Part shown: positions 1 through 64,000 of the stretch, one piece after another
Numbering within the stretch: position 1 is the stretch's first letter
Layout: each line of letters starts with the position of its first letter
Source: Burkholderia sp. GAS332
GTDB taxonomy: Bacteria; Pseudomonadota; Gammaproteobacteria; Burkholderiales; Burkholderiaceae
Reading direction: 5' to 3'
DNA: 64,000 nucleotides
Assembly: GCA_900142905.1 (NCBI GenBank)
Contig: FSRV01000002.1
Coordinates: forward strand, 2,046,001 to 2,110,000
Translations under genes and position numbers: made by a program
The notes under the pieces: generated by a model
The model's database searches: none
The model's input: the letters and a program-made list of their open reading frames with translations, nothing else
What the model was told of the DNA's origin: nothing

Positions 1-2
1 TT

Positions 3-257
3 CCGGTCGCGTCGGTCGTCGCCAATGGCGACTACGAGGTGGGATTCCAGCAGGTCAGCGAATTGCTGCCGGTGCCGGGCGCCACCTTCGTTGGCAAGAT
101 TCCGGAGTCGGTGCAATCGGTTACGCGGTTTGCCGCAGGCATCCCCGTCGGCGCACAGCATCCGCAGGAAGCGAAAGCGCTGCTCGACTATCTCGCTTCA
201 CCTGCGGCGCGACCCGATGTCAGATCCACCGGCTTGGACTCCGTCGCAGCGCCTTAG
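3..257 (+). CDS. Periplasmic substrate-binding protein, ModA-like (C-terminal fragment)
   Basis: This reading frame is open from the left edge and ends at TAG 255-257, so only the last 84 residues are present. It reads as the C-terminal lobe of a type 2 periplasmic binding protein of the ModA-like (SBP_bac_11) class. The string GFQQVSEL followed by a hydrophobic stretch and GIPVGAQHPQEAKALLDYL is the usual end of that fold, where a strand is followed by the helix that closes the lobe. Members bind molybdate or, in many soil bacteria, an undetermined oxyanion or organic ligand. The ligand cannot be told from this fragment. No transporter genes follow on the plus strand, so any permease must lie to the left or elsewhere. 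Confidence 0.65.
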   Translation, partial: PVASVVANGDYEVGFQQVSELLPVPGATFVGKIPESVQSVTRFAAGIPVGAQHPQEAKALLDYLASPAARPDVRSTGLDSVAAP

Positions 258-431
258 CCAATCCGCCGGTGTGCGCCGGACCACACGCCGTATGTTCCGT
301 ATAGACGCCTGAGCGGGGTTCGAGACACAATGTGCCCTGCAATGACGGCCGGCGCGCAATTCCCGCTTTAACGTTTCAGCGTACACGGAACGCGTTCCAT
401 CCCATCCACATTGCCTTGCAAGACAAAATCG

Positions 432-466
432 AGCCCCTCCTTCGACATCCGCAACGCTGAGGGGCT
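432..466 (+). promoter_or_regulatory. Perfect 8-bp inverted repeat upstream of the 497 gene
   Basis: AGCCCCTC at 432-439 and GAGGGGCT at 459-466 are exact reverse complements separated by 19 nt. The element ends about 30 nt before the membrane protein start. It could be a leader hairpin, a bipartite operator, or a weak terminator for the gene to the left; no T-run follows. Confidence 0.3.
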
Positions 467-496
467 TAGAAAGTCAGGGCGATTTCATTGAAAGCT

Positions 497-1279
497 ATGG
501 AACAGTTAACCTTCGGGGCTTGCGTCAAGAAAACGTGGGGCAGTTCGTGGCAAGCGATTATCGCAATGCCCTGGTTGTTTCTGGGGATCTGTGCGGTGCT
601 GGCGTGCACTTCGCTGCTATTCGATTCGCATATGAGAGGCCCCACCGGCGAGATCACAACCGTCCCATCCCCCGGCAATGCCCTGCTTTGGTTGGGCAGC
701 TCCGTTTTGCAGGGCGCCCTCTACGGCGTGCTGACGATCAAGGTCCATCGCTTCGTGCTCATTGGCGAGGGCGTAGAGCCGTTGCTCCCGCTGAACGGCA
801 AGCCGCTCGGCCGCTATCTGCTGGTATGGCTAAGCGTCGCGGCAAGCATGGTCGTGGTGGGTGTAGCCCTTTTTCTGGTGGTGCGCGCCGCGCACGCCTT
901 TGCCGTCCTGATCTACGTGCCGGTGATTGTCGTGTTCGTGTTTGTACTCACCCGGCTAAGCCTCGTCTATCCCGCGATCGCGTTAGGTAGCCGTGTCAAG
1001 CTGCGCGCGGCGTGGAACGACAGCCGCGGACATGTGTGGAGTATTTTCGGCGTGGGCATCGTGAGCTACCTGCCGTTAGTCATTGTCTCCGTGATCTTCG
1101 GCATTGTGATCGGCATAAAGCGTTCGATACTCGGCCAGCATCCCGGTCTCGCCGTCACGACGATTGGCCAAACGCTGTTTAATGCCGTGTTCATCGTGTT
1201 AGCCGCTGCGTCAATGTCATGGCTATACCGGCGCTACGCCAGCGAACTGCTGACGCACGTCGAAAACGCGCCGCAGTAA
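497..1279 (+). CDS. Multi-pass membrane protein of unknown function
   Basis: This 260-residue protein has about six hydrophobic segments, near residues 20-40, 65-80, 105-128, 133-155, 195-218 and 230-250. It has no signal-peptide cleavage site. An amphipathic N-terminus with FGACVKKTWG resembles the start of glycerophosphoryl-diester or BPSS1780-type membrane domains common in Burkholderia, but I do not recognise a firm family. The frame opens at a TTG at 488; I prefer the ATG at 497 because no ribosome site favours the TTG. The gene stands alone and converges on the FAD oxidase gene 20 bp downstream. No function can be inferred from neighbours. Confidence 0.7.
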   Translation: MEQLTFGACVKKTWGSSWQAIIAMPWLFLGICAVLACTSLLFDSHMRGPTGEITTVPSPGNALLWLGSSVLQGALYGVLTIKVHRFVLIGEGVEPLLPLNGKPLGRYLLVWLSVAASMVVVGVALFLVVRAAHAFAVLIYVPVIVVFVFVLTRLSLVYPAIALGSRVKLRAAWNDSRGHVWSIFGVGIVSYLPLVIVSVIFGIVIGIKRSILGQHPGLAVTTIGQTLFNAVFIVLAAASMSWLYRRYASELLTHVENAPQ

Positions 1280-1298
1280 ATCGCGCGGCACGTCCCGC

Positions 1299-2750
1299 TC
1301 AAAACAGCTTGCCCGGATTCAGAATGCCGTGCGGGTCCAGCGCGTGTTTGATCGCCGCCATGGCGGCCAATTCAGCCGGCGAGCGCGAGATCGGCAAGAA
1401 CTCGCGCTTGAGCAAACCGATCCCGTGTTCCGCCGACACCGAGCCGTGCAACGGCCTGAGCATCTCGTAGACGAACGCATACACCGCATGATGATCGACG
1501 CCGGGGATCGAATGGCCGTCCACGGTGACATGCAGATTCGAATCGCCGATATGGCCGAAAAAATACGACGCGTTGCCTGGCCAGCGCTGATCGAGCGCCG
1601 CGCGGCAACGATCGACAAAAGCGCCGATCTCGCCGATGGGCAAACTCACGTCGAAGTTGATCGCATCCAGCCGCACCGGAAACTCGGCGGTGCACTCGCG
1701 AATCGCCCACAGCGCGCGCACATCAGCGACCGATTGCGCGATCACCGCGTCGCGGATCGCTTCTGAATCGAGCGCTTCCGTCAGCGCGGCAGAGAAGCGT
1801 TCGCCATCGTCGCTCGCGTCGAAGCTCGCGTGTTCGATCAGTGCATAGAGCGGATGCGCATCGGCGAACGGCGAACGCGTGCCCGTCAGCTTCACGCCGA
1901 AATCGTAGAAATCCGGCCACATGATCTCGAACGCGCCGATGTCGTTGCCAAAGCGCGTCGACAGGCGGCGCAGCAGGTTCACCGCGGCGTCGTACCCCTC
2001 AAGGGCGACGAGCGCCGTGTGGCGCGCCGCGCGCGGCGGATGGAGCCGCAGCACCGCGCGCGTGATCACGCCGAGCGTGCCTTCCGAGCCGATAAACCAG
2101 TGTTTCAGGTCATAGCCGGTGTTGTTCTTGACCATCTTGCCGAGCGAAGTCAACACGTCGCCGTTGGCAAGCACGACTTCGAGACCGAGCACCTGGTCGC
2201 GCGCAGTGCCCGACTGGATCACTCGATTGCCGCCTGCGTTGGTCGCCAGATTGCCGCCGATCTGGCACGAGCCACGTGCGCCGAGATCGAGCGCGAGTTC
2301 GAAGCCGGCTTCGGCGGCGGCTTCCTGTGCCGCTTGCAAGGTGGTGCCGGCGCGCACGGTTAGCGTAGCCGAAGCGGTGTCGATTTCCTCCACGCCGGTA
2401 AGCCGTTCGAGCGACAGCGCAATATCGGTCGCGCGCGCAATTGCGCCACCGGCGAGACCGGTCATGCCGCCCTGCGGCACCACGGGTTGATGCGCAGCGT
2501 GGCAAATCGCCAGCGCGCGAGCGACGTCTTCCGTGCCGCGCGGCAAGAGCAGCGCGGCAGGACGCGTCGGATCGTGGCGTGTCCAGTCGGTCATCGCGTG
2601 TTCGCCGATCTGCTCACCGACCCGCACCGCGTCGGCACCGAGCGCGGCACGCAGCGCATCGAGCGTTGCGGAAAGCGGCGCTGCGCTGTGGGTTGCGTTG
2701 CGGCCCGCGCTGCTGCCTGCTACGCCGTTTGCCAAACTGTTATCTGTCAT
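1299..2750 (-). CDS. FAD-linked oxidoreductase, GlcD / D-2-hydroxyacid dehydrogenase family
   Basis: The 483-residue protein has the layout of the GlcD/D-lactate/D-2-hydroxyglutarate dehydrogenase family: an FAD_binding_4 (PCMH-type) domain in about the first 225 residues and an FAD-oxidase C-terminal domain after it. The FAD-contact string PQGGMTGLAGGA lies near residue 92, and IGGNLATNAGG near residue 163 is the typical second contact. The C-terminal half carries HIGDSNLHV, with metal- or substrate-binding histidine, and the family-typical ending HGILNPGKLF. Such enzymes oxidise a D-2-hydroxyacid to the 2-oxoacid and pass electrons to a quinone, cytochrome or ETF. Its ATG overlaps the stop of the upstream oxygenase gene by 4 bp, so the two are translationally coupled. 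The substrate is not known; the shared operon suggests it handles a product of that oxygenase or of the compound imported by the divergent ABC system. Confidence 0.85.
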   Translation of the reverse strand: MTDNSLANGVAGSSAGRNATHSAAPLSATLDALRAALGADAVRVGEQIGEHAMTDWTRHDPTRPAALLLPRGTEDVARALAICHAAHQPVVPQGGMTGLAGGAIARATDIALSLERLTGVEEIDTASATLTVRAGTTLQAAQEAAAEAGFELALDLGARGSCQIGGNLATNAGGNRVIQSGTARDQVLGLEVVLANGDVLTSLGKMVKNNTGYDLKHWFIGSEGTLGVITRAVLRLHPPRAARHTALVALEGYDAAVNLLRRLSTRFGNDIGAFEIMWPDFYDFGVKLTGTRSPFADAHPLYALIEHASFDASDDGERFSAALTEALDSEAIRDAVIAQSVADVRALWAIRECTAEFPVRLDAINFDVSLPIGEIGAFVDRCRAALDQRWPGNASYFFGHIGDSNLHVTVDGHSIPGVDHHAVYAFVYEMLRPLHGSVSAEHGIGLLKREFLPISRSPAELAAMAAIKHALDPHGILNPGKLF

Positions 2751-3736
2751 GCCGTAGTTCCTTGCTTTCCTTCTACGGCTGCTTTCTTCCGATAGCCCAT
2801 CGAATCGTTGATCCGCCCGAGGATATAGTCACCCGCGGCGACCGGTTGGTACTTGAGATCGGCGTCGCTCGTGCCGAGCTCACGCGGATCGACCATCGCA
2901 CCGTAAGTGGGATCATAAAACGTCGCGATCGAATAGCGCTCGCGCCCCGACGCATTGATCACGCGATGCAAGGTGGAGCGGAAGCGGTCATTGGTCCAGC
3001 GCGCCAGCAGATCGCCGACGTTCACCACGAAGCTGCCTTCGACCGGCGGCGCATCGACCCACGTATCGTTCGCGATCTCACGCACCTGCAAGCCACCCAC
3101 CCGATCCTGCCAAAGCAAGGTAATGCAGCCGTAGTCGGTATGCGGCGCGACGCCGAACTGATCCGCGTCCGACTGGGGCGGCTGCGGCGGGTAGTAGACC
3201 ATCTGCGTGCGCTGCATCCGCTTCGTATAGCGCGGCGCGAAGAAATGCTCGTCGACGCCGAGACTCACCGCCACCGCCCGCAGCAGATCGGCGCCGCATG
3301 CCGCGACCGCTTCGTAGTAACCATACAGCGCGGGCCGCAACTCGGGCATGAAATCCGGCCAGTTGTTCGGCCCACGCAGCGCCTGGCCCGCGCGCACGTC
3401 GGGATCGTCCTCCGGCAACTCGAGGCCGATGCTGAAGAACTCCTTGTAGTCGGGGCGCTTCGCCTGATACATGGTGGCGTCGCCGAGCGCGTTGAAACCT
3501 CGGTGTCTTTGATTGACCGCCGCGCGCCGCTTCGTCTCGACAGGAAATGCAAAGAACGTGCGCGCCGCCTGTTCGGCTGCATCGATTGCCGTTTGCGGCA
3601 CGCCGTGATTGACGATGTAGAAGAAGCCGATCGTCGTGCACGCCTCGCGGATTTCGTGCGCCACGCGCGTCAAAGCCTGCGAGTCGCCCGCGCGAACGCC
3701 GGCAAGATCGATGATCGGAATGCGGGTCACGGGCAT
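2747..3736 (-). CDS. Isopenicillin N synthase-like non-heme Fe(II) oxygenase
   Basis: This 329-residue protein has the N-terminal DIOX_N region (IPIIDLAGVRAG, then GFFYIVNHGV) and a 2OG-Fe(II) oxygenase domain. The iron facial triad is visible as His199 and Asp201 in APHTDYG and His257 in TLHRVIN. An arginine and serine in RYSIATFY correspond to the 2-oxoglutarate carboxylate site. These enzymes hydroxylate, desaturate or ring-close small molecules in the cytoplasm, usually with 2-oxoglutarate as co-substrate. I chose ATG at 3736 over the longer frame (to 3790) because GGGAG lies 7 nt upstream and the family domain begins right after it. It is the first gene of a two-gene operon divergent from an amino acid ABC transporter, so its substrate may be an imported amino acid or derivative. 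That link is inference. Confidence 0.85.
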   Translation of the reverse strand: MPVTRIPIIDLAGVRAGDSQALTRVAHEIREACTTIGFFYIVNHGVPQTAIDAAEQAARTFFAFPVETKRRAAVNQRHRGFNALGDATMYQAKRPDYKEFFSIGLELPEDDPDVRAGQALRGPNNWPDFMPELRPALYGYYEAVAACGADLLRAVAVSLGVDEHFFAPRYTKRMQRTQMVYYPPQPPQSDADQFGVAPHTDYGCITLLWQDRVGGLQVREIANDTWVDAPPVEGSFVVNVGDLLARWTNDRFRSTLHRVINASGRERYSIATFYDPTYGAMVDPRELGTSDADLKYQPVAAGDYILGRINDSMGYRKKAAVEGKQGTTA

Positions 3737-3842
3737 TGCGCTGCTCCCTGGAGGGCTGGCCAATTCAACTGAAGAAAGAGGCTTACACACGGAGGCTTAC
3801 ACATCACTCGCGACTCGCTCGCGCGCCTCGTGCATCTTCGTT

Positions 3843-3949
3843 GTATATACCGCCAAAAGCGCACCCGCAAGTTGCTTCGCGAGGCTGCACGTAAGGGCTT
3901 TTCTCTACTCGCGCATTTATTTATTTCACGTGAAAACTGCGGTATATAC
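3843..3949. promoter_or_regulatory. Divergent promoter region with paired GTATATAC operators
   Basis: The 288-bp space between the divergent oxygenase (start 3736) and binding-protein (start 4025) genes holds two exact copies of the palindrome GTATATAC, at 3843-3850 and 3942-3949, 99 bp apart. Each sits in a similar context (TGTATATACCGC and GGTATATACTGC). A separate perfect 12-bp palindrome, TTTCACGTGAAA, lies at 3924-3935. GTATATAC-type half-sites fit operators of HutC-subfamily GntR proteins, and such a regulator is encoded at the end of the transporter operon (7201-7950). Autoregulation and co-control of both transcripts is therefore likely but inferred. Confidence 0.55.
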
Positions 3950-4024
3950 TGCCTCGCATGACTCGCGCCGGGTCCGCTGACGAACCGCTTTCGCGCGACA
4001 CCGCTTTGCCAACCGGAGAATCCC

Positions 4025-4852
4025 ATGAGCATCCTTGCAGGCTGGAAGTGTCGTTTGGTCATGCTGGCGTTGTGCGCGGCAAGCGTCACCGCCCACGCGG
4101 AAGACCAGCTCGCCAAAGTGAAGAAAGCCGGCGAACTGGTAGTCGGCACCGAGATGCAGTTCGCACCCTTCGACTTTCTTGAAAACGGCCAGCAAGCAGG
4201 CTTCAATAAGGACCTGTTCGCCGAGGTCGGCAAGGAAATGGGCGTGAAGGTGCGCTTCATCGACTTGCCGTGGCCGAGCGTGCTGCCGGGTCTCGAAGCC
4301 GGCAAGTTCGATATGGTGGGCGGCCCGCTGACCGTCACCAAGGCACGCATGGAACGCTACACGTACACCCTGCCGATCGCGGACGCCACCGACGCGCTGC
4401 TCAAGCGTGCCAACGACACCTCCGTCAAGCAATCGTCGGATATCGCCGGCAAGATCGTCGGCGCAGGCAAGGGCTCGGCCCAACTCGACCAGTTGAAAAC
4501 ATACGTCGCCACCTTGCCGAAGCCGCCTGAAATCCGCGAATACGTCGACAACAATCAGGCCTACGCCGACCTCGCTGCCGGTCGCATCGTGGCGGTCGCG
4601 AACTCGATGACCAACATCGCGTACGTCGCCAAACAACGCCCCGACACCTTCGCCGTGGTCCAGCCGCCGTTCGGCGCGAAAGTGTACTTTGCTTACTGCT
4701 TGCGTAAAGACGCGGATAGCAAGCCGCTCGCCGATGCCTTCAACGCTGCGCTCGTGAAAATGCACAACGACGGGCGCCTCGCGGCCTTACAGAAAAAGTG
4801 GTTCGGTGTCGCAATGGATGCGCCGACGACGATGCCGGCGCCGAACTATTGA
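4025..4852 (+). CDS. Amino acid ABC transporter substrate-binding protein (family 3)
   Basis: The 275-residue protein begins with a Sec signal peptide (hydrophobic core LVMLALCAASVTAHA, likely cleavage before ED). The mature part starts KVKKAGELVVGTEMQFAPFDF, the standard opening of family 3 polar amino acid binding proteins. GKFDMVGGPLTVTKARMERYTYTLP and the later DNNQAYADLAAGRI match the two-lobe SBP_bac_3 fold. It should bind an amino acid, opine or related compound in the periplasm and deliver it to the two permeases encoded next. It is the first gene of a five-gene plus-strand operon that ends with the HutC-type regulator, and its promoter faces the oxygenase/oxidase operon. The exact ligand is not evident. 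Confidence 0.9.
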   Translation: MSILAGWKCRLVMLALCAASVTAHAEDQLAKVKKAGELVVGTEMQFAPFDFLENGQQAGFNKDLFAEVGKEMGVKVRFIDLPWPSVLPGLEAGKFDMVGGPLTVTKARMERYTYTLPIADATDALLKRANDTSVKQSSDIAGKIVGAGKGSAQLDQLKTYVATLPKPPEIREYVDNNQAYADLAAGRIVAVANSMTNIAYVAKQRPDTFAVVQPPFGAKVYFAYCLRKDADSKPLADAFNAALVKMHNDGRLAALQKKWFGVAMDAPTTMPAPNY

Positions 4853-4972
4853 TGCAGTTGAAGCACCGCAGGCTTGATGGCTTGATATTTTGCAGCACGC
4901 GTTCCTGATGCATGCGATGCGCGCTTTTCGACGAGCCGCATCGCCCTCTCCGTTCTAGCGAGTGCGACGCTT

Positions 4973-5623
4973 ATGTTCAGCACAACCGTCTTTCTACAAG
5001 GCTTGCCGTTGCTGATGCATGCGGCGCTCGCCACCATCGGCATTTCGCTAACGGGTCTCCTGATCGGTTTCTTCGTCGCGATCGGCGTGTGTGCGGCACG
5101 CCTCTCCCCAAAGCGCGCCGCGCGCATGTTCGGCGGCGCTTACGTGTTCTTTTTTCGCGGCGTGCCGATGCTGGTGCAACTGCTGCTGGTGTACTACCTG
5201 CTGCCGTTCGCCGGAATCAACGTGTCGCCCATCGTCGCGGCGATCAGCGCCGTATCGCTGTGTTCCGCTTCCTATATCGCCGAGATTCTGCGCGGCGGTT
5301 TCCTCAGCATTCCGCCGGGACATATCGAAGCCGCGCGCATGCTCGGGCTTTCACCGTTCGATATGCTGCGACGCATTCTCGTGCCGCAGGCGTTTCGCTT
5401 GACGCTGCCCTCGCTCGTCAATGAAATGGTGCTGCTGATCAAGGCTTCGTCGCTGATCTCCGTGGTGGGTGTGGCCGAGTTGACGCGCACCGCGCAGAAC
5501 ATCGCGGCCAGTACCTATCGGCCGCTCGAAGCCTACCTCGCCGCCGGGCTGATTTACTTCGTGATCTGCGGAAGCCTGGCGCTCGTCGCGCATGCCGCCG
5601 AATACCGTTTGCAGCACGCCTGA
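4973..5623 (+). CDS. Amino acid ABC transporter permease (HisM/GlnP type), first subunit
   Basis: The protein has 216 residues and about five membrane segments, the normal size for a His/Glu/Gln/Arg/opine-type permease. The N-terminal hydrophobic segment LLMHAALATIGISLTGLLIGF and FFRGVPMLVQLLLVYY are characteristic. The EAA loop that docks on the ATPase reads EAARMLGLSPFDMLRRILVPQAFRLTLP, with the conserved glycine. It forms the inner-membrane channel as a heterodimer with the next gene product. The gap of 120 bp after the binding-protein gene is longer than elsewhere in this operon and may hold an attenuating signal, as is common after highly expressed binding-protein genes. Confidence 0.9.
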   Translation: MFSTTVFLQGLPLLMHAALATIGISLTGLLIGFFVAIGVCAARLSPKRAARMFGGAYVFFFRGVPMLVQLLLVYYLLPFAGINVSPIVAAISAVSLCSASYIAEILRGGFLSIPPGHIEAARMLGLSPFDMLRRILVPQAFRLTLPSLVNEMVLLIKASSLISVVGVAELTRTAQNIAASTYRPLEAYLAAGLIYFVICGSLALVAHAAEYRLQHA

Positions 5624-5651
5624 CCGACCCTGAGTTGAGACCGATTAAGCC

Positions 5652-6314
5652 ATGCAACAGCTCGACCCCACCGTCATCACGCACAATCTGCAGCCGATTG
5701 CGGCCGGTCTCGCGACCACACTCGGCACCTGGGCCGCGGGGGTGGCGATCGGCATCCTGATCGGCTTTCTGATCGCCGTGCTGCAGCTCTTTTGCGGACG
5801 CTGGGTGCGTGGCGTATTGCGCTTCTATATCGAACTGTTTCGCGGCACGCCGTTTCTCGTGCAACTGTTTTTGCTCTACTATGGCGGTCCTTCCTTCGGC
5901 CTAACGCTCGAACCAATGACCGCTGGCGTGCTCGGTTTAGGCCTCTACGGCAGCGCGTATTTCGCGGAAGCATTCCGCTCGGGCTTTCAATCGGTGCCGC
6001 CAGGCCATCTCGAAGCGGCATCCTGTCTCGGACTGACCCGCTGGCAAGCCGTCCTGCGCATTCAGGTGCCGCAAATGCTGGTGCTGATCGTGCCCGCGTT
6101 GACCAATCTGATTATCGTGCTGAGCAAGGAAACCGCGGTGCTGTCGATCGTCACCGTGCCCGAGCTCACGTTCGTGCTGACCGGCATCGGTTCGGCCACC
6201 TTCGCTTTCGTCGAAACGCTGCTGGTGCTGTGCGTGTGCTATCTCGCGCTGGTCGAACTGACCTCGCGCGTCGGCATGTGGGCCGAAACCCGCATCGCGC
6301 GCTTCATGGCATGA
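5652..6314 (+). CDS. Amino acid ABC transporter permease, second subunit
   Basis: This 220-residue protein is a paralogue of the preceding permease. It has [19 protein letters not shown] in the first conserved membrane loop and the EAA motif [21 protein letters not shown], followed by [16 protein letters not shown]. The pair would form the transmembrane heterodimer of a polar amino acid importer. It lies 28 bp after the first permease gene, and its TGA overlaps the ATG of the ATPase gene as ATGA. That supports a start at 6311 for the ATPase and one polycistronic message. Confidence 0.9.
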
Positions 6315-7204
6315 ACGGAAATCCGGACCACCCTATGAACGCTATCGCCGACATGCCGTCCTCCACGTCCACCGCTGCCGTCCATACGCCACCCGGCGCG
6401 CCGCTGATCGAAGTGCGCGACCTGAAGAAACGCTTCGGCGAAGTCGAAGTGCTGCGCGGCGTCGATCTCGAGATCGCCCGCTCCGAAGTGGTCTGCATTA
6501 TCGGCCCATCGGGCTCGGGAAAGAGCACGCTGCTGCGCTGCCTCGCCGCGCTCGAGACCTACGATCAGGGCGACGTGCGTATTGAAGGCGAGCTGCTCGG
6601 CTATAGCGAGCGCAATGGAAAACGCGTGCGAGCGTCACAAAGCGAGATCAATCGCGTGCGGCGCAACGTCGGCATGGTGTTTCAGCAATTCAATCTGTGG
6701 CCGCACATGACCGCACTCGGCAATGTGATGGAAGCCTTGCTGCGCGTGCGCCATCTGTCGCGTGACGAAGCGCGCCGCCGCGCCCATGCGATGCTGGAAA
6801 CAGTCGGTCTCGCGCATAAGGGAGACGCCTACCCGTCGAAACTCTCGGGCGGCCAGCAGCAGCGCGTTGCCATTGCCCGCGCGCTGGCGATGGAGCCGCA
6901 CATCATGCTGTTCGACGAGCCGACCTCGGCGCTCGATCCCGAACTGGTCGGCGAAGTGCTGCAGGTGATGAAGCAGCTCGCGCGCGACGGCATGACGATG
7001 GCCGTGGTCACGCACGAAATGGGTTTTGCCGCGCAGGTTGCCGACAAGGTGATGTTCATCGACCAGGGGCGCATCGCCGTGCAGGGCAAGCCGCGCGACG
7101 TCTTTCACGACGCGGGGCAGCCACGTTTGCGGCAGTTCCTGCAAAACTACTTCGACCGCAATGCCTTCTGGGCGCGCGGTCCAGACGATATCGAGCAGCC
7201 ATGA
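6311..7204 (+). CDS. Amino acid ABC transporter ATP-binding protein (GlnQ/HisP type)
   Basis: The 297-residue ATPase has Walker [10 protein letters not shown] at residues 65-73, the Q-loop in [14 protein letters not shown], the ABC signature LSGGQQQR, Walker [14 protein letters not shown] and the switch histidine in VVTHEMGFA. It is longer than GlnQ (about 240 residues) because of a roughly 30-residue N-terminal Ala/Ser/Pro-rich extension. A second in-frame ATG at 6335 would shorten that extension by 8 residues. The start at 6311 overlaps the permease stop by 4 bp, and its own stop overlaps the regulator start at 7201 by 4 bp. It powers import by the two permeases; the open frame further upstream (to 5792) is a shadow of the permease. 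Confidence 0.9.
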
Positions 7205-7950
7205 AAACCGCGCACGGGGTGACTGACGCACCGGCCTCCCGCTACGAACAGGTCAAAGACCACGTCCGCCAGATCATCGAATCGGGCGCGCGGCAAGCGG
7301 GCGACCGTCTGCCGTCCGAACAGGACCTGGTCACGGCGTTAGGCGTGTCGCGCATGACGGCAAACCGCGCGCTGCGCGAACTCGCCGACGAAGGCCTCGT
7401 CACCCGCGTGTCCGGCGTGGGCACCTTCGTCGCGCAAACCAAGCCTCAATCGACGCTGCTGATGATCGCCCATATCGGCGACGAGATCCGCTCACGAGGT
7501 CACGAATACAGCTACGACACGGTCCTCTCGCAACGCGAAGCCGCGCCGGTGACGGTGTCGAACGCGCTAGGGCTCGCGCCCGGCGCTTCCGTGTTTCATG
7601 TGATTTGCGTACATCGCGAGAACGGTTTGCCGGTGCAACTCGAAGACCGTTACGTCAATCCGGCAACCGCGCCTGACTTCCTGAAACAGGATTTCTCCAC
7701 GACGAGGCCATCCGAATATCTGTACATGACCGTGCCGGCGCACGACGTCGAGCATGTCGTCGACGCAGGTCTGCCGACGCGCGCCGAAGCCGAGTTGCTG
7801 GAAATTCGCGCCGATGAGCCGTGCCTGACGCTGATGCGCCGCACCTGGACGAGCGGCGTTGCGGTCACGTTCGCGCGTTTCGTGCATCCGGGCTCGCGCT
7901 ATCGGCTGGGTTGCCGATTCACGCCGGATTTGTCGCAGCGCCAGGGCTAG
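7201..7950 (+). CDS. GntR-family regulator, HutC subfamily (UTRA ligand domain)
   Basis: The 249-residue protein has an N-terminal GntR winged helix-turn-helix (residues about 12-78; [42 protein letters not shown]) and a C-terminal UTRA ligand-binding domain of chorismate-lyase fold. [10 protein letters not shown] and LMRRTWTSG are typical HutC-subfamily strings. HutC proteins repress by binding palindromic operators and release on binding urocanate or another small acid. Its ATG overlaps the ATPase stop, so it is co-transcribed with the transporter. The paired GTATATAC sites in the divergent promoter at 3843-3949 are the natural target. The inducing ligand may be the transported compound or an intermediate made by the oxygenase and oxidase. 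Confidence 0.9.
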
Positions 7951-7976
7951 CGGCGCGAACGCCGCCACACGCGCCG
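7951..7976. terminator. Inverted repeat between two convergent regulator genes
   Basis: CGGCGCG at 7951-7957 and CGCGCCG at 7970-7976 are exact reverse complements with a 12-nt loop. They fill the whole space between the convergent stops of the two HutC-type genes. No T-run follows on either strand, so it is at best a weak bidirectional terminator. Confidence 0.3.
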
Positions 7977-8744
7977 TTAAACGTTCCCCGCCAGATGGAA
8001 ACGCGACGCCGGATGCCACAGTTGCACCGACGTCGCCACGTCGTCACCGACCCACGTGCGACGCCATAGCTGCAAGCAGGGCTCGCCGATATCCATCATC
8101 AGATGCCGCCGCACATACGCGTCGGGCTTCTGCGCATAGATGCGAAACTCCGCGCGCTGGATCGGCGCGAGCCGCACCATGTAGTGATTCGGCGTCTCGA
8201 CGGTGAAGTCCTGTTGCAGGTAGTCGGGGAACACCTTCGGATTGACGTAGCGATCTTCGTACTGGATCGGCTCGCCCTCTTCGCTGTGCACGATGCACGA
8301 ATGAAATGCCGGGCCGCTGGCGAGGCCGAGCGCTTCGAGCGCGTGCGGATCGTCGCTCGGTTCGAGCGTCAGCACGCGCGCCGAATGGCGATGGCCACGC
8401 GCGGCGATTTCGTCGGCGATATTGCGGATTTCCAGCACCGTCGATTCGTAGCGCTGCGGCGCGACGAACGTGCCGGAACCTTGCACACGCGTCAGCACGC
8501 GCTCGGTGGTGAGTTCGCGCAGTGCGCGCGATACCGTCATGCGCGCGACGCCGAATTCCTTGACCAGCTCCGTTTCGGATGGGATCAAGCCGCCCGGCTT
8601 CCAGTCCCCCTCGCTGATGCGCCTGATCACGTAGCGTTTGATCTGCTCATAGGCGGGCATGGCCTTGGCGGGTGTCTCCTGGGTGCGACCAGGGCGGTCC
8701 TGCGTGTCTGCGGTTTGCGCGTTTGTGTTTGTAATAGTGTTCAC
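7977..8744 (-). CDS. GntR-family regulator, HutC subfamily (second paralogue)
   Basis: From GTG 8744 this is a 255-residue HutC-type protein: a disordered Thr/Gln-rich N-terminus of about 25 residues, the winged helix (SETELVKEFGVARMTVSRALRELTTERVLTRVQGSGTFV) and a UTRA domain with IQYEDRYVNP and LQLWRRTWVGDD. It is clearly paralogous to the regulator at 7201-7950 but not a close copy. The frame is open up to 8777; I chose the GTG because GAGGT sits 6 nt upstream. No histidine-utilisation genes lie in the window, so it either controls a distant operon or shares targets with its neighbour. Its own upstream region carries two palindromes consistent with autoregulation. Confidence 0.85.
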   Translation of the reverse strand: MNTITNTNAQTADTQDRPGRTQETPAKAMPAYEQIKRYVIRRISEGDWKPGGLIPSETELVKEFGVARMTVSRALRELTTERVLTRVQGSGTFVAPQRYESTVLEIRNIADEIAARGHRHSARVLTLEPSDDPHALEALGLASGPAFHSCIVHSEEGEPIQYEDRYVNPKVFPDYLQQDFTVETPNHYMVRLAPIQRAEFRIYAQKPDAYVRRHLMMDIGEPCLQLWRRTWVGDDVATSVQLWHPASRFHLAGNV

Positions 8745-8844
8745 GTCGACCTCGTGGGTGGTACGCGGATGGTACACGCCGGGCCGGGCCGAATATTACT
8801 CAGGCTTGACAACGGTGGCGGCATCCCATCGGCGATCATACCCT

Positions 8845-8860
8845 TATAGACACGTCTGTA
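8845..8860. promoter_or_regulatory. Imperfect palindrome upstream of the second HutC-type gene
   Basis: TATAGAC at 8845-8851 and GTCTGTA at 8854-8860 pair at 6 of 7 positions around a 2-nt centre. It lies about 100 bp upstream of the GTG at 8744. It shares the AGAC/GTCT core with the palindrome at 9014-9023, which suggests both bind the same GntR protein. The 328-bp gap 8745-9072 otherwise shows no gene. Confidence 0.4.
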
Positions 8861-9013
8861 CGAGTCAGAAAGTCGTCGCAAGACGAATTGCAAAAAAGCG
8901 GGGAGCGTCCGGTCGCCCCCGGCACAATCCCGTGCAGCAAGGCAGTTAAGGGCGTTTTGAACGCAGAGGCATGGTGTGCTGGCGGCGGTTGGATCCGCCA
9001 GCGTGGTGCACTT

Positions 9014-9023
9014 TGTCTAGACA
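9014..9023. promoter_or_regulatory. TGTCTAGACA perfect palindrome
   Basis: This 10-bp perfect palindrome has the GTCT/AGAC arms seen at 8845-8860 and the symmetry expected of a GntR/HutC operator. It lies between the HutC-type gene and the methyltransferase gene. It is 50 bp beyond the methyltransferase stop and so is more likely tied to the regulator promoter. Function is inferred from shape only. Confidence 0.35.
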
Positions 9024-9072
9024 GGTTGGTGCTTGAAACGCTGACGCGCTTCGAGTTGGCGCATTGCCCGCC

Positions 9073-9753
9073 CTACCAGACAAACGGCACGAAGCGATAG
9101 CGCACACGCGTGGTGTAGTCGGTATAGCCCTCGAGTTGCGCGGCCAGCACGCGCTCCTCACGCACCGCGCGCCAGCCGAGACCGATCACCAGCGCCGGCA
9201 CGCAGGCCAGCCCCCACCACGAGCCGAGCAGCAATGGCGTGCCGATGAACAGCAGCAGCGCGGCGGCATACATGGGATGACGGACATGGGCATACGGGCC
9301 CGTGTCGATGACTTTATGACCGCGGCTTGCCTGGATCTTGATGACGGGCGCGGCATAGCTATTAGCCCTGAACACGATCAGGCACATGAAGAGGCAGAGG
9401 AAAATGCAGAGCGAGCCAAGGCTCACCAGCCAAATCGGCATCGGCGCCGACCAGCGATAGCGCATTGCGTCGAATCCCATCAGGACGAGCCAGACGCACC
9501 ACGTGACCGTCGCGCTCACCATGAAGAACCGGTCCCAGCGGCTTTGTTGCGCCTGAACGATGGGCGCGAGACGCTCGGCGAGCAGGCCGGGATTGTGGCG
9601 CGCCAGCCACAATCCGATCCAGAGACTCAGCCCACCGGTTTCGATCAGATACCACCAGGCGACGGGCCAGTTGAGCGTGCCTGCGGCGCCGAACAGCAAC
9701 GCGCCCATGAAGACCAGCCAGACCACCGTTTGCAGGATGAGACGCGTGATCAT
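9073..9753 (-). CDS. Membrane methyltransferase-like protein, ICMT/PEMT family
   Basis: The 226-residue protein has about five membrane segments and ends with the conserved methyltransferase core of the isoprenylcysteine carboxyl methyltransferase/PEMT family. That core reads DTGPYAHVRHPMYAAALLLF, where RHP binds S-adenosylmethionine, then REERVLAAQLEGYTDYTTRVRYRFVPFVW, the usual ending. Bacterial members methylate lipids, isoprenoid-linked groups or unknown small molecules at the inner membrane. The substrate cannot be told. It lies 78 bp downstream of the arylamine N-acetyltransferase gene on the same strand and may be co-transcribed with it. Confidence 0.8.
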   Translation of the reverse strand: MITRLILQTVVWLVFMGALLFGAAGTLNWPVAWWYLIETGGLSLWIGLWLARHNPGLLAERLAPIVQAQQSRWDRFFMVSATVTWCVWLVLMGFDAMRYRWSAPMPIWLVSLGSLCIFLCLFMCLIVFRANSYAAPVIKIQASRGHKVIDTGPYAHVRHPMYAAALLLFIGTPLLLGSWWGLACVPALVIGLGWRAVREERVLAAQLEGYTDYTTRVRYRFVPFVW

Positions 9754-9831
9754 GGTTGGGTCGTGACGCTCGTTGGTGGTTGCCGGTGCGCGTAGCCGGT
9801 GCGCGTAGTTGGTGCCCGTTAAGCGCCTGTC

Positions 9832-10671
9832 TCAGGCGGAGGCCGCCGCCGGAGCGCGCACGCGCCCGAATACGTCCGCAATGTCGACGTCGCCCGTGTT
9901 CAGCCCGAATTGATCATGCAGGCAGGTTGCGAGTTCGGCAGCGGTCTTGAGTTGCCGTTCGCTGATGACCTGGCCGTCCGCCGCGCGTTCGTTCAGTTGA
10001 TCGTCGAACAGTGTCAGGCGTGATTCTGCTTGGATCCGGCAAACGATCAGGTGGTTCAGGAAGACAGAATCCGGTGCGGTCGAGGTGTACCAGTTCGAGG
10101 TTTCGTAGTCGATCCATTCAACCGGGTGCAGGTCGAAACGGTACACGCGGGCCCAGGTGTCATCGTGAGATTGGACTTCAAGGTAGAGCGCGTTGCGCGA
10201 TGCGTCGGCAAGGCGAAACGTGCCCAGTTGCGTGGGCTGCGCAGTGCCTGCAATCAGGCGCAGCGGTGCGGTCAACGTCACGCTGCCGAAGCCGACGTCG
10301 GCGATCCATGCTTCGTCTTTGATGTCGACGCGCAGGACCATGTGCGTGCGAGGGGGGATGGCGTCGGATTCGCGCCCCCACAGGACCCGGCCTAGCAGGG
10401 GCGTTACGTTGAAGCCCAACTGCGTCAGGACGTTCGCGAAGAGTGCGTTCTGTTCAAAGCAATAGCCGCCACGTTGTTGCGTGATCAGTTTGTGTTCGAC
10501 TGATTCGAGATCCAGTTTTACCGCACGCCGCGTGAGCGGGTTCAGGTTCTCGAAGGGGATCGATCTGGGGTGCAACTCGTGGAGCGCCTGAAGTACTTCC
10601 AACGTCGCCGCGCGCGGTCCTTTGTAGCCTATGCGGGTGAAGTAGTTTTCCAGATTCACGGTGTGTGACAT
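9832..10671 (-). CDS. nat: Arylamine N-acetyltransferase
   Basis: The 279-residue protein carries the full NAT catalytic triad: Cys71 in RGGYCFEQN, His110 in RTHMVL and Asp125 in WIADVGFGS. Length and order match bacterial NAT enzymes. They move the acetyl group of acetyl-CoA through the cysteine to aromatic amines and hydrazines, in detoxification or in making aromatic amide metabolites. The frame starts MSHTVNLENYFTRIGY, the normal NAT N-terminus. Next on the strand is the ICMT-like gene. The physiological acceptor is unknown. Confidence 0.93.
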   Translation of the reverse strand: MSHTVNLENYFTRIGYKGPRAATLEVLQALHELHPRSIPFENLNPLTRRAVKLDLESVEHKLITQQRGGYCFEQNALFANVLTQLGFNVTPLLGRVLWGRESDAIPPRTHMVLRVDIKDEAWIADVGFGSVTLTAPLRLIAGTAQPTQLGTFRLADASRNALYLEVQSHDDTWARVYRFDLHPVEWIDYETSNWYTSTAPDSVFLNHLIVCRIQAESRLTLFDDQLNERAADGQVISERQLKTAAELATCLHDQFGLNTGDVDIADVFGRVRAPAAASA

Positions 10672-10941
10672 CGGTGTTGTCCCGGTTTGGTGTGGGGCGC
10701 TGGGTGCTTAAGGGCTTCGCACTGCCGCGCGGCTTCGAAAGTTGATCATAGCTTCTTTTGTTGTCCGCCCAAGGTGTCAGCCTTCCTTGTTTTCGTAGTG
10801 GTCCGTGTTGGCCCCGTGTAGGTCGATACGCCACCGCACACGGCCACAACCATACTAAAACATTACGTTTTAATTCGATTTAATTTACAACCAAACAACC
10901 TTTAGTAGCAGTCCGTAAAATTTCAAATTACACATTAGCAA

Positions 10942-10997
10942 TATTGATACGAATCGTTCTCATTAGTGTTGACGCACCCATTTCGCATGCGTACGAT
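10942..10997 (+). promoter_or_regulatory. Fur-box-like site and sigma70 promoter of the iron operon
   Basis: Within the 437-bp gap 10672-11108 there is an AT-rich stretch with TTGATACGAATCGTTCTCA (10944-10962), which resembles the degenerate Fur box in its GATA and GTTCTCATT elements. Directly downstream are TTGACG (10969-10974) and TACGAT (10992-10997), spaced by exactly 17 bp. The Fur-like site abuts the -35 hexamer, so bound Fur would block RNA polymerase. The predicted message has a leader of about 105 nt before the porin ATG at 11109. The rest of the gap shows no gene. Confidence 0.6.
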
Positions 10998-11108
10998 CTC
11001 GCCATCTGCTGCATCTGGCGTCGCGAACCGATGCGGCAAATCGCAGACACACGGTAACGTCCCGCCGCGATGGTTTGATCAGTCGATACAACACAAATAA
11101 GGATTTCG

Positions 11109-12632
11109 ATGAAGTTCGCCCAATCAACTGAACCCGCCGGCCAGGCGCGTTCATTTCGCGACTCCGCCTCGCGCGTCGGCGCCATGCGCCGTTCGCGTGT
11201 GCCCTCGATGCGGCGTGCCGCGCTTTGCACGGCTTTCGCGTGGGCTTCGTTGACCGCCGGTGTGGCCATGGCCGACGCCAATCCCGATGCCACCCCCGAA
11301 GCGCCGGAAGCCGACCTGAACATCAAGGCAACCCAGACGGATCAGTGGACCGGCGTCTGGAACCGCGCGACGTTGCTCGGCGACATCGGCGGCCTGCGCC
11401 CGTGGCTCGGCAAATACGGCGTGACGTTCGCGCTCACCGAAACCAGTGAAGTGCTCGACAACCTGCGCGGCGGTCTGGCACGCGGCGCCGACTACGACGG
11501 CCTCACGACCGCGACTTTGCAGATGGATACGCAAAAGGCGTTCGGTTTGCCCGGTGGTCTGTTCAATGTCAGCGCCTTGCAGATCCACGGGGCGAACCTC
11601 AGCGCCAACAAGCTGGGCACGCTGAACACGGCGAGCGGCATCGAAGCCGATGACGCCACGCGCCTGTGGGAGCTGTGGTATCAGCAGTCGTTCCTGAACA
11701 AACGTGTCGACGTCAAAATCGGTCAGCAAAGTATCGACCAAGAATTCATCACCAGCTCGAATTCGGCGCTGTTCGTCAATACGATGTTCGGCTGGCCTGC
11801 CTTGCCGTCCTACGACATGCCGTCTGGTGGCCCCGCTTATCCGCTGTCCGACCTCGGCGTGCGTGTGCGTGGACAGATCACGCCTTCGTTGACCGCGCTT
11901 GCCGGCGTATTCGACGGCGACCCGCTCGGCAACAATCCGAACAACAAGAGCGGCACCAACTTCAACCTGCATAACGGCACGCTGTTCATCGGCGAGTTGC
12001 AGTACGCGATCAACCAGCCGGCCGACGGCGAAATGGTCGGTGCAGGTGGTGGCGGTCTGCCCGGCACCTACAAACTCGGTGTCTGGTACAACAACGGCAG
12101 CTTCGCCGATCAACGCTTCGACAACACCGGCCTTTCGCTGGCGAACCCGGCGAGCACTGGCGTCGCGCAGAATCATCACGGCGATTACAGCTTCTATGCG
12201 GTGGCCGACCAGATGGTCTGGCGCCCGGATCCGGACGAGCCGCGCAGCCTCAACGTCTTCGCGCGCGTGATGGGCGCACCGGGCGACCGCAACCTGGTGA
12301 GCGTCGCAGCCAACCTCGGCGTCGTCCTGAAAGCACCGTTCGCCGGCCGCGATAATGACAGCGCCGGCATCGCGCTGACGTACATCAAGATCGGCAACCA
12401 CACCAACGGTCTCGACCAGGACAACCTCGCATTCAGTGGCGGCCCGTACGGCGTGCGCACCAGCGAAACCACGCTCGAAGCGACCTACCAATACCAGGTC
12501 AACCCGTGGTGGCAGTTGCAAGCCGATGCGCAATACACGTTCAATGCCGGCGCCGGCCAGAACCCGAGCGACCCGACGCAACCGCTGCGCAACACGTTCG
12601 TCGTCGGCTTGCGGACCAACATTACGTTCTGA
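11109..12632 (+). CDS. Carbohydrate-selective porin, OprB family
   Basis: The 507-residue protein has a signal peptide with an unusually long basic N-region (hydrophobic core LCTAFAWASLTAGVAMA, residues about 38-55). An internal ATG at residue 26 would give a more normal signal. The mature part has the OprB features WNRATLLGDIGGLRPWLGKYGV and LYELWYQQ-like text (LWELWYQQSFL), then a beta-rich repeat structure ending NITF. The terminal phenylalanine marks a beta-barrel for BAM assembly. OprB-type porins pass sugars, but here the gene heads an iron operon behind a Fur-like promoter. Its role may be passage of a ferric chelate such as citrate across the outer membrane. That substrate is inference. 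Confidence 0.85.
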   Translation: MKFAQSTEPAGQARSFRDSASRVGAMRRSRVPSMRRAALCTAFAWASLTAGVAMADANPDATPEAPEADLNIKATQTDQWTGVWNRATLLGDIGGLRPWLGKYGVTFALTETSEVLDNLRGGLARGADYDGLTTATLQMDTQKAFGLPGGLFNVSALQIHGANLSANKLGTLNTASGIEADDATRLWELWYQQSFLNKRVDVKIGQQSIDQEFITSSNSALFVNTMFGWPALPSYDMPSGGPAYPLSDLGVRVRGQITPSLTALAGVFDGDPLGNNPNNKSGTNFNLHNGTLFIGELQYAINQPADGEMVGAGGGGLPGTYKLGVWYNNGSFADQRFDNTGLSLANPASTGVAQNHHGDYSFYAVADQMVWRPDPDEPRSLNVFARVMGAPGDRNLVSVAANLGVVLKAPFAGRDNDSAGIALTYIKIGNHTNGLDQDNLAFSGGPYGVRTSETTLEATYQYQVNPWWQLQADAQYTFNAGAGQNPSDPTQPLRNTFVVGLRTNITF

Positions 12633-12732
12633 TGCCGTTCGCCATCACCCCATACGCTCGAGACAAATCGAATCCCATGCTTTCGATCATGACCGCAACT
12701 ACCGCTTTGTGCGCAGGCACGGAGGCTCAATC

Positions 12733-13884
12733 ATGAACAATCCCACGCGCAAATTTTCGCCACGCGCCGCGCGGGCCCTGATCGCCGCCGCGGTCAGCAC
12801 GGCCGCATTCGCGACGGCCGGCCTCGCGCACGCTGAGCCGCAAGGTTTCCTCGAAACCGTCAAGCATCACACCACGCTGATCAACACCGTGCCGGATAAC
12901 GGCGATCAGAATCCGTACGCGGTCGTGGTCGCACCAGTCACGGCAGGCACCGTCAAGCAAGGCGACGTGCTGGTCGGCAACTTCAACAACTCGACCAATC
13001 TGCAAGGCACCGGCAGCACGATCATCAACTACCATCCGGACACCAAGCAGATGACGGTGTTCGCCACGGTGCCGCGCGATCTGAAGGAGTGCCCCGGCGG
13101 CATCGGCCTGTCGACCGCGATGACGATGCTCAAGTCGGGCTACGTGATCGTCGGCAGCACGCCGAGCAATGACGGTACGACCGGCACCAAGGGCGCCGGC
13201 TGTCTCATCGTGATCGATCCGAACGGCAAGGTTGCGTCGACCATCACCAGCCCGAACATCAACGATCCGTGGGGCAACATGGCGGTCGTCGATAACGGCA
13301 CGAGCGCGACGCTGTTCGTCAGCAATGCCGGCTTCGGCGTGGGCGGTGCGGACGGCAATCCGCCGGTGTTCAAGCAGGCTACCGTACTGCGTCTGGACCT
13401 CGACGTGCCGGCCGGCAAGCCGCCCGTCGTGAAGAAGGAAACCGTCATCGGCAGCGGCTTCGGCGCGCAGGCTGACAAGGGCGTGTTCCTCGTCGGTCCG
13501 ACCGGACTCGCGCTGTCGAGCGATCAGAAACTGCTGTACGTGTCCGATGCCATCGGCAACCGCATCACCGAAATCGATGAACCGATGACGCGCGACACCA
13601 GCGCCGGCGTGGGCCGTCAACTGACCGCCGACGGTCTGCTGCACCGCCCGCTCGCGTTGGTCACCGCGCCCAACGGCCACCTGCTCGTCACCAACGCGCT
13701 GAATGGCCAGATCGTGGAGATCGACCCCGCCAGCGGCAAGCAGATTTACGCTCGCTGGATCGACACCGACAAGGCACAATCGCCCCCTGGCAACGGCGAT
13801 CTGTTCGGCCTCGCGATGACGCCCGAAGGCGACGGTTTCTACTACGTACAGGACGACGTGAACACCCTGGTGCTCGCGAAGTAA
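12733..13884 (+). CDS. Secreted beta-propeller-like (NHL/SMP-30-like) protein of unknown function
   Basis: From the ATG at 12733 (GGAGG 8 nt upstream) this is a 383-residue protein with a clear Sec signal peptide ending AGLAHAEP. The mature part has repeated strand patterns such as NPYAVVVAP, GCLIVIDPNGK, GLALSSDQKLLYVSDAIGNRITEID and PNGHLLVTNALNGQIVEIDPASGKQ, at about 45-50-residue spacing. These resemble NHL or SMP-30-like propeller blades. One cysteine pair candidate is visible (ECPGG and GAGCLIV). There is no obvious heme or copper motif. It lies between the porin and the DyP peroxidase in the Fur-linked operon, so a periplasmic part in iron or heme handling is likely, but I do not know a described function for this family. 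Confidence 0.8.
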   Translation: MNNPTRKFSPRAARALIAAAVSTAAFATAGLAHAEPQGFLETVKHHTTLINTVPDNGDQNPYAVVVAPVTAGTVKQGDVLVGNFNNSTNLQGTGSTIINYHPDTKQMTVFATVPRDLKECPGGIGLSTAMTMLKSGYVIVGSTPSNDGTTGTKGAGCLIVIDPNGKVASTITSPNINDPWGNMAVVDNGTSATLFVSNAGFGVGGADGNPPVFKQATVLRLDLDVPAGKPPVVKKETVIGSGFGAQADKGVFLVGPTGLALSSDQKLLYVSDAIGNRITEIDEPMTRDTSAGVGRQLTADGLLHRPLALVTAPNGHLLVTNALNGQIVEIDPASGKQIYARWIDTDKAQSPPGNGDLFGLAMTPEGDGFYYVQDDVNTLVLAK

Positions 13885-13971
13885 ACGAAGAAGCACAGAC
13901 GGACGCAGATCCGGCCACCGAGCCGGACGCAACCCCGGCACCTCCCACGGCCAAAAGAAGGTGAAGTAACC

Positions 13972-15327
13972 ATGGCAAACGATCAACCCCCGCGGCCCTC
14001 ACGGCGCGGCTTTCTGAAGGCTGGCAGTGCGGCGGTCGCGGCGGGCGCAAGCCTCGGCGCGAGCGGCGTCGCCCAGGCCGCGCTCGGCAAGACGCCGACG
14101 CAAGCCGCCGATCCGACCATGGCGGTCGAGCCGTTCTACGGCCTGCATCAAGGCGGCATCGTCACGCCGCAGCAAAGCCACACGTATGTCGCCGCCCTCG
14201 ATCTCACGACCGAGAAACGCGATGACGTGATCGCCCTGCTGCGTGCCTGGACCGACGCTGCGGCCCGCATGACGCAAGGCAAGACGGCCGCGCCGTTGCC
14301 GCCGGCCGACGCGGCTAGTCCGGCTGATACGGCCAGCGCGGCTAACGCCAATGGCGCGTATGACGCAGCCAGCAATAAGGGCGCCCCGGATTCCGCCGAT
14401 GTGCTCGGCCTCGGCCCCTGCGGACTGACGATCACCTTCGGCTTCGGCCCGGGTCTCTTCACGAAGGACGGCAAGGACCGCTACGGGCTGGCCTCGCGCC
14501 GCCCCGCCGCGCTCGTCGATCTGCCGCGCTTTAACGGCGATCAGCTGATCGCCGAGAAAACCGGCGGCGACCTGTTCATTCAGGCCTGCGCGAACGATCA
14601 GCAGGTCGCGTTCCACGCGGTCCGGCAACTGTCGCGCCTCGCCAACGGCATAGCGACGATGCGCTGGGGCCAGTCCGGTTTCCTGTCGGGTCCGCGCGGG
14701 CAGACGCCGCGCAATCTGATGGGCTTCAAGGACGGCACCAACAACCCGTCGACCGCCAAGCCGCAGTTGATGAACGAGTTCATCTGGGCCGACGCCACCC
14801 CCGACGCGCCGTGGATGGCAGGCGGCACCTATACGGTGTTTCGCCGCATCCGCATCACGCTCGAACACTGGGACAACACCGAGGTCGGCTTTCAGGAACA
14901 GGTGTTCGGCCGTCACAAGTACAGCGGCGCGCCGATCGGCAAGAAGAACGAGTTCGATCCGGTGGACCTGAAGGAAGAAGACAAGGACGGCAATCCGGTG
15001 ATTCCGGAGAACTCGCACGTGCGTCTGTCGAATCAGGCGAGCAACAACGGCGCGCAGATTCTGCGCCGGTCGTACTCGTATAACGAAGGCACGAATTTCT
15101 ACATCGAGCGCTGGCCGCCGTGGCGCCAGGAAACCGAGTACGACGCGGGACTGATTTTCGTCGCTCACCAGAGCGACCCGCGCAAGGGCTTCATTCCGAT
15201 CAACGAAAAGCTCGCGAAGTTCGACATGATGAACCAGTTCACGACGCACGTCGGCAGCGCGGTGTTTGCCGTGCCGCCGGGGGCGAAGCCGGGTTCGTAT
15301 ATCGGCGCGGGATTGTTCGAGACGTAA
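13972..15327 (+). CDS. Tat-exported DyP-type heme peroxidase (EfeB-like)
   Basis: The 451-residue protein begins with a twin-arginine signal (SRRGFLK at 10-16, then an Ala/Gly-rich core to residue about 37). The DyP signature GFKDGTNNP puts the distal catalytic Asp at 254. The proximal heme ligand is His349 in ENSHVRL, and the distal arginine is in LRRSYSY (residues 364-370). A low-complexity Ala/Asp/Ser stretch near residues 108-140 interrupts the N-terminal ferredoxin-like domain and is not usual for the family. EfeB-type enzymes act in the periplasm with heme and are reported to take part in iron uptake. Here it precedes the ferric FbpABC genes, which supports an iron role over dye or lignin oxidation. 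Confidence 0.92.
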   Translation: MANDQPPRPSRRGFLKAGSAAVAAGASLGASGVAQAALGKTPTQAADPTMAVEPFYGLHQGGIVTPQQSHTYVAALDLTTEKRDDVIALLRAWTDAAARMTQGKTAAPLPPADAASPADTASAANANGAYDAASNKGAPDSADVLGLGPCGLTITFGFGPGLFTKDGKDRYGLASRRPAALVDLPRFNGDQLIAEKTGGDLFIQACANDQQVAFHAVRQLSRLANGIATMRWGQSGFLSGPRGQTPRNLMGFKDGTNNPSTAKPQLMNEFIWADATPDAPWMAGGTYTVFRRIRITLEHWDNTEVGFQEQVFGRHKYSGAPIGKKNEFDPVDLKEEDKDGNPVIPENSHVRLSNQASNNGAQILRRSYSYNEGTNFYIERWPPWRQETEYDAGLIFVAHQSDPRKGFIPINEKLAKFDMMNQFTTHVGSAVFAVPPGAKPGSYIGAGLFET

Positions 15328-15415
15328 TGCAAGCCGCGAAGCAGGCCGCCGGCACGCCATCAGGCGGGCGGCGGCCGATCGAAGACCAACAACATCACTA
15401 ACGGATTTTAGGATC

Positions 15416-16447
15416 ATGGCTCATTCCTGGTTTGGCACCCGCCTGCGCCTCCTCAGCAGCGCTGCCGCCCTCACGCTGGCGGCCGTCGTCACGGTGCCGT
15501 CGACGGCGCACGCTGCATCGATCACGCTGTACAGCGCGCAGCACGAGCAGGTGGTCAATCTGCTGGCTAAAGACTTCGAAAAAGAGTCGGGCATTTCGGT
15601 GAAGATCCGCAGCGGCGAAGGCCCGGCCATGGCCGCGCAACTCGTCGCGGAAGGCGCCGCCACGCCCGCTGACGTCTACTTCACGGAAAACTCGCCGGAA
15701 CTGATGTTGCTCGAAGAGAAAGGCCTGCTGACCAAAGTGGACAGCGCGACGCTCGCCACCGTGCCGGCACGCTTCAGCTCGCCGACGGGTGAATGGGTCG
15801 GCGTGACCGCACGCGAAAACGTGCTGGCCTACAACACGACCAAGCTGCAACCGTCGCAACTGCCGCAGTCGCTGTTCGATCTGGCCAAACCGGAATGGAA
15901 AGGCAAGGTCGGCATCGCACCGAGCGACGGCGACTTCCTGCCGCTGGTGAGCGCCGTGCTCGCCCTGAAGGGTGAAGCACAAACCGTCGCATGGCTGAAG
16001 GGCCTGAAAGCCAATTCGCAGATCTTCGACGACGACGAAGGCGTGGTGGCCGCCGTCAATCGTGGCGGCGTCGAGACCGGCCTGATCAACAACTACTACT
16101 GGGCGCGTCTGCACGCTGAAATCGGCGACGCGAAAACCCGCAGCGCGATCTATCACTTCGGCAACAGCGATGCCGGCGCGCTGGTGAACGTGTCGGGCGC
16201 GGCCGTGCTGAAGTCCGCGCACAACACCGACGGTGCGCAGAAGTTTCTCGCGTATCTGGTCAGCGACCGCGCACAGAAGCTGATGGCGAACAGCCACGTC
16301 ATGTTCGAATATCCGCTGCATGCAGGCGTTGCACCGGACCCGATCCTCAAGCCGTTCGGTGAACTGAACCCGCCGGCGCTGACGATCCAGCAACTCGGCG
16401 ACGACAGCCAGGCCGGCAAACTGCTGCGCCAGGCAGGCTTGCTGTAA
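15416..16447 (+). CDS. fbpA: Ferric iron ABC transporter periplasmic binding protein
   Basis: The 343-residue protein has a Sec signal (LTLAAVVTVPSTAHA) and then ASITLYSAQHEQVVNLLAKDFEK, the standard opening of FbpA/FutA-type ferric binding proteins. The adjacent tyrosines that coordinate Fe(III) are Tyr227 and Tyr228 in GLINNYYWAR. Another family hallmark is YTFTENSPELM-like text, here VYFTENSPELMLLEEKGLL. It binds ferric iron in the periplasm and hands it to the FbpB permease, whose ATG follows the TAA directly. The ATG at 15416 has GGATTTTAGG upstream and fits the signal peptide; the longer frame from 15266 is read-through of the spacer. Confidence 0.92.
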   Translation: MAHSWFGTRLRLLSSAAALTLAAVVTVPSTAHAASITLYSAQHEQVVNLLAKDFEKESGISVKIRSGEGPAMAAQLVAEGAATPADVYFTENSPELMLLEEKGLLTKVDSATLATVPARFSSPTGEWVGVTARENVLAYNTTKLQPSQLPQSLFDLAKPEWKGKVGIAPSDGDFLPLVSAVLALKGEAQTVAWLKGLKANSQIFDDDEGVVAAVNRGGVETGLINNYYWARLHAEIGDAKTRSAIYHFGNSDAGALVNVSGAAVLKSAHNTDGAQKFLAYLVSDRAQKLMANSHVMFEYPLHAGVAPDPILKPFGELNPPALTIQQLGDDSQAGKLLRQAGLL

Positions 16448-18052
16448 ATGAGCGAAGCCGTGTCAGCCGGGCCTCCGGCTGTAACCACCGCCCCGGCGCG
16501 CGCCCGTTCGCGCGCGCCGCGCGGTTTGTTCGCGGCAGCAGCACTCAGCGCTTTGCTGGTGTTGCTGCCGATTGCGTTTACCTTCTGGCGTGCAGCGAGT
16601 TTCGGTATCGGCGAGGCGGTCGATCTGATCTTCCGGCCGCTGGTCGGCGAACTGCTCGTCAACACGGTGCTGATCACCGTATCCACCACGGCCGTCTGCG
16701 CTGTGGTCGGCACCGCGGCCGCATGGTTTGTCGAACGCACGCATTTGCCGGGGCGCCGCATCTGGGCTGTGCTCACCGCCGCGCCGCTCGCCATGCCGGC
16801 CTTCATCTCGAGCTATGCCTGGGTGTCGCTGAGTCTGGATTTGCAGGACTTCAACGGCGCGCTGCTGGTGCTGAGCTCCGCGTATTTCCCGCTCGTCTAT
16901 CTGCCGGTGGCCGCCGCGTTGCGCAGCATGGACCCGGCGCTCGAAGAAAGCGCACGCGCGCTCGGCTGCAATCGCTGGAGCACCTTCATTCGCGTGGTGC
17001 TGCCGCAACTGCGGCCGGCGCTGCTCGGCGGCATGCTGCTGGTCGCGCTCGGCGTGCTGTCTGAATTCGGCGCGTTTACGCTGCTGCGCTTTCACACCTT
17101 CACCACGCAAATCTATGCGGAGTACCGCACCAGTTTCGACGGCGGCGGCGCTTCGCTGCTCGCGTGCCTGCTGATCGTGATCTGCCTCATCGTGCTGGCG
17201 TTCGAGTTTCGTGTGCGCGGCGCCGCGCGTTACGAACGCGTCGATCGCGGGACGCGTCGCGCGGTCTTGCGCTACGACCTCGGCGCATGGCGCTGGATCG
17301 TCGTCGCCGGCTTCGCCGCGCTGGCGATCGCGACGCTCGGCGTGCCGCTCGGCATGATCGGCTACTGGCTCACGCAACCCGGCGCGGCTGCTGTCACGCC
17401 GGCCGACGTGTCGCCCGAACTGCTGTTCAACGCAACGATCTCGTCGCTCGGTTTCGGGCTCGCCGCCGCGCTGCTGACCACGCTGCTGGTCGTGCCGCTC
17501 GCGTTCCTGCTGGTGCGCTATCCGACGCGTTTCGCGACGCTGTTCGAACGCACCGTGTTCCTGGCACAAGGCATACCGGGGCTGGTGATCGCGCTGGCCA
17601 TCGTGTCGCTTGCGGTGCACGCCCTGCAACCGCTTTATCAAAGCGCGACGCTGCTGGTGATCGCTTACGCGATGCTGTTCATGCCGGTAGCGCTGGTGAG
17701 TGTGCGCGCCGCCTTCATGCAGGCCCAGCCGCGCCTCGAAGAGACGGCCCGCGCACTCGGCCTGACCTGGTCTCAGACTCTGTTCCGCGTGGTGTTGCCG
17801 CTGGCGGGTCCTGGGCTTGGTGCGGCCGCGGCGATGGTGTTCATCTCGGTTGTCACCGAGTTGAATGCGACACTGCTGCTCTCCCCCATCGACACGCAAA
17901 CACTCGCGACCCAAGTCTGGGCCGACACGTCCACAATGGCATTCGCCGCCGCAGCGCCCTATGCGGCGCTGCTCACCGGCATTTCGCTATTCGCGTCCGG
18001 CCTCCTGTTCGCGTTGCTTGGCAAATCGGCGCTACTCGGCGAACGCAGCTGA
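16448..18052 (+). CDS. fbpB: Ferric iron ABC transporter permease (fused two-domain)
   Basis: The 534-residue protein contains two BPD_transp_1 permease domains in tandem and about twelve membrane segments, as usual for FbpB. Both halves carry an EAA loop: EESARALGCNRWSTFIRVVLPQLRPAL near residue 175 and EETARALGLTWSQTLFRVVLPLAGPG near residue 440. It forms the whole inner-membrane channel for Fe(III). Its ATG abuts the fbpA stop with no spacer, so translation is coupled. Confidence 0.92.
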   Translation: MSEAVSAGPPAVTTAPARARSRAPRGLFAAAALSALLVLLPIAFTFWRAASFGIGEAVDLIFRPLVGELLVNTVLITVSTTAVCAVVGTAAAWFVERTHLPGRRIWAVLTAAPLAMPAFISSYAWVSLSLDLQDFNGALLVLSSAYFPLVYLPVAAALRSMDPALEESARALGCNRWSTFIRVVLPQLRPALLGGMLLVALGVLSEFGAFTLLRFHTFTTQIYAEYRTSFDGGGASLLACLLIVICLIVLAFEFRVRGAARYERVDRGTRRAVLRYDLGAWRWIVVAGFAALAIATLGVPLGMIGYWLTQPGAAAVTPADVSPELLFNATISSLGFGLAAALLTTLLVVPLAFLLVRYPTRFATLFERTVFLAQGIPGLVIALAIVSLAVHALQPLYQSATLLVIAYAMLFMPVALVSVRAAFMQAQPRLEETARALGLTWSQTLFRVVLPLAGPGLGAAAAMVFISVVTELNATLLLSPIDTQTLATQVWADTSTMAFAAAAPYAALLTGISLFASGLLFALLGKSALLGERS

Positions 18053-18113
18053 ACGTCGCTGACTATCGCTGACTATCACTGACCATGCGCCCGCATTTTT
18101 CCATCGGATTTTC

Positions 18114-19172
18114 ATGAGCGAACTTCGTATCCGCGGACTGCAAAAATCGTTCGACGGCCATCCGGTGCTGCACGGCATCGACCTCTCCGTCGAGCGCGGC
18201 ACGCTGCTCGCGCTGCTCGGACCGTCCGGCAGCGGCAAGACCACCTTGCTGCGTCTGTTGTGCGGCTTCGAACGCGCGGATAACGGCAGCGTCGAAATCG
18301 ACGGCCGCCGGGTAGCCGGCGACGGCCTGCATATGCCGTCCGAACAGCGTCGCATCGGTTATGTGCCGCAGGAAGGCGCGCTGTTTCCGCATCTGTCGGT
18401 GGCGGACAACATCGTGTTCGGCTTGCCGCGCACGCAGCGGCGCGCACGTCATCGGGTGGCTGAATTGCTGGAGCTGGTCGGCTTGCCGGCGGATTTTGGC
18501 AGGCGCGCGCCGCAGCAGTTGTCCGGCGGTCAGCAGCAACGCGTGGCATTGGCTCGCGCACTCGCGCCGTCGCCCACTCTGGTGATGCTCGACGAGCCCT
18601 TCTCGTCGCTCGACGCCGCCTTGCGGCTCGAAACGCGGCAAGCGGTGGCAAGCGCGCTCGCCGCGACCGGCGCGACCGCCGTGCTGGTCACGCACGATCA
18701 ATCGGAAGCGCTGTCGCTCGGTCATGAGGTCGCGGTGCTGTGGAACGGCCGGCTGATTCAGACCGCGACGCCGGAGACGTTGTACCGCAGGCCGGTGACG
18801 CGTGAACTCGCGTCGTTCGTCGGTGAGGCCGTGTTGCTGCCGGGCACGGTCAGGCAGGACCGCGTGAGCTGCGAGCTCGGTGATTTGCGGTTGTGCGAGC
18901 CGATGGGCAATGGCGCGGTCGACGTCATGGTGCGGCCTGAACAGATCCGTCTACTGCGCGCTGAAGAGACGATGCCGAATGGCGCGGCGTCGTATGACGC
19001 CGTCGTGCAGGAGGTGATCTTTCAGGGGCAGGACGCAGGCGTCACGCTGCAATTGCAGTCGGGTGCGAGGACGGTGGTGCGCGCCCGGGTGCCCGGTTAT
19101 CTGTCGCCGCGACCGGGAGCACACGTGCGACTGGCGGTGGATGGCGAGGTGACGGCTTATCCGCGAGGTTGA
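18114..19172 (+). CDS. fbpC: Ferric iron ABC transporter ATP-binding protein
   Basis: The 352-residue ATPase has Walker A GPSGSGKTT at 36-44, the Q-loop in GYVPQEGALFPHLSV, signature LSGGQQQR, Walker B LVMLDEPFSSLDA and switch His in VLVTHDQSEALS. A C-terminal TOBE-type regulatory domain follows from about residue 240 (VDVMVRPEQIRLL), as in FbpC and PotA. It energises FbpB. The gene lies 61 bp after fbpB and is the last of the six-gene operon. No strong terminator hairpin is visible in the 115 bp before the convergent LysR gene. Confidence 0.92.
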   Translation: MSELRIRGLQKSFDGHPVLHGIDLSVERGTLLALLGPSGSGKTTLLRLLCGFERADNGSVEIDGRRVAGDGLHMPSEQRRIGYVPQEGALFPHLSVADNIVFGLPRTQRRARHRVAELLELVGLPADFGRRAPQQLSGGQQQRVALARALAPSPTLVMLDEPFSSLDAALRLETRQAVASALAATGATAVLVTHDQSEALSLGHEVAVLWNGRLIQTATPETLYRRPVTRELASFVGEAVLLPGTVRQDRVSCELGDLRLCEPMGNGAVDVMVRPEQIRLLRAEETMPNGAASYDAVVQEVIFQGQDAGVTLQLQSGARTVVRARVPGYLSPRPGAHVRLAVDGEVTAYPRG

Positions 19173-19287
19173 GCGGTGCAGGCGGCTTAGTCACGGGTTC
19201 AGTCAGGCGCACAAGTCGCGCGGTTGAGCCATGCAGTAAATTGCGCGCTCAAGCAACGCGCTTTAGGGGGCGTTCATCACAGCATCA

Positions 19288-20181
19288 TCACGCAGACGCC
19301 GCCGGCCCGCGCGTCGACGCCTGCGTCCGCAGCGACAAATCCTGCACCATCTGCGCGGCCAGATAATCGCACGTCGGCCGGTCCGATTTAGCGCTGCGCG
19401 CCACCACGATTTCCAGCGGCGCGATCTTCGGCAAGCCTTGCGCCTCGCCGAGGATCGCCAGCCGCGGCGGCACGCTGCAACGTGTGAGCGCAATCACCGA
19501 CAACCCCGCATCCACCGTCGCCACCAGACCCATCAGACTTGCGCTGCTAAAGGCCGCCCGATAGCGGATGCGCGCACCGTCGAGCGCCGCCAGCGTATGC
19601 TGGCGCGCGACACAGCCCGGCTCGTAAAGTCCGACCGGCAGAGGCGACGCCGCCAGCACCGGCGTATCCACCGTCGCCCCCACCCACACCATCGGCTCGC
19701 TGCGCACGAATTCGCCGCGCAATTTGCGGTCACGCGTGACGAAGGCAAGATCGATCTTGTTGTCCGCCAGCATCGGTGCGAGCGACGTGCTCTGCGCGCA
19801 GACAATTTCGATCTCCACGTGTGGATACAGATTTGAAAAGCGCCGCAACACCGGCGACAGCAGCGATGACACGTAATCGTCCGGTGCGCCGAGCACCACG
19901 CGCCCGGTCACCTCGGGCCGCACGATCGCCGACCACGCCTCCTCATGCAACGCCAGTACGCGCCGCGCGTATTCGAGCAGCGTATTGCCGGGCCGCGTCA
20001 GCGAAAGATTGCGCGTGTTGCGGGCAAACAGTGTGGTGCCGAGCATGGTTTCGAGCCGCTTGATCTGCATGCTGACCGCCGCCTGCGAGCGGTGCACCGT
20101 GGTCGACGCCTTCGTGAAGCTGCCCGTTTCCACCACCGCGATGAAGGTGCGCAGCAAATCGACGTCGAATTCGGGGTGCAT
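19288..20181 (-). CDS. LysR-family transcriptional regulator
   Basis: The 297-residue protein has a typical LysR helix-turn-helix (residues about 8-67; LLRTFIAVVETGSFTKASTTVHRSQAAVSMQIKRLE) and a periplasmic-binding-like effector domain. It resembles the clade that often sits beside transporters in Burkholderia. It diverges from the EamA transporter gene, with about 100 bp between the starts. By LysR custom it probably controls that gene and itself. The inducer is unknown. Confidence 0.9.
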   Translation of the reverse strand: MHPEFDVDLLRTFIAVVETGSFTKASTTVHRSQAAVSMQIKRLETMLGTTLFARNTRNLSLTRPGNTLLEYARRVLALHEEAWSAIVRPEVTGRVVLGAPDDYVSSLLSPVLRRFSNLYPHVEIEIVCAQSTSLAPMLADNKIDLAFVTRDRKLRGEFVRSEPMVWVGATVDTPVLAASPLPVGLYEPGCVARQHTLAALDGARIRYRAAFSSASLMGLVATVDAGLSVIALTRCSVPPRLAILGEAQGLPKIAPLEIVVARSAKSDRPTCDYLAAQMVQDLSLRTQASTRGPAASA

Positions 20182-20282
20182 GATTTATCAATCCAGCTTA
20201 TGGAATTACTCAATTTAATTCGTTTGCCGGTGCTGCGCAAGCCGCGCAATACTTGTGGCTCAACCTTATGGAGCCGCTTCGC

Positions 20283-21203
20283 ATGTCCCTGACCCAACGT
20301 CAACAAGGCGCCATCACGCTGGCCAGCGGCGGGCTTTTGATGGGCACGCTCGGCATCTTCGTCGAGGAAGCGCGGCTCGGCGCGCTGACGCTGGTGTTCT
20401 TTCGCTGCCTGTTCGGTTTCCTCTCGCTCGCCGCGTATTGCGCATGGAAAGGGTTCTTCACACGCGCGCATTTCACGCGGCGCACCGTCGCACTGGCGTT
20501 GATCTCCGGCGTGTTGATGGTCACGCAGTGGGTCGGTTTCTTCGACGCGATTCATCGCACCAGCATTGCGGTGGCGACGGTGGTGTTTCATGTGCAACCG
20601 TTCTGGGTTGTGCTGATGGGCGCGGCGCTATTCAACGAGCGGCTCGGCGTCGACCGGCTCGGCTGGATCGCGACCGCCTTCGTCGGGCTTGTGTTGGCCT
20701 CGGGTGTCGCGGCAACCGAAAATCTGCAGGGACATACAAGCTATCTGATCGGCATTGGCGAGGCATTGGCGGGCTCGGTGCTGTATGCGAGCGTCACGCT
20801 GATCGCCAAAGGGCTTGGCAGTTTGCGGCCGCATTTGCTGACGCTCGCGCAATGCGCGGTCGGCGTGGTGTGCCTGCCATTCATTGCGCCGCTAACTGCC
20901 GTGCATATCGGGCCGATGCAGTGGTTCTGGCTGGTCGGCATGGGCGTGCTGCATACGGGGCTGTCGTATGTGCTGATCTACGGCGCGCTGCCGAAGCTGA
21001 CCACACCGATCATCGCCGTGCTGCTGTTCGTCTATCCGCTGACGGCGATCGTGGTCGATGCCGTGGTGTATGGGCGGGCGCTGTCGCTACCGCAACTCGC
21101 GGGCATGGTGTTGATCGTCGTCGCGAGCCTCGGCGTGAATCTCGGCTGGCCGTTGCTTTCGATGCTGCGTCCCGGTGGACGGGCGCGGCATCACGCGGAT
21201 TGA
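20283..21203 (+). CDS. EamA/DMT-family transporter
   Basis: From ATG 20283 the protein has 306 residues and about ten membrane segments in two EamA repeats, as in the drug/metabolite transporter superfamily. The first repeat includes LTLVFFRCLFGFLSL and ISGVLMVTQWVGFFDAI, the second ALAGSVLYASVTLIAKGL and SYVLIYGALPKLTTPIIAVL. I prefer 20283 over 20253 or 20268 because GGAG lies 8 nt upstream. Such proteins export amino acids or other metabolites from the cytoplasm. It diverges from the LysR gene at 20181, its likely regulator. Confidence 0.85.
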   Translation: MSLTQRQQGAITLASGGLLMGTLGIFVEEARLGALTLVFFRCLFGFLSLAAYCAWKGFFTRAHFTRRTVALALISGVLMVTQWVGFFDAIHRTSIAVATVVFHVQPFWVVLMGAALFNERLGVDRLGWIATAFVGLVLASGVAATENLQGHTSYLIGIGEALAGSVLYASVTLIAKGLGSLRPHLLTLAQCAVGVVCLPFIAPLTAVHIGPMQWFWLVGMGVLHTGLSYVLIYGALPKLTTPIIAVLLFVYPLTAIVVDAVVYGRALSLPQLAGMVLIVVASLGVNLGWPLLSMLRPGGRARHHAD

Positions 21204-21369
21204 GCGTTGAGCAGTAGGCCGGCGGTTCCAGACTGGTTGCATGCCAGTCGCACACCGCTTGCACACCGGTTGCCGTAACCGAGCGACAGTTCGCGTTCAC
21301 GGCATCAGCTTTCATTTCGCCGAAAAATTCCCTGCAAAAACCCCGCATTTTCCATTCAGTTCGCACAAT

Positions 21370-21392
21370 CGAGAATTGTTCTCGTTTATAAT
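21370..21392 (+). promoter_or_regulatory. Fur-box-like palindrome and -10 of the siderophore receptor gene
   Basis: CGAGAATTGTTCTCG (21370-21384) has perfect 6-bp arms and matches the GAGAATnnTTCTC core of betaproteobacterial Fur boxes. TATAAT follows at 21387-21392, so the site sits inside the promoter. It lies in the 513-bp gap 21204-21716, with a leader of about 320 nt before the receptor ATG at 21717. No convincing gene is seen in that leader. Confidence 0.65.
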
Positions 21393-21716
21393 TTCAAGAT
21401 ATTACAAGCCGGGCACTGATCCGGCTTCGGCTGCACCTCCCATCCCCACATCGATATGCCGTTCCGAGGCAGCCGATGTCACGTCAGCGCATCTCGCACG
21501 CTGACGCACGGCGCCCCGGCCGTTTCAATTTTCGAATTCATTCGACCGCAACAGGGGAATCACCACTTCAACTCGCTTGACCGACCACACGGCCTTTGCC
21601 GGACCGTGCGCGCCTGCTTGCGCTTCTTTTGCGCCCGCCTGGCGCTTTTGCGTCACCGCTTTCCGCTGCACACCAAAACCCATAGCACCACCGATCCACA
21701 CTCGAAGAACGTCGCC

Positions 21717-23855
21717 ATGAACGTCAATAAGAATACTTACCGCGCATTGCTGCTCGCCACGTCTCTTGCCAGCGCCAAACCTTTGCTGGCGCAGGAGACG
21801 ACACCCGCCGCCGGCGCGGCCGACAGTACCCTGCCCGCCATCGCCGTCAAAGCCGCCGCCGATCGCTCGTACGACTCAAGCACCTCGAACACCGCGACGA
21901 AGATGAACATGTCGCTAATGGACGTACCGCAAACGGTCAACGTCGTGCCGCGCGCGCTACTCGATGAACAGAACGCCACCTCGTTGCAGGACGCATTGCG
22001 CAATGTGCCGGGCATCGGCTTTTCGGTCGGCGACGGCCAGCGTGACCAGATCACCTTGCGCGGCTTTAACAACATCACCGATCAATACGTCGACGGCATT
22101 CGCGACGATGCGCTTTACTACCGCGATCTGTCGAATGTGGAGCGCGTCGACGTCTTGAAGGGGCCCGCGGCTGTGCTCTATGGACGCGGCTCGGCTGGCG
22201 GCCTGATCAACCGCGTCCTGAAGAAGCCGACGGCGGATCCAACCCAGGCCGTGGGCGTGACGCTCGGCACCGAAGGCGAACGGCGCGGCGAATTCGATCT
22301 CGGCTGGAATGCGAACGACGCCGCACGATTTCGCATCACCGGTGCCGCCGAAAACTCGAACAGCTTTCGCGATCAGTTCCAGTTGAATCGCCAGGCCGTG
22401 GCGCCGTCCGCGCAATTCCGCATCGATAAAGACACCATCATCAATATCGAAGCCGACTATCTGCACGACCGCCGCACGTCGGATCAGGGACTGCCCGCTT
22501 ATCTCGGCCGTCCGGTCAATGTGCCGATCAACACGTACTACGGTTCGGCCGACGCCGCCAACACGTCGTATAACGATGTCGACGCGAAAAGCGCAACCGT
22601 ATCGCTCGATCATCGCTTCAACGATTCGCTGTCGTTGCACACTGCCGTGCGCGCGTACGACTTTTCGCTCGAACGCAAAAACTACGTCACGTATGAACCG
22701 ATCAAGACGACGCTGAACCCGGTCGTGACGCTCGACCAGTCGACCCGCTTTCGTCAGGATCACGGCGTGGACGGCCTGTTCGAGTTGACGCAGAAGACCA
22801 CGCTGTTCGGCATGAAGCACGAGTTGCTATATGGCGTCGAGCTGTCACAGCAGCAGAAGTTCGACACGATCTACTCGACCAACAAGGTCGCTACCTACAA
22901 CCTGTACGATCCGCAGCTGATCGATTTGCCGGGCGTCAAACCGGGTACGGCGGCAAAGACGAATGCAGCGACGGTGCTCGGACTCGCCGGCGTCTACACG
23001 CAAGACCTGATCTCGCTGACCGAGCACTGGAAGATCCTCGCCGGCCTGCGCTTCGACTATCTGACGCAGACCCGCAACGACTACACCTCGGCGCATGTCA
23101 ATCTGGATCGCACGGACCGCGCGTGGAGTCCGCGCGTCGGCCTGATTTACGAGCCGCTCGACTGGGTGTCGCTGTACGCGTCGTACAGCCAGTCGTTCTC
23201 GCCGCTCGCCGATACGCTGATCAGCAGCGGCGCGTTCGCGAACGGTTCGGCGCTGGCGCCGCAAAAGACGACCAGTTTTGAAGTCGGCTCGAAATTCGAC
23301 CTGGGCCGCGCGAGCGCGAGCGTTGCGCTGTTCGATATGAAGCAGACCAATCAACAGATCGCCGATCCGTCCAATCCGACATACGCGCTGCCGATCGGCA
23401 CGCAGCACACGCGCGGTCTCGAGCTTTCGATGACGGGCGAGATCGCGCCAAAGTGGTCCGTGTATGCGGGCTACGCGTATCTGAACGGAAACGTCGACGG
23501 TTCGCCGCAAGCGAGTTCAGCCGGGCTGGTGCTGCACGACAATACGCCGGGCTTGATGCCGCGTCATAGCGCGAGCGTGTGGATCAAACGTGATCTGAAG
23601 TACGGGTTCTACGCGGCTGGCGGTGCGCAGTTCCAGTCGGCGCGCTATACATCGGCGAGCGATGCGGTGACGTTGCCTTCGTTTGTGACGTTCGATCTCG
23701 GCGCGGGGTATCACGGCAAGAACGTCGACGTGGCCTTGACACTGGATAACCTGTTCGACCGCAAGTACTTCATCGCGGCACACGGCAACGCGGATATGTA
23801 CAACATGCCGGGCGCACCGCGCACGCTGACGGTGTCGGCGCGGTGGCATATGTGA
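21717..23855 (+). CDS. TonB-dependent siderophore receptor
   Basis: From ATG 21717 the protein has 712 residues. It has a signal peptide (ALLLATSLASAKPLLAQ), a TonB-box-like stretch TLPAIAVKA near residues 37-45, a plug domain (NVVPRALLDEQNATSLQDALRNVPGI; VERVDVLKGPAAVLYGRGSAGGLINR) and a 22-strand barrel ending in a short aromatic tail, VSARWHM. The ending FDRKYFIAAHGNADMYNMPGAPR is typical of ferric siderophore receptors of the catecholate/FhuE-like group. It imports a ferric siderophore using TonB energy. A Fur-like site precedes it. The longer frame from 21456 lacks a leader peptide and is rejected. No siderophore synthesis genes are in the window, so a xenosiderophore is possible. Confidence 0.92.
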   Translation: MNVNKNTYRALLLATSLASAKPLLAQETTPAAGAADSTLPAIAVKAAADRSYDSSTSNTATKMNMSLMDVPQTVNVVPRALLDEQNATSLQDALRNVPGIGFSVGDGQRDQITLRGFNNITDQYVDGIRDDALYYRDLSNVERVDVLKGPAAVLYGRGSAGGLINRVLKKPTADPTQAVGVTLGTEGERRGEFDLGWNANDAARFRITGAAENSNSFRDQFQLNRQAVAPSAQFRIDKDTIINIEADYLHDRRTSDQGLPAYLGRPVNVPINTYYGSADAANTSYNDVDAKSATVSLDHRFNDSLSLHTAVRAYDFSLERKNYVTYEPIKTTLNPVVTLDQSTRFRQDHGVDGLFELTQKTTLFGMKHELLYGVELSQQQKFDTIYSTNKVATYNLYDPQLIDLPGVKPGTAAKTNAATVLGLAGVYTQDLISLTEHWKILAGLRFDYLTQTRNDYTSAHVNLDRTDRAWSPRVGLIYEPLDWVSLYASYSQSFSPLADTLISSGAFANGSALAPQKTTSFEVGSKFDLGRASASVALFDMKQTNQQIADPSNPTYALPIGTQHTRGLELSMTGEIAPKWSVYAGYAYLNGNVDGSPQASSAGLVLHDNTPGLMPRHSASVWIKRDLKYGFYAAGGAQFQSARYTSASDAVTLPSFVTFDLGAGYHGKNVDVALTLDNLFDRKYFIAAHGNADMYNMPGAPRTLTVSARWHM

Positions 23856-23888
23856 TTGGTGTAATGCGTGGCATATGATGCGCTAAAC

Positions 23889-23918
23889 GAAAAAACCGGG
23901 CAGTGCGCCCGGTTTTTC
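23889..23918. terminator. Rho-independent terminator (bidirectional)
   Basis: AAAACCGGGC, a 5-nt loop and GCCCGGTTTT form a GC stem flanked by A-runs and T-runs on both strands. It lies between the receptor stop (23855) and the convergent yoeB stop (23922) and can serve both. Confidence 0.9.
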
Positions 23919-23921
23919 GTT

Positions 23922-24227
23922 TTACTCGTCGTAGTGAAACCGGCAGGCAATCACATAGACCTTTCCGTCTCTCGGCAGGTAAACCAAACGATCCGCGAGA
24001 GTGATGCGTCGTGACCAGAAGCCGCTTAAGCTGCCCACCAGCGCTTCCGGTTTTCCCGTACCGCGATAAGGATCGCGCCGGCACTCCTCTAGCAGCGTAT
24101 TGATCTTGCGCAAGACCTTTCGATCAGTCTCTTGCCAGTACCGATAGTCGTCCCACGCTTCGTCCGTGAACATAAAAATGCTATCAGCCTTTGCGGCCTC
24201 CTCGTTGCGGCTTTTCTGTTTGTTCAT
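23922..24227 (-). CDS. yoeB: YoeB/Txe-family toxin (ribosome-dependent mRNA interferase)
   Basis: The frame encodes 101 residues. The toxin core begins at FTDEAWDDYRYWQETDRKVLRKIN and ends FWSRRITLADRLVYLP then ACRFHYDE. The Glu in GKPEAL, the Arg in SRRIT and the terminal His-Tyr match the catalytic residues of YoeB, which cleaves mRNA on the ribosome. An 18-residue extension precedes the core if ATG 24227 is used, with a 44-bp overlap with yefM. The internal ATG at 24173 would trim the usual N-terminus by a few residues, so the true start is uncertain. It pairs with the YefM-type antitoxin just upstream. Confidence 0.9.
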   Translation of the reverse strand: MNKQKSRNEEAAKADSIFMFTDEAWDDYRYWQETDRKVLRKINTLLEECRRDPYRGTGKPEALVGSLSGFWSRRITLADRLVYLPRDGKVYVIACRFHYDE

Positions 24228-24477
24228 CGGTCAGCAGGTCGCGCGAAGTCGCACCACCGGCATTCAACTGAGCGATAGATTTGGCAAGCCGCTGGGCGTT
24301 CTTCGATGAACTCAACAGATACAAGGTTTCCTGCATCGCATTGAAATCCTCGAGCGAAACCATGACCACATTTTCGCCGCTCTGCCGGGTTATCAGCATG
24401 GGCGTGTGATCGCGGCAGACGTCGTCCATCGCTTGCTTAAAGCCGGCCCGCGCCTCGCTATAAGTAAGGACGTTCAT
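24184..24477 (-). CDS. yefM: YefM/Phd-family antitoxin
   Basis: From ATG 24477 this is a 97-residue protein starting MNVLTYSEARAGFKQAMDDVCRD, the standard YefM/Phd fold, with ITRQSGENVVMVSLEDFNAMQETLYLLSS. The flexible C-terminal tail, rich in Gln, Arg and Gly, wraps the toxin. It neutralises YoeB and represses its own promoter. The tail is longer than in E. coli YefM (83 residues) by about 12 residues. The 257 bp upstream to the MFS gene hold no other gene that I can support. Confidence 0.9.
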   Translation of the reverse strand: MNVLTYSEARAGFKQAMDDVCRDHTPMLITRQSGENVVMVSLEDFNAMQETLYLLSSSKNAQRLAKSIAQLNAGGATSRDLLTDEQTEKPQRGGRKG

Positions 24478-24734
24478 TCGTTTTCTCGATCTGAGAGGTT
24501 TCCCTCCAGTCGCTCCTGTCAAAAAGTTAGAGACGTTTCCACCGCCGAGCGGAGTACTTCTACCCCGTAGGCTGCCAAATGAGGCGGCGGCTTGCTGCAC
24601 CAGAACCGCACGCATTCATTGTACAGATCACTGTACAAATCGGCAAACCTGGAACGGTGTAGGAACACGTCGTCCAACCAACACGAAGCATGCCCGCGAG
24701 CGCCCACACCCGCCACTCAGCCAAACGGCCAATC

Positions 24735-26036
24735 TCACTGCGGCAGCACCTCCCCCTTCGTCTCCGGCGCAAACGGAATCACGAACAGCCCCACGATAAA
24801 CACCAGTGCCGTCAACGCCACCGGCACGCCGAGCGTATGCATATGCAACACTGCCGCGCCGAGCAGAAAGTTGACCCCCGCTCCGACAAACCGTCCGAAC
24901 GACGTGCAGAACGCAAACGCCGTCGCACGCACCCGCGTCTCGAACTGCTCCGGCAGCCACAAGCTGAACAGCGCGAAATTACCGCCGAAGAAACCCAGCA
25001 CGAAAAGCCATGCGATAAACGGCGCGAGCCCGTTCGGCAGATAGAACGCCCAGCCGAAACTGCCGACAATCGCCACCGCCATGCCAGTGAAGTAGATCGC
25101 CAACGTCTTCTTGCGGCCGATCCGCTCGGCCATCGGCGGCAACGCGAGACAGCCGAGTATCGTCGCAATCGACAGCAAGCCGGTCGCGAGCGACGCCGTC
25201 CTGATCGCATCGTTCTTCGCCATGCCGGCCTTCGTCGCCAGTTGAATCACCGCCGATGGCTCGTACACCGCGCCCGCCCACAAACCAACAATCGCGATGG
25301 TCAGCAGAATGCACGCGACCCACGTGCGGCGCCGATAGGTCGGCCCGAGAATTTCGCGCAACGGTTTGACCGGCACGGTGCCCGCCTCCGCCTTCTGCCA
25401 CTTCTCCGTTTCCTTCACGCGCAGCAGCACCAGAATCGCGACCACGACCGGCACCGCGCCGGTCAGGAACATCGCGCGCCAGCCGAAGTGCACGCCGATC
25501 GTATAGTTGAGCGCGGCCGCCAGAAAGAATCCGGCGTAGTAGCCCGTTTGCAGATAACCCGCACCCATCTTGCGGCGATCTTCCGGCCATGACTCGGCCA
25601 CATACGTCCCCGCCAACGCCCACTCGCCGCCAATGCCGACCCCGGCAATGAAGCGATAGATGGCAAGCTCCCACACGTTGTGCGAGGTCGCGGCCAGTCC
25701 CGTGAAAATGGCGAACGTGAAAATGGTGCCCGCCAGCACCTTGGTGCGGCCGAAGCGGTCCGCCAACGGCCCCCAGATGAACGACAGCCCCCAGCCGACC
25801 AGAAACAGTGCGAACAGAATCGAACCGGCGAGGCCGACATTCGCGGGCGTCGCGGCGTACCCCGAACGCGGCAACAACTCGGTCAACGCCGGCGTCAACA
25901 CAAGCGCGTAGATGAACGAGTCCATCCCGTCGAGCGTCCAGCCGGCCCATGCGCCCCAAAACCCTGCGATCTGCGAACGATTGAGCGGCGTGCGGCGCCG
26001 CGCGACCGACGTGCGGTCGGTTAGTGAATTCATCAT
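24735..26036 (-). CDS. MFS transporter, metabolite:H+ symporter type (candidate malonate carrier)
   Basis: From ATG 26036 the protein has 433 residues and twelve membrane segments. LADRFGRTKVLAG is the MFS loop 2-3 motif, and GIGGEWALAGTYVAESWPEDRRKMG is the loop 4-5 region of the sialate/aromatic acid:H+ symporter group. WTLDGMDSFIYALV with its acidic residue in helix 1 is also typical. GGAGGAG directly precedes the start, so the open frame up to 26375 is not used. It diverges from the GntR-mdc operon across 208 bp. No MdcLM, MdcF or MatC gene is present, so this carrier may import malonate; that is inference from position only. Confidence 0.85.
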   Translation of the reverse strand: MMNSLTDRTSVARRRTPLNRSQIAGFWGAWAGWTLDGMDSFIYALVLTPALTELLPRSGYAATPANVGLAGSILFALFLVGWGLSFIWGPLADRFGRTKVLAGTIFTFAIFTGLAATSHNVWELAIYRFIAGVGIGGEWALAGTYVAESWPEDRRKMGAGYLQTGYYAGFFLAAALNYTIGVHFGWRAMFLTGAVPVVVAILVLLRVKETEKWQKAEAGTVPVKPLREILGPTYRRRTWVACILLTIAIVGLWAGAVYEPSAVIQLATKAGMAKNDAIRTASLATGLLSIATILGCLALPPMAERIGRKKTLAIYFTGMAVAIVGSFGWAFYLPNGLAPFIAWLFVLGFFGGNFALFSLWLPEQFETRVRATAFAFCTSFGRFVGAGVNFLLGAAVLHMHTLGVPVALTALVFIVGLFVIPFAPETKGEVLPQ

Positions 26037-26224
26037 GCTCCTCCGGCCCTGCGGTTGACGTACGTGGCGTACGTGACTGACATAAAGGGAACGACGGGAT
26101 CGCGCGCTTGTTACTGAACCGGTGCGCCTCGTATAACGTTGAGAGATACGGCGCTGAGAGGACACCACAGACCGCCGGTGGTGAAAAACTTTCCGGGTTT
26201 GCCCGCCTGCAAAGTGCGCAATTT

Positions 26225-26244
26225 CATATATAATATTCGATATC
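26225..26244. promoter_or_regulatory. AT-rich divergent control region before the GntR-mdc operon
   Basis: The 208-bp gap between the MFS gene and the GntR gene ends in a strikingly AT-rich run (CATATATAATATTCGATATC) just before the GntR ATG. It contains partial dyads with ATAT arms and could be the GntR operator, a -10 region, or both. The rest of the gap shows no gene. Confidence 0.4.
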
Positions 26245-27018
26245 ATGAGCGACGCAATCGATGGTTTTCCCCTGGACGCCCCGGCGCGCAGCCCGCTTCT
26301 ACCGGCTGCGGCGCCGCGTGAGAGCATGTCCCACGTCATCGCGGAGGCGCTGCGCGCGGCAATTGTCGACGGCACCCTGGCACCGGGTGCGCCGCTGCGG
26401 CAAGACGCAATCGCACGGCATTTCTCGGTCAGCGCAATTCCTGTGCGCGAGGCCTTGCGCCAGCTCGAAAGCGAAGGCTGGGCCAGGACCGCTGTGCATA
26501 AAGGCGCGACCGTCGCGCCGTTGTCGGCGGATGAAGCGCGCGAAATCTACGAAATCCGCTCCGCGCTGGAGAGCCTTGCCATCGGCCTCGCCATTCCGAA
26601 TCACACCGCCGCCACGCTGCGTGAAGCCGCCGGCCTGTGCCGTGCCGCTGAACGCGAGTCGGACCCGTCGTTGTACGTCGGGCGCAATGAGGCGTTCCAT
26701 ATGAGCCTGTACGCACCCGCCGCCCGTCCGCAACTCGAGGACATGATCGGCACGCTGCATCGGCGCGGTGAACGGTATCTGCGCCTGAAGTTCGGCTTGC
26801 CGTCGTACAAAGGCGAGTCGGACAATGAACACGCCGCCTTGCTCGACGCGGTACAACGCCGCGATATTCCTGCTGCACAGTCGCTGGTCGTCGCGCATCT
26901 GCTCGGCACCGGCGACCTGCTTCATCGTTTCCTGACCGAACGCGCGCAGGCGGAAGCCGCGCTTGCGAATCAACCCAAGCCGCGCGCCAGACGCACGCGC
27001 ACCACTTCCGGGAGCTGA
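26245..27018 (+). CDS. GntR-family regulator with FCD domain (probable mdc regulator)
   Basis: The 257-residue protein has a GntR winged helix (residues about 28-92; HVIAEALRAAIVDGTLAPGAPLRQDAIARHFSVSAIPVREALRQLESEGW) and an FCD all-helical effector domain. RSALESLAIGLA, EAFHMSLY and DNEHAALLDAV contain the acidic and histidine metal/ligand residues of FCD proteins. It ends with a basic tail (PKPRARRTRTT). Only 8 bp separate it from mdcA, so it is co-transcribed and probably autoregulatory. Classical Klebsiella mdc is controlled by a LysR protein, so a GntR-FCD regulator here is a different control scheme, with malonate or malonyl-CoA as plausible effector. Confidence 0.88.
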   Translation: MSDAIDGFPLDAPARSPLLPAAAPRESMSHVIAEALRAAIVDGTLAPGAPLRQDAIARHFSVSAIPVREALRQLESEGWARTAVHKGATVAPLSADEAREIYEIRSALESLAIGLAIPNHTAATLREAAGLCRAAERESDPSLYVGRNEAFHMSLYAPAARPQLEDMIGTLHRRGERYLRLKFGLPSYKGESDNEHAALLDAVQRRDIPAAQSLVVAHLLGTGDLLHRFLTERAQAEAALANQPKPRARRTRTTSGS

Positions 27019-27026
27019 ATCCGCCG

Positions 27027-28697
27027 ATGAACCGACCCGCCGAAGCCGCCGACGCTTCCACCCCCGCACGTTCCTGGACCACGCGCCGCGACGAAAAGAA
27101 CCGTCGCCTCGCGGCCATTGCGCCATGGCTGGAAGACGGCATCCTGCCGACAAACCGCATCATCGATGCACTCGAAACGCTGATTCAACCGGGCGACCGC
27201 GTCGCACTCGAGGGCGACAATCAGAAACAGGCCGACTTCCTGTCCCGGTCGCTCGCCAAGGTGGATCCGCAAAAAATCCACGACGTGCATCTGCTGATTT
27301 CGAGCATCGGCCGTCCTGAGCATCTGACGTTGTTCGAGCGCGGCATCGCGCACAAAGTCGATTTCTCGTTTGCCGGGCCGCAGAGTTTGCGCGTCGCGCA
27401 GTTGCTCGAAGACGGCCAGCTGGAAATCGGCTCGATCTACACGTACGTCGAGTTGTACGCGCGGATGTTCGTGGATCTGACGCCGCACGTCGCGCTGTTG
27501 TGCGCGGACAAGGCCGACCGTCACGGCAATCTGTACACCGGTCCGAACACGGAAGACACGCCGACCATCGCCGAAGCCGCCGCGTTCCGGCACGGCATCG
27601 TGATCGTGCAGGTCAACGAAATCGTCGATGAACTGCCGCGCGTCGATATTCCGGGCTCGTGGGTCGACGTGGTCGTCGAGGCGGATCGGCCCTTCGCGGT
27701 CGAACCGCTCTTCACGCGCGACCCACGGCATATCGGCGACCTGCAGGTGCTCACCGCGATGATGGTGATTCGCGGCATCTACGAACCGTATGGCGTCACG
27801 TCACTGAATCACGGCATTGGCTTCGATACCGCGGCGATCGAATTGCTGTTGCCCACTTACGGCGAATCGCTCGGTCTGAAAGGCAAGATCTGCCGCAACT
27901 GGACGCTCAACCCGCATCCCACCATGATCCCCGCGATCGAATCGGGCTGGGTCGACAGCATCCATTGCTTCGGCAGCGAAGTCGGCATGGAGGCGTACAT
28001 CGAAGCGCGCCCTGACGTATTTTTTACGGGCAACGACGGCAGCCTGCGCTCGAACCGTGTGCTCTGCCAACTGGCCGGTCAATACGGCGTCGATCTGTTT
28101 ATCGGCTCGACCTTGCAGATCGACGCGGACGCGAATTCATCGACGGTCACGCGCGGCCGCCTGGCCGGCTTCGGGGGCGCGCCGAACATGGGTCACGATC
28201 CGCGCGGCCGGCGTCATTCGAGCGAAGCGTGGCTCAAGCTGCTGAAGGATCAAGGTCCGGTCTCGCGCGGACAGAAGCTGGTCGTACAGATGGCCGAGAC
28301 TTACAAGAAAGGCGGCGAACCGACCTTTGTCGATGAACTCGATGCGGTCGCCGTCGGCGCGAAAAGCGGCATGCCGATCGCCCCGGTGATGATCTATGGC
28401 GACGACGTGAGCCATGTCGTCACCGAGGAAGGCATCGCGTATCTGCACAAAGCTGAAGGGCTGGACGAGCGGCGCGCGGCACTGGCTGCCGTGGCCGGTG
28501 TCACGCCGATCGGGCTGCGCGCCAAACCCGACAAGACGGCCGAATTGCGCCGGCGCGGCATCGTCGCGTACCCGGAAGATCTCGGCATTCGGCGTGGCGA
28601 AGCGAAGCGTTCACTGCTGGCCGCGCGCAGCATCGACGATCTGGTGACGTGGTCGGGCGGCCTGTACGCGCCGCCGGCCCGCTTCAGGAGCTGGTAA
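27027..28697 (+). CDS. mdcA: Malonate decarboxylase alpha subunit (malonate:ACP transferase)
   Basis: The 556-residue protein matches MdcA in length and sequence: WTTRRDEKNRRLAAIAPWL near the start, VALEGDNQKQADFLSRSLAKVDP, then CoA-transferase-like folds and LRSNRVLCQLAGQYGVDLFIG. It moves the acetyl-bound ACP thioester to malonate, giving malonyl-ACP and acetate. It is the first enzyme gene of the cytoplasmic, biotin-independent malonate decarboxylase cluster. The reaction cycle needs mdcC (ACP) and mdcD/mdcE. The stop is 2 nt before the mdcB ATG. Confidence 0.95.
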   Translation: MNRPAEAADASTPARSWTTRRDEKNRRLAAIAPWLEDGILPTNRIIDALETLIQPGDRVALEGDNQKQADFLSRSLAKVDPQKIHDVHLLISSIGRPEHLTLFERGIAHKVDFSFAGPQSLRVAQLLEDGQLEIGSIYTYVELYARMFVDLTPHVALLCADKADRHGNLYTGPNTEDTPTIAEAAAFRHGIVIVQVNEIVDELPRVDIPGSWVDVVVEADRPFAVEPLFTRDPRHIGDLQVLTAMMVIRGIYEPYGVTSLNHGIGFDTAAIELLLPTYGESLGLKGKICRNWTLNPHPTMIPAIESGWVDSIHCFGSEVGMEAYIEARPDVFFTGNDGSLRSNRVLCQLAGQYGVDLFIGSTLQIDADANSSTVTRGRLAGFGGAPNMGHDPRGRRHSSEAWLKLLKDQGPVSRGQKLVVQMAETYKKGGEPTFVDELDAVAVGAKSGMPIAPVMIYGDDVSHVVTEEGIAYLHKAEGLDERRAALAAVAGVTPIGLRAKPDKTAELRRRGIVAYPEDLGIRRGEAKRSLLAARSIDDLVTWSGGLYAPPARFRSW

Positions 28698-28699
28698 CC

Positions 28700-29728
28700 A
28701 TGCGCGCCCGCGAAGCTTTGCTCGAATGGGCCGTCGAAGGCGCGCCACGGCAGGAGGCCGAAGCTGACTCCGCCGCCCTGCGCTGGTCCGTTGCGCCAGC
28801 ACGCCGCACGGGCACCGTGGCGCAAGCGGCGAGCTCGGCAAACAGCGCCGCGGTGGCGCAGCTGAGGGGACTGTCCGATACCCAACTCGCACGTTATGCC
28901 GTCACCGCGCTGATCGAAGAAGCGCAACTCACGCCGAAACCCGCACTGGTCGACCGACGCGGCAGCGGTGCGCATCGCGACCTCGATCTCGCCATCATGC
29001 TGCGCTCGGCGCATGCGCTCGAACCGACCTTCGCGGCGCTCGCACGCGTGGCGCGCCGCCGTGGCGAACCATCTGAGCTTCTACGCACTGAACTTGCGCA
29101 AGTCGGCCGCGCCGGCGAGCAGGACATGCTGCATGCCACAGCCGGCAGCAACGCGCATCGCGGTGCAATCTGGATTATCGGCTTGCTGGTGGCGGGTGCT
29201 TCGATGCCAGGCAGAGGCACGCGTCTGAACGCGTCGCGCGTCTGCACAATCGCAGCGCAGATTGCCTGCTTCCCGGATCGCTTCGCCGCCCCCGCCGATA
29301 GCCACGGTGAACGCGCGCGGCAGCGTTATCAGGTGGGCGGAGCACGCCGTGAGGCACAAGACGGTTTCCCGCACGTGATCGATATCGGTTTGCCGGCCTT
29401 GCTCGCCGCGCGAGCCGGTGGAGTCGACGAAAACGCCGCGCGCATCGACGCCCTGCTCTCGATCATGGTGTCGCTCGACGACACCTGCCTGCTGCATCGC
29501 GCGGGTTTGCCTGGTTTGCACGCGGCACAACAAGGCGCGCGCCGCGTGCTGCAAGCGGGTGGAAGTTCGACACCGGACGGGCACACCGCCCTGGCCGCAC
29601 TCGAGCACGACTTGCTGTCGCTCAACGCATCGCCTGGCGGCGCAGCCGATCTGCTCGCCGCCACTCTCTTTCTCGATATGCTGGCGCATCACGACGCTAG
29701 CGGGAGCTCAGCCTCATGGAACATCTGA
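28700..29728 (+). CDS. mdcB: Triphosphoribosyl-dephospho-CoA synthase MdcB
   Basis: From ATG 28700 (AGGAG upstream) the protein has 342 residues. LTPKPALVDRRGSGAHRDLDLAIMLRSAHAL is the CitG/MdcB core, and GTNAHRGAIW appears here as GSNAHRGAIWIIGLL; DIGLPALLAAR and HRAGLPGLHAAQQGA follow. It makes 2'-(5''-triphosphoribosyl)-3'-dephospho-CoA from ATP and dephospho-CoA, the precursor of the MdcC prosthetic group. Its end overlaps the mdcC start by 13 bp. Confidence 0.93.
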   Translation: MRAREALLEWAVEGAPRQEAEADSAALRWSVAPARRTGTVAQAASSANSAAVAQLRGLSDTQLARYAVTALIEEAQLTPKPALVDRRGSGAHRDLDLAIMLRSAHALEPTFAALARVARRRGEPSELLRTELAQVGRAGEQDMLHATAGSNAHRGAIWIIGLLVAGASMPGRGTRLNASRVCTIAAQIACFPDRFAAPADSHGERARQRYQVGGARREAQDGFPHVIDIGLPALLAARAGGVDENAARIDALLSIMVSLDDTCLLHRAGLPGLHAAQQGARRVLQAGGSSTPDGHTALAALEHDLLSLNASPGGAADLLAATLFLDMLAHHDASGSSASWNI

Positions 29729-30030
29729 CCTTCGACTATCCGGCGCAACGCGCCGTCACGACCCGCGCGCATGTCGGCGTGGTCGGTTCGGGCGATCTGG
29801 AAGTCCTGCTGTCGCCTGCTGAAAACAGCACGGCCCTGAGCGCGCATGTGGTTGTGCGGACCAGCGTCGACGGCTACAGCCACATCTGGAAGAGCGTGCT
29901 CGATCGCTTCTTCACCCGTTACGACGGCGCCGCGCAAATCGAAATCAACGACTTCGGCGCGACACCCGGCGTCGTAGCGCTGCGGCTCGCGGAAGCCATC
30001 GAAGCGGCGGAACAGGGAGACGACGCATGA
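29716..30030 (+). CDS. mdcC: Malonate decarboxylase acyl carrier protein (delta subunit)
   Basis: The 104-residue protein has VGSGDLEVLL with Ser25, the serine that carries the phosphoribosyl-dephospho-CoA group in Klebsiella MdcC. Size and position between mdcB and mdcD are as expected. It holds acetyl and malonyl thioesters during the cycle. Its stop overlaps the mdcD start by 4 bp. Confidence 0.94.
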   Translation: MEHLTFDYPAQRAVTTRAHVGVVGSGDLEVLLSPAENSTALSAHVVVRTSVDGYSHIWKSVLDRFFTRYDGAAQIEINDFGATPGVVALRLAEAIEAAEQGDDA

Positions 30031-30911
30031 GTACGATCGCCACTGCACGTTCCGCGCCGATGCTGCGCGACAGCTTCATCGAACTGCCGGCGCGCGAACG
30101 CGCCCGCTCGCTGCTCGACGCGGGCGCGTTCCGCGAACTGCTCGGACCGTTCGACAAGATCGAATCGCCGTGGCTGCCGCTGCAAGGCGTCGTCTGCCAG
30201 GCGGATGACGGTTGCGTGATCGCGCGCGGCACCATCGACGGCGAGCCGGCCGTCGTCGCCGCAATCGAGTCCGCGTTCCAGGGCGGCAGCATCGGCGAGG
30301 TGTCGGGCAGCAAGATCGCCGCCGCGCTCGACATGGCCTTACGCGACTGCGAACGCGGCAAGATCGTCCGTCCTGTCGTGCTGTTCGAAACGGGCGGCGT
30401 CAGGCTTCAGGAAGCCAACCTCGGCCTCGCGGTGATCGCCGAGATTCAGGCCGCGATCGTCGCGTTGCGCCGGCATGTGCCGGTGGTCGGCGTGATCGCG
30501 GGGATGGTCGGTTGCTTCGGCGGAATGTCGCTGGCGGCGGCCCTGTGCTCGACACTCGTCGTGACGAAGCAAGGGCGGCTCGGCATGAACGGCCCCGAAG
30601 TGATCGAACAGGAAGCGGGTATCGAAGAACTCGACTCGAGCGATCGGCGCCGCGTCTGGCAGTTGATTGGCGGCGAACAACGGGCGGCAACCGCGCTCGC
30701 CGATCAACTGGTCGACGACGATGGGGACGCCGTGCGCGCCGCCGTGCGTTCAGCATTCAGGCAAGGCGTGCCAGTTGCGCATCGCAGCGAACAGGTCGAC
30801 ATTTTCCTTGACCGCCTCGCGCAGATCGACCCGGCCAGCGTCACGCCGGAAACGATGCGTGACGTGTTCAACCCGCATGTCCAGGACAACACACGCAAGG
30901 AGCAGGCATGA
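30027..30911 (+). CDS. mdcD: Malonate decarboxylase beta subunit (malonyl-ACP decarboxylase)
   Basis: The 294-residue protein has the carboxyltransferase (crotonase-like) fold of MdcD, with SFIELPARERARSLLDAGAFRELLGPFD, GGSIGEVSGSKIAAAL and GMVGCFGGMSLAAALC forming the oxyanion region. With MdcE it decarboxylates malonyl-ACP to acetyl-ACP. It overlaps both neighbours by 4 bp. Confidence 0.94.
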   Translation: MSTIATARSAPMLRDSFIELPARERARSLLDAGAFRELLGPFDKIESPWLPLQGVVCQADDGCVIARGTIDGEPAVVAAIESAFQGGSIGEVSGSKIAAALDMALRDCERGKIVRPVVLFETGGVRLQEANLGLAVIAEIQAAIVALRRHVPVVGVIAGMVGCFGGMSLAAALCSTLVVTKQGRLGMNGPEVIEQEAGIEELDSSDRRRVWQLIGGEQRAATALADQLVDDDGDAVRAAVRSAFRQGVPVAHRSEQVDIFLDRLAQIDPASVTPETMRDVFNPHVQDNTRKEQA

Positions 30912-31723
30912 GCGATACCACTCTCAGCCGCGGCGCGCGCTGGTTCCATGCGCTGGCCGGTGACCCATCAGGTAAAGCGCCCATATGGAGCGGCGATGCG
31001 TCGCTCGGCGGCGAGACCACCCGCTTTATTGCCGTCGTTCCCGATCCCGACAACCGCTTTCCGCGGGCGACCGATAACGTCGTCGGTCTAGAACAAGGCT
31101 GGCAACTCGCGCGCGCTGTGCGCGAGGCCATCGCGCAGGACGCAGCAAGCGGTACGCGCCGCCCGATCGTCGCGATCGTCGATGTCAAAAGCCAGGCATA
31201 CGGCTACCGCGAAGAAATGCTCGGCATTCACCTCGCCTGCGCCGCTGCGGTCGATGCGTATGCCTCGGCGCGCGACGCCGGGCATCCGGTGATTGCGCTA
31301 ATCGTCGGCCCCGCCATGTCGGGTGCGTTCCTCGCGCACGGCTATCAGGCCAACCGGATCGTCGCGCTCGACGCGCCAGGCACGATGGTCCACGCAATGG
31401 GCAAGGAAGCGGCCGCACGCGTCACGCGGCGCACAGTCGAAGAACTCGACGCGCTCGGTGAAACCATTGTGCCGATGTCGTACTCGATGACGTCATTTGC
31501 CAAGCTCGGCCTGCTCGATCAGCTGATCGAAGGCGTCGACGCCGATGCGCCGGATGCTGCGCAGATCGAGCGCGTGCGTCAGGTGTTAGTCGAACAGGTT
31601 CACAGCGCGCGTGACGGAAAACCCGACCTGTCGCATCGTCTGGAATCGGCTGCGGCTCAGAAGAATCGCGCCGCGTCGATCGAAGTGCGGCGGCGTCTCG
31701 CCGAACAATGGGATGCCGTGTAA
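30908..31723 (+). CDS. mdcE: Malonate decarboxylase gamma subunit
   Basis: The 271-residue protein matches MdcE: RGARWFHALAG, RPIVAIVDVKSQAYGYREE, and GPAMSGAFLAHGYQANRIVALD, in a second carboxyltransferase fold that pairs with MdcD. The string VHAMGKEAAARVTRRTVEELD is also typical. It ends at TAATG, sharing one base with the mdcG start. Confidence 0.94.
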   Translation: MSDTTLSRGARWFHALAGDPSGKAPIWSGDASLGGETTRFIAVVPDPDNRFPRATDNVVGLEQGWQLARAVREAIAQDAASGTRRPIVAIVDVKSQAYGYREEMLGIHLACAAAVDAYASARDAGHPVIALIVGPAMSGAFLAHGYQANRIVALDAPGTMVHAMGKEAAARVTRRTVEELDALGETIVPMSYSMTSFAKLGLLDQLIEGVDADAPDAAQIERVRQVLVEQVHSARDGKPDLSHRLESAAAQKNRAASIEVRRRLAEQWDAV

Positions 31724-32430
31724 TGCAGGTCTGCGCGGCGCCGCCGTTTGCAGCCGATCATGCGTTGTCGTGCGATGCGCGGTGGCAAGCGCATGATCTG
31801 CTGCGCTTGCACCGTTTGCCGCAGTCTGACGGCGAACCCGCGTGGGTTCGCGGGGCATTCGAACGTGCGCCGTATGCGGTCGTGAGACGCGCGCTGGCGG
31901 CTGACGGCTTCGTGGCGATCGGCTTGCGCGGTGTGGAGCGCTCGCAGCGTTACGGCACGTGGGTGCATCTGGACGATATTGAAACGGCGGTGCCGCCGGA
32001 AGCGTTAGCGCGACTCAACCCGCTCGCGGGGCGCAATGCGTTACCTGCTTTCGCGGCCCTTGCCGCATTACAACGCGACGCGGTCGGCGGCGACACGGCC
32101 GGCGTGTTGGCTGGATTCGTCTGGGGACCAACTGGCAGCACAGGCTTCGAACTGGCCACTCAGGCACCCACCGTCACGCTCTCGAGCGATCTCGATCTGC
32201 TGATCCGCGCGCCGGAAAAACTCTCCCACGACACGGCCATTCAGTTGCTGAACCAGCTGCAAACCATCGCGCAACGCGCCGGCATTCGCGTCGACGCGCA
32301 ACTTGAAACGCCCGCAGGCGGCGTTGCGCTGGCCGAATGGGCAGCGGGCAAAGCACGCGCAATGGCACGCCATGCTCGCGGCCCACAGTTGGTGACCGAT
32401 CCGTGGGCGCCCGCTCACGTCGATGCCTGA
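31723..32430 (+). CDS. mdcG: Phosphoribosyl-dephospho-CoA transferase MdcG
   Basis: From ATG 31723 this is a 235-residue protein with RAPYAVVRRALAADGFVAIGLRGVERSQRYGTWV, GFVWGPTGSTGFELAT and the nucleotidyltransferase-like SDLDLLIRAPEKLS, where the paired Asp residues bind metal. It attaches the prosthetic group from the MdcB product to Ser25 of MdcC. I chose 31723 over 31708 because it gives the tight TAATG junction and the family length. The stop overlaps the mdcH start by 1 bp. Confidence 0.92.
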   Translation: MQVCAAPPFAADHALSCDARWQAHDLLRLHRLPQSDGEPAWVRGAFERAPYAVVRRALAADGFVAIGLRGVERSQRYGTWVHLDDIETAVPPEALARLNPLAGRNALPAFAALAALQRDAVGGDTAGVLAGFVWGPTGSTGFELATQAPTVTLSSDLDLLIRAPEKLSHDTAIQLLNQLQTIAQRAGIRVDAQLETPAGGVALAEWAAGKARAMARHARGPQLVTDPWAPAHVDA

Positions 32431-33362
32431 TGCTCGCCCTTCTGTTTCCCGGCCAGGGTGCGCAATCCGACGGATTTCTGCATCGCCTGCCGCAGCACCA
32501 CGCTGTAACCGACACACTCGACGAAGCGTCTCAGGTGCTCGGCACCAACGTACTCACACTCGACACGCCAGACGCTTTGCGCTCGACCATCGCCGTTCAG
32601 ATCGGGTTGACCGTCGCGGGGGTGGCAATCACGCGCGCACTGGCGAATGAACAGTTCACGCCGGAGATCAGCGCGGGTTTGTCAGTGGGTGCGTACGCAG
32701 CGGCGGTCAGTTGCGGCGCGATACGCTTTGACGACGCGTTACGGATGGTGCGAAAACGCGCCGAATTGATGGAGACAGCGTACCCGTCCGGCTACGGTCT
32801 CGCTGCTGTGTCGGGTTTGACCGAACACCAACTGGAAACACTCGCCGCACAGCACGCGGATGCGAGCGGTCAACGTGTCTATGTCGGCAATGTGAACGCG
32901 CCGCGCCAGATCGTCATGGCGGGGGCGAATGGTGCGCTGGACACGTTCATCGAACGGGCGCTGGCGGCAGGCGCACGCAAAGCCGTCCGTCTTGCGGTAA
33001 GCGTGCCATCACATTGCGAACTGCTCGCGCATGCCACGGACGAGCTGGTTGCCTACGCACAGCACGTACCTTTCCACACGCCGCACAGCACCTACATCGG
33101 CAATCGCGGGGGCCGCCCCCTGTACACAGCAGAGGCTATTCGCGACGATCTCTCAACCAATATGCGCTACACCGTACGCTGGTTCGACGCGCTCACGGTC
33201 ATGCAGGAAATGGGCGCCCGCGTGCTAATCGAAGCGCCTCCGGGTCAGGTATTGACGGACATTACACGCGAGAACTTTCCGGATACCACCGCCCTTGCCG
33301 CGAGTACTTTTACGTTCGAAAGGCTGGTGGCGACGGCCCAACGGCGCCTCGAGGCAAATTGA
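32430..33362 (+). CDS. mdcH: Malonyl-CoA:ACP transacylase MdcH
   Basis: From ATG 32430 the protein has 310 residues. It opens MLALLFPGQGAQ, with GQGAQ forming the oxyanion loop, and has the nucleophile elbow GLSVGAY with Ser85; a histidine in VPSHCELL completes the dyad. It primes MdcC with a malonyl group from malonyl-CoA, starting the catalytic cycle. It is the last gene of mdcABCDEGH. The frame upstream to 32337 overlaps mdcG and is not used. Confidence 0.93.
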   Translation: MLALLFPGQGAQSDGFLHRLPQHHAVTDTLDEASQVLGTNVLTLDTPDALRSTIAVQIGLTVAGVAITRALANEQFTPEISAGLSVGAYAAAVSCGAIRFDDALRMVRKRAELMETAYPSGYGLAAVSGLTEHQLETLAAQHADASGQRVYVGNVNAPRQIVMAGANGALDTFIERALAAGARKAVRLAVSVPSHCELLAHATDELVAYAQHVPFHTPHSTYIGNRGGRPLYTAEAIRDDLSTNMRYTVRWFDALTVMQEMGARVLIEAPPGQVLTDITRENFPDTTALAASTFTFERLVATAQRRLEAN

Positions 33363-33403
33363 GCACAGGCACGCCGCCATTCGGCCGACGCACGCTTCAT
33401 GGC

Positions 33404-33724
33404 TCACTCGACAAAGATTTCCTGCAGCGTAGACAACGCATTCGATAGCGCCGTATCAGACACCGAGCCGGCGCGTTTCACAAGCCGCGTCTTATCTACC
33501 GTGCGAATCTGGTCGAGAAGGATCAAACCCTTCTTGCGCAGGAACGTGAGCGGGACACGAAAAGGCGCCGCGCGACCGGCAGTGGTCATGGGCGCGACAA
33601 TCACGGTCCGCAGGTGATCGTGCAACTCTGCCGGCGAAACCACGACACAAGGACGCGTTTTCTGAATCTCGCTGCCGACGGTCGGATCCAACGCAACGAG
33701 CCAGACGTCGCCGCGCGCTACCAC
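33404..33724 (-). CDS. MazF/PemK-family toxin
   Basis: The 106-residue protein has the MazF/PemK barrel: RGDVWLVALDPTVGSEIQKTRPCVVVSP, with the catalytic Arg in KTRPC, and VIVAPMTTAGRAAPFRVPL, with the catalytic Thr. LILLDQIRTVDKTRLVKRAGSV is the conserved third region. It should be a sequence-specific endoribonuclease. Its start overlaps the antitoxin stop by 7 bp, and it converges on mdcH with 41 bp between stops. Confidence 0.93.
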   Translation of the reverse strand: MVARGDVWLVALDPTVGSEIQKTRPCVVVSPAELHDHLRTVIVAPMTTAGRAAPFRVPLTFLRKKGLILLDQIRTVDKTRLVKRAGSVSDTALSNALSTLQEIFVE

Positions 33725-33966
33725 TCGAGCCCCGCGTCATCGGCGTTGGGAAATTCGCCCATCACCAGCGTGTCGTCTTTCGATGCCGCCAACGAACGGC
33801 TTGCGTCGGCCCATCCCGCACGCGCTTTCTTTTGCGGACGCCGTATCACCAACGCGTTTCCTTCCACTTGCATATCCACTTCGTCCTCCAGCCCAAGTTG
33901 GGTCAAGATCGGTTTCGGAATCAGTACACCATGGGAATTACCCATTCTGCGGATGGTCGTTTTCAT
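33718..33966 (-). CDS. MazE/AbrB-type antitoxin
   Basis: The 82-residue protein has the swapped-hairpin AbrB fold: TTIRRMGNSHGVLIPKPILTQLGLEDEVDMQVEGNALVIRRP, then an acidic flexible tail ending DDAGLEW that would bind the toxin. It should neutralise the MazF-type toxin encoded next and repress the pair. The 123 bp between its start and the LysR stop at 34090 hold the likely promoter and no other gene. Confidence 0.92.
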   Translation of the reverse strand: MKTTIRRMGNSHGVLIPKPILTQLGLEDEVDMQVEGNALVIRRPQKKARAGWADASRSLAASKDDTLVMGEFPNADDAGLEW

Positions 33967-34089
33967 GGCTGAACCTGAAGTGAAATCCTAAACGGTCGGG
34001 GCAGTAAAGTAAACACAATGTTATTACAGTGTAGCACGGCAAATGGCATAAGACGAATGACGTGTTTTGCGTGCTTTCGATCGCTCGCT

Positions 34090-35028
34090 TCACCGCCTCT
34101 CGATCAACTGCCGCCCCATCGCCTTCGCGTAGTGATCACATGCGCTGCGCGCGACATGTGACGCCGCCAGCACACCAACGTCAGCGTCGTCGCGGTAATA
34201 CATGGCAACGTCGATCGGCGGCGGCAGTGGACGCACCTGCAATTGCCCCAGTTCGCCACTGCTCAGGAAAGGCTCGACGAACAAGGCCGGCACGGCCGCA
34301 ATCCCATAGCCATCGCGCAACAGTTTCACAATCACCGCCACCGACGGCATGCAGGTCACCTGGGTATCCGCAAGCGGCACACCGGCGCGCTTCGCGAGCG
34401 TCGCCACGATCGCTTCCACGGCGACTTGCGGCGCGGTGCCACGGCCGAACGTCAGCACGGGTTTCTGCAATACCGTCTGCACATGTTTCGCGCGGTTCGA
34501 CGGAATCAGATCGTGGCGCGCTATCCAGCGCACCGGATAGCTCGCCAGCAAGGTCGAAACGATCGACGCTTCCTGCTCACCGGTTTCCTCCACCTGAATG
34601 ACGAGATCCAATTCGCCAGCGCGCAACCGCGGCCCCAGTACGGCGCTCGAGTCAACGGTCAGGTCTACGACGATGCGGTTGTACTCGACGTTCAGCATCC
34701 GGATGTAGTCCGGCAACCAGCTATGCACCACCGTTTCGATGACGCCGAGCCGCAGCCGCTTCGTCACCTGGGTTTCGTCCTGTGCGGCCAGTTGCAGCGA
34801 GCGCGTGGCCTGCACCACCGAGCGCGCATGCGCAAGCAGCCGTTCGCCATGCGTCGTGAGTTGGAACTCGGCAGCGTCGCGCTCGATCAACTCGACGCCC
34901 AACTCGGCTTCAAGCGTTTTGATGCGTAGCGAAATCGCGGCGGGCGTTGCGTGCATTGCAACGGCGGTCGCGCGAAAACTGCCTAGACGGGCGAGCGTCA
35001 GAAACGTTTCGACAAAGCGGGTATTCAT
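34090..35028 (-). CDS. LysR-family transcriptional regulator
   Basis: The 312-residue protein starts MNTRFVETFLTLARLGSFRATAVAMHATPAAISLRIKTLEAELGVELI, a standard LysR helix-turn-helix, followed by an effector domain. It diverges from the hydro-lyase/MFS operon. A dyad with T-N11-A spacing lies between them at 35094-35110. It most likely activates that operon in response to its substrate. Confidence 0.9.
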   Translation of the reverse strand: MNTRFVETFLTLARLGSFRATAVAMHATPAAISLRIKTLEAELGVELIERDAAEFQLTTHGERLLAHARSVVQATRSLQLAAQDETQVTKRLRLGVIETVVHSWLPDYIRMLNVEYNRIVVDLTVDSSAVLGPRLRAGELDLVIQVEETGEQEASIVSTLLASYPVRWIARHDLIPSNRAKHVQTVLQKPVLTFGRGTAPQVAVEAIVATLAKRAGVPLADTQVTCMPSVAVIVKLLRDGYGIAAVPALFVEPFLSSGELGQLQVRPLPPPIDVAMYYRDDADVGVLAASHVARSACDHYAKAMGRQLIERR

Positions 35029-35093
35029 TGCATTAGCTCTCTCAACAGCGGCCCGAAGTACTCGATCATCGCCGCAAAACCAGTGGCAACGCT

Positions 35094-35110
35094 GTTAAGT
35101 TTAATTTAAC
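35094..35110. promoter_or_regulatory. LysR-type T-N11-A dyad
   Basis: GTTAAGTTTAATTTAAC has perfect 5-bp arms (GTTAA/TTAAC) and the T-N11-A spacing expected for LysR operators. It lies in the divergent gap, 66 bp from the regulator start and about 93 bp from the hydro-lyase start. Confidence 0.5.
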
Positions 35111-35202
35111 GAAACACAAGAATAACTCGCTGGATGGATATTTTTGGCGTTACTAATCTGGATTCCGTCAGTCACCCAGACCTAGCTGGAGTCGAGCCGT
35201 TC

Positions 35203-35982
35203 ATGTCCTACACGCCTTCCGAGTTTCGTCAGCAGATTCGCAGCCGCCGCCTGTCCGGGCCGACTGCGGGCTACTGTGGCGACTATGCGCAAGCCAACCT
35301 CGCCATCCTGCCCAAGCAATACGCCGACGACTTCCTGCGCTTTTGCACGCTCAATCCGAAGGCTTGCCCATTGCTCGGCATCGGCGAACCGGGCGAATGG
35401 CGCGTGCCGTCGCTCGGCGCCGATCTCGACATACGCAACGACGTCCCCGCGTTTTACGTGTACCGCCACGGCGAGCGTACCGAGGAAGTGCATAGCCTCG
35501 ACGAGCTATGGCGCGACGATCTCGTGGTGTTCGCGATCGGCTGCTCGTTTTCGTTCGAGGAAATGTTGCGGCGCGAAGGCATTCCGCTGCGTCATATCGA
35601 ACAGCAGGTCAACGTGCCGATGTATCGAACACGCGAACGCAACGTGGCCGCAGGCGTATTCGGCGGCAACCGCGTGGTCTCGATGCGGCCGATGAAAGCC
35701 GCCGACGCGATCCGAGCCATTCAGATCACCAGCCGTTTTCCCGCGGTACATGGCGCACCGGTTCATATCGGCGACCCATCGCTGATCGGTATCCGTGACA
35801 TCACGCGGCCCGATTTCGGCGACGCGGTCGAAGTGCGCAGCGACGAATTACCCGTTTTCTGGGCCTGTGGCGTCACGCCGCAAGCCGCAATAGAAAGCGC
35901 GCGCTTGCCGTTTGCGATCGCGCACAAACCGGGACACATGCTCGTCACCGACATTCCCAACACCACGCTGGCGGTCTTTTAG
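35203..35982 (+). CDS. Putative hydro-lyase, D-glutamate cyclase family (DUF1445)
   Basis: From ATG 35203 the protein has 259 residues, the normal family length. It has [71 protein letters not shown] and [13 protein letters not shown], all strings of the DUF1445 family. A human member has D-glutamate cyclase activity; the bacterial role is not settled and often goes with a transporter for an organic acid or amino acid. The frame upstream to 35134 has no family sequence. The MFS gene follows 72 bp later, so the pair likely imports and converts one compound. Confidence 0.87.
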
Positions 35983-36054
35983 CCGCAGCCTCATTTGTCC
36001 CAACCACGAGCCGCGCGGTAAGACGCGGCCACTGACTACGACCGGAGCCCAAGC

Positions 36055-37359
36055 ATGAAAACCGAAGCGCAGTTGACCGCAGACGCCGAGTGCTACGACG
36101 CTCCCGGCACAGGGAAAGGACCGTTCGCGTGGTATCGGCAGATTTCCACCGGCGAAAAGCGTGCGTTCTGGAGCTGCAAGATCGGCTACGTGCTCGACGC
36201 CATGGACACGCAATTCCTGAGCTTCGTGATTCCGACACTCATTGCGACATGGGGCATCACGCGCGGCGATGCGGGTCTCATCGGAACGGTCACGCTGCTG
36301 AGTTCGGCAGTCGGCGGCTGGGCGGCCGGTGTGCTGTCCGATCGCATCGGCCGGGTGAAAACCTTGCAAATCACGATTCTCTGGTTCGCGGTGTTCACGC
36401 TCGCTTGCGCACTGGCGCAGAACTTCTCGCAGCTGCTGTGGGCGCGCGGATTGATGGGGCTCGGCTTCGGCGGCGAGTGGACGGCAGGTGCGGTGCTGAT
36501 CGGCGAGGTGATCCGGCCGCGTGACCGTGGCAAAGCGGTCGGCCTGGTGCAGGCAGGCTGGGCGATCGGCTGGGGCGTGTCGACGCTGCTATTCATGGCC
36601 GTGTTTTCATGGATACCGGCGGATTACGCATGGCGCGTGCTGTTCGCGATCGGCATTGCGCCGGCGCCGTTCGTGATCTGGATCCGCCGCTTCGTCGAAG
36701 AACCGGAGGTGCATCGGCAGCAGAAAAAAGCGCAAGCCGCGGCACAAACGCGCCCTTCGCTGCTCGACATCTTCCGCGGCGATATCGTCTGGACGACGCT
36801 GCGCGCATCCGTTCTCGCGACCGGTGTGCAAGGCGGCTACTACGCGGTGACCACGTGGCTGCCGACGTATCTGAAAACCGAGCGGCACCTAAGCGTGATC
36901 GGCACCGGCAGCTATCTGGGCGTGGTGATTGTCGGTTCGTACTGCGGCTATCTGACGGGCGCTTACGTCAGCGACAAAATCGGCCGCAAGCGTGCGTTCA
37001 TCGCGTTCGCGCTAGCCTCGTGTGCGATCGCGTTGATCTATACGCAACTGCCGCTCGATAACCTCACCATGCTCGTGCTCGGCTTCCCACTCGGTTTCTG
37101 CGCGTCCGGTATTTTCTCGGGGATGGGCGCATTCCTCACCGAGTTGTTTCCGACGCGCATTCGCGGCTCCGGTCAGGGGTTCTGCTACAACTTCGGGCGG
37201 GCGGTCGGCGCGACGTTTCCGCTCCTGATTGGCCACGTCTCGCAGACCATGACGCTCGGTCACGCGATCGGCGTATTCGCCGCCGCGGCATACGGTATCG
37301 TGATCCTCGCCGCGCTGACCTTGCCGGAAACCAGGGGACGCGAACTCAACGCAGCCTAA
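36055..37359 (+). CDS. MFS transporter, metabolite:H+ symporter type
   Basis: The 434-residue protein has twelve predicted membrane segments. YVLDAMDTQFLSFVIPTL carries the helix 1 acidic residue, LSDRIGRVKTLQ is the loop 2-3 motif, and GLGFGGEWTAGAVLIGEVIRPRDRGKAVG is the loop 4-5 region of the sialate/aromatic acid group. It probably imports the substrate of the hydro-lyase encoded just upstream. It converges on the sugar permease gene with 22 bp between stops. Confidence 0.87.
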   Translation: MKTEAQLTADAECYDAPGTGKGPFAWYRQISTGEKRAFWSCKIGYVLDAMDTQFLSFVIPTLIATWGITRGDAGLIGTVTLLSSAVGGWAAGVLSDRIGRVKTLQITILWFAVFTLACALAQNFSQLLWARGLMGLGFGGEWTAGAVLIGEVIRPRDRGKAVGLVQAGWAIGWGVSTLLFMAVFSWIPADYAWRVLFAIGIAPAPFVIWIRRFVEEPEVHRQQKKAQAAAQTRPSLLDIFRGDIVWTTLRASVLATGVQGGYYAVTTWLPTYLKTERHLSVIGTGSYLGVVIVGSYCGYLTGAYVSDKIGRKRAFIAFALASCAIALIYTQLPLDNLTMLVLGFPLGFCASGIFSGMGAFLTELFPTRIRGSGQGFCYNFGRAVGATFPLLIGHVSQTMTLGHAIGVFAAAAYGIVILAALTLPETRGRELNAA

Positions 37360-37381
37360 GCCGCGCCACCGCACATTCTTC

Positions 37382-38482
37382 CTATAGCGCCTGCTCCGGC
37401 GCGCGTCCGATGACATGTGAATCGGACGCCGCGGCTGTGTCACCCCGGCCGCGCTCCCGGCGTGGCGTCACGACAGCACCGGTGCCTCCCGGACGCCCCA
37501 CCGATTTTGCATGCCGCTCGATCAGCCGTTGCAGCAGGCAGAAGGCGCACAGCAACGCGCCAATCACGATACGGGTCCACCACGAACTGAGCGTGCCGTC
37601 GAAGGTAATCAGCGTCTGGATCGTGCCCAGAATGCCGACACCGAACAGCGAGCCGATCACATAGCCGACGCCACCCGTCAGCAAGGTTCCGCCGATCACC
37701 GTCGCCGCGATCGCGTCGAGTTCCATACCCTGCCCTTGCAGGCCATAGCCCGACAGCACGTAGAACGTGAACACCGCGCCGCCAAGGGCCGAACAGAACC
37801 CGCTCAGCGCATACACGCCGATCCGCGTACGCGCGACCGGCAAGCCCATCAGCAACGCCGAGCGTGGATTGCCACCAATCGCATACACGTTGCGACCAAA
37901 ACGCGTGAAATGCGCGACATAGATCGCCGCGGCGAGCGTGACGAGCGCGATCAACACATTGGCGGAAACCGAACCGACGCCGATGTTGAGGCGAAACGCG
38001 GAAATCTTCTGGAACGTCGGATCGTTGATGGTGATCGACTGTGTCGTGATCAAAAAGCACAAGCCACGCGCGAAGAACATGCCGGCCAGCGTGACGATGA
38101 ACGCCTGCAAGCGGAAGAAATGAATCAGCGCGCCCTGCACCGCGCCGAACACCGTGCCCATCAGCAACACGATCGGCACGATCAGCCAGACCGGCCAATG
38201 CATGTGTTCGGACAGCACCGCTTCGACGATGGTGGTCAGCGCCACTACCGAGCCCACCGACAGATCGATCCCGCCGGATACGATCACAAACGTCATGCCG
38301 ATTGCGACGATCAGCAGGAAGGCGTTATCGACCAGCAGATCGAGCAGCACTTGCCACGAAAAAAACCCGGTGTACATCACCGAGCCGAAACCGAACAGCG
38401 CGCAAAACAGCAGGATGGTGACGGCGATCGGCAGCGTGCGCGGATCGACGATATGGGCCCAGGCGTCGAGGAGTCGTCTCAT
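37382..38482 (-). CDS. yjfF: Sugar ABC transporter permease, YjfF type
   Basis: The 366-residue protein has the RbsC-like permease fold with about nine membrane segments: GGIDLSVGSVVALTTI and GGNPRSALLMGLPVARTRI are family hallmarks. It resembles YjfF of the E. coli galactofuranose importer. A polar Arg/Gly-rich C-terminal tail of about 40 residues (after RLIERHAKSVGR) makes it longer than YjfF. Its start overlaps the ytfT stop by 4 bp. It is the last gene of the operon. Confidence 0.87.
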   Translation of the reverse strand: MRRLLDAWAHIVDPRTLPIAVTILLFCALFGFGSVMYTGFFSWQVLLDLLVDNAFLLIVAIGMTFVIVSGGIDLSVGSVVALTTIVEAVLSEHMHWPVWLIVPIVLLMGTVFGAVQGALIHFFRLQAFIVTLAGMFFARGLCFLITTQSITINDPTFQKISAFRLNIGVGSVSANVLIALVTLAAAIYVAHFTRFGRNVYAIGGNPRSALLMGLPVARTRIGVYALSGFCSALGGAVFTFYVLSGYGLQGQGMELDAIAATVIGGTLLTGGVGYVIGSLFGVGILGTIQTLITFDGTLSSWWTRIVIGALLCAFCLLQRLIERHAKSVGRPGGTGAVVTPRRERGRGDTAAASDSHVIGRAPEQAL

Positions 38483-39510
38483 CGCGCCACCCCGCGCTGC
38501 ATGAAGAGCGACACGGCAAGCGCGCGCGCAGAAGGCGATTGGATCACGCTCACCGCGAGCACCACGGCCGCCTTGACGACGAGCGTCGCTTCCGGCGGCA
38601 CGCCGATCGAATAGGTCGTATAGGTAAGTGTCTGGATGATCAGCGCGCCCAGCACGGTGCCGGTGAGGCTGAAGCGGCCGCCGAGCAGCGACGTGCCGCC
38701 GAGTGTCACCGCCAGAATCGCGTCAAGTTCGAGCAGTAGCCCAGCGTTGTTGCCATCGGCGCTGCGCACGTTCGAACTGATGAGGATGCCCGCCATCGCG
38801 GCCGTCAATCCCGAGAATCCGTACACCGCGAATACCAGCGCTTTCGAGCGCAGACCGACGAGACGCGTCGCCACCGGATTGACACCGATCGCGCGAATGA
38901 AGAGCCCGAGCGCGGTGCCTTCAACAAGCACCGCAGTGGCCAGCACGGCAACGCTCGCGATCCACACGGAACACGGCACGCCCAGCCAATAGCCGCCACC
39001 CACGAACAGATAGCCCGGTGCGCCAATCGGGATGATCTGCCCCGCCGTCAGCAATTGTGCAATGCCACGGCCGGCGACCATCAGGATCAACGTGGCGATG
39101 ATCGGTTGCATGCCGACGAACGACACCAGCAGCCCGTTCCACATGCCGCTCAACACGCCGACGATCAACGCGGCCACCAAGGCTTGCGCGATCAAGCCGG
39201 CGCTCGGTGTAGGTTGCGTCGCGAGGATCGTGGCCGCGGCGGCGCCGGCAATCGCCACAACCGCGCCGACCGAAATATCGATGCCGCGTGTCGCGATCAC
39301 AAGCGTCATACCGGTGGCGACCAGCGCCAGTGGCGCCGCGCGATTCAATACGTCGATCGGCGCGCCGAACAAGTGGCCGTCGAGCATCCGCAGCGACAGA
39401 AAATGCGGGTTCACCCACAGGTTCAGGCCACACAACAGCACCAGCGTGACACACGGCCAGATCAGCGGACGCTCCGCACCGTCGCGCACGAACCAGTTCG
39501 ATAGCTTCAT
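38479..39510 (-). CDS. ytfT: Sugar ABC transporter permease, YtfT type
   Basis: The 343-residue protein is an RbsC-like permease: ATRGIDISVGAVVAIAGAAAATILA, GMWNGLLVSFVGMQPIIATLILM and GGTSLLGGRFSLTGTVLGALIIQTL. It pairs with the YjfF-type protein to form the channel. It overlaps the ytfR stop and the yjfF start by 4 bp each. Confidence 0.88.
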   Translation of the reverse strand: MKLSNWFVRDGAERPLIWPCVTLVLLCGLNLWVNPHFLSLRMLDGHLFGAPIDVLNRAAPLALVATGMTLVIATRGIDISVGAVVAIAGAAAATILATQPTPSAGLIAQALVAALIVGVLSGMWNGLLVSFVGMQPIIATLILMVAGRGIAQLLTAGQIIPIGAPGYLFVGGGYWLGVPCSVWIASVAVLATAVLVEGTALGLFIRAIGVNPVATRLVGLRSKALVFAVYGFSGLTAAMAGILISSNVRSADGNNAGLLLELDAILAVTLGGTSLLGGRFSLTGTVLGALIIQTLTYTTYSIGVPPEATLVVKAAVVLAVSVIQSPSARALAVSLFMQRGVAR

Positions 39511-41126
39511 TCGCCGCTCCCCGCGATGAGTCGATAAATGTTGTCTTCGTTCGAAGCCTTGCCGGCCACTTCAGCGATCTTGCGGCGGTCGCGCAACACC
39601 GCCACGCGATGACTCACGCGCAGCACCTCGCCGATCTCCGATGAAATGAACAGAATGCTCAGACCGTTCGCGCACAGCGCCAGCAAGCGGTCCATGATGT
39701 CGAACTTCGCGGCGACGTCGATGCCGCGGGTAGGCTCGTCGAGAATCAGCAGCTTGGGATCGGTGGCGAGCCAGCGCGCGAGCAGCGCTTTCTGCTGGTT
39801 GCCGCCGGAGAGCAGCCCGATCGGCTGATCGGCGTCCGTCGCCTTGATGCCGAGACGCTCGATCCACAGGTCCGCGATTTCATGCGCGCGCTGCCGTTTG
39901 ATCTTGCGCCACCAGCCGCGCCGCGCCTGCAACGCCAGCAGAATGTTCTCGCGAATCGACAGTTCGGCGACAATGCCCTCTTTCTTGCGGTCCTCCGCGC
40001 AGTAACCGATGCCGTGAAGCACGGCGTCGTGTGGCGAACGCAGCCGTACGGGCCTGCCTTCGATCAGGATGGTGCCACTGTCGGCGCGGTCCGCGCCGAA
40101 CAACAGCCGCGCGGTCTCCGTGCGGCCAGACCCTAGCAGACCGGCAAGGCCCAGGATCTGACCTGGCTGCACGTCAAGGTCGATCGGCTGCAGCGTGCCG
40201 CGCCGCCCGACGCCGCGCAGTTCGATAAACGGCTGAACGGCTTCCTTGCTCTGAGGCCCTTCATGGGTGGCGTGCCCGTCATGGGCCGCTTCACGCAACC
40301 GCGCACTCATGCGTTCGTGCCCGACCATCTTCGCGACCAGTTGATCGGCCGGCAGATCGCGTGCGAGGTATTCGCCTTCACGCTCGCCGTTGCGCATCAC
40401 CGTGATGCGATCGGAGATGGCATAGGTCTGCTCGATAAAATGCGTAACGAACAGAATCGCGATGCCCGATTGCTTAAGATGGCGAAGTATTTTGAAAAGC
40501 TGGGCGACTTCGCCATCGTCGAGGCTGGAGGTGGGTTCGTCGAGAATCAGCACGCGTGCGTCGACTGACAGCGCTCTGGCGATCGCCACCATCTGTTGAA
40601 CGGCGATCGGGTAGGCGTCGAGCGATCGGGTGACGTCGAGCGTCACGTCGAGACGAAGCAGCGCGTCCTGCGCACGGCGCTTGATGTCGGGCCAATCGAT
40701 CGCGCCGAAACGCTTTGGCTGCCGGCCCGCAAAGATGTTCTCCGCCACCGACAGGTTCGGGCACAGGTTCACTTCCTGATACAGCGTGCGCACGCCGGCC
40801 GCCTCGGCCTCCTGCGGCGAAGCAAACGCCACGATCTCGCCGCCCAGACGGATCGTGCCGGCGTCAGGCGCGATCACGCCGGTCAGCACGTTGATCAAGG
40901 TGGATTTGCCGGCGCCGTTCTGCCCCATCAGCGTGTGGATCTCGCCGGGGAACAGGCGAAAGTCCACCCGCTGCAGCGCTTTTACGCCCGGGAACGTCTT
41001 GCTGACACCGGCGGTCGCCAGAATGGGCTCGAGTGCATTCGAGTCGGCGCCAGTGCGAGCGTCACCTGTGACGGCGCCAATGGTACTGGCGGGTAGCGGA
41101 TTCGGTTCTGAAGCGGGATGCGTCAT
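39507..41126 (-). CDS. ytfR: Sugar ABC transporter ATP-binding protein, YtfR type (two nucleotide-binding domains)
   Basis: From ATG 41126 the protein has 539 residues with two ATPase domains. The first has Walker A GQNGAGKST and Walker B VLILDEPTSSLDD. The second has the degenerate Walker A GLLGSGRTE, signature LSGGNQQK and Walker B LLILDEPTRGIDV, as usual in sugar importers of the RbsA/YtfR group. GAGG is 4-7 nt upstream of the chosen start; the frame continues to 41177 without family sequence. An N-terminal Ala/Pro-rich stretch of about 35 residues precedes the domain. It energises YtfT/YjfF. Confidence 0.88.
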   Translation of the reverse strand: MTHPASEPNPLPASTIGAVTGDARTGADSNALEPILATAGVSKTFPGVKALQRVDFRLFPGEIHTLMGQNGAGKSTLINVLTGVIAPDAGTIRLGGEIVAFASPQEAEAAGVRTLYQEVNLCPNLSVAENIFAGRQPKRFGAIDWPDIKRRAQDALLRLDVTLDVTRSLDAYPIAVQQMVAIARALSVDARVLILDEPTSSLDDGEVAQLFKILRHLKQSGIAILFVTHFIEQTYAISDRITVMRNGEREGEYLARDLPADQLVAKMVGHERMSARLREAAHDGHATHEGPQSKEAVQPFIELRGVGRRGTLQPIDLDVQPGQILGLAGLLGSGRTETARLLFGADRADSGTILIEGRPVRLRSPHDAVLHGIGYCAEDRKKEGIVAELSIRENILLALQARRGWWRKIKRQRAHEIADLWIERLGIKATDADQPIGLLSGGNQQKALLARWLATDPKLLILDEPTRGIDVAAKFDIMDRLLALCANGLSILFISSEIGEVLRVSHRVAVLRDRRKIAEVAGKASNEDNIYRLIAGSGE

Positions 41127-41350
41127 AGACCTCGCTCGATCGGCGGTGCGTTGGTCGGATGAGTTCGGGTACGCCAAGTCGGACGCAACCCGATTCAGCG
41201 GAAAAGAGACCGCCCGCTGCCGAAGCAGCCAGGCGGTCAGGCACCACTGGAGAAACTCCTGCGATCTGTCCGTACTTCGTTTGTGTCCTGCGCCTATCGT
41301 TTGGATAGCTAATCAGTTAGCCAATCCACTCTGCCCCATACCTGTCCACC

Positions 41351-42337
41351 TCAGTACTTGCGTGTCGGCAGAGTCTGCGCCGCGACGCTCATCGGGAAGA
41401 CGGTCTCTTGCGTCAGGATGCGCTTGGGCAGCGGCTTGCCGGCCACCACGTCCTTGACTGCCGACATCAGTTGCGGCCCCAGCAGCGGGCTGCACTCCAC
41501 ATCGACGTTCATCTTGCCCGCGACCATCGCCTGGAAGCCACCCTTGGTCGCATCGAACGAGACGACGGTGATGTCCTTGCCCGGATGCATGCCGGCCTCT
41601 TCCATCGCCTGGATGGCGCCAAGCGCCATATCGTCGTTATGCGCATAAACTACATTTATTTTATTTCCATAAGTTTTTATAAATGCTTCCATCACCTGCT
41701 TGCCACCGGCAAGCGTGAAGTCGCCGCTTTGCGACGCGATGATCTTGAATTTGGGATCGCTCTTGATCACTTCGATCAGGCCGGCATGCCGGTCATTGGC
41801 AGGCGCGGAGCCGACCGTGCCCTGAAGTTCGGCGATGTTGATGGGACCTGGGTCGTTTTTATAGTGATCTTCGAGCCAATGGCCGCCGCGCCGGCCCTCT
41901 TCCATGAAATCCGAGCCGATCATCGTCACGTACAAAGACGTGTCCTTCACGTCGATGTTGCGGTCGGTCAGGATCACTGGAATGTTTGCGGCTTTAGCTT
42001 CGCGCAGCACCGGCTCCCAGCCGGATTCGACGACCGGAGAGAAGGCGATCACATCGACTTTCTGCGCAATGTAGGAGCGGATCGCCTTGATCTGGTTTTC
42101 CTGCTTTTGCTGGGCGTCGGAGAATTTGAGCTTGATATTCGCTTCCGCCGCCGCGGACTTCACCGACTCGGTATTGGCGGTTCGCCATGCGCTTTCGGCG
42201 CCGACCTGGGCGAAACCGAGGGTGATCTGTTTGTCCTGCGCGTAAGCGCCCGGCGTTGTCAGCATCAGCGCACCAATGCTCGAGCAAAGCGCGAGCGCGC
42301 CCAACGCACGACATGCGGCGCGTCGTGTATTCGCCAT
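41351..42337 (-). CDS. ytfQ: Sugar ABC transporter periplasmic binding protein, YtfQ type
   Basis: From ATG 42337 (AGGAG upstream) the protein has 328 residues, a Sec signal ending PGAYAQ and strong resemblance to E. coli YtfQ: LGFAQVGAESAWRTANTESVK, QQKQENQIKAIRSYIAQKVD, APVV-like SPVVESGWEPVLREAK, and VYAHNDDMALGAIQAMEEAG. YtfQ binds galactofuranose; Burkholderia homologues may also take other aldoses such as galactose or arabinose. It heads the operon, with 224 bp before ytfR. Confidence 0.9.
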   Translation of the reverse strand: MANTRRAACRALGALALCSSIGALMLTTPGAYAQDKQITLGFAQVGAESAWRTANTESVKSAAAEANIKLKFSDAQQKQENQIKAIRSYIAQKVDVIAFSPVVESGWEPVLREAKAANIPVILTDRNIDVKDTSLYVTMIGSDFMEEGRRGGHWLEDHYKNDPGPINIAELQGTVGSAPANDRHAGLIEVIKSDPKFKIIASQSGDFTLAGGKQVMEAFIKTYGNKINVVYAHNDDMALGAIQAMEEAGMHPGKDITVVSFDATKGGFQAMVAGKMNVDVECSPLLGPQLMSAVKDVVAGKPLPKRILTQETVFPMSVAAQTLPTRKY

Positions 42338-42449
42338 GACTGTCTCCTGATCGTTGTTGTGTAGGCGATCCATCGAACCCGCCCAGCGGTTGCGGCCCTC
42401 ACGGTGCGTGGATCGTGATGTAGCGTAGTGTCTGGGGCGTTAACCGTCC

Positions 42450-42487
42450 AATCATATGATTCGCGATGGCGATACCAATTTTGGTAT
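42450..42487. promoter_or_regulatory. Two perfect palindromes upstream of ytfQ
   Basis: AATCATATGATT (42450-42461) and ATACCAATTTTGGTAT (42472-42487) are both perfect palindromes 10 bp apart, 113-150 bp upstream of the ytfQ start. They are good candidates for the operator of an unseen sugar regulator. The 346-bp gap 42338-42683 holds no supported gene; an open frame of 123 codons over it lacks any recognisable protein. Confidence 0.5.
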
Positions 42488-42683
42488 GGCGGGCGGAATC
42501 GGCGATGGCCTGGACGCGGGCGATGCGGCGAACTCGCTCGAGAATGAACGGTGCTGGAGCGCGGCGTTTGAGAAGCTTTTTATGCGCTTAAGTGCCCGGC
42601 TTCAGGTTCGGGCAGGCAGTGAGTGGGTGCTGGGCTTTCGGCTTTCGGACCAAGGACTAAACGGCCGACGGCTAGCCCGCAAG

Positions 42684-43283
42684 CTAGCGGTTGGCCGCGC
42701 GCGGCGTCACCCAACGGAACGTCAGATTAATGCGCTCGCCGGCCACACGCGGCTCTTTCGGCACGCGATGCCGCCAGGCGGCCTGCGTGTCGCCCTTCAT
42801 GACCAGCAAGCTGCCGCCCTTGAGTGAAAACGATTGCACGACGCCGGTCTTGTTGTGCCGCAAGTCGAAAGTGCGCGCGACGCCCAGGCTGACCGACGCG
42901 ATCACCGGCTGGGCGCCGAGCTCCGGCTCGCGGTCCGCGTGCCACCCCATGCTGTCGGTGCCGCTGCGATAGCGGTTGATCAACACGCTGTTAAAGCGCG
43001 CGTGGCAGGCTGCTTCCGCAGCGGCCCGCAGTTCGGCGACGGTCGGCGTCCACGGTTGCGGCACGTTGCGAATTCCGGAGTAGACGTAGACCGCGTCCGG
43101 CTCGCCCTGCCAGGCCGTTAGCCGCGGCAGCGGCACACGGCCGGCAGGCGTGCCCATCATGTCCTGACGCCATGCCACTTCGCCGATGAGTTGCGTTAAA
43201 GCGTGCGCCGCGGCATCGGGCGCGAGCCACTCGGGATACCAGTCCACGTCCGGCACGGGAAGGTCATCGAAAAGATCCGCCAT
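42684..43283 (-). CDS. AlkB-like 2OG-Fe(II) dioxygenase
   Basis: The 199-residue protein has the AlkB fold: RYRSGTDSMGWHADREPELG with the HxD iron pair, VIASVSLGVARTFDLRHN, and the distal iron histidine in AAWRHRVPKE followed by RINLTFRWV with the 2-oxoglutarate arginine. It resembles short AlkB/ALKBH2-3-like proteins that repair alkylated DNA or RNA bases by oxidative demethylation. It diverges from the reductase gene and stands alone on its strand. Confidence 0.9.
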   Translation of the reverse strand: MADLFDDLPVPDVDWYPEWLAPDAAAHALTQLIGEVAWRQDMMGTPAGRVPLPRLTAWQGEPDAVYVYSGIRNVPQPWTPTVAELRAAAEAACHARFNSVLINRYRSGTDSMGWHADREPELGAQPVIASVSLGVARTFDLRHNKTGVVQSFSLKGGSLLVMKGDTQAAWRHRVPKEPRVAGERINLTFRWVTPRAANR

Positions 43284-43453
43284 GAGATTGCCTGAATGCC
43301 ATTGCGCACGCGATAAGCGCGCGAGTGAGAACCTTGGCTATTATGGCGGCAACGACGATGCCGATCACGCTAGGGGCTTGCGCAGTCATCCGCCGCTGTG
43401 ATCCACCGCTGTCATCCATTTTTCTCACTCTGCTACTTCAACGGACTACCATC

Positions 43454-44038
43454 ATGATTCTTTCCGATCAGGCGCTCGATCAGCTCTTTCGCGAAGCGCG
43501 CACCCATAACGGCTGGCAGGCCAAACCGGTCGACGACGCCGTGCTCAAGCAACTCACCGAGCTCGTGCTGCTCGGCCCGACCTCGGCCAATTCGAGCCCC
43601 GGCCGCTTCGTCTACGTGAAAACGCCCGAAGGCAAAGAGAAGCTGCGTCCGGCCTTGTCGCCCGGCAATCTCGAGAAAACGATGGCGGCGCCGGTCACGG
43701 TGATCGTCGGCATGGACATGGAGTTCTACGAGCATCTGCCGAAACTGTTTCCGCATGCCGACGCGCGCAGCTGGTTCGCCGGCAACGACAAGGCGATCGC
43801 GGCTACGGCCTTTCGCAATTCGACGCTGCAAGGCGGCTATCTGATTCTCGCGGCCCGCGCGCTCGGTCTGGACACAGGTGCGATGTCGGGCTTCGAAGCC
43901 GCCAAGGTCGACGAGGCGTTCTTCGCCGGCACGACCGTGAAGTCGAACTTCCTGATCAATCTGGGCTACGGCGATCCGTCGAAGCTGTTCCCGCGCAGCC
44001 CGCGCTTCTCCTTCGACGAAGCGGCCCGGATCGCCTGA
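43454..44038 (+). CDS. rutE: RutE-like nitroreductase (malonic semialdehyde reductase family)
   Basis: From ATG 43454 the protein has 194 residues and matches RutE/HadB-type flavin nitroreductases: [51 protein letters not shown] and [19 protein letters not shown]. Members reduce malonic semialdehyde to 3-hydroxypropionate with NAD(P)H and FMN, in pyrimidine ring breakdown. No other rut genes are near, so the physiological substrate is open. The frame upstream to 43325 is not supported. Confidence 0.85.
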
Positions 44039-44061
44039 CAGGCCGTTGGCCGCCGGTGCGT

Positions 44062-44391
44062 TTAACTGAAGAGCGCTACGTAGAAGACCACCGCGCCGAT
44101 CACCGCACCGATAAAGCAAAAACCTTCATCGGCGTCGTCGCCATTCGAACGCAACCACGCGCCGACGACGCCGAACAGCCCCGCGATGCCGAGCGCAACG
44201 CATACCATCACCACGTCGAATAACGCGCTTTTGCCCAGCTCGGAGAAGTCGATGTCGCGCACGCCGAAGTACAAGCCGATCGCCATCAACGATATGCCCA
44301 CGAGCGGCAGCATGACGTGGCTGCCCTCTCGTCCGACGTGATGCCCATGAAATCCGTGGCGTACGTGATTGCCTGATCCGAGCAGTTTCAT
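44062..44391 (-). CDS. Small membrane protein of unknown function
   Basis: The 109-residue protein has a His/Gly-rich N-terminus (GNHVRHGFHGHHVGREGSH) followed by three hydrophobic segments at about 27-43, 57-77 and 88-107. The histidines could bind metal, but this is only suggestive. A strong AGGAGGTG site lies 5 nt upstream of the ATG at 44391, so it is probably real. I do not recognise a family. Confidence 0.7.
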   Translation of the reverse strand: MKLLGSGNHVRHGFHGHHVGREGSHVMLPLVGISLMAIGLYFGVRDIDFSELGKSALFDVVMVCVALGIAGLFGVVGAWLRSNGDDADEGFCFIGAVIGAVVFYVALFS

Positions 44392-44520
44392 GATGCACCT
44401 CCTGCCTCGCCCTCAACCGACCACAACACGAACCGCCGCCGGGCCGCGATGGCCCTGAGACGACCCGCTTCTATTTGAGAATAGTGCACGGGAAACACAA
44501 TTCAAAGCCCATTTAATTAG

Positions 44521-44534
44521 ACTGCCGCGGCAGT
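44521..44534. promoter_or_regulatory. ACTGCCGCGGCAGT perfect palindrome in a 367-bp gap
   Basis: This perfect 14-bp palindrome lies between the divergent small membrane protein gene (44391) and the phosphoesterase gene (44759). It is a possible operator for either. The rest of the gap 44392-44758 shows no gene; the open frame into it is an unused extension of the phosphoesterase. Confidence 0.35.
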
Positions 44535-44758
44535 TCAAACGGCGGTATGCGGCGATGGAAATTGCTGCAATGCGGCATCCGTCTTCCACGCCAGGCACGG
44601 CCGCATTCGGCCGCCCCTGGAAGCAAATCTGGCGCTGTCGGCAAGGGGGTTCACATCTCGGTAGAATGATCCGGCTCGTCCGCTATTTGATGATTGCGGT
44701 TGGCGAGCCGCCGCCGTCTTTCCGTTCGTGCCGGCCCCTTCCCGCCTCTATCCTTTCT

Positions 44759-45922
44759 ATGCGCCGCTCATCGTTTCTTGTTCGCTTCATCGTGATTGGC
44801 ATCCTGCTGCATATCTACGTCGGCTTTCGTCTGATTCCCGATATGCCGGTCAGCGCCACCGGACGGTGGTTATGCGCGCTGTGGCTGGTGCTGTCGATCT
44901 TTCTGATACCGCTCGGCATGCTGGCGCGCACCATCAAACAGCAGCCGCTCAGCGACCGCCTCGCGTGGATCGGCCTGCTGGCGATGGGCTTCTTCTCGTC
45001 GCTGCTGGTTCTGACGTTCGCGCGAGACCTCGCGCTCGCCTCGCTGCTCACCGTCGATGCAATCTGGCCGAACACGATTGCCATCGCGCACTGGCGCATC
45101 GGCTCGGCGGCAGCGGTACCGCTGCTTGCGCTGCTCTCGACACTCGTCGGTCTGTTCAACGCACGGCGCCGTGCCAAGGTGGTGACGATCGAGGTGCCGA
45201 TCGACGATTTGCCGGCAGCGCTCAACGGCTTCACGATCGTCCAGATCAGCGATATCCACGTCGGCCCAACCATCAAAGGCCGTTATGTGGATGCGATCGT
45301 CGATGCGGTGAATCGTCTCAAGCCGGATCTGATTGCCGTCACCGGCGATGTGGTGGACGGCAGCGTGCCGCAACTGACCAGGCACACGCAGCCGCTGTCG
45401 CGGCTCAGTGCGCGCCACGGCGCGTTCCTTGTGACCGGCAACCACGAGTACTACGCCGGCGCGAACGCATGGATCGATGAATTCCGGCGCCTGGGGTTGA
45501 ACGTTCTGCTCAACGAGCATGTGATCGTGGAACACGACGGCGCGCGCGCCGTGATCGCAGGGGTCACCGATTACTCGGCAGGCCATCATGACCCCTTGCA
45601 TCGCAGCGACCCGGTTGCGGCCCTCGCCGGCGCCCCTGGCGACGTGCTGATCAAGGTACTGCTCGCGCACCAGCCGCGCTCCGCCGAAGCAGCCGCAGCA
45701 GCAGGCTTCACGCTGCAGCTATCCGGCCACACCCACGGCGGCCAGTTCTTCCCGTGGAATTTCTTTGTGCGTCTCCAGCAGCCGTTCACGGCCGGTCTCG
45801 CCCGGCTGAACGGCCTGTGGGTCTACACGAGTCGCGGCACCGGCTATTGGGGACCGCCGAAGCGCCTGGGCGCCCCCTCGGAGATCACGCGATTGCGCCT
45901 CGTGCCAGGCGAGCCCGACTGA
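44759..45922 (+). CDS. Membrane-bound metallophosphoesterase
   Basis: From ATG 44759 the protein has 387 residues: about four or five N-terminal membrane segments (to residue about 135) and a C-terminal calcineurin-like phosphoesterase domain. The metal motifs are in order: DIHVGPT, GDVVDG, GNHEYY and GHTHGGQ. It resembles YkuE/YaeI-type enzymes with a membrane anchor that may act on lipid-linked phosphates. The substrate is unknown. The long frame from 44555 lacks a ribosome site. Confidence 0.87.
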   Translation: MRRSSFLVRFIVIGILLHIYVGFRLIPDMPVSATGRWLCALWLVLSIFLIPLGMLARTIKQQPLSDRLAWIGLLAMGFFSSLLVLTFARDLALASLLTVDAIWPNTIAIAHWRIGSAAAVPLLALLSTLVGLFNARRRAKVVTIEVPIDDLPAALNGFTIVQISDIHVGPTIKGRYVDAIVDAVNRLKPDLIAVTGDVVDGSVPQLTRHTQPLSRLSARHGAFLVTGNHEYYAGANAWIDEFRRLGLNVLLNEHVIVEHDGARAVIAGVTDYSAGHHDPLHRSDPVAALAGAPGDVLIKVLLAHQPRSAEAAAAAGFTLQLSGHTHGGQFFPWNFFVRLQQPFTAGLARLNGLWVYTSRGTGYWGPPKRLGAPSEITRLRLVPGEPD

Positions 45923-45982
45923 TGCATCGAGCCATGCGCCACGTATCGGCGCACCGAAGTCATATTGGATAGCGCGAAATAA

Positions 45983-46035
45983 CGCGGACGTCCGCCAAGG
46001 ACATCCGCGCTCCAGCGCTGAAGCGCCGCTTCAGC
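45983..46035. terminator. Two adjacent hairpins between convergent genes
   Basis: Stem 1 pairs CGCGGACGTCC (45983-45993) with GGACATCCGCG (45999-46009) with one mismatch. Stem 2 pairs GCTGAAGCG (46017-46025) with CGCTTCAGC (46027-46035) exactly. They fill the 122-bp space between the convergent stops at 45922 and 46045. On the minus strand TTATTTC follows stem 1, a moderate T-tract. Confidence 0.55.
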
Positions 46036-46044
46036 TAATTTGAG

Positions 46045-46569
46045 TTACTGCGCAGGCGCCACGGCCACGCTGACTTGCGGTGCGTACGCCACCGACACTT
46101 GCATACCCGGCGTCACGCCGGCGACCTTTGCCGGCTCGCGGCCCTGGATATGAAACACCGCGCCATTCGGGCCCTTCAGGGCCATGATGCCGGACGCGTG
46201 GTCGACGGCCTGAACTTCGGCGCTCACGTGCTGCACCGTGTTCTGCGGTACCGGTTGGGCGGCGGCGCCGTGGCCGTCGGCACCACGCGTCACGCTGATC
46301 ATGGCACTGCGCATCATGCGGATGTGGACCTTGCCACCTTGCTTGATCTGCGCCAGGTTGCTCGTATCGGTAACCGTGAATGACGCTTCGCCGCCCTGTG
46401 CGTCGAGCAAGGTCACCGAATGTTGAGTCTGGTCAACCGCCTTCACGACACCATCTGCCTGCAGCGTGCTGCTGCCTTCAAACGGCGCGGGCAGACCGGC
46501 GGCGAACGACACGAGGGGAGCCGCAGCAATCAATGCACCGGCAACAATGCCAAGAGCCTTATCTTTCAT
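46045..46569 (-). CDS. Exported protein of unknown function
   Basis: From ATG 46569 (GAGGA upstream) this is a 174-residue protein with a signal peptide (GIVAGALIAAAPLVSFAAG). The mature part has alternating strands with repeated valine-rich units: VVKAVDQTQHSVTLLD, VSAEVQAVDHASGIMAL and VSVAYAPQVSVAVAP. Two copies of an AVDxxxxxVxL-like unit suggest a small beta-barrel similar to CusF-like or OB-type periplasmic proteins, but no copper-binding Met/Trp set is clear. I assign no function. The frame further upstream to 46728 is not supported. Confidence 0.75.
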   Translation of the reverse strand: MKDKALGIVAGALIAAAPLVSFAAGLPAPFEGSSTLQADGVVKAVDQTQHSVTLLDAQGGEASFTVTDTSNLAQIKQGGKVHIRMMRSAMISVTRGADGHGAAAQPVPQNTVQHVSAEVQAVDHASGIMALKGPNGAVFHIQGREPAKVAGVTPGMQVSVAYAPQVSVAVAPAQ

Positions 46570-47034
46570 ACATTCCTCAATTGGGTGAGCAGCGGAAAAG
46601 AGACGATGTCGTGCGGATCGGATGCGCGTGGCATGACACAAGGGCAACCAAAAAGTATTTAGGCGAAACCGTGAGAAGTGAAACGTGGATTGAGCGCCAA
46701 AACGCACGACGCGTTTCGAAGTGTGCAAACAGTGTGTTTTCCGGGATGGACGCCGTCAACATTCGGAGTCCGTATTTATGCAAAGAAAGTTCCTAACTTG
46801 TCGCGGGATTTTCCGAAGCAGCGGACGGCGTATTCCACCGCCCTGCTCCATCCCGGCTTGACTTAACTTTGCAGAGCTGCCTAAAATTCGCCCAGTTCAT
46901 TTAACCGGAATCACGATCTTGGACAGTAGCAGGAGTACCCGTCGAGCTTCGATCTGCCCGCTCGCCTGATCCGCAAGATTTCCGCGCCAGCCTTTACCTG
47001 TCGCCGTCTTGCCTTCGGGCCCGACGGTGCACGT

Positions 47035-47051
47035 CGTTTATACCTCGTTTT
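47035..47051 (+). promoter_or_regulatory. PhoP-box-like direct repeat in the mgtC upstream gap
   Basis: CGTTTA-N5-CGTTTT (47035-47051) has the spacing and most of the sequence of the PhoP box direct repeat. It lies 190 bp upstream of the MgtC-like gene. A GC-rich hairpin with a TTCG loop (47004-47027) is just upstream. The whole gap 46570-47241 (672 bp) is otherwise empty of genes that I can support. Confidence 0.3.
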
Positions 47052-47241
47052 TATCCGCGCACTGCCAGTGAAGTGCTGCATGGCTCAATGCCGTGCCGAT
47101 GCTCCATGACTTTCAGCACGCGAGCGTTGGGCTCGCTTGTCTCGTCACGCCTGACCGCGGCTGCATGCCATGCATGGATGCGTGCGGCTGTCACGCGTAA
47201 GGTTCACACTGTGCGAATACGCGCCTCAACCTTTCTTACCG

Positions 47242-47949
47242 ATGACAATTGAATTCGTCTTGCGGCTCCTGGCCGCCTTCAGCTGCGGCGTCGCGATCGG
47301 CCTCGAACGGCAGATGCGCCAGCGTAACGCCGGCCTGCGCACCATCACGCTGGTCGCCAGCGGCGCGTGCCTGTTCGTCACGCTCGGCGTGCTGACCGGC
47401 AACGGAACGGCCGGCATCACGCAGATTGCCGCGTATGTCGTATCCGGCGTCGGCTTTCTCGGCGGCGGCGTCATCATGCGCGACAAGGGCTCCATTCAGG
47501 GGATCAACACCGCCGCGACCCTATGGTGCTCCGCAGCGGTCGGCGTATTGTGCGGTGCGGGGCATTACGGCCCGGCGCTCGCCGGCACCGCGGTCGTGCT
47601 GCTGACCAATACGGCGCTGCGTGAAGTGAGCCGTTTGATCAACGCGACGCCCGTTTCGAACGCGGACCTGGTACGCGAGTATGTGCTGACGATCGTATGC
47701 CGGGAGGCCGATGAGATTCACATTCGTACCGCGGTATCCAACTCGATGTATTCGACACCGCTGTCGTTCCAGAGCCTGACGAGCGAAGATGTCGACGACG
47801 ATACGGGACGCATTCGCGTTACGGCAACATTAAAGCTGCATCCGAAAGACCAGCCGAAACTCGAGCAGATGGCAAGCCGCATCAGCATGGAAAAGAGCGT
47901 ATCGAGCGTCAGCTGGACGGCCAAAGAAGCGGAACCGACGCCAGAGTGA
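47242..47949 (+). CDS. MgtC/SapB-family membrane protein
   Basis: From ATG 47242 the protein has 235 residues. The N-terminal MgtC domain has five membrane segments with the hallmark FSCGVAIGLERQMRQRNAGLRTITLVASGACLFV and GVGFLGGGVIMRDKGSIQGINTAATLWCSAAVGVLCG. A soluble C-terminal ACT-like domain begins near residue 145. MgtC proteins help cells grow at low magnesium and, in pathogens, inside macrophages, partly through ATP synthase control. I chose 47242 because it starts at the first hydrophobic helix; the frame from 47170 adds 24 residues without support. Confidence 0.9.
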   Translation: MTIEFVLRLLAAFSCGVAIGLERQMRQRNAGLRTITLVASGACLFVTLGVLTGNGTAGITQIAAYVVSGVGFLGGGVIMRDKGSIQGINTAATLWCSAAVGVLCGAGHYGPALAGTAVVLLTNTALREVSRLINATPVSNADLVREYVLTIVCREADEIHIRTAVSNSMYSTPLSFQSLTSEDVDDDTGRIRVTATLKLHPKDQPKLEQMASRISMEKSVSSVSWTAKEAEPTPE

Positions 47950-48111
47950 GTCTCTGCGCGTAAGCTCCCCATATTCGCGCGCATCGTCTACACTTAGTTT
48001 GCAATAGATTTAGACAATGTTAATTCCGCGTCCTGAATATGGACTGTCCCATAACCTTCGACTAAGCTCTGTCACCGTGAATTTTTCACACTCAACCATG
48101 GAGTCTCGAAT

Positions 48112-48366
48112 ATGGAACACGGCATCATTGCATGGCTCATCATCGGCGCAGTCGCCGGCTGGCTGGCCGGCGTGCTCGTCAAGGGCGGCGGCTTTGGCCT
48201 GATCGTCGACATCATCGTCGGGATTGTCGGCGCGTTCATCGGCGGCTGGCTTGCCGGTGTGCTGCACATTTCGCTTGGCGGCGGCTGGATCGGTTCGATC
48301 ATTACCGCTGTGATCGGCGCCGTCATTCTGCTGTTTCTTATCCGGCTCGTCCGGCGCGGCACCTGA
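48112..48366 (+). CDS. GlsB/YeaQ/YmgE-family small membrane protein
   Basis: The 84-residue protein has the transglycosylase-associated/GlsB layout: three glycine-rich hydrophobic segments with WLIIGAVAGWLAGVLVKGGGFGLIVDIIVGIVGAFIGGWLAG. Members are stress-induced inner-membrane proteins of unknown mechanism. A terminator follows at 48387-48423. Confidence 0.9.
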   Translation: MEHGIIAWLIIGAVAGWLAGVLVKGGGFGLIVDIIVGIVGAFIGGWLAGVLHISLGGGWIGSIITAVIGAVILLFLIRLVRRGT

Positions 48367-48386
48367 GCGTAGCACCTGATGTCTTA

Positions 48387-48423
48387 CGGCGTCGGGGGCG
48401 AATGCCACCTGACGCCGGTTTTA
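48387..48423 (+). terminator. Probable rho-independent terminator of the GlsB-like gene
   Basis: CGGCGTC (48387-48393) and GACGCCG (48411-48417) pair exactly, with an inner GGC/GCC stem around GAAT, then GTTTT. It lies 20 bp past the GlsB-like stop and just before the convergent CoA-transferase stop. Confidence 0.65.
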
Positions 48424-48431
48424 CCTAGAGT

Positions 48432-49946
48432 TTAGAGTGGTGCTTCCACTGCCGGCAACATCGAGCCGGTGTCACGCAGCCGCGTATGCCAAGCGAAAGC
48501 CTGGTCCAACTGATGCGGCGTTTGCCCACCCCATCGCAAGGCGTCCCGATAGTAGTCGCGAAGCAGATCGCGATACAGCGGATGCGCGCAGTTCTCGATG
48601 ATCAGCGTAGCGCGTTCACGCGGCGCCAGTCCACGCAGATCGGCCAAGCCCTGCTCCGTCACGACCACGTCCACATCGTGTTCGTTGTGATCGCAGTGCG
48701 GGACCATCGGCACGACACTCGAGATGCGGCCACCCTTCGCCATCGACTTCGTCGCAAAGATCGCGCATGACGCGTTGCGCGCGAAATCGCCCGAGCCGCC
48801 AATGCCGTTCATCATGTGCGTGCCGCCCACGTGCGTGGAATTCACATTGCCGTAAATGTCGAACTCCAACGCGGTATTCAACGCAATCAGACCCAGCCGG
48901 CGAATCACTTCAGGATGGTTGCTCACCTCCTGCGGACGCAACACCAGGCGATCGCGATAGCGCTCGAGTTCGCCGAACACCTGCGCCTGACGCGCGGCCG
49001 ACAGCGTAATCGACGCACCCGAGGCGAACGTCACCTTGCCGGCGTCCATCAGATCGAAGGTCGAATCCTGCAGCACTTCTGAGTAAATTTCGAAGGCATC
49101 GAAAGGTGAATTGGCGAAGCCCGCCAGCACCGCATTGGCAATCGTGCCGATGCCCGCCTGCAACGGCGGCAAGTGGCGGGGCATGCGCCCACGCGCCACT
49201 TCGTGTTGAAAAAACGTTATCAAATGACCGGCGATCAACTCGGTTTCCGCGTCCGCGGGCAGCACCGTGGACGGGCTGTCCGCCTTATCGGTGATCACGA
49301 TCGCCGCGATTTTGTCGAGCGGGATCTCGATGGCCTGCGTGCCGACACGGTCTTGCGGACGCACGATCGGCAGCGGTTCGCGATGCGGCCTGCGGCCCGG
49401 TATCCAGATGTCGTGCAGTCCCTCGAGCGCGAGCGGCTGGGCAAGATTGATTTCGACGATGACCTTGTCGGCGAGGATCGCGAAGCTGGCCGAGTTGCCG
49501 ACTGATGTGGTCGGCACAATGCCGCCGGTTTCGGTGATTGCGGCAGCTTCGATAATGGCGATGTCGAGTTTGCCGAGCTGATTGGCGCGCAGCATCTCGA
49601 CGGTTTCGGAGAGGTGCTGATCGACGAACATCACTTCGCCGCGATTAATCGCATCGCGCAGGGTCTTGTCGACCTGGAACGGCAAGCGGCGGGCCAACAC
49701 ATGCGCCTCGGTGAGCATGCGATCCACGTCATGACCGAGCGATGCGCCGGTCATCAACGTAATTTGCAGCGGCTTGCCTTCCTGGCGGACCCGCTCGGCG
49801 AGTGCGACAGGCACAGCTTTGGCGTCGCCCGCGCGCGTAAAGCCACTGGCGCCGACGCGCATGCCGTCCTGAATCAGTAGCGCCGCCTCGGCGGCTGAAG
49901 TGATTTTTCCGCGCAGCGCGGAGCAACGAATCCGGTCTTGGTACAT
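48432..49946 (-). CDS. Succinate/acetate CoA-transferase type protein (acetyl-CoA hydrolase family)
   Basis: From ATG 49946 the protein has 504 residues of the acetyl-CoA hydrolase/CoA-transferase family, closest in feel to the succinyl-CoA:acetate or propionyl-CoA:succinate (YgfH/ScpC, AarC) type. GIGTIANAVLAG, EIYSEVLQDSTFDLM with likely catalytic Glu290, and GGTHMMNGIGGSGDFARNA are the family motifs. It moves CoA between acyl groups in the cytoplasm, often in acetate or propionate metabolism. An ATG at 49970 is also in frame; I prefer 49946 because GGAGAGA lies 12 nt upstream. It is monocistronic. Confidence 0.9.
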   Translation of the reverse strand: MYQDRIRCSALRGKITSAAEAALLIQDGMRVGASGFTRAGDAKAVPVALAERVRQEGKPLQITLMTGASLGHDVDRMLTEAHVLARRLPFQVDKTLRDAINRGEVMFVDQHLSETVEMLRANQLGKLDIAIIEAAAITETGGIVPTTSVGNSASFAILADKVIVEINLAQPLALEGLHDIWIPGRRPHREPLPIVRPQDRVGTQAIEIPLDKIAAIVITDKADSPSTVLPADAETELIAGHLITFFQHEVARGRMPRHLPPLQAGIGTIANAVLAGFANSPFDAFEIYSEVLQDSTFDLMDAGKVTFASGASITLSAARQAQVFGELERYRDRLVLRPQEVSNHPEVIRRLGLIALNTALEFDIYGNVNSTHVGGTHMMNGIGGSGDFARNASCAIFATKSMAKGGRISSVVPMVPHCDHNEHDVDVVVTEQGLADLRGLAPRERATLIIENCAHPLYRDLLRDYYRDALRWGGQTPHQLDQAFAWHTRLRDTGSMLPAVEAPL

Positions 49947-50129
49947 GAAACTGAGTCTCTCCATAGTCACTAGTCAAGTCTACCGGTGCGCACGTCTGCG
50001 GTGCGCTTCGCTCAGTAGCCAGATCGTCGCACCAGCCGCGGCGTCTCGATGGGACGGCGTCGCGGCCAGGCGTTTCGTCGCGTGTGTAAAGCTCGCGACA
50101 GGTCCTGCGGGTGTTACGCGTGGCGCTGC

Positions 50130-50345
50130 TTAGCTGCCGAAGTAGAGATTGCAAAAGCTCATAGGCCCGACGCACTCTTCAGCCTTGGCCTTCGGTGCAA
50201 CGATACGGCTTTGCTCGGCGACGCTGTTCGCGCGCGGTGCAGTTGCTTGTGCAACCTGTTGTTCCGGAGCGGCAGGCGCCGTTTGCGCATGCGCGACAGC
50301 AGCGGACAAAGAGCAGGCAATCAGGGCAATCTTCAACACATTCAT
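50130..50345 (-). CDS. Small exported protein of unknown function
   Basis: The 71-residue protein has a clear signal peptide (LKIALIACSLSAAVAHAQ) and a short Ala/Pro/Gln-rich mature part with two cysteines in ECVGPMSFCNLYF that could form a disulphide. GGAGAACG lies upstream of the ATG. Similar short secreted proteins are common in Burkholderia and have no known role. Confidence 0.65.
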   Translation of the reverse strand: MNVLKIALIACSLSAAVAHAQTAPAAPEQQVAQATAPRANSVAEQSRIVAPKAKAEECVGPMSFCNLYFGS

Positions 50346-50515
50346 TTCGTTCTCCAGTACTTACGATTACGGCCAGTAGGAAGTCCTCTTGGGAGACTGC
50401 GTGGCAGTGATGAAACTATATGACCGCCACCTATGCAGATAAACGGGGCTGGACGGAAGTGATCTTTCCATCTGGCAGAAGGATCGGGACGCACGCCCGA
50501 TCCACCGCGCATGGG

Positions 50516-52624
50516 TCAACGTGCATTGAAAGGCGCGTCTTTGTCGAGCAACGCTGTGCGGATGAAGTGGAGGCAACTCAGGATGCGCTGCAGGTCGTGC
50601 CGCTTGTCGCGGTCCGCATGAACGGTTTCCAGGACGTCCTGCGCGACCCACGTGGCCGAGCGCACCGATACGAGTGCCCGCTCGAGCCCACGCGCGTCAG
50701 GCCGCTCGAAAAGCCGCGCGAGGTCGTCGCAAGTCTGCGCGAGGCTACTACGCCAGCGCGAATGAAGCGCTTGCGCGTAGCCGGCACGCGCCGCTTCATT
50801 GCGAAGATCGATTACGGCGTGCCCTACTTCGAGGGTGACGAGCATCCAGCGCAAGGCATCACGGCGGCGGCGGGAGCGCCGCGTCAACAGCATGCGCAAC
50901 TGCGAGGTCAGATCGTGTGTACTCGACTGAAAGCGCTGATTGAGCCCGGGCAGTTCGTCCTTGCACGCGGACACGACTTGCGCGCGCAAATCACCTTTGA
51001 TTCTTCGGGTGAGCCACGGCATATCCGCGGGAAACACCACCGCGAAAATGATCGCCGCGAGCAGGAGCGACGCCGTGATAGCGATGCCATTGTTGATCAG
51101 CAGGTCGGGCGCATACCTGACGACGTTGTCCGGTCCGGCGAGCAGGCAGAAGAACACCGAAAAACCGATGCCATACCCTGCCGCGCGCTTACGTGATGCG
51201 ATGAAGGCGCCGAGCGCAAGCACCGGGGCGAGCATCGCGCAAAGAAGCGGAAAACCATCGATGTTCGGATATACGTAGCACGTGAAAAGGTAGCCGGTCA
51301 TGGTTGCCAGTACCGCACCGACCGCCATCTGAACGGCCATTTTCGATGCGTTCGGCGCGGTCGACGTCAACGCACAGGCCAACGCCGCACCGATCACCGC
51401 CAGACCGCCGCTCGGCCAGTCGGTGGCGATCCAGAACCAGCCGGCGATCGCCATGACCGCCGCTGATCTGACGAAGGTAAACGCGACCACAAAGCCGTTC
51501 GTCTTGCTCACGTAGCGGCCGGCGGTGCGCTGCCCGGCTCCCGGTTTGCGCCGCGCCAAAGACGCATAGGTCTCGGAGTAACGGATCCATTCGTCGACAA
51601 ATCGATATAGCAGCTCCGCGGCCGTATCGAAGTCCGCTAGCGATTCAGCGGATGCGGCTTCCAGCGGCCGTCTCGTTTCGCGCACGCGCCTTGGCAAGCT
51701 CGCCTGAAAGACCCGCAAACCAGCGGCTACGCGCAATGCATCGGCATTCGTGCCTTGGGTGGACGCCAGCAGTGCCGATAGCTCGCGGAAGTACGGCGTG
51801 ACGGCGTCGACTATCCGGCTCGGGCCACTCACGCGCAGACGTTTGAGCAACTGATGCAGCGCATGCAGCCGCGCGCATGCGTCCATGAACTCGCCGTTCA
51901 GACGGCCGAGATGCGGGCTGCGTGAACGCATGGCTGGATCTTCGAAGGCAGCAAATGTTCGCGTCGCTTCAAAGCCGACAATCTCGTCGACGAGGTCCGC
52001 AAAGCGCCGTTCGAACTGGCCGCGCTCGATTCCACGGCCCAGCACGTCGGCAGCGAACGCAGTAAAATTTGTATATCGAAAGTGGAGCGCGCGCCGCAAC
52101 GCAAGGCTGGAACGCTGCGGCACGATCAGTGCACTCACCGCGCTCGAACACACGATGCCGACCGCCACCTCCGCGGCGCGCGTGAGCGCCGCCAGAAACA
52201 GGTCGTGAGGCGCCGTGACATTCGGAATGCCGATCAGCGCGGCGGTGTAACCTGCCAGCACAAAACCGTACCATCTGAAATGCCGATACCGGACCGCTGC
52301 TGCGATACAGGCGCTCACCCAGCCGATCATGCCGAGCATGTACAACTCGGGCTGCTGGACGAACAGCGCGCCGAGCACCAGGGCCGCGACCGTACCCACT
52401 GCTGTGCCGAGAATCCGGTAGAAACTTTTGGCGAGCACCATGCCGCTGAACGGCTGCATCAGCACGAACACCGTGGTCATGGCGATTCGCGGCTGCTGGA
52501 GATCCAGCAACATGGCAATACCCAGCGCCAGCAGACCCGCGGTGACCGTTTTCAGCAGATGCAGCCAGATCAGACCGTCGCTGTTCGCCCAGTCGCCGAC
52601 GGCCGGACTGAGTGTTGACAACAT
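50516..52624 (-). CDS. FUSC-family membrane protein (AaeB-like aromatic acid efflux candidate)
   Basis: From ATG 52624 the protein has 702 residues with two blocks of about six membrane segments each (residues about 15-165 and 365-515) and soluble regions after each block. This matches the FUSC/AaeB family. The block 1 text LLALGIAMLLDLQQPRIAMTTVFVLMQPFSGMVLAKSFYRILGT is diagnostic. AaeB exports p-hydroxybenzoate with a membrane-fusion protein; no fusion protein gene is nearby. GGAG lies 6 nt upstream of 52624; ATG 52681 is also in frame but lacks a ribosome site. A LysR gene diverges from it. Confidence 0.87.
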   Translation of the reverse strand: MLSTLSPAVGDWANSDGLIWLHLLKTVTAGLLALGIAMLLDLQQPRIAMTTVFVLMQPFSGMVLAKSFYRILGTAVGTVAALVLGALFVQQPELYMLGMIGWVSACIAAAVRYRHFRWYGFVLAGYTAALIGIPNVTAPHDLFLAALTRAAEVAVGIVCSSAVSALIVPQRSSLALRRALHFRYTNFTAFAADVLGRGIERGQFERRFADLVDEIVGFEATRTFAAFEDPAMRSRSPHLGRLNGEFMDACARLHALHQLLKRLRVSGPSRIVDAVTPYFRELSALLASTQGTNADALRVAAGLRVFQASLPRRVRETRRPLEAASAESLADFDTAAELLYRFVDEWIRYSETYASLARRKPGAGQRTAGRYVSKTNGFVVAFTFVRSAAVMAIAGWFWIATDWPSGGLAVIGAALACALTSTAPNASKMAVQMAVGAVLATMTGYLFTCYVYPNIDGFPLLCAMLAPVLALGAFIASRKRAAGYGIGFSVFFCLLAGPDNVVRYAPDLLINNGIAITASLLLAAIIFAVVFPADMPWLTRRIKGDLRAQVVSACKDELPGLNQRFQSSTHDLTSQLRMLLTRRSRRRRDALRWMLVTLEVGHAVIDLRNEAARAGYAQALHSRWRSSLAQTCDDLARLFERPDARGLERALVSVRSATWVAQDVLETVHADRDKRHDLQRILSCLHFIRTALLDKDAPFNAR

Positions 52625-52880
52625 GACGCTCCACGGCCGGCGGGAATCCGCCGTCGGTTTGATCGCATGTTGGCGTTTCATGAGAAAGCAACGCGTCCCG
52701 GTTTGTCGCTGAAAGAAACACCGGTGAACGCTGCGCACACCGGCAGGCAAGGCGCCGATTGTAGGCGCATGCGCTGCGCGCATTAATATGACGGGCGCGG
52801 AACGTCCCTTCCAGAACGAACAACAATGCGCTTGCGGGACAGGCGGACAATACGGCTTCTGCCGTGAAATAGAAGGATCG

Positions 52881-53882
52881 ATGGATACGTTACAAAATAT
52901 GCGAGTGTTCGTGCGCGTGGTCGAAGCGGGGAGTTTTACCGCCGCCGCGCTGTCACTCAATTCGACGACTGGCGCGATGTCCCGCGCCGTCTCGGAACTC
53001 GAAGCTCATCTGCGTACGCGCTTGCTAAACCGGTCGACGCGGCGGCTCGCGCTCACCACAGCGGGCGAGCGTTACCTGAAGCGGTCTCAGCAGATCCTTG
53101 CCGATGTCGATACGGCGGAAGAAGAAGCGAGTTGCGCGCACGAACGCCCGACCGGCGCGTTGCGCATGCACAGTTTTGCCAGCATCGGCCAGCATTACGT
53201 GCTGCCGGCCATCTCGCGCTATCGCGCGCTTTATCCCGAAGTGACCGTCGAACTGACGTTGTCGCAACGCATGCCCGATCTGTTCGAAGGCAGCGCCGAC
53301 GTCGCTGTGATCAGCGCCTCGACTCTGCCGAACTCCGAGCTCGTGTCGCTCCCGCTTGGTACAACTTTCAGCATCCTGTGTGCATCGCCTGCTTACGTGC
53401 GCGCTCATGGCGCGCCGCAACAGCCCTGCGACCTGGCCCATCACGAGTGTCTGATCCTGCACACACCGGCATTTCCTCCCCACGAATGGGTACTCGACGG
53501 CCCCAACGGCAGCGAGACGATGGAAGTGAACGGACCCGTGCACGTGAATATCGCGGAATCGCTGATCGTCGCGATTCGCGAGGGAATGGGCATTGGCATG
53601 GTGCCGCTTTATTCCGCGATCGCTGGATTGCGCGACGGGACCTTAGTCCGCGTGTTGCCTGACTATACGCTGCAGAAGACGAACGTTTATGCGCTGTATC
53701 CGTCACGCAAGTTCATCGATGCGAAGACACGGACGTGGGTTGAATTCTTACGTACGCATTTGCCGAGCGTGATTGCACGCGACGTGGCGTTACTTGCGGA
53801 AGTCGGCCAGATGTCTGCCGCCGATGGCGTGGCGCCTGTTGGAGATGCCAGCATGGGGGATGGGGACGTCGCTGCGCACTGA
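52881..53882 (+). CDS. LysR-family transcriptional regulator
   Basis: From ATG 52881 (AAGGATCG upstream) the protein has 333 residues. It starts MDTLQNMRVFVRVVEAGSFTAAALSLNSTTGAMSRAVSELEAHL, a LysR helix-turn-helix of the AaeR/DsdC-like group that guards efflux genes. An Ala/Met/Gly-rich C-terminal tail of about 30 residues is not usual. It diverges from the FUSC gene across 256 bp (52625-52880), which hold no other gene, and probably controls it. Confidence 0.9.
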   Translation: MDTLQNMRVFVRVVEAGSFTAAALSLNSTTGAMSRAVSELEAHLRTRLLNRSTRRLALTTAGERYLKRSQQILADVDTAEEEASCAHERPTGALRMHSFASIGQHYVLPAISRYRALYPEVTVELTLSQRMPDLFEGSADVAVISASTLPNSELVSLPLGTTFSILCASPAYVRAHGAPQQPCDLAHHECLILHTPAFPPHEWVLDGPNGSETMEVNGPVHVNIAESLIVAIREGMGIGMVPLYSAIAGLRDGTLVRVLPDYTLQKTNVYALYPSRKFIDAKTRTWVEFLRTHLPSVIARDVALLAEVGQMSAADGVAPVGDASMGDGDVAAH

Positions 53883-54007
53883 CACAGATTTGAGAAGGAA
53901 GCGCAGGCCGCACCTGCTCGAGGCAGCGATGCGGTTTGCGAAGCGACGGGCCATCTGTGATGGCATCAGTGGCGTTTTTTGCCCCCGTTTTTTGCCTCGT
54001 AAACGCA

Positions 54008-54036
54008 AAAACCCCGCCTTTTCGGGCGGGGTTTCT
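54008..54036 (-). terminator. Rho-independent terminator of the rRNA operon
   Basis: AAACCCCGCC and GGGCGGGGTTT form a GC stem around a 4-5-nt loop. On the minus strand TTTTTGCGTTT follows. It lies 15 bp past the 5S 3' end. Confidence 0.92.
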
Positions 54037-54051
54037 GGACATGCTGGGGAG

Positions 54052-54165
54052 CCTGACGATTACCTACTTTCACACGGGAATCCGCACTATCATCGGCGTG
54101 GAGTCGTTTCACGGTCCTGTTCGGGATGGGAAGGGGTGGGACCGACTCGCTATGGTCATCAGGCA
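54052..54165 (-). rRNA. rrf: 5S ribosomal RNA
   Basis: On the minus strand the gene starts TGCCTGATGACCATAGCGAG and contains CCCATCCCGAACAGG and the paired ends CCTGATGA/CGTCAGGC. It is the last gene of the rRNA operon. The 206-bp spacer to 23S has two hairpins, GTTTCGG/CCGAAAC at 54320-54353 and a CCCC-TTCG-GGGG stem near 54305-54317, likely RNA processing signals. Ends are set by eye to within a few bases. Confidence 0.95.
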
Positions 54166-54371
54166 TGACTTGTTGTCGTGTCGCCTTTGTGGGCGGCACA
54201 ACCAATCTGGAAGAAGTAGCTGAGAGGATGCCTCTCGTTTTGCACGTTCAATACGTGCGGGTTGTGTTGTTCGAGGCACAACACTGATCTCAACCTGTGT
54301 GCTGCCCCCTTCGGGGGTTGTTTCGGCTAAGCGCTAAAGCGCTAACCCGAAACGAAACACACTTGTTATAG

Positions 54372-57250
<2,879 letters not shown>

Positions 57251-57451
57251 CTATAACGAGTGTGTCTCTGCATGGTTCCGGAGAATCACGCTTCAACAGT
57301 CGCTACAGGTTGAGTATTCGTGTTGCGCCGTATTCCAAGGCAATCTTTCGATCACCTTTTCATACATTGATACAATCACAACCCTGATTCACCTACTCAA
57401 TCACCCATCTCTAAGTGATCTTTCGTGAATCTCTTTACTACTTCTTCCTGA

Positions 57452-57463
57452 TTGTTAAAGAAC
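57452..57463 (-). promoter_or_regulatory. boxA antitermination element in the 16S-23S spacer
   Basis: The minus strand reads GTTCTTTAACAA, a boxA core for the Nus antitermination complex, about 190 nt before the 23S 5' end. The 313-bp spacer 57251-57563 holds this element and sequences that pair with the 23S 3' flank, but no gene. Confidence 0.75.
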
Positions 57464-57563
57464 GACAGCCGATATCGCGGTTGCTATAACCGCGTATCAC
57501 TCTGACTGGCTCAATCGCCAATGCATAAAGCTCGGTTAGCACCGAACGCTAGGCATTGAAGAT

Positions 57564-57639
57564 TGGTGGAGGATGACGGGATCGAACCGACGACCCCCTG
57601 CTTGCAAAGCAGGTGCTCTCCCAGCTGAGCTAATCCCCC
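57564..57639 (-). tRNA. tRNA-Ala (anticodon TGC)
   Basis: The minus strand folds as a 76-nt tRNA including an encoded CCA end: acceptor GGGGGAT/ATCCTCC, D-arm AGCTCAGCTGGGAGAGC, anticodon loop TTTGCAA with TGC, and T-arm GGTTCGATCC. It is the second tRNA of the rrn spacer. Confidence 0.97.
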
Positions 57640-57697
57640 AGTCACACAAGTACTTCAGGGTGTCTTCGGTTGGTTAGTTCAGCCACCGCAGAAACAG

Positions 57698-57774
57698 TGG
57701 TGGGTCTGGATGGATTCGAACCATCGACCCCCGCCTTATCAAGACGGTGCTCTAACCAACTGAGCTACAGACCC
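57698..57774 (-). tRNA. tRNA-Ile (anticodon GAT)
   Basis: The minus strand folds as a 77-nt tRNA with encoded CCA: acceptor GGGTCTG/CAGACCC, anticodon loop TTGATAA with GAT, and T-arm GGTTCGAATCC. It is the first spacer tRNA after 16S, as in most proteobacterial rrn operons. Confidence 0.97.
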
Positions 57775-57838
57775 CTGAGTCTGTCCTGATTCACAGCCGA
57801 TAAGCGTGAGCGCTCAACGTTCGACACGTTAGCTCGAG

Positions 57839-59370
<1,532 letters not shown>

Positions 59371-59556
59371 AACCTGTTACTGTTTTTCGGTCTCTTTCGA
59401 AACCGGTCGCTCACTCAACGTACTGACGAATGATCATCCTGTCCGAAAACAGGAAAACCTTCCTTTAATACTAGTGTGAGACTTGATACTTTCGCTTCCA
59501 GCAAACCCCGAAGGATTCACCGCGCGTCTCGCATCAAGCGCCCACACTTATCGGCT

Positions 59557-59573
59557 GTTAATTTTTAAAGATC
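59557..59573 (-). promoter_or_regulatory. boxA-like element in the 16S leader
   Basis: The minus strand reads GATCTTTAAAAATTAAC, a boxA-like core about 190 nt before the 16S 5' end and about 95 nt past the promoter -10 element. Confidence 0.6.
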
Positions 59574-59663
59574 GATTACGCATTCACTACCGTCACAGCG
59601 CCTGACTTCAACTACCCGGCACCGCTTCGTTCTGCGTCGCTGCATCAGCAGCAGAGAGACGAG

Positions 59664-59692
59664 ATTATGAAGAACTTTCGCTACGTCGTCAA
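59664..59692 (-). promoter_or_regulatory. rrn P1-type promoter
   Basis: On the minus strand TTGACG (59692-59687) and CATAAT (59669-59664) are spaced by exactly 17 bp. The region just upstream (59693-59715) has A/T tracts like an UP element, and CG-rich bases follow the -10 as a discriminator. The leader is about 290 nt. The rest of the gap 59371-59923 holds no supported gene. Confidence 0.85.
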
Positions 59693-59923
59693 CAGGTTTT
59701 TCTAACTTTCTCAACCCGCTCACTTCGCTGAAAGCCTTGCCACTGCTGGCTTTCCCGCTTCCCGTGCCCCGGTGTCCGAAGCACGAAAGAGCGAGATTCT
59801 AGCGAGCCAGACCCGGCCTTGCAAGCGTTATTTTGATATGCATGAGTTGCGCCAGAAATGGCGCGAAGATGGCTCAACACGTGGCACAACAAGCTCACCC
59901 AAAGCCCGCCGAAACCGCTTCGT

Positions 59924-60484
59924 TCAGGCGGCCGCGCGCCTCTGCATCACGCGCTCGACTACGCTCAAATAGTGATCGAGGCCCGGCGTCACGCGGTTCT
60001 CTTCTTTTGCGCGATCGTCCCATCTGCGCAGGCGCAATGCATCTTCCGCGTAGGGCTTCTGCAGGAACGCCTCAGCCTCTTCCTTACTAAAGATGCCGCC
60101 TTGCAATTCGAGGCTCCGCACCGAATCGGCGGAAAGCTGGCCAAAATAGGCATCGTCGATGGCACATAGGCAGCGCTTGGCGTCGACGTGCAACCGGATC
60201 GGCTCCAATACCGCGTCCGACAACACCGCCCGCAAGAACGGCAGCGCGAAATACTGATGCAGGTCGTCGATACCCCGCTCCGTCGGCGTTTCACCTTGCA
60301 GATTCAACAGATGGCCGAGGTCGTGCAGAAACGCAGCGGCAACGAGTTCATCGTCAGCGCCCGCCTCTTCCGCCAACGCGCCGCTTTGCAACGCATGCTC
60401 AAGCTGGGTCACCGGCTCGCCGCTGTAGGCAAGATTGCCGTATTGCTCAAATAGCGAACGGATGTCGTTCAGACTCAATGCCAC
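59924..60484 (-). CDS. HD-domain protein of phosphonate operons (PhnZ/TmpB-like oxygenase candidate)
   Basis: The 186-residue protein has the HD fold of PhnZ-like diiron oxygenases. Candidate metal ligands are His30 (QLEH), His54-Asp55 and His58 (FLHDLGH), His76 and His99 (RLHVDAKR), with an Asp in RRWDD near residue 155. Tyr20 and Glu23 in AYSGEP match the Tyr-Glu pair that guards the PhnZ iron site. PhnZ and TmpB oxidatively cleave the C-P bond of 1-hydroxyphosphonates; members of the family next to phnA/phnY have no settled substrate. It is 4 nt after the phnY stop, so it is in one operon with the phosphonoacetate genes. Function beyond the family is inference. Confidence 0.85.
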   Translation of the reverse strand: MALSLNDIRSLFEQYGNLAYSGEPVTQLEHALQSGALAEEAGADDELVAAAFLHDLGHLLNLQGETPTERGIDDLHQYFALPFLRAVLSDAVLEPIRLHVDAKRCLCAIDDAYFGQLSADSVRSLELQGGIFSKEEAEAFLQKPYAEDALRLRRWDDRAKEENRVTPGLDHYLSVVERVMQRRAAA

Positions 60485-60488
60485 GCTC

Positions 60489-63226
<2,738 letters not shown>

Positions 63227-63250
63227 CTAGTCAATCTGTTGCAACCAGTC

Positions 63251-63985
63251 TCAATCGTTCGATGCCGCCGACAGCTGCACCGCGCCCAACAGCCCCGCCG
63301 GTTCGCACGCCTCACGCGCGCGCTGCAGGCCGCCGTTCACATGCGCGTGCATGAGCGCGGCGGCATGTTCGGCGTCGCGCGAGGCCAGCGCTGTCAGAAT
63401 CGCGCGATGTTCGGCGAGCGAGCGCTCCATCGCATCGGCATGCACCACCAGCGCGGCACGGCGAAACAGGCTCAATTCGCTCACCAGCCTTCGATACGTC
63501 TCGTACAGCTTGACGTTGCCCGACGCCGCCACGATCGCGTCTTGAAACGCCACATTGGCGCGTGCGTAAGCATTGTGATCCTGCGCGTCGAGCGCGGCGC
63601 GCATCGCGTCGACCCACTCGCGCAACACCGCAAGCTTCTGCGCATCGATACGCGCAGCCAGCATCCGGCACGCCGCTTCTTCAAGCACCGCGCGCACCAC
63701 GTAAATCTCGTCCGCTTCCGCCAGCGACACCGTCCGCACGAACACGCCACGGTTTTTTTCAGTGCGCACGAGGCCCGCTTGTTCCAGCGCGCGAAACGCC
63801 TCACGCACCGGCCCACGCGATACCTGCAGACGCGCGGCCCAGTCGGCTTCGTTGAGTTTGTCGCCGGGCTCGATCGCCCCTTCGATGATGTGTCGTTCGA
63901 TCTCGTCGCGGACCAGTGTCGTCAGCGAATGCCTGCGCACAACCTCAATCGGATCGACAGAAGCAGTTTGCATATATTCGGTCAT
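63251..63985 (-). CDS. GntR-family regulator with FCD domain (phosphonate operon)
   Basis: The 244-residue protein has a GntR winged helix (residues about 14-76; GDKLNEADWAARLQVSRGPVREAFRALEQAGLVRTEKNRGVFV) and an FCD effector domain (VVRAVLEEAACRMLA, NVAFQDAIV, EHRAILTAL). An in-frame ATG 12 nt downstream (residue 5) is an alternative start. It lies upstream of phnA in the same direction and probably controls the operon in response to a phosphonate intermediate. Its promoter reaches the window edge. Confidence 0.9.
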   Translation of the reverse strand: MTEYMQTASVDPIEVVRRHSLTTLVRDEIERHIIEGAIEPGDKLNEADWAARLQVSRGPVREAFRALEQAGLVRTEKNRGVFVRTVSLAEADEIYVVRAVLEEAACRMLAARIDAQKLAVLREWVDAMRAALDAQDHNAYARANVAFQDAIVAASGNVKLYETYRRLVSELSLFRRAALVVHADAMERSLAEHRAILTALASRDAEHAAALMHAHVNGGLQRAREACEPAGLLGAVQLSAASND

Positions 63986-64000
63986 TTTGACAAATTTTGC

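Follow-up and report, generated by a model that had tools for sequence, protein, structure and literature searches.

EfeB together with EfeU and EfeO forms an established system. The OprB porins are annotated as carbohydrate-selective. To our knowledge, the passage of unchelated or weakly chelated iron across the outer membrane of Gram-negative bacteria without TonB is poorly known, as are the reason why EfeB peroxidases adjoin iron importers and the job of Fur-controlled secreted propellers such as YncE. All three questions become testable in harmless Paraburkholderia strains through a conserved unit that comprises an OprB porin, an EfeB-type DyP peroxidase (DyP) and a propeller, and that is found both with and without any particular importer. 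According to the available part of PMC13431127, which cites Miethke 2013, EfeB oxidises Fe2+ for a ferric permease in B. subtilis. An OprB porin is also tied to iron in Acidithiobacillus ferrooxidans, where feoP (AFE2522, OprB family) is located in an iron-regulated operon with the inner-membrane iron importer feoABC (PMC2621215, in its accessible part). This arrangement parallels the locus described here, but with Feo in place of Fbp, and neither a propeller nor a DyP is mentioned in that part of the paper. Similarly, the SLH/OprB porin Slr1908 of Synechocystis has been implicated in iron entry and shares its organism with an Fbp-like importer (Fut); it differs in carrying an SLH domain, and the part of PMC8707739 at hand mentions no propeller or DyP. 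Excerpts of two further papers mention an unspecified B. multivorans DyP (PMC3829912) and an encapsulated DyP (PMC6222749). OprB porins tied to iron and EfeB proteins associated with importers are already known. For the combination of porin, propeller and DyP, hereafter the triad, or for the operon, narrow searches of the open-access literature found no account, most subscription journals being outside their scope.

Layout and conservation of the six-gene run

The window, a stretch of 64,000 nucleotides from the soil bacterium Burkholderia sp. GAS332, contains six plus-strand ORFs between positions 11109 and 19172, corresponding to oprB, the propeller gene, the EfeB-type dyp, fbpA, fbpB and fbpC (Table 1). 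The first-pass annotation had described six plus-strand genes with these identities behind a Fur-like box abutting a well-spaced promoter, which is borne out by the ORFs and profile matches. Two positions are slightly corrected, the propeller gene starting at 12733 and fbpA at 15416. The genes are separated by gaps of 100, 87, 88, 0 and 61 nt, in which the promoter and terminator scan lists no promoter-like or terminator-like site, and they may be carried on a single transcript. The next gene downstream of fbpC is a lysR gene on the opposite strand. In the depositor annotation of Paraburkholderia largidicola, the genes appear as a carbohydrate porin, a hypothetical protein, efeB and the genes of an iron ABC transporter, and no system is named. 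The operon is also present in P. xenovorans LB400 (L009).

Table 1. Positions of the genes and leader elements in the window
Feature	Position	Strand	Basis
Fur-like box GATACGAATCGTTCTCATT	10946..10964	+	conserved in aligned leaders; 19-mer match 16/19
Promoter-like site, -35 TTGACG, 17 nt, -10 TACGAT	10969..10997	+	promoter scan, leader alignment
OprB-family outer-membrane porin	11109..12632	+	PF04966 330.8 bits
Secreted NHL/SMP-30-like beta-propeller	12733..13884	+	weak NHL/SGL matches
Tat-exported EfeB-type DyP peroxidase	13972..15327	+	TIGR01412 above cut-off; PDB relatives; residues
FbpA/HitA-type ferric-iron-binding protein	15416..16447	+	HitA PDB match, residues
FbpB-type fused two-domain permease	16448..18052	+	PF00528, two stretches
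FbpC-type ATPase with TOBE domain	18114..19172	+	PF00005, PF08402

The porin is covered in full by PF04966 (profile positions 2-372 of 372, above the cut-off), and the DyP passes the EfeB equivalog model TIGR01412 with 447.6 bits against a cut-off of 428. Its residues D254, H349 and R365 are kept, with D/H/R found in all 80 of the named loci that were read (the best 80 of 204). The best PDB match of the FbpA-like protein is HitA (1.9e-81), and its residues H44, E92, Y228 and Y229 (numbered from 15413) recur as H/E/Y/Y in the same 80/80 loci (best 80 of 204); the His, Glu and two Tyr residues are presumably the iron ligands. The importer resembles FbpABC/HitABC in its binding protein, for which HitA is the nearest solved structure, its fused permease and its TOBE-domain ATPase, and differs in being located behind the porin-propeller-DyP triad. 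These gene identities support the porin-to-importer layout in one run. The outer-to-inner membrane route drawn from it in the first-pass annotation is upheld as a layout. A route for inorganic iron that combines a porin with an Fbp-like importer has precedents in cyanobacterial Slr1908 with Fut (PMC8707739) and in feoP with feoABC of A. ferrooxidans (PMC2621215), as far as the available parts of both papers go.

A scan of named genomes for the propeller identified 204 relatives, and the gene order was read in the best 80 of these. All six genes occur in order and on one strand in 80/80 of these Burkholderiaceae loci, none of the estimated gaps exceeding 226 nt; conserved order in relatives, on which the first-pass annotation had made its proposal depend, is therefore intact in the best 80 of 204. 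A flanking lysR match is present in 54 of the 80 loci and a nat match likewise in 54, while neither is matched in 23 (partly explained by short contigs in L045 and L057). Since the order is kept in these 23 loci, the six-gene block outlives its surroundings, and chance adjacency is ruled out by an order conserved throughout the 80 loci amid changing flanks. Another copy of the unit elsewhere in the genome was also considered and rejected, as all that was found is an OprB paralogue (64%) accompanied by a propeller relative that is convergent and contains a stop, without an adjoining dyp match.

The leader and its Fur-like box

Taken alone, the leader is unconvincing. The scan finds two promoter-like sites against 1.7 expected by chance from shuffles, so that the site at 10969-10997 is not significant by itself, and the second site (12327-12356), inside oprB, has an equal score of 9/12. 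The Fur-like box matches the classical E. coli Fur consensus at 11/19 positions, which is not exceptional, as the best other 19-mer in the window reaches 13. No known RNA is found in the leader by Rfam at gathering scores.

The comparison with orthologous leaders is more informative. In an alignment of the window's leader with those of 18 hand-picked loci from the 80 (19 leaders in total), the 20 bases from position 10949 form the best-conserved block (mean 0.91), as against 0.75 and 0.79 for the -35 and -10 blocks and averages of 0.48-0.62 for the blocks between 10809 and 10928. It is this conservation, rather than the consensus score, that supports the Fur-like box. A pattern of box, -35 and -10, composed after the sites were seen and hence descriptive, matches 74 of 81 leaders; those that do not fit include L018, L020, L041, L042 and L047, with near variants by eye, and L005 and L045, which start near contig ends. 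The Fur-like box at the promoter, as first described, is thus retained in the orthologues, while being weak against the classical consensus.

The window's box matches a related 19-mer, picked after viewing the orthologous sites, at 16/19 positions, the next best 19-mer in the window scoring 13. With up to three mismatches, this 19-mer occurs at nine places genome-wide, one of which is this operon, while the reversed control occurs at none. Four of the eight other places are at recognised iron genes: a pair of ECF sigma and FecR genes; FTR1 clustered with an Fe2+ transport protein and a cupredoxin; a TonB receptor next to a PepSY protein; and a region of ferritin and tonB, the latter starting ~550 bp from the site. 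The remaining four adjoin no recognised iron gene: one is at a nitroreductase/MFS locus close to a phosphopantetheinyl transferase, the others at an MFS gene, at a DUF1329 gene and at a locus whose tested ORF lacks a Pfam match. The operon is apparently iron-controlled, putatively via Fur.

The triad as a module separate from the importer

Like EfeUOB, the window's run includes an EfeB-type DyP exported by Tat, within an operon that also encodes an iron importer and is preceded by a Fur-like site. It differs in lacking EfeU and EfeO, and the triad DyPs group apart from the EfeU-linked ones. No FTR1 is found among the six genes by Pfam, and the only FTR1 in the genome is located elsewhere, on C1, adjoining Fe2+ transport genes. 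EfeO (PF09375) is not matched in the window's genome (0/1; the control matched in 4/14). In the DyP tree, 19 triad DyPs fall on one side of a 100/100 branch and six EfeU-linked EfeBs on the other. A classical EfeUOB system is ruled out by this tree together with the absence of EfeO in the genome search and of EfeU in the run, and the initial description of an EfeB-type DyP accompanied by neither EfeU nor EfeO is confirmed by the TIGR01412 match and by the lack of FTR1 in the run and of PF09375 in the genome.

Loci outside the window's family were drawn from a DyP search of 300 order genomes, a propeller profile run over 399 order genomes and 18 genomes of another family. The surroundings of 18 distant DyP matches (L119-L136) were read, weaker DyP matches being left out. 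In nine of these (L119-L127), with DyPs ~48-60% identical to the window's, oprB and the propeller gene are found in front of dyp. The other nine (L128-L136; 30-36% identity) have neither, and six adjoin an EfeU-type permease. These six (L129-L134) were matched in a quick permease scan for REGxE, taken here as the FTR1 motif. The same scan finds no adjoining permease in the examined triads, its only matches there (L120-L122) lying within the DyP itself, and it is insensitive, having missed an FTR1 in L170 that Pfam found. The order search yields 14 strong propeller places in 13 genomes, each of which adjoins oprB and dyp. Outside the window's family, the order oprB-propeller-dyp is found in 12/12 propeller loci from 11 genomes (L119-L127, L154, L155 and L176, with oprB truncated at a contig edge in L119 and L155). 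One further genome has the triad genes split across two contigs (L158 and L159), and genome G350 carries two triads.

FbpABC is encoded behind the triad in only three of the 12 outside loci (L123, L124 and L125), where the position of the Glu ligand in FbpA is occupied by Ser; L176 is readable only to ~0.9 kb past dyp, where its contig ends. FbpABC is consequently not an obligate part, which amends the first-pass reading, as the triad occurs without it in other Burkholderiales. The operon is made up of two modules, the triad, which forms the core, and FbpABC, an import module that can be exchanged, being absent behind the triad in other lineages. The persistence of the triad without FbpABC argues that its task lies upstream of import, in admitting iron to the periplasm and rendering it usable there.

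The genes accompanying the triad elsewhere are diverse, and some triads stand by themselves. In L120, bfd and bfr (bacterioferritin-associated ferredoxin and bacterioferritin) are located directly in front of it. The score of the box before bfd in this locus is borderline (0.075 against shuffles). Boxes before oprB exceed mononucleotide shuffles in L126, L127, L154 and L137 (0.020 or less) and do not in L120-L125 and L156. By eye, a box-like sequence is also seen before hemP in L121 and L122.

In L121, hemP (PF10636, 65.3 bits) precedes the triad, and in L122 the sequence shows a short hemP-like ORF ahead of it. Together with the match of the DyP to the EfeB/deferrochelatase model, this would suit an extraction of heme iron, in which the DyP strips iron from heme (a debated deferrochelatase activity) and FbpABC imports it. 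Such a role is, however, very improbable, as heme is unlikely to enter through a porin, no heme receptor is encoded in the run and the window's operon is without hemP. A CMD-domain protein is encoded after the triad in L126, with a weak match (25.3 bits, cut-off 23), and the removal of reactive oxygen has been ascribed to EfeB (Miethke 2013, cited in the available part of PMC13431127). Both would agree with a Fur-controlled DyP that shields the periplasm from H2O2 during iron import, the porin and propeller serving the peroxidase rather than iron delivery. This defensive role is improbable, as it leaves unexplained both the constant linkage to a porin and the presence of FbpABC in the same run in 80/80 loci (best 80 of 204).

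It is possible, if tentative, that the triad is a portable, TonB-independent module that prepares iron for different circuits (FbpABC, bfd-bfr, hemP or none), in which the propeller would be a novel handler of iron or chelates in the periplasm, working directly with the peroxidase. If true, this would provide a testable role for a Fur-linked secreted propeller. In L127, a same-strand Nramp gene is located after dyp, 248-281 nt away behind inverted repeats; this distance and the intervening repeats make it only a weak lead as an importer partner.

The propeller and a putative route for iron

The propeller protein contains two invariant cysteines (120 and 157), its matches suggest six blades, and its modelled fold resembles the beta-propeller of the lactonases. 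The metal site of SMP-30/lactonase proteins consists of Glu/Asn/Asn/Asp. The Pfam SGL match to the propeller scores 25.4 bits, below the cut-off of 26.3, which rules out naming it an SMP-30 lactonase. It also counts against a breakdown of chelates, in which the porin would admit iron bound to sugar acids, citrate or phenolics, the propeller would bind or hydrolyse the ligand in an SMP-30/lactonase-like manner and the DyP would oxidise it, iron being freed whichever importer is present. As likeness of fold shows no activity and no ligand is known, this reading is rather unlikely. E. coli YncE is likewise a Fur-regulated, Sec-exported beta-propeller, but it has seven blades and reported DNA binding, and no DyP link is mentioned in the available portion of PMC5120174. 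Orthology to YncE was set aside, the structural likeness being weak only: YncE 3vgz is ranked fifth by Foldseek as a weak match (TM 0.49/0.58, 11% identity), and it is absent among the 50 matches listed of a further propeller comparison.

In the window the propeller and dyp genes are 87 nt apart and do not overlap, while outside the family the propeller stop and dyp start share ATGA (once GTGA) in 11/11 junctions read. This overlap of stop and start, with the unbroken linkage of the two genes, is the strongest hint that the propeller and DyP work together.

The Fur-like box, porin, periplasmic EfeB-type peroxidase and ferric importer fit an iron-acquisition operon. The six genes may, with a likelihood somewhat short of even, constitute one Fur-repressed operon of two modules in which the triad prepares iron for FbpABC. 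The OprB-type porin would let small iron species (Fe2+ and weak ferric chelates) through the outer membrane independently of TonB. Once these have reached the periplasm, the EfeB-type DyP would use H2O2 to yield free Fe3+, whether through oxidation of Fe2+ or through destruction of the ligand, and would remove peroxide as well. The propeller, whose synthesis would be coupled to that of the DyP, would work directly with it, most likely by binding the iron species or by offering it to the enzyme. The release or oxidation of iron by the enzyme and propeller, as proposed in the first-pass annotation, is putative. FbpABC would then carry Fe3+ into the cell, and its location behind the triad suggests that Fe3+ is the natural product of the latter. 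This scheme leans on the Bacillus case, where EfeB is cited as oxidising Fe2+ for a ferric permease, and the triad suggests a little-known way to prepare iron between the two membranes.

A wider spread of the propeller was not borne out in the genomes searched. Its profile is matched at 1e-30 in 1/369 class genomes and 1/200 phylum genomes, both times only in its own genome, while a single-sequence search of 274 class genomes gives weak partial matches (best 4.9e-6) in five besides its own genome. At the same threshold the profile is matched in 13 of 399 order genomes and, in two further families, in 2/2 and 6/18 genomes. Homologues of the propeller also exist among alphaproteobacterial proteins named Stellaceae and Acetobacteraceae.

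Six-gene and triad loci in other genomes

In Candidatus Burkholderia crenata, an 8.4-kb contig carries matches to all six genes of the operon, from oprB to fbpC, arranged in the same order. The Fur-like box is absent from L005, another family locus with the six-gene run, and this absence is probably an assembly artefact, since about the first 110 bases of L005, at the contig start 5' of the operon, carry AGATGTGTATAAGAGACAG, which we take to be a sequencing-library adapter. Two oprB-propeller-dyp triads outside the family are encoded in a single genome (G350), one located 3' of bfd-bfr (L120) and the other 3' of a hemP-like frame (L122).

Related loci in the Burkholderia sp. GAS332 genome

An OprB paralogue (64% identity) is encoded at L138 and converges on a distant relative of the propeller (35-38% identity), which contains one stop codon; no dyp match was found adjoining this pair. 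The pair appears to be a relative of the triad that has decayed or been rearranged. A phosphopantetheinyl transferase is encoded near the Fur-like site of L172, which may be a siderophore locus.

Locations of features in the window and elsewhere in the same genome
Feature	Locus or window position	Contig C2 position	Strand or context
OprB paralogue and propeller relative	L138:6847-9478	about 9846-12480	convergent
Fur-like site	L172 about 2924	194423	matched on both strands; between nitroreductase gene and MFS gene
rRNA operon (SSU, two tRNAs, LSU, 5S)	window 54051-59369		minus strand
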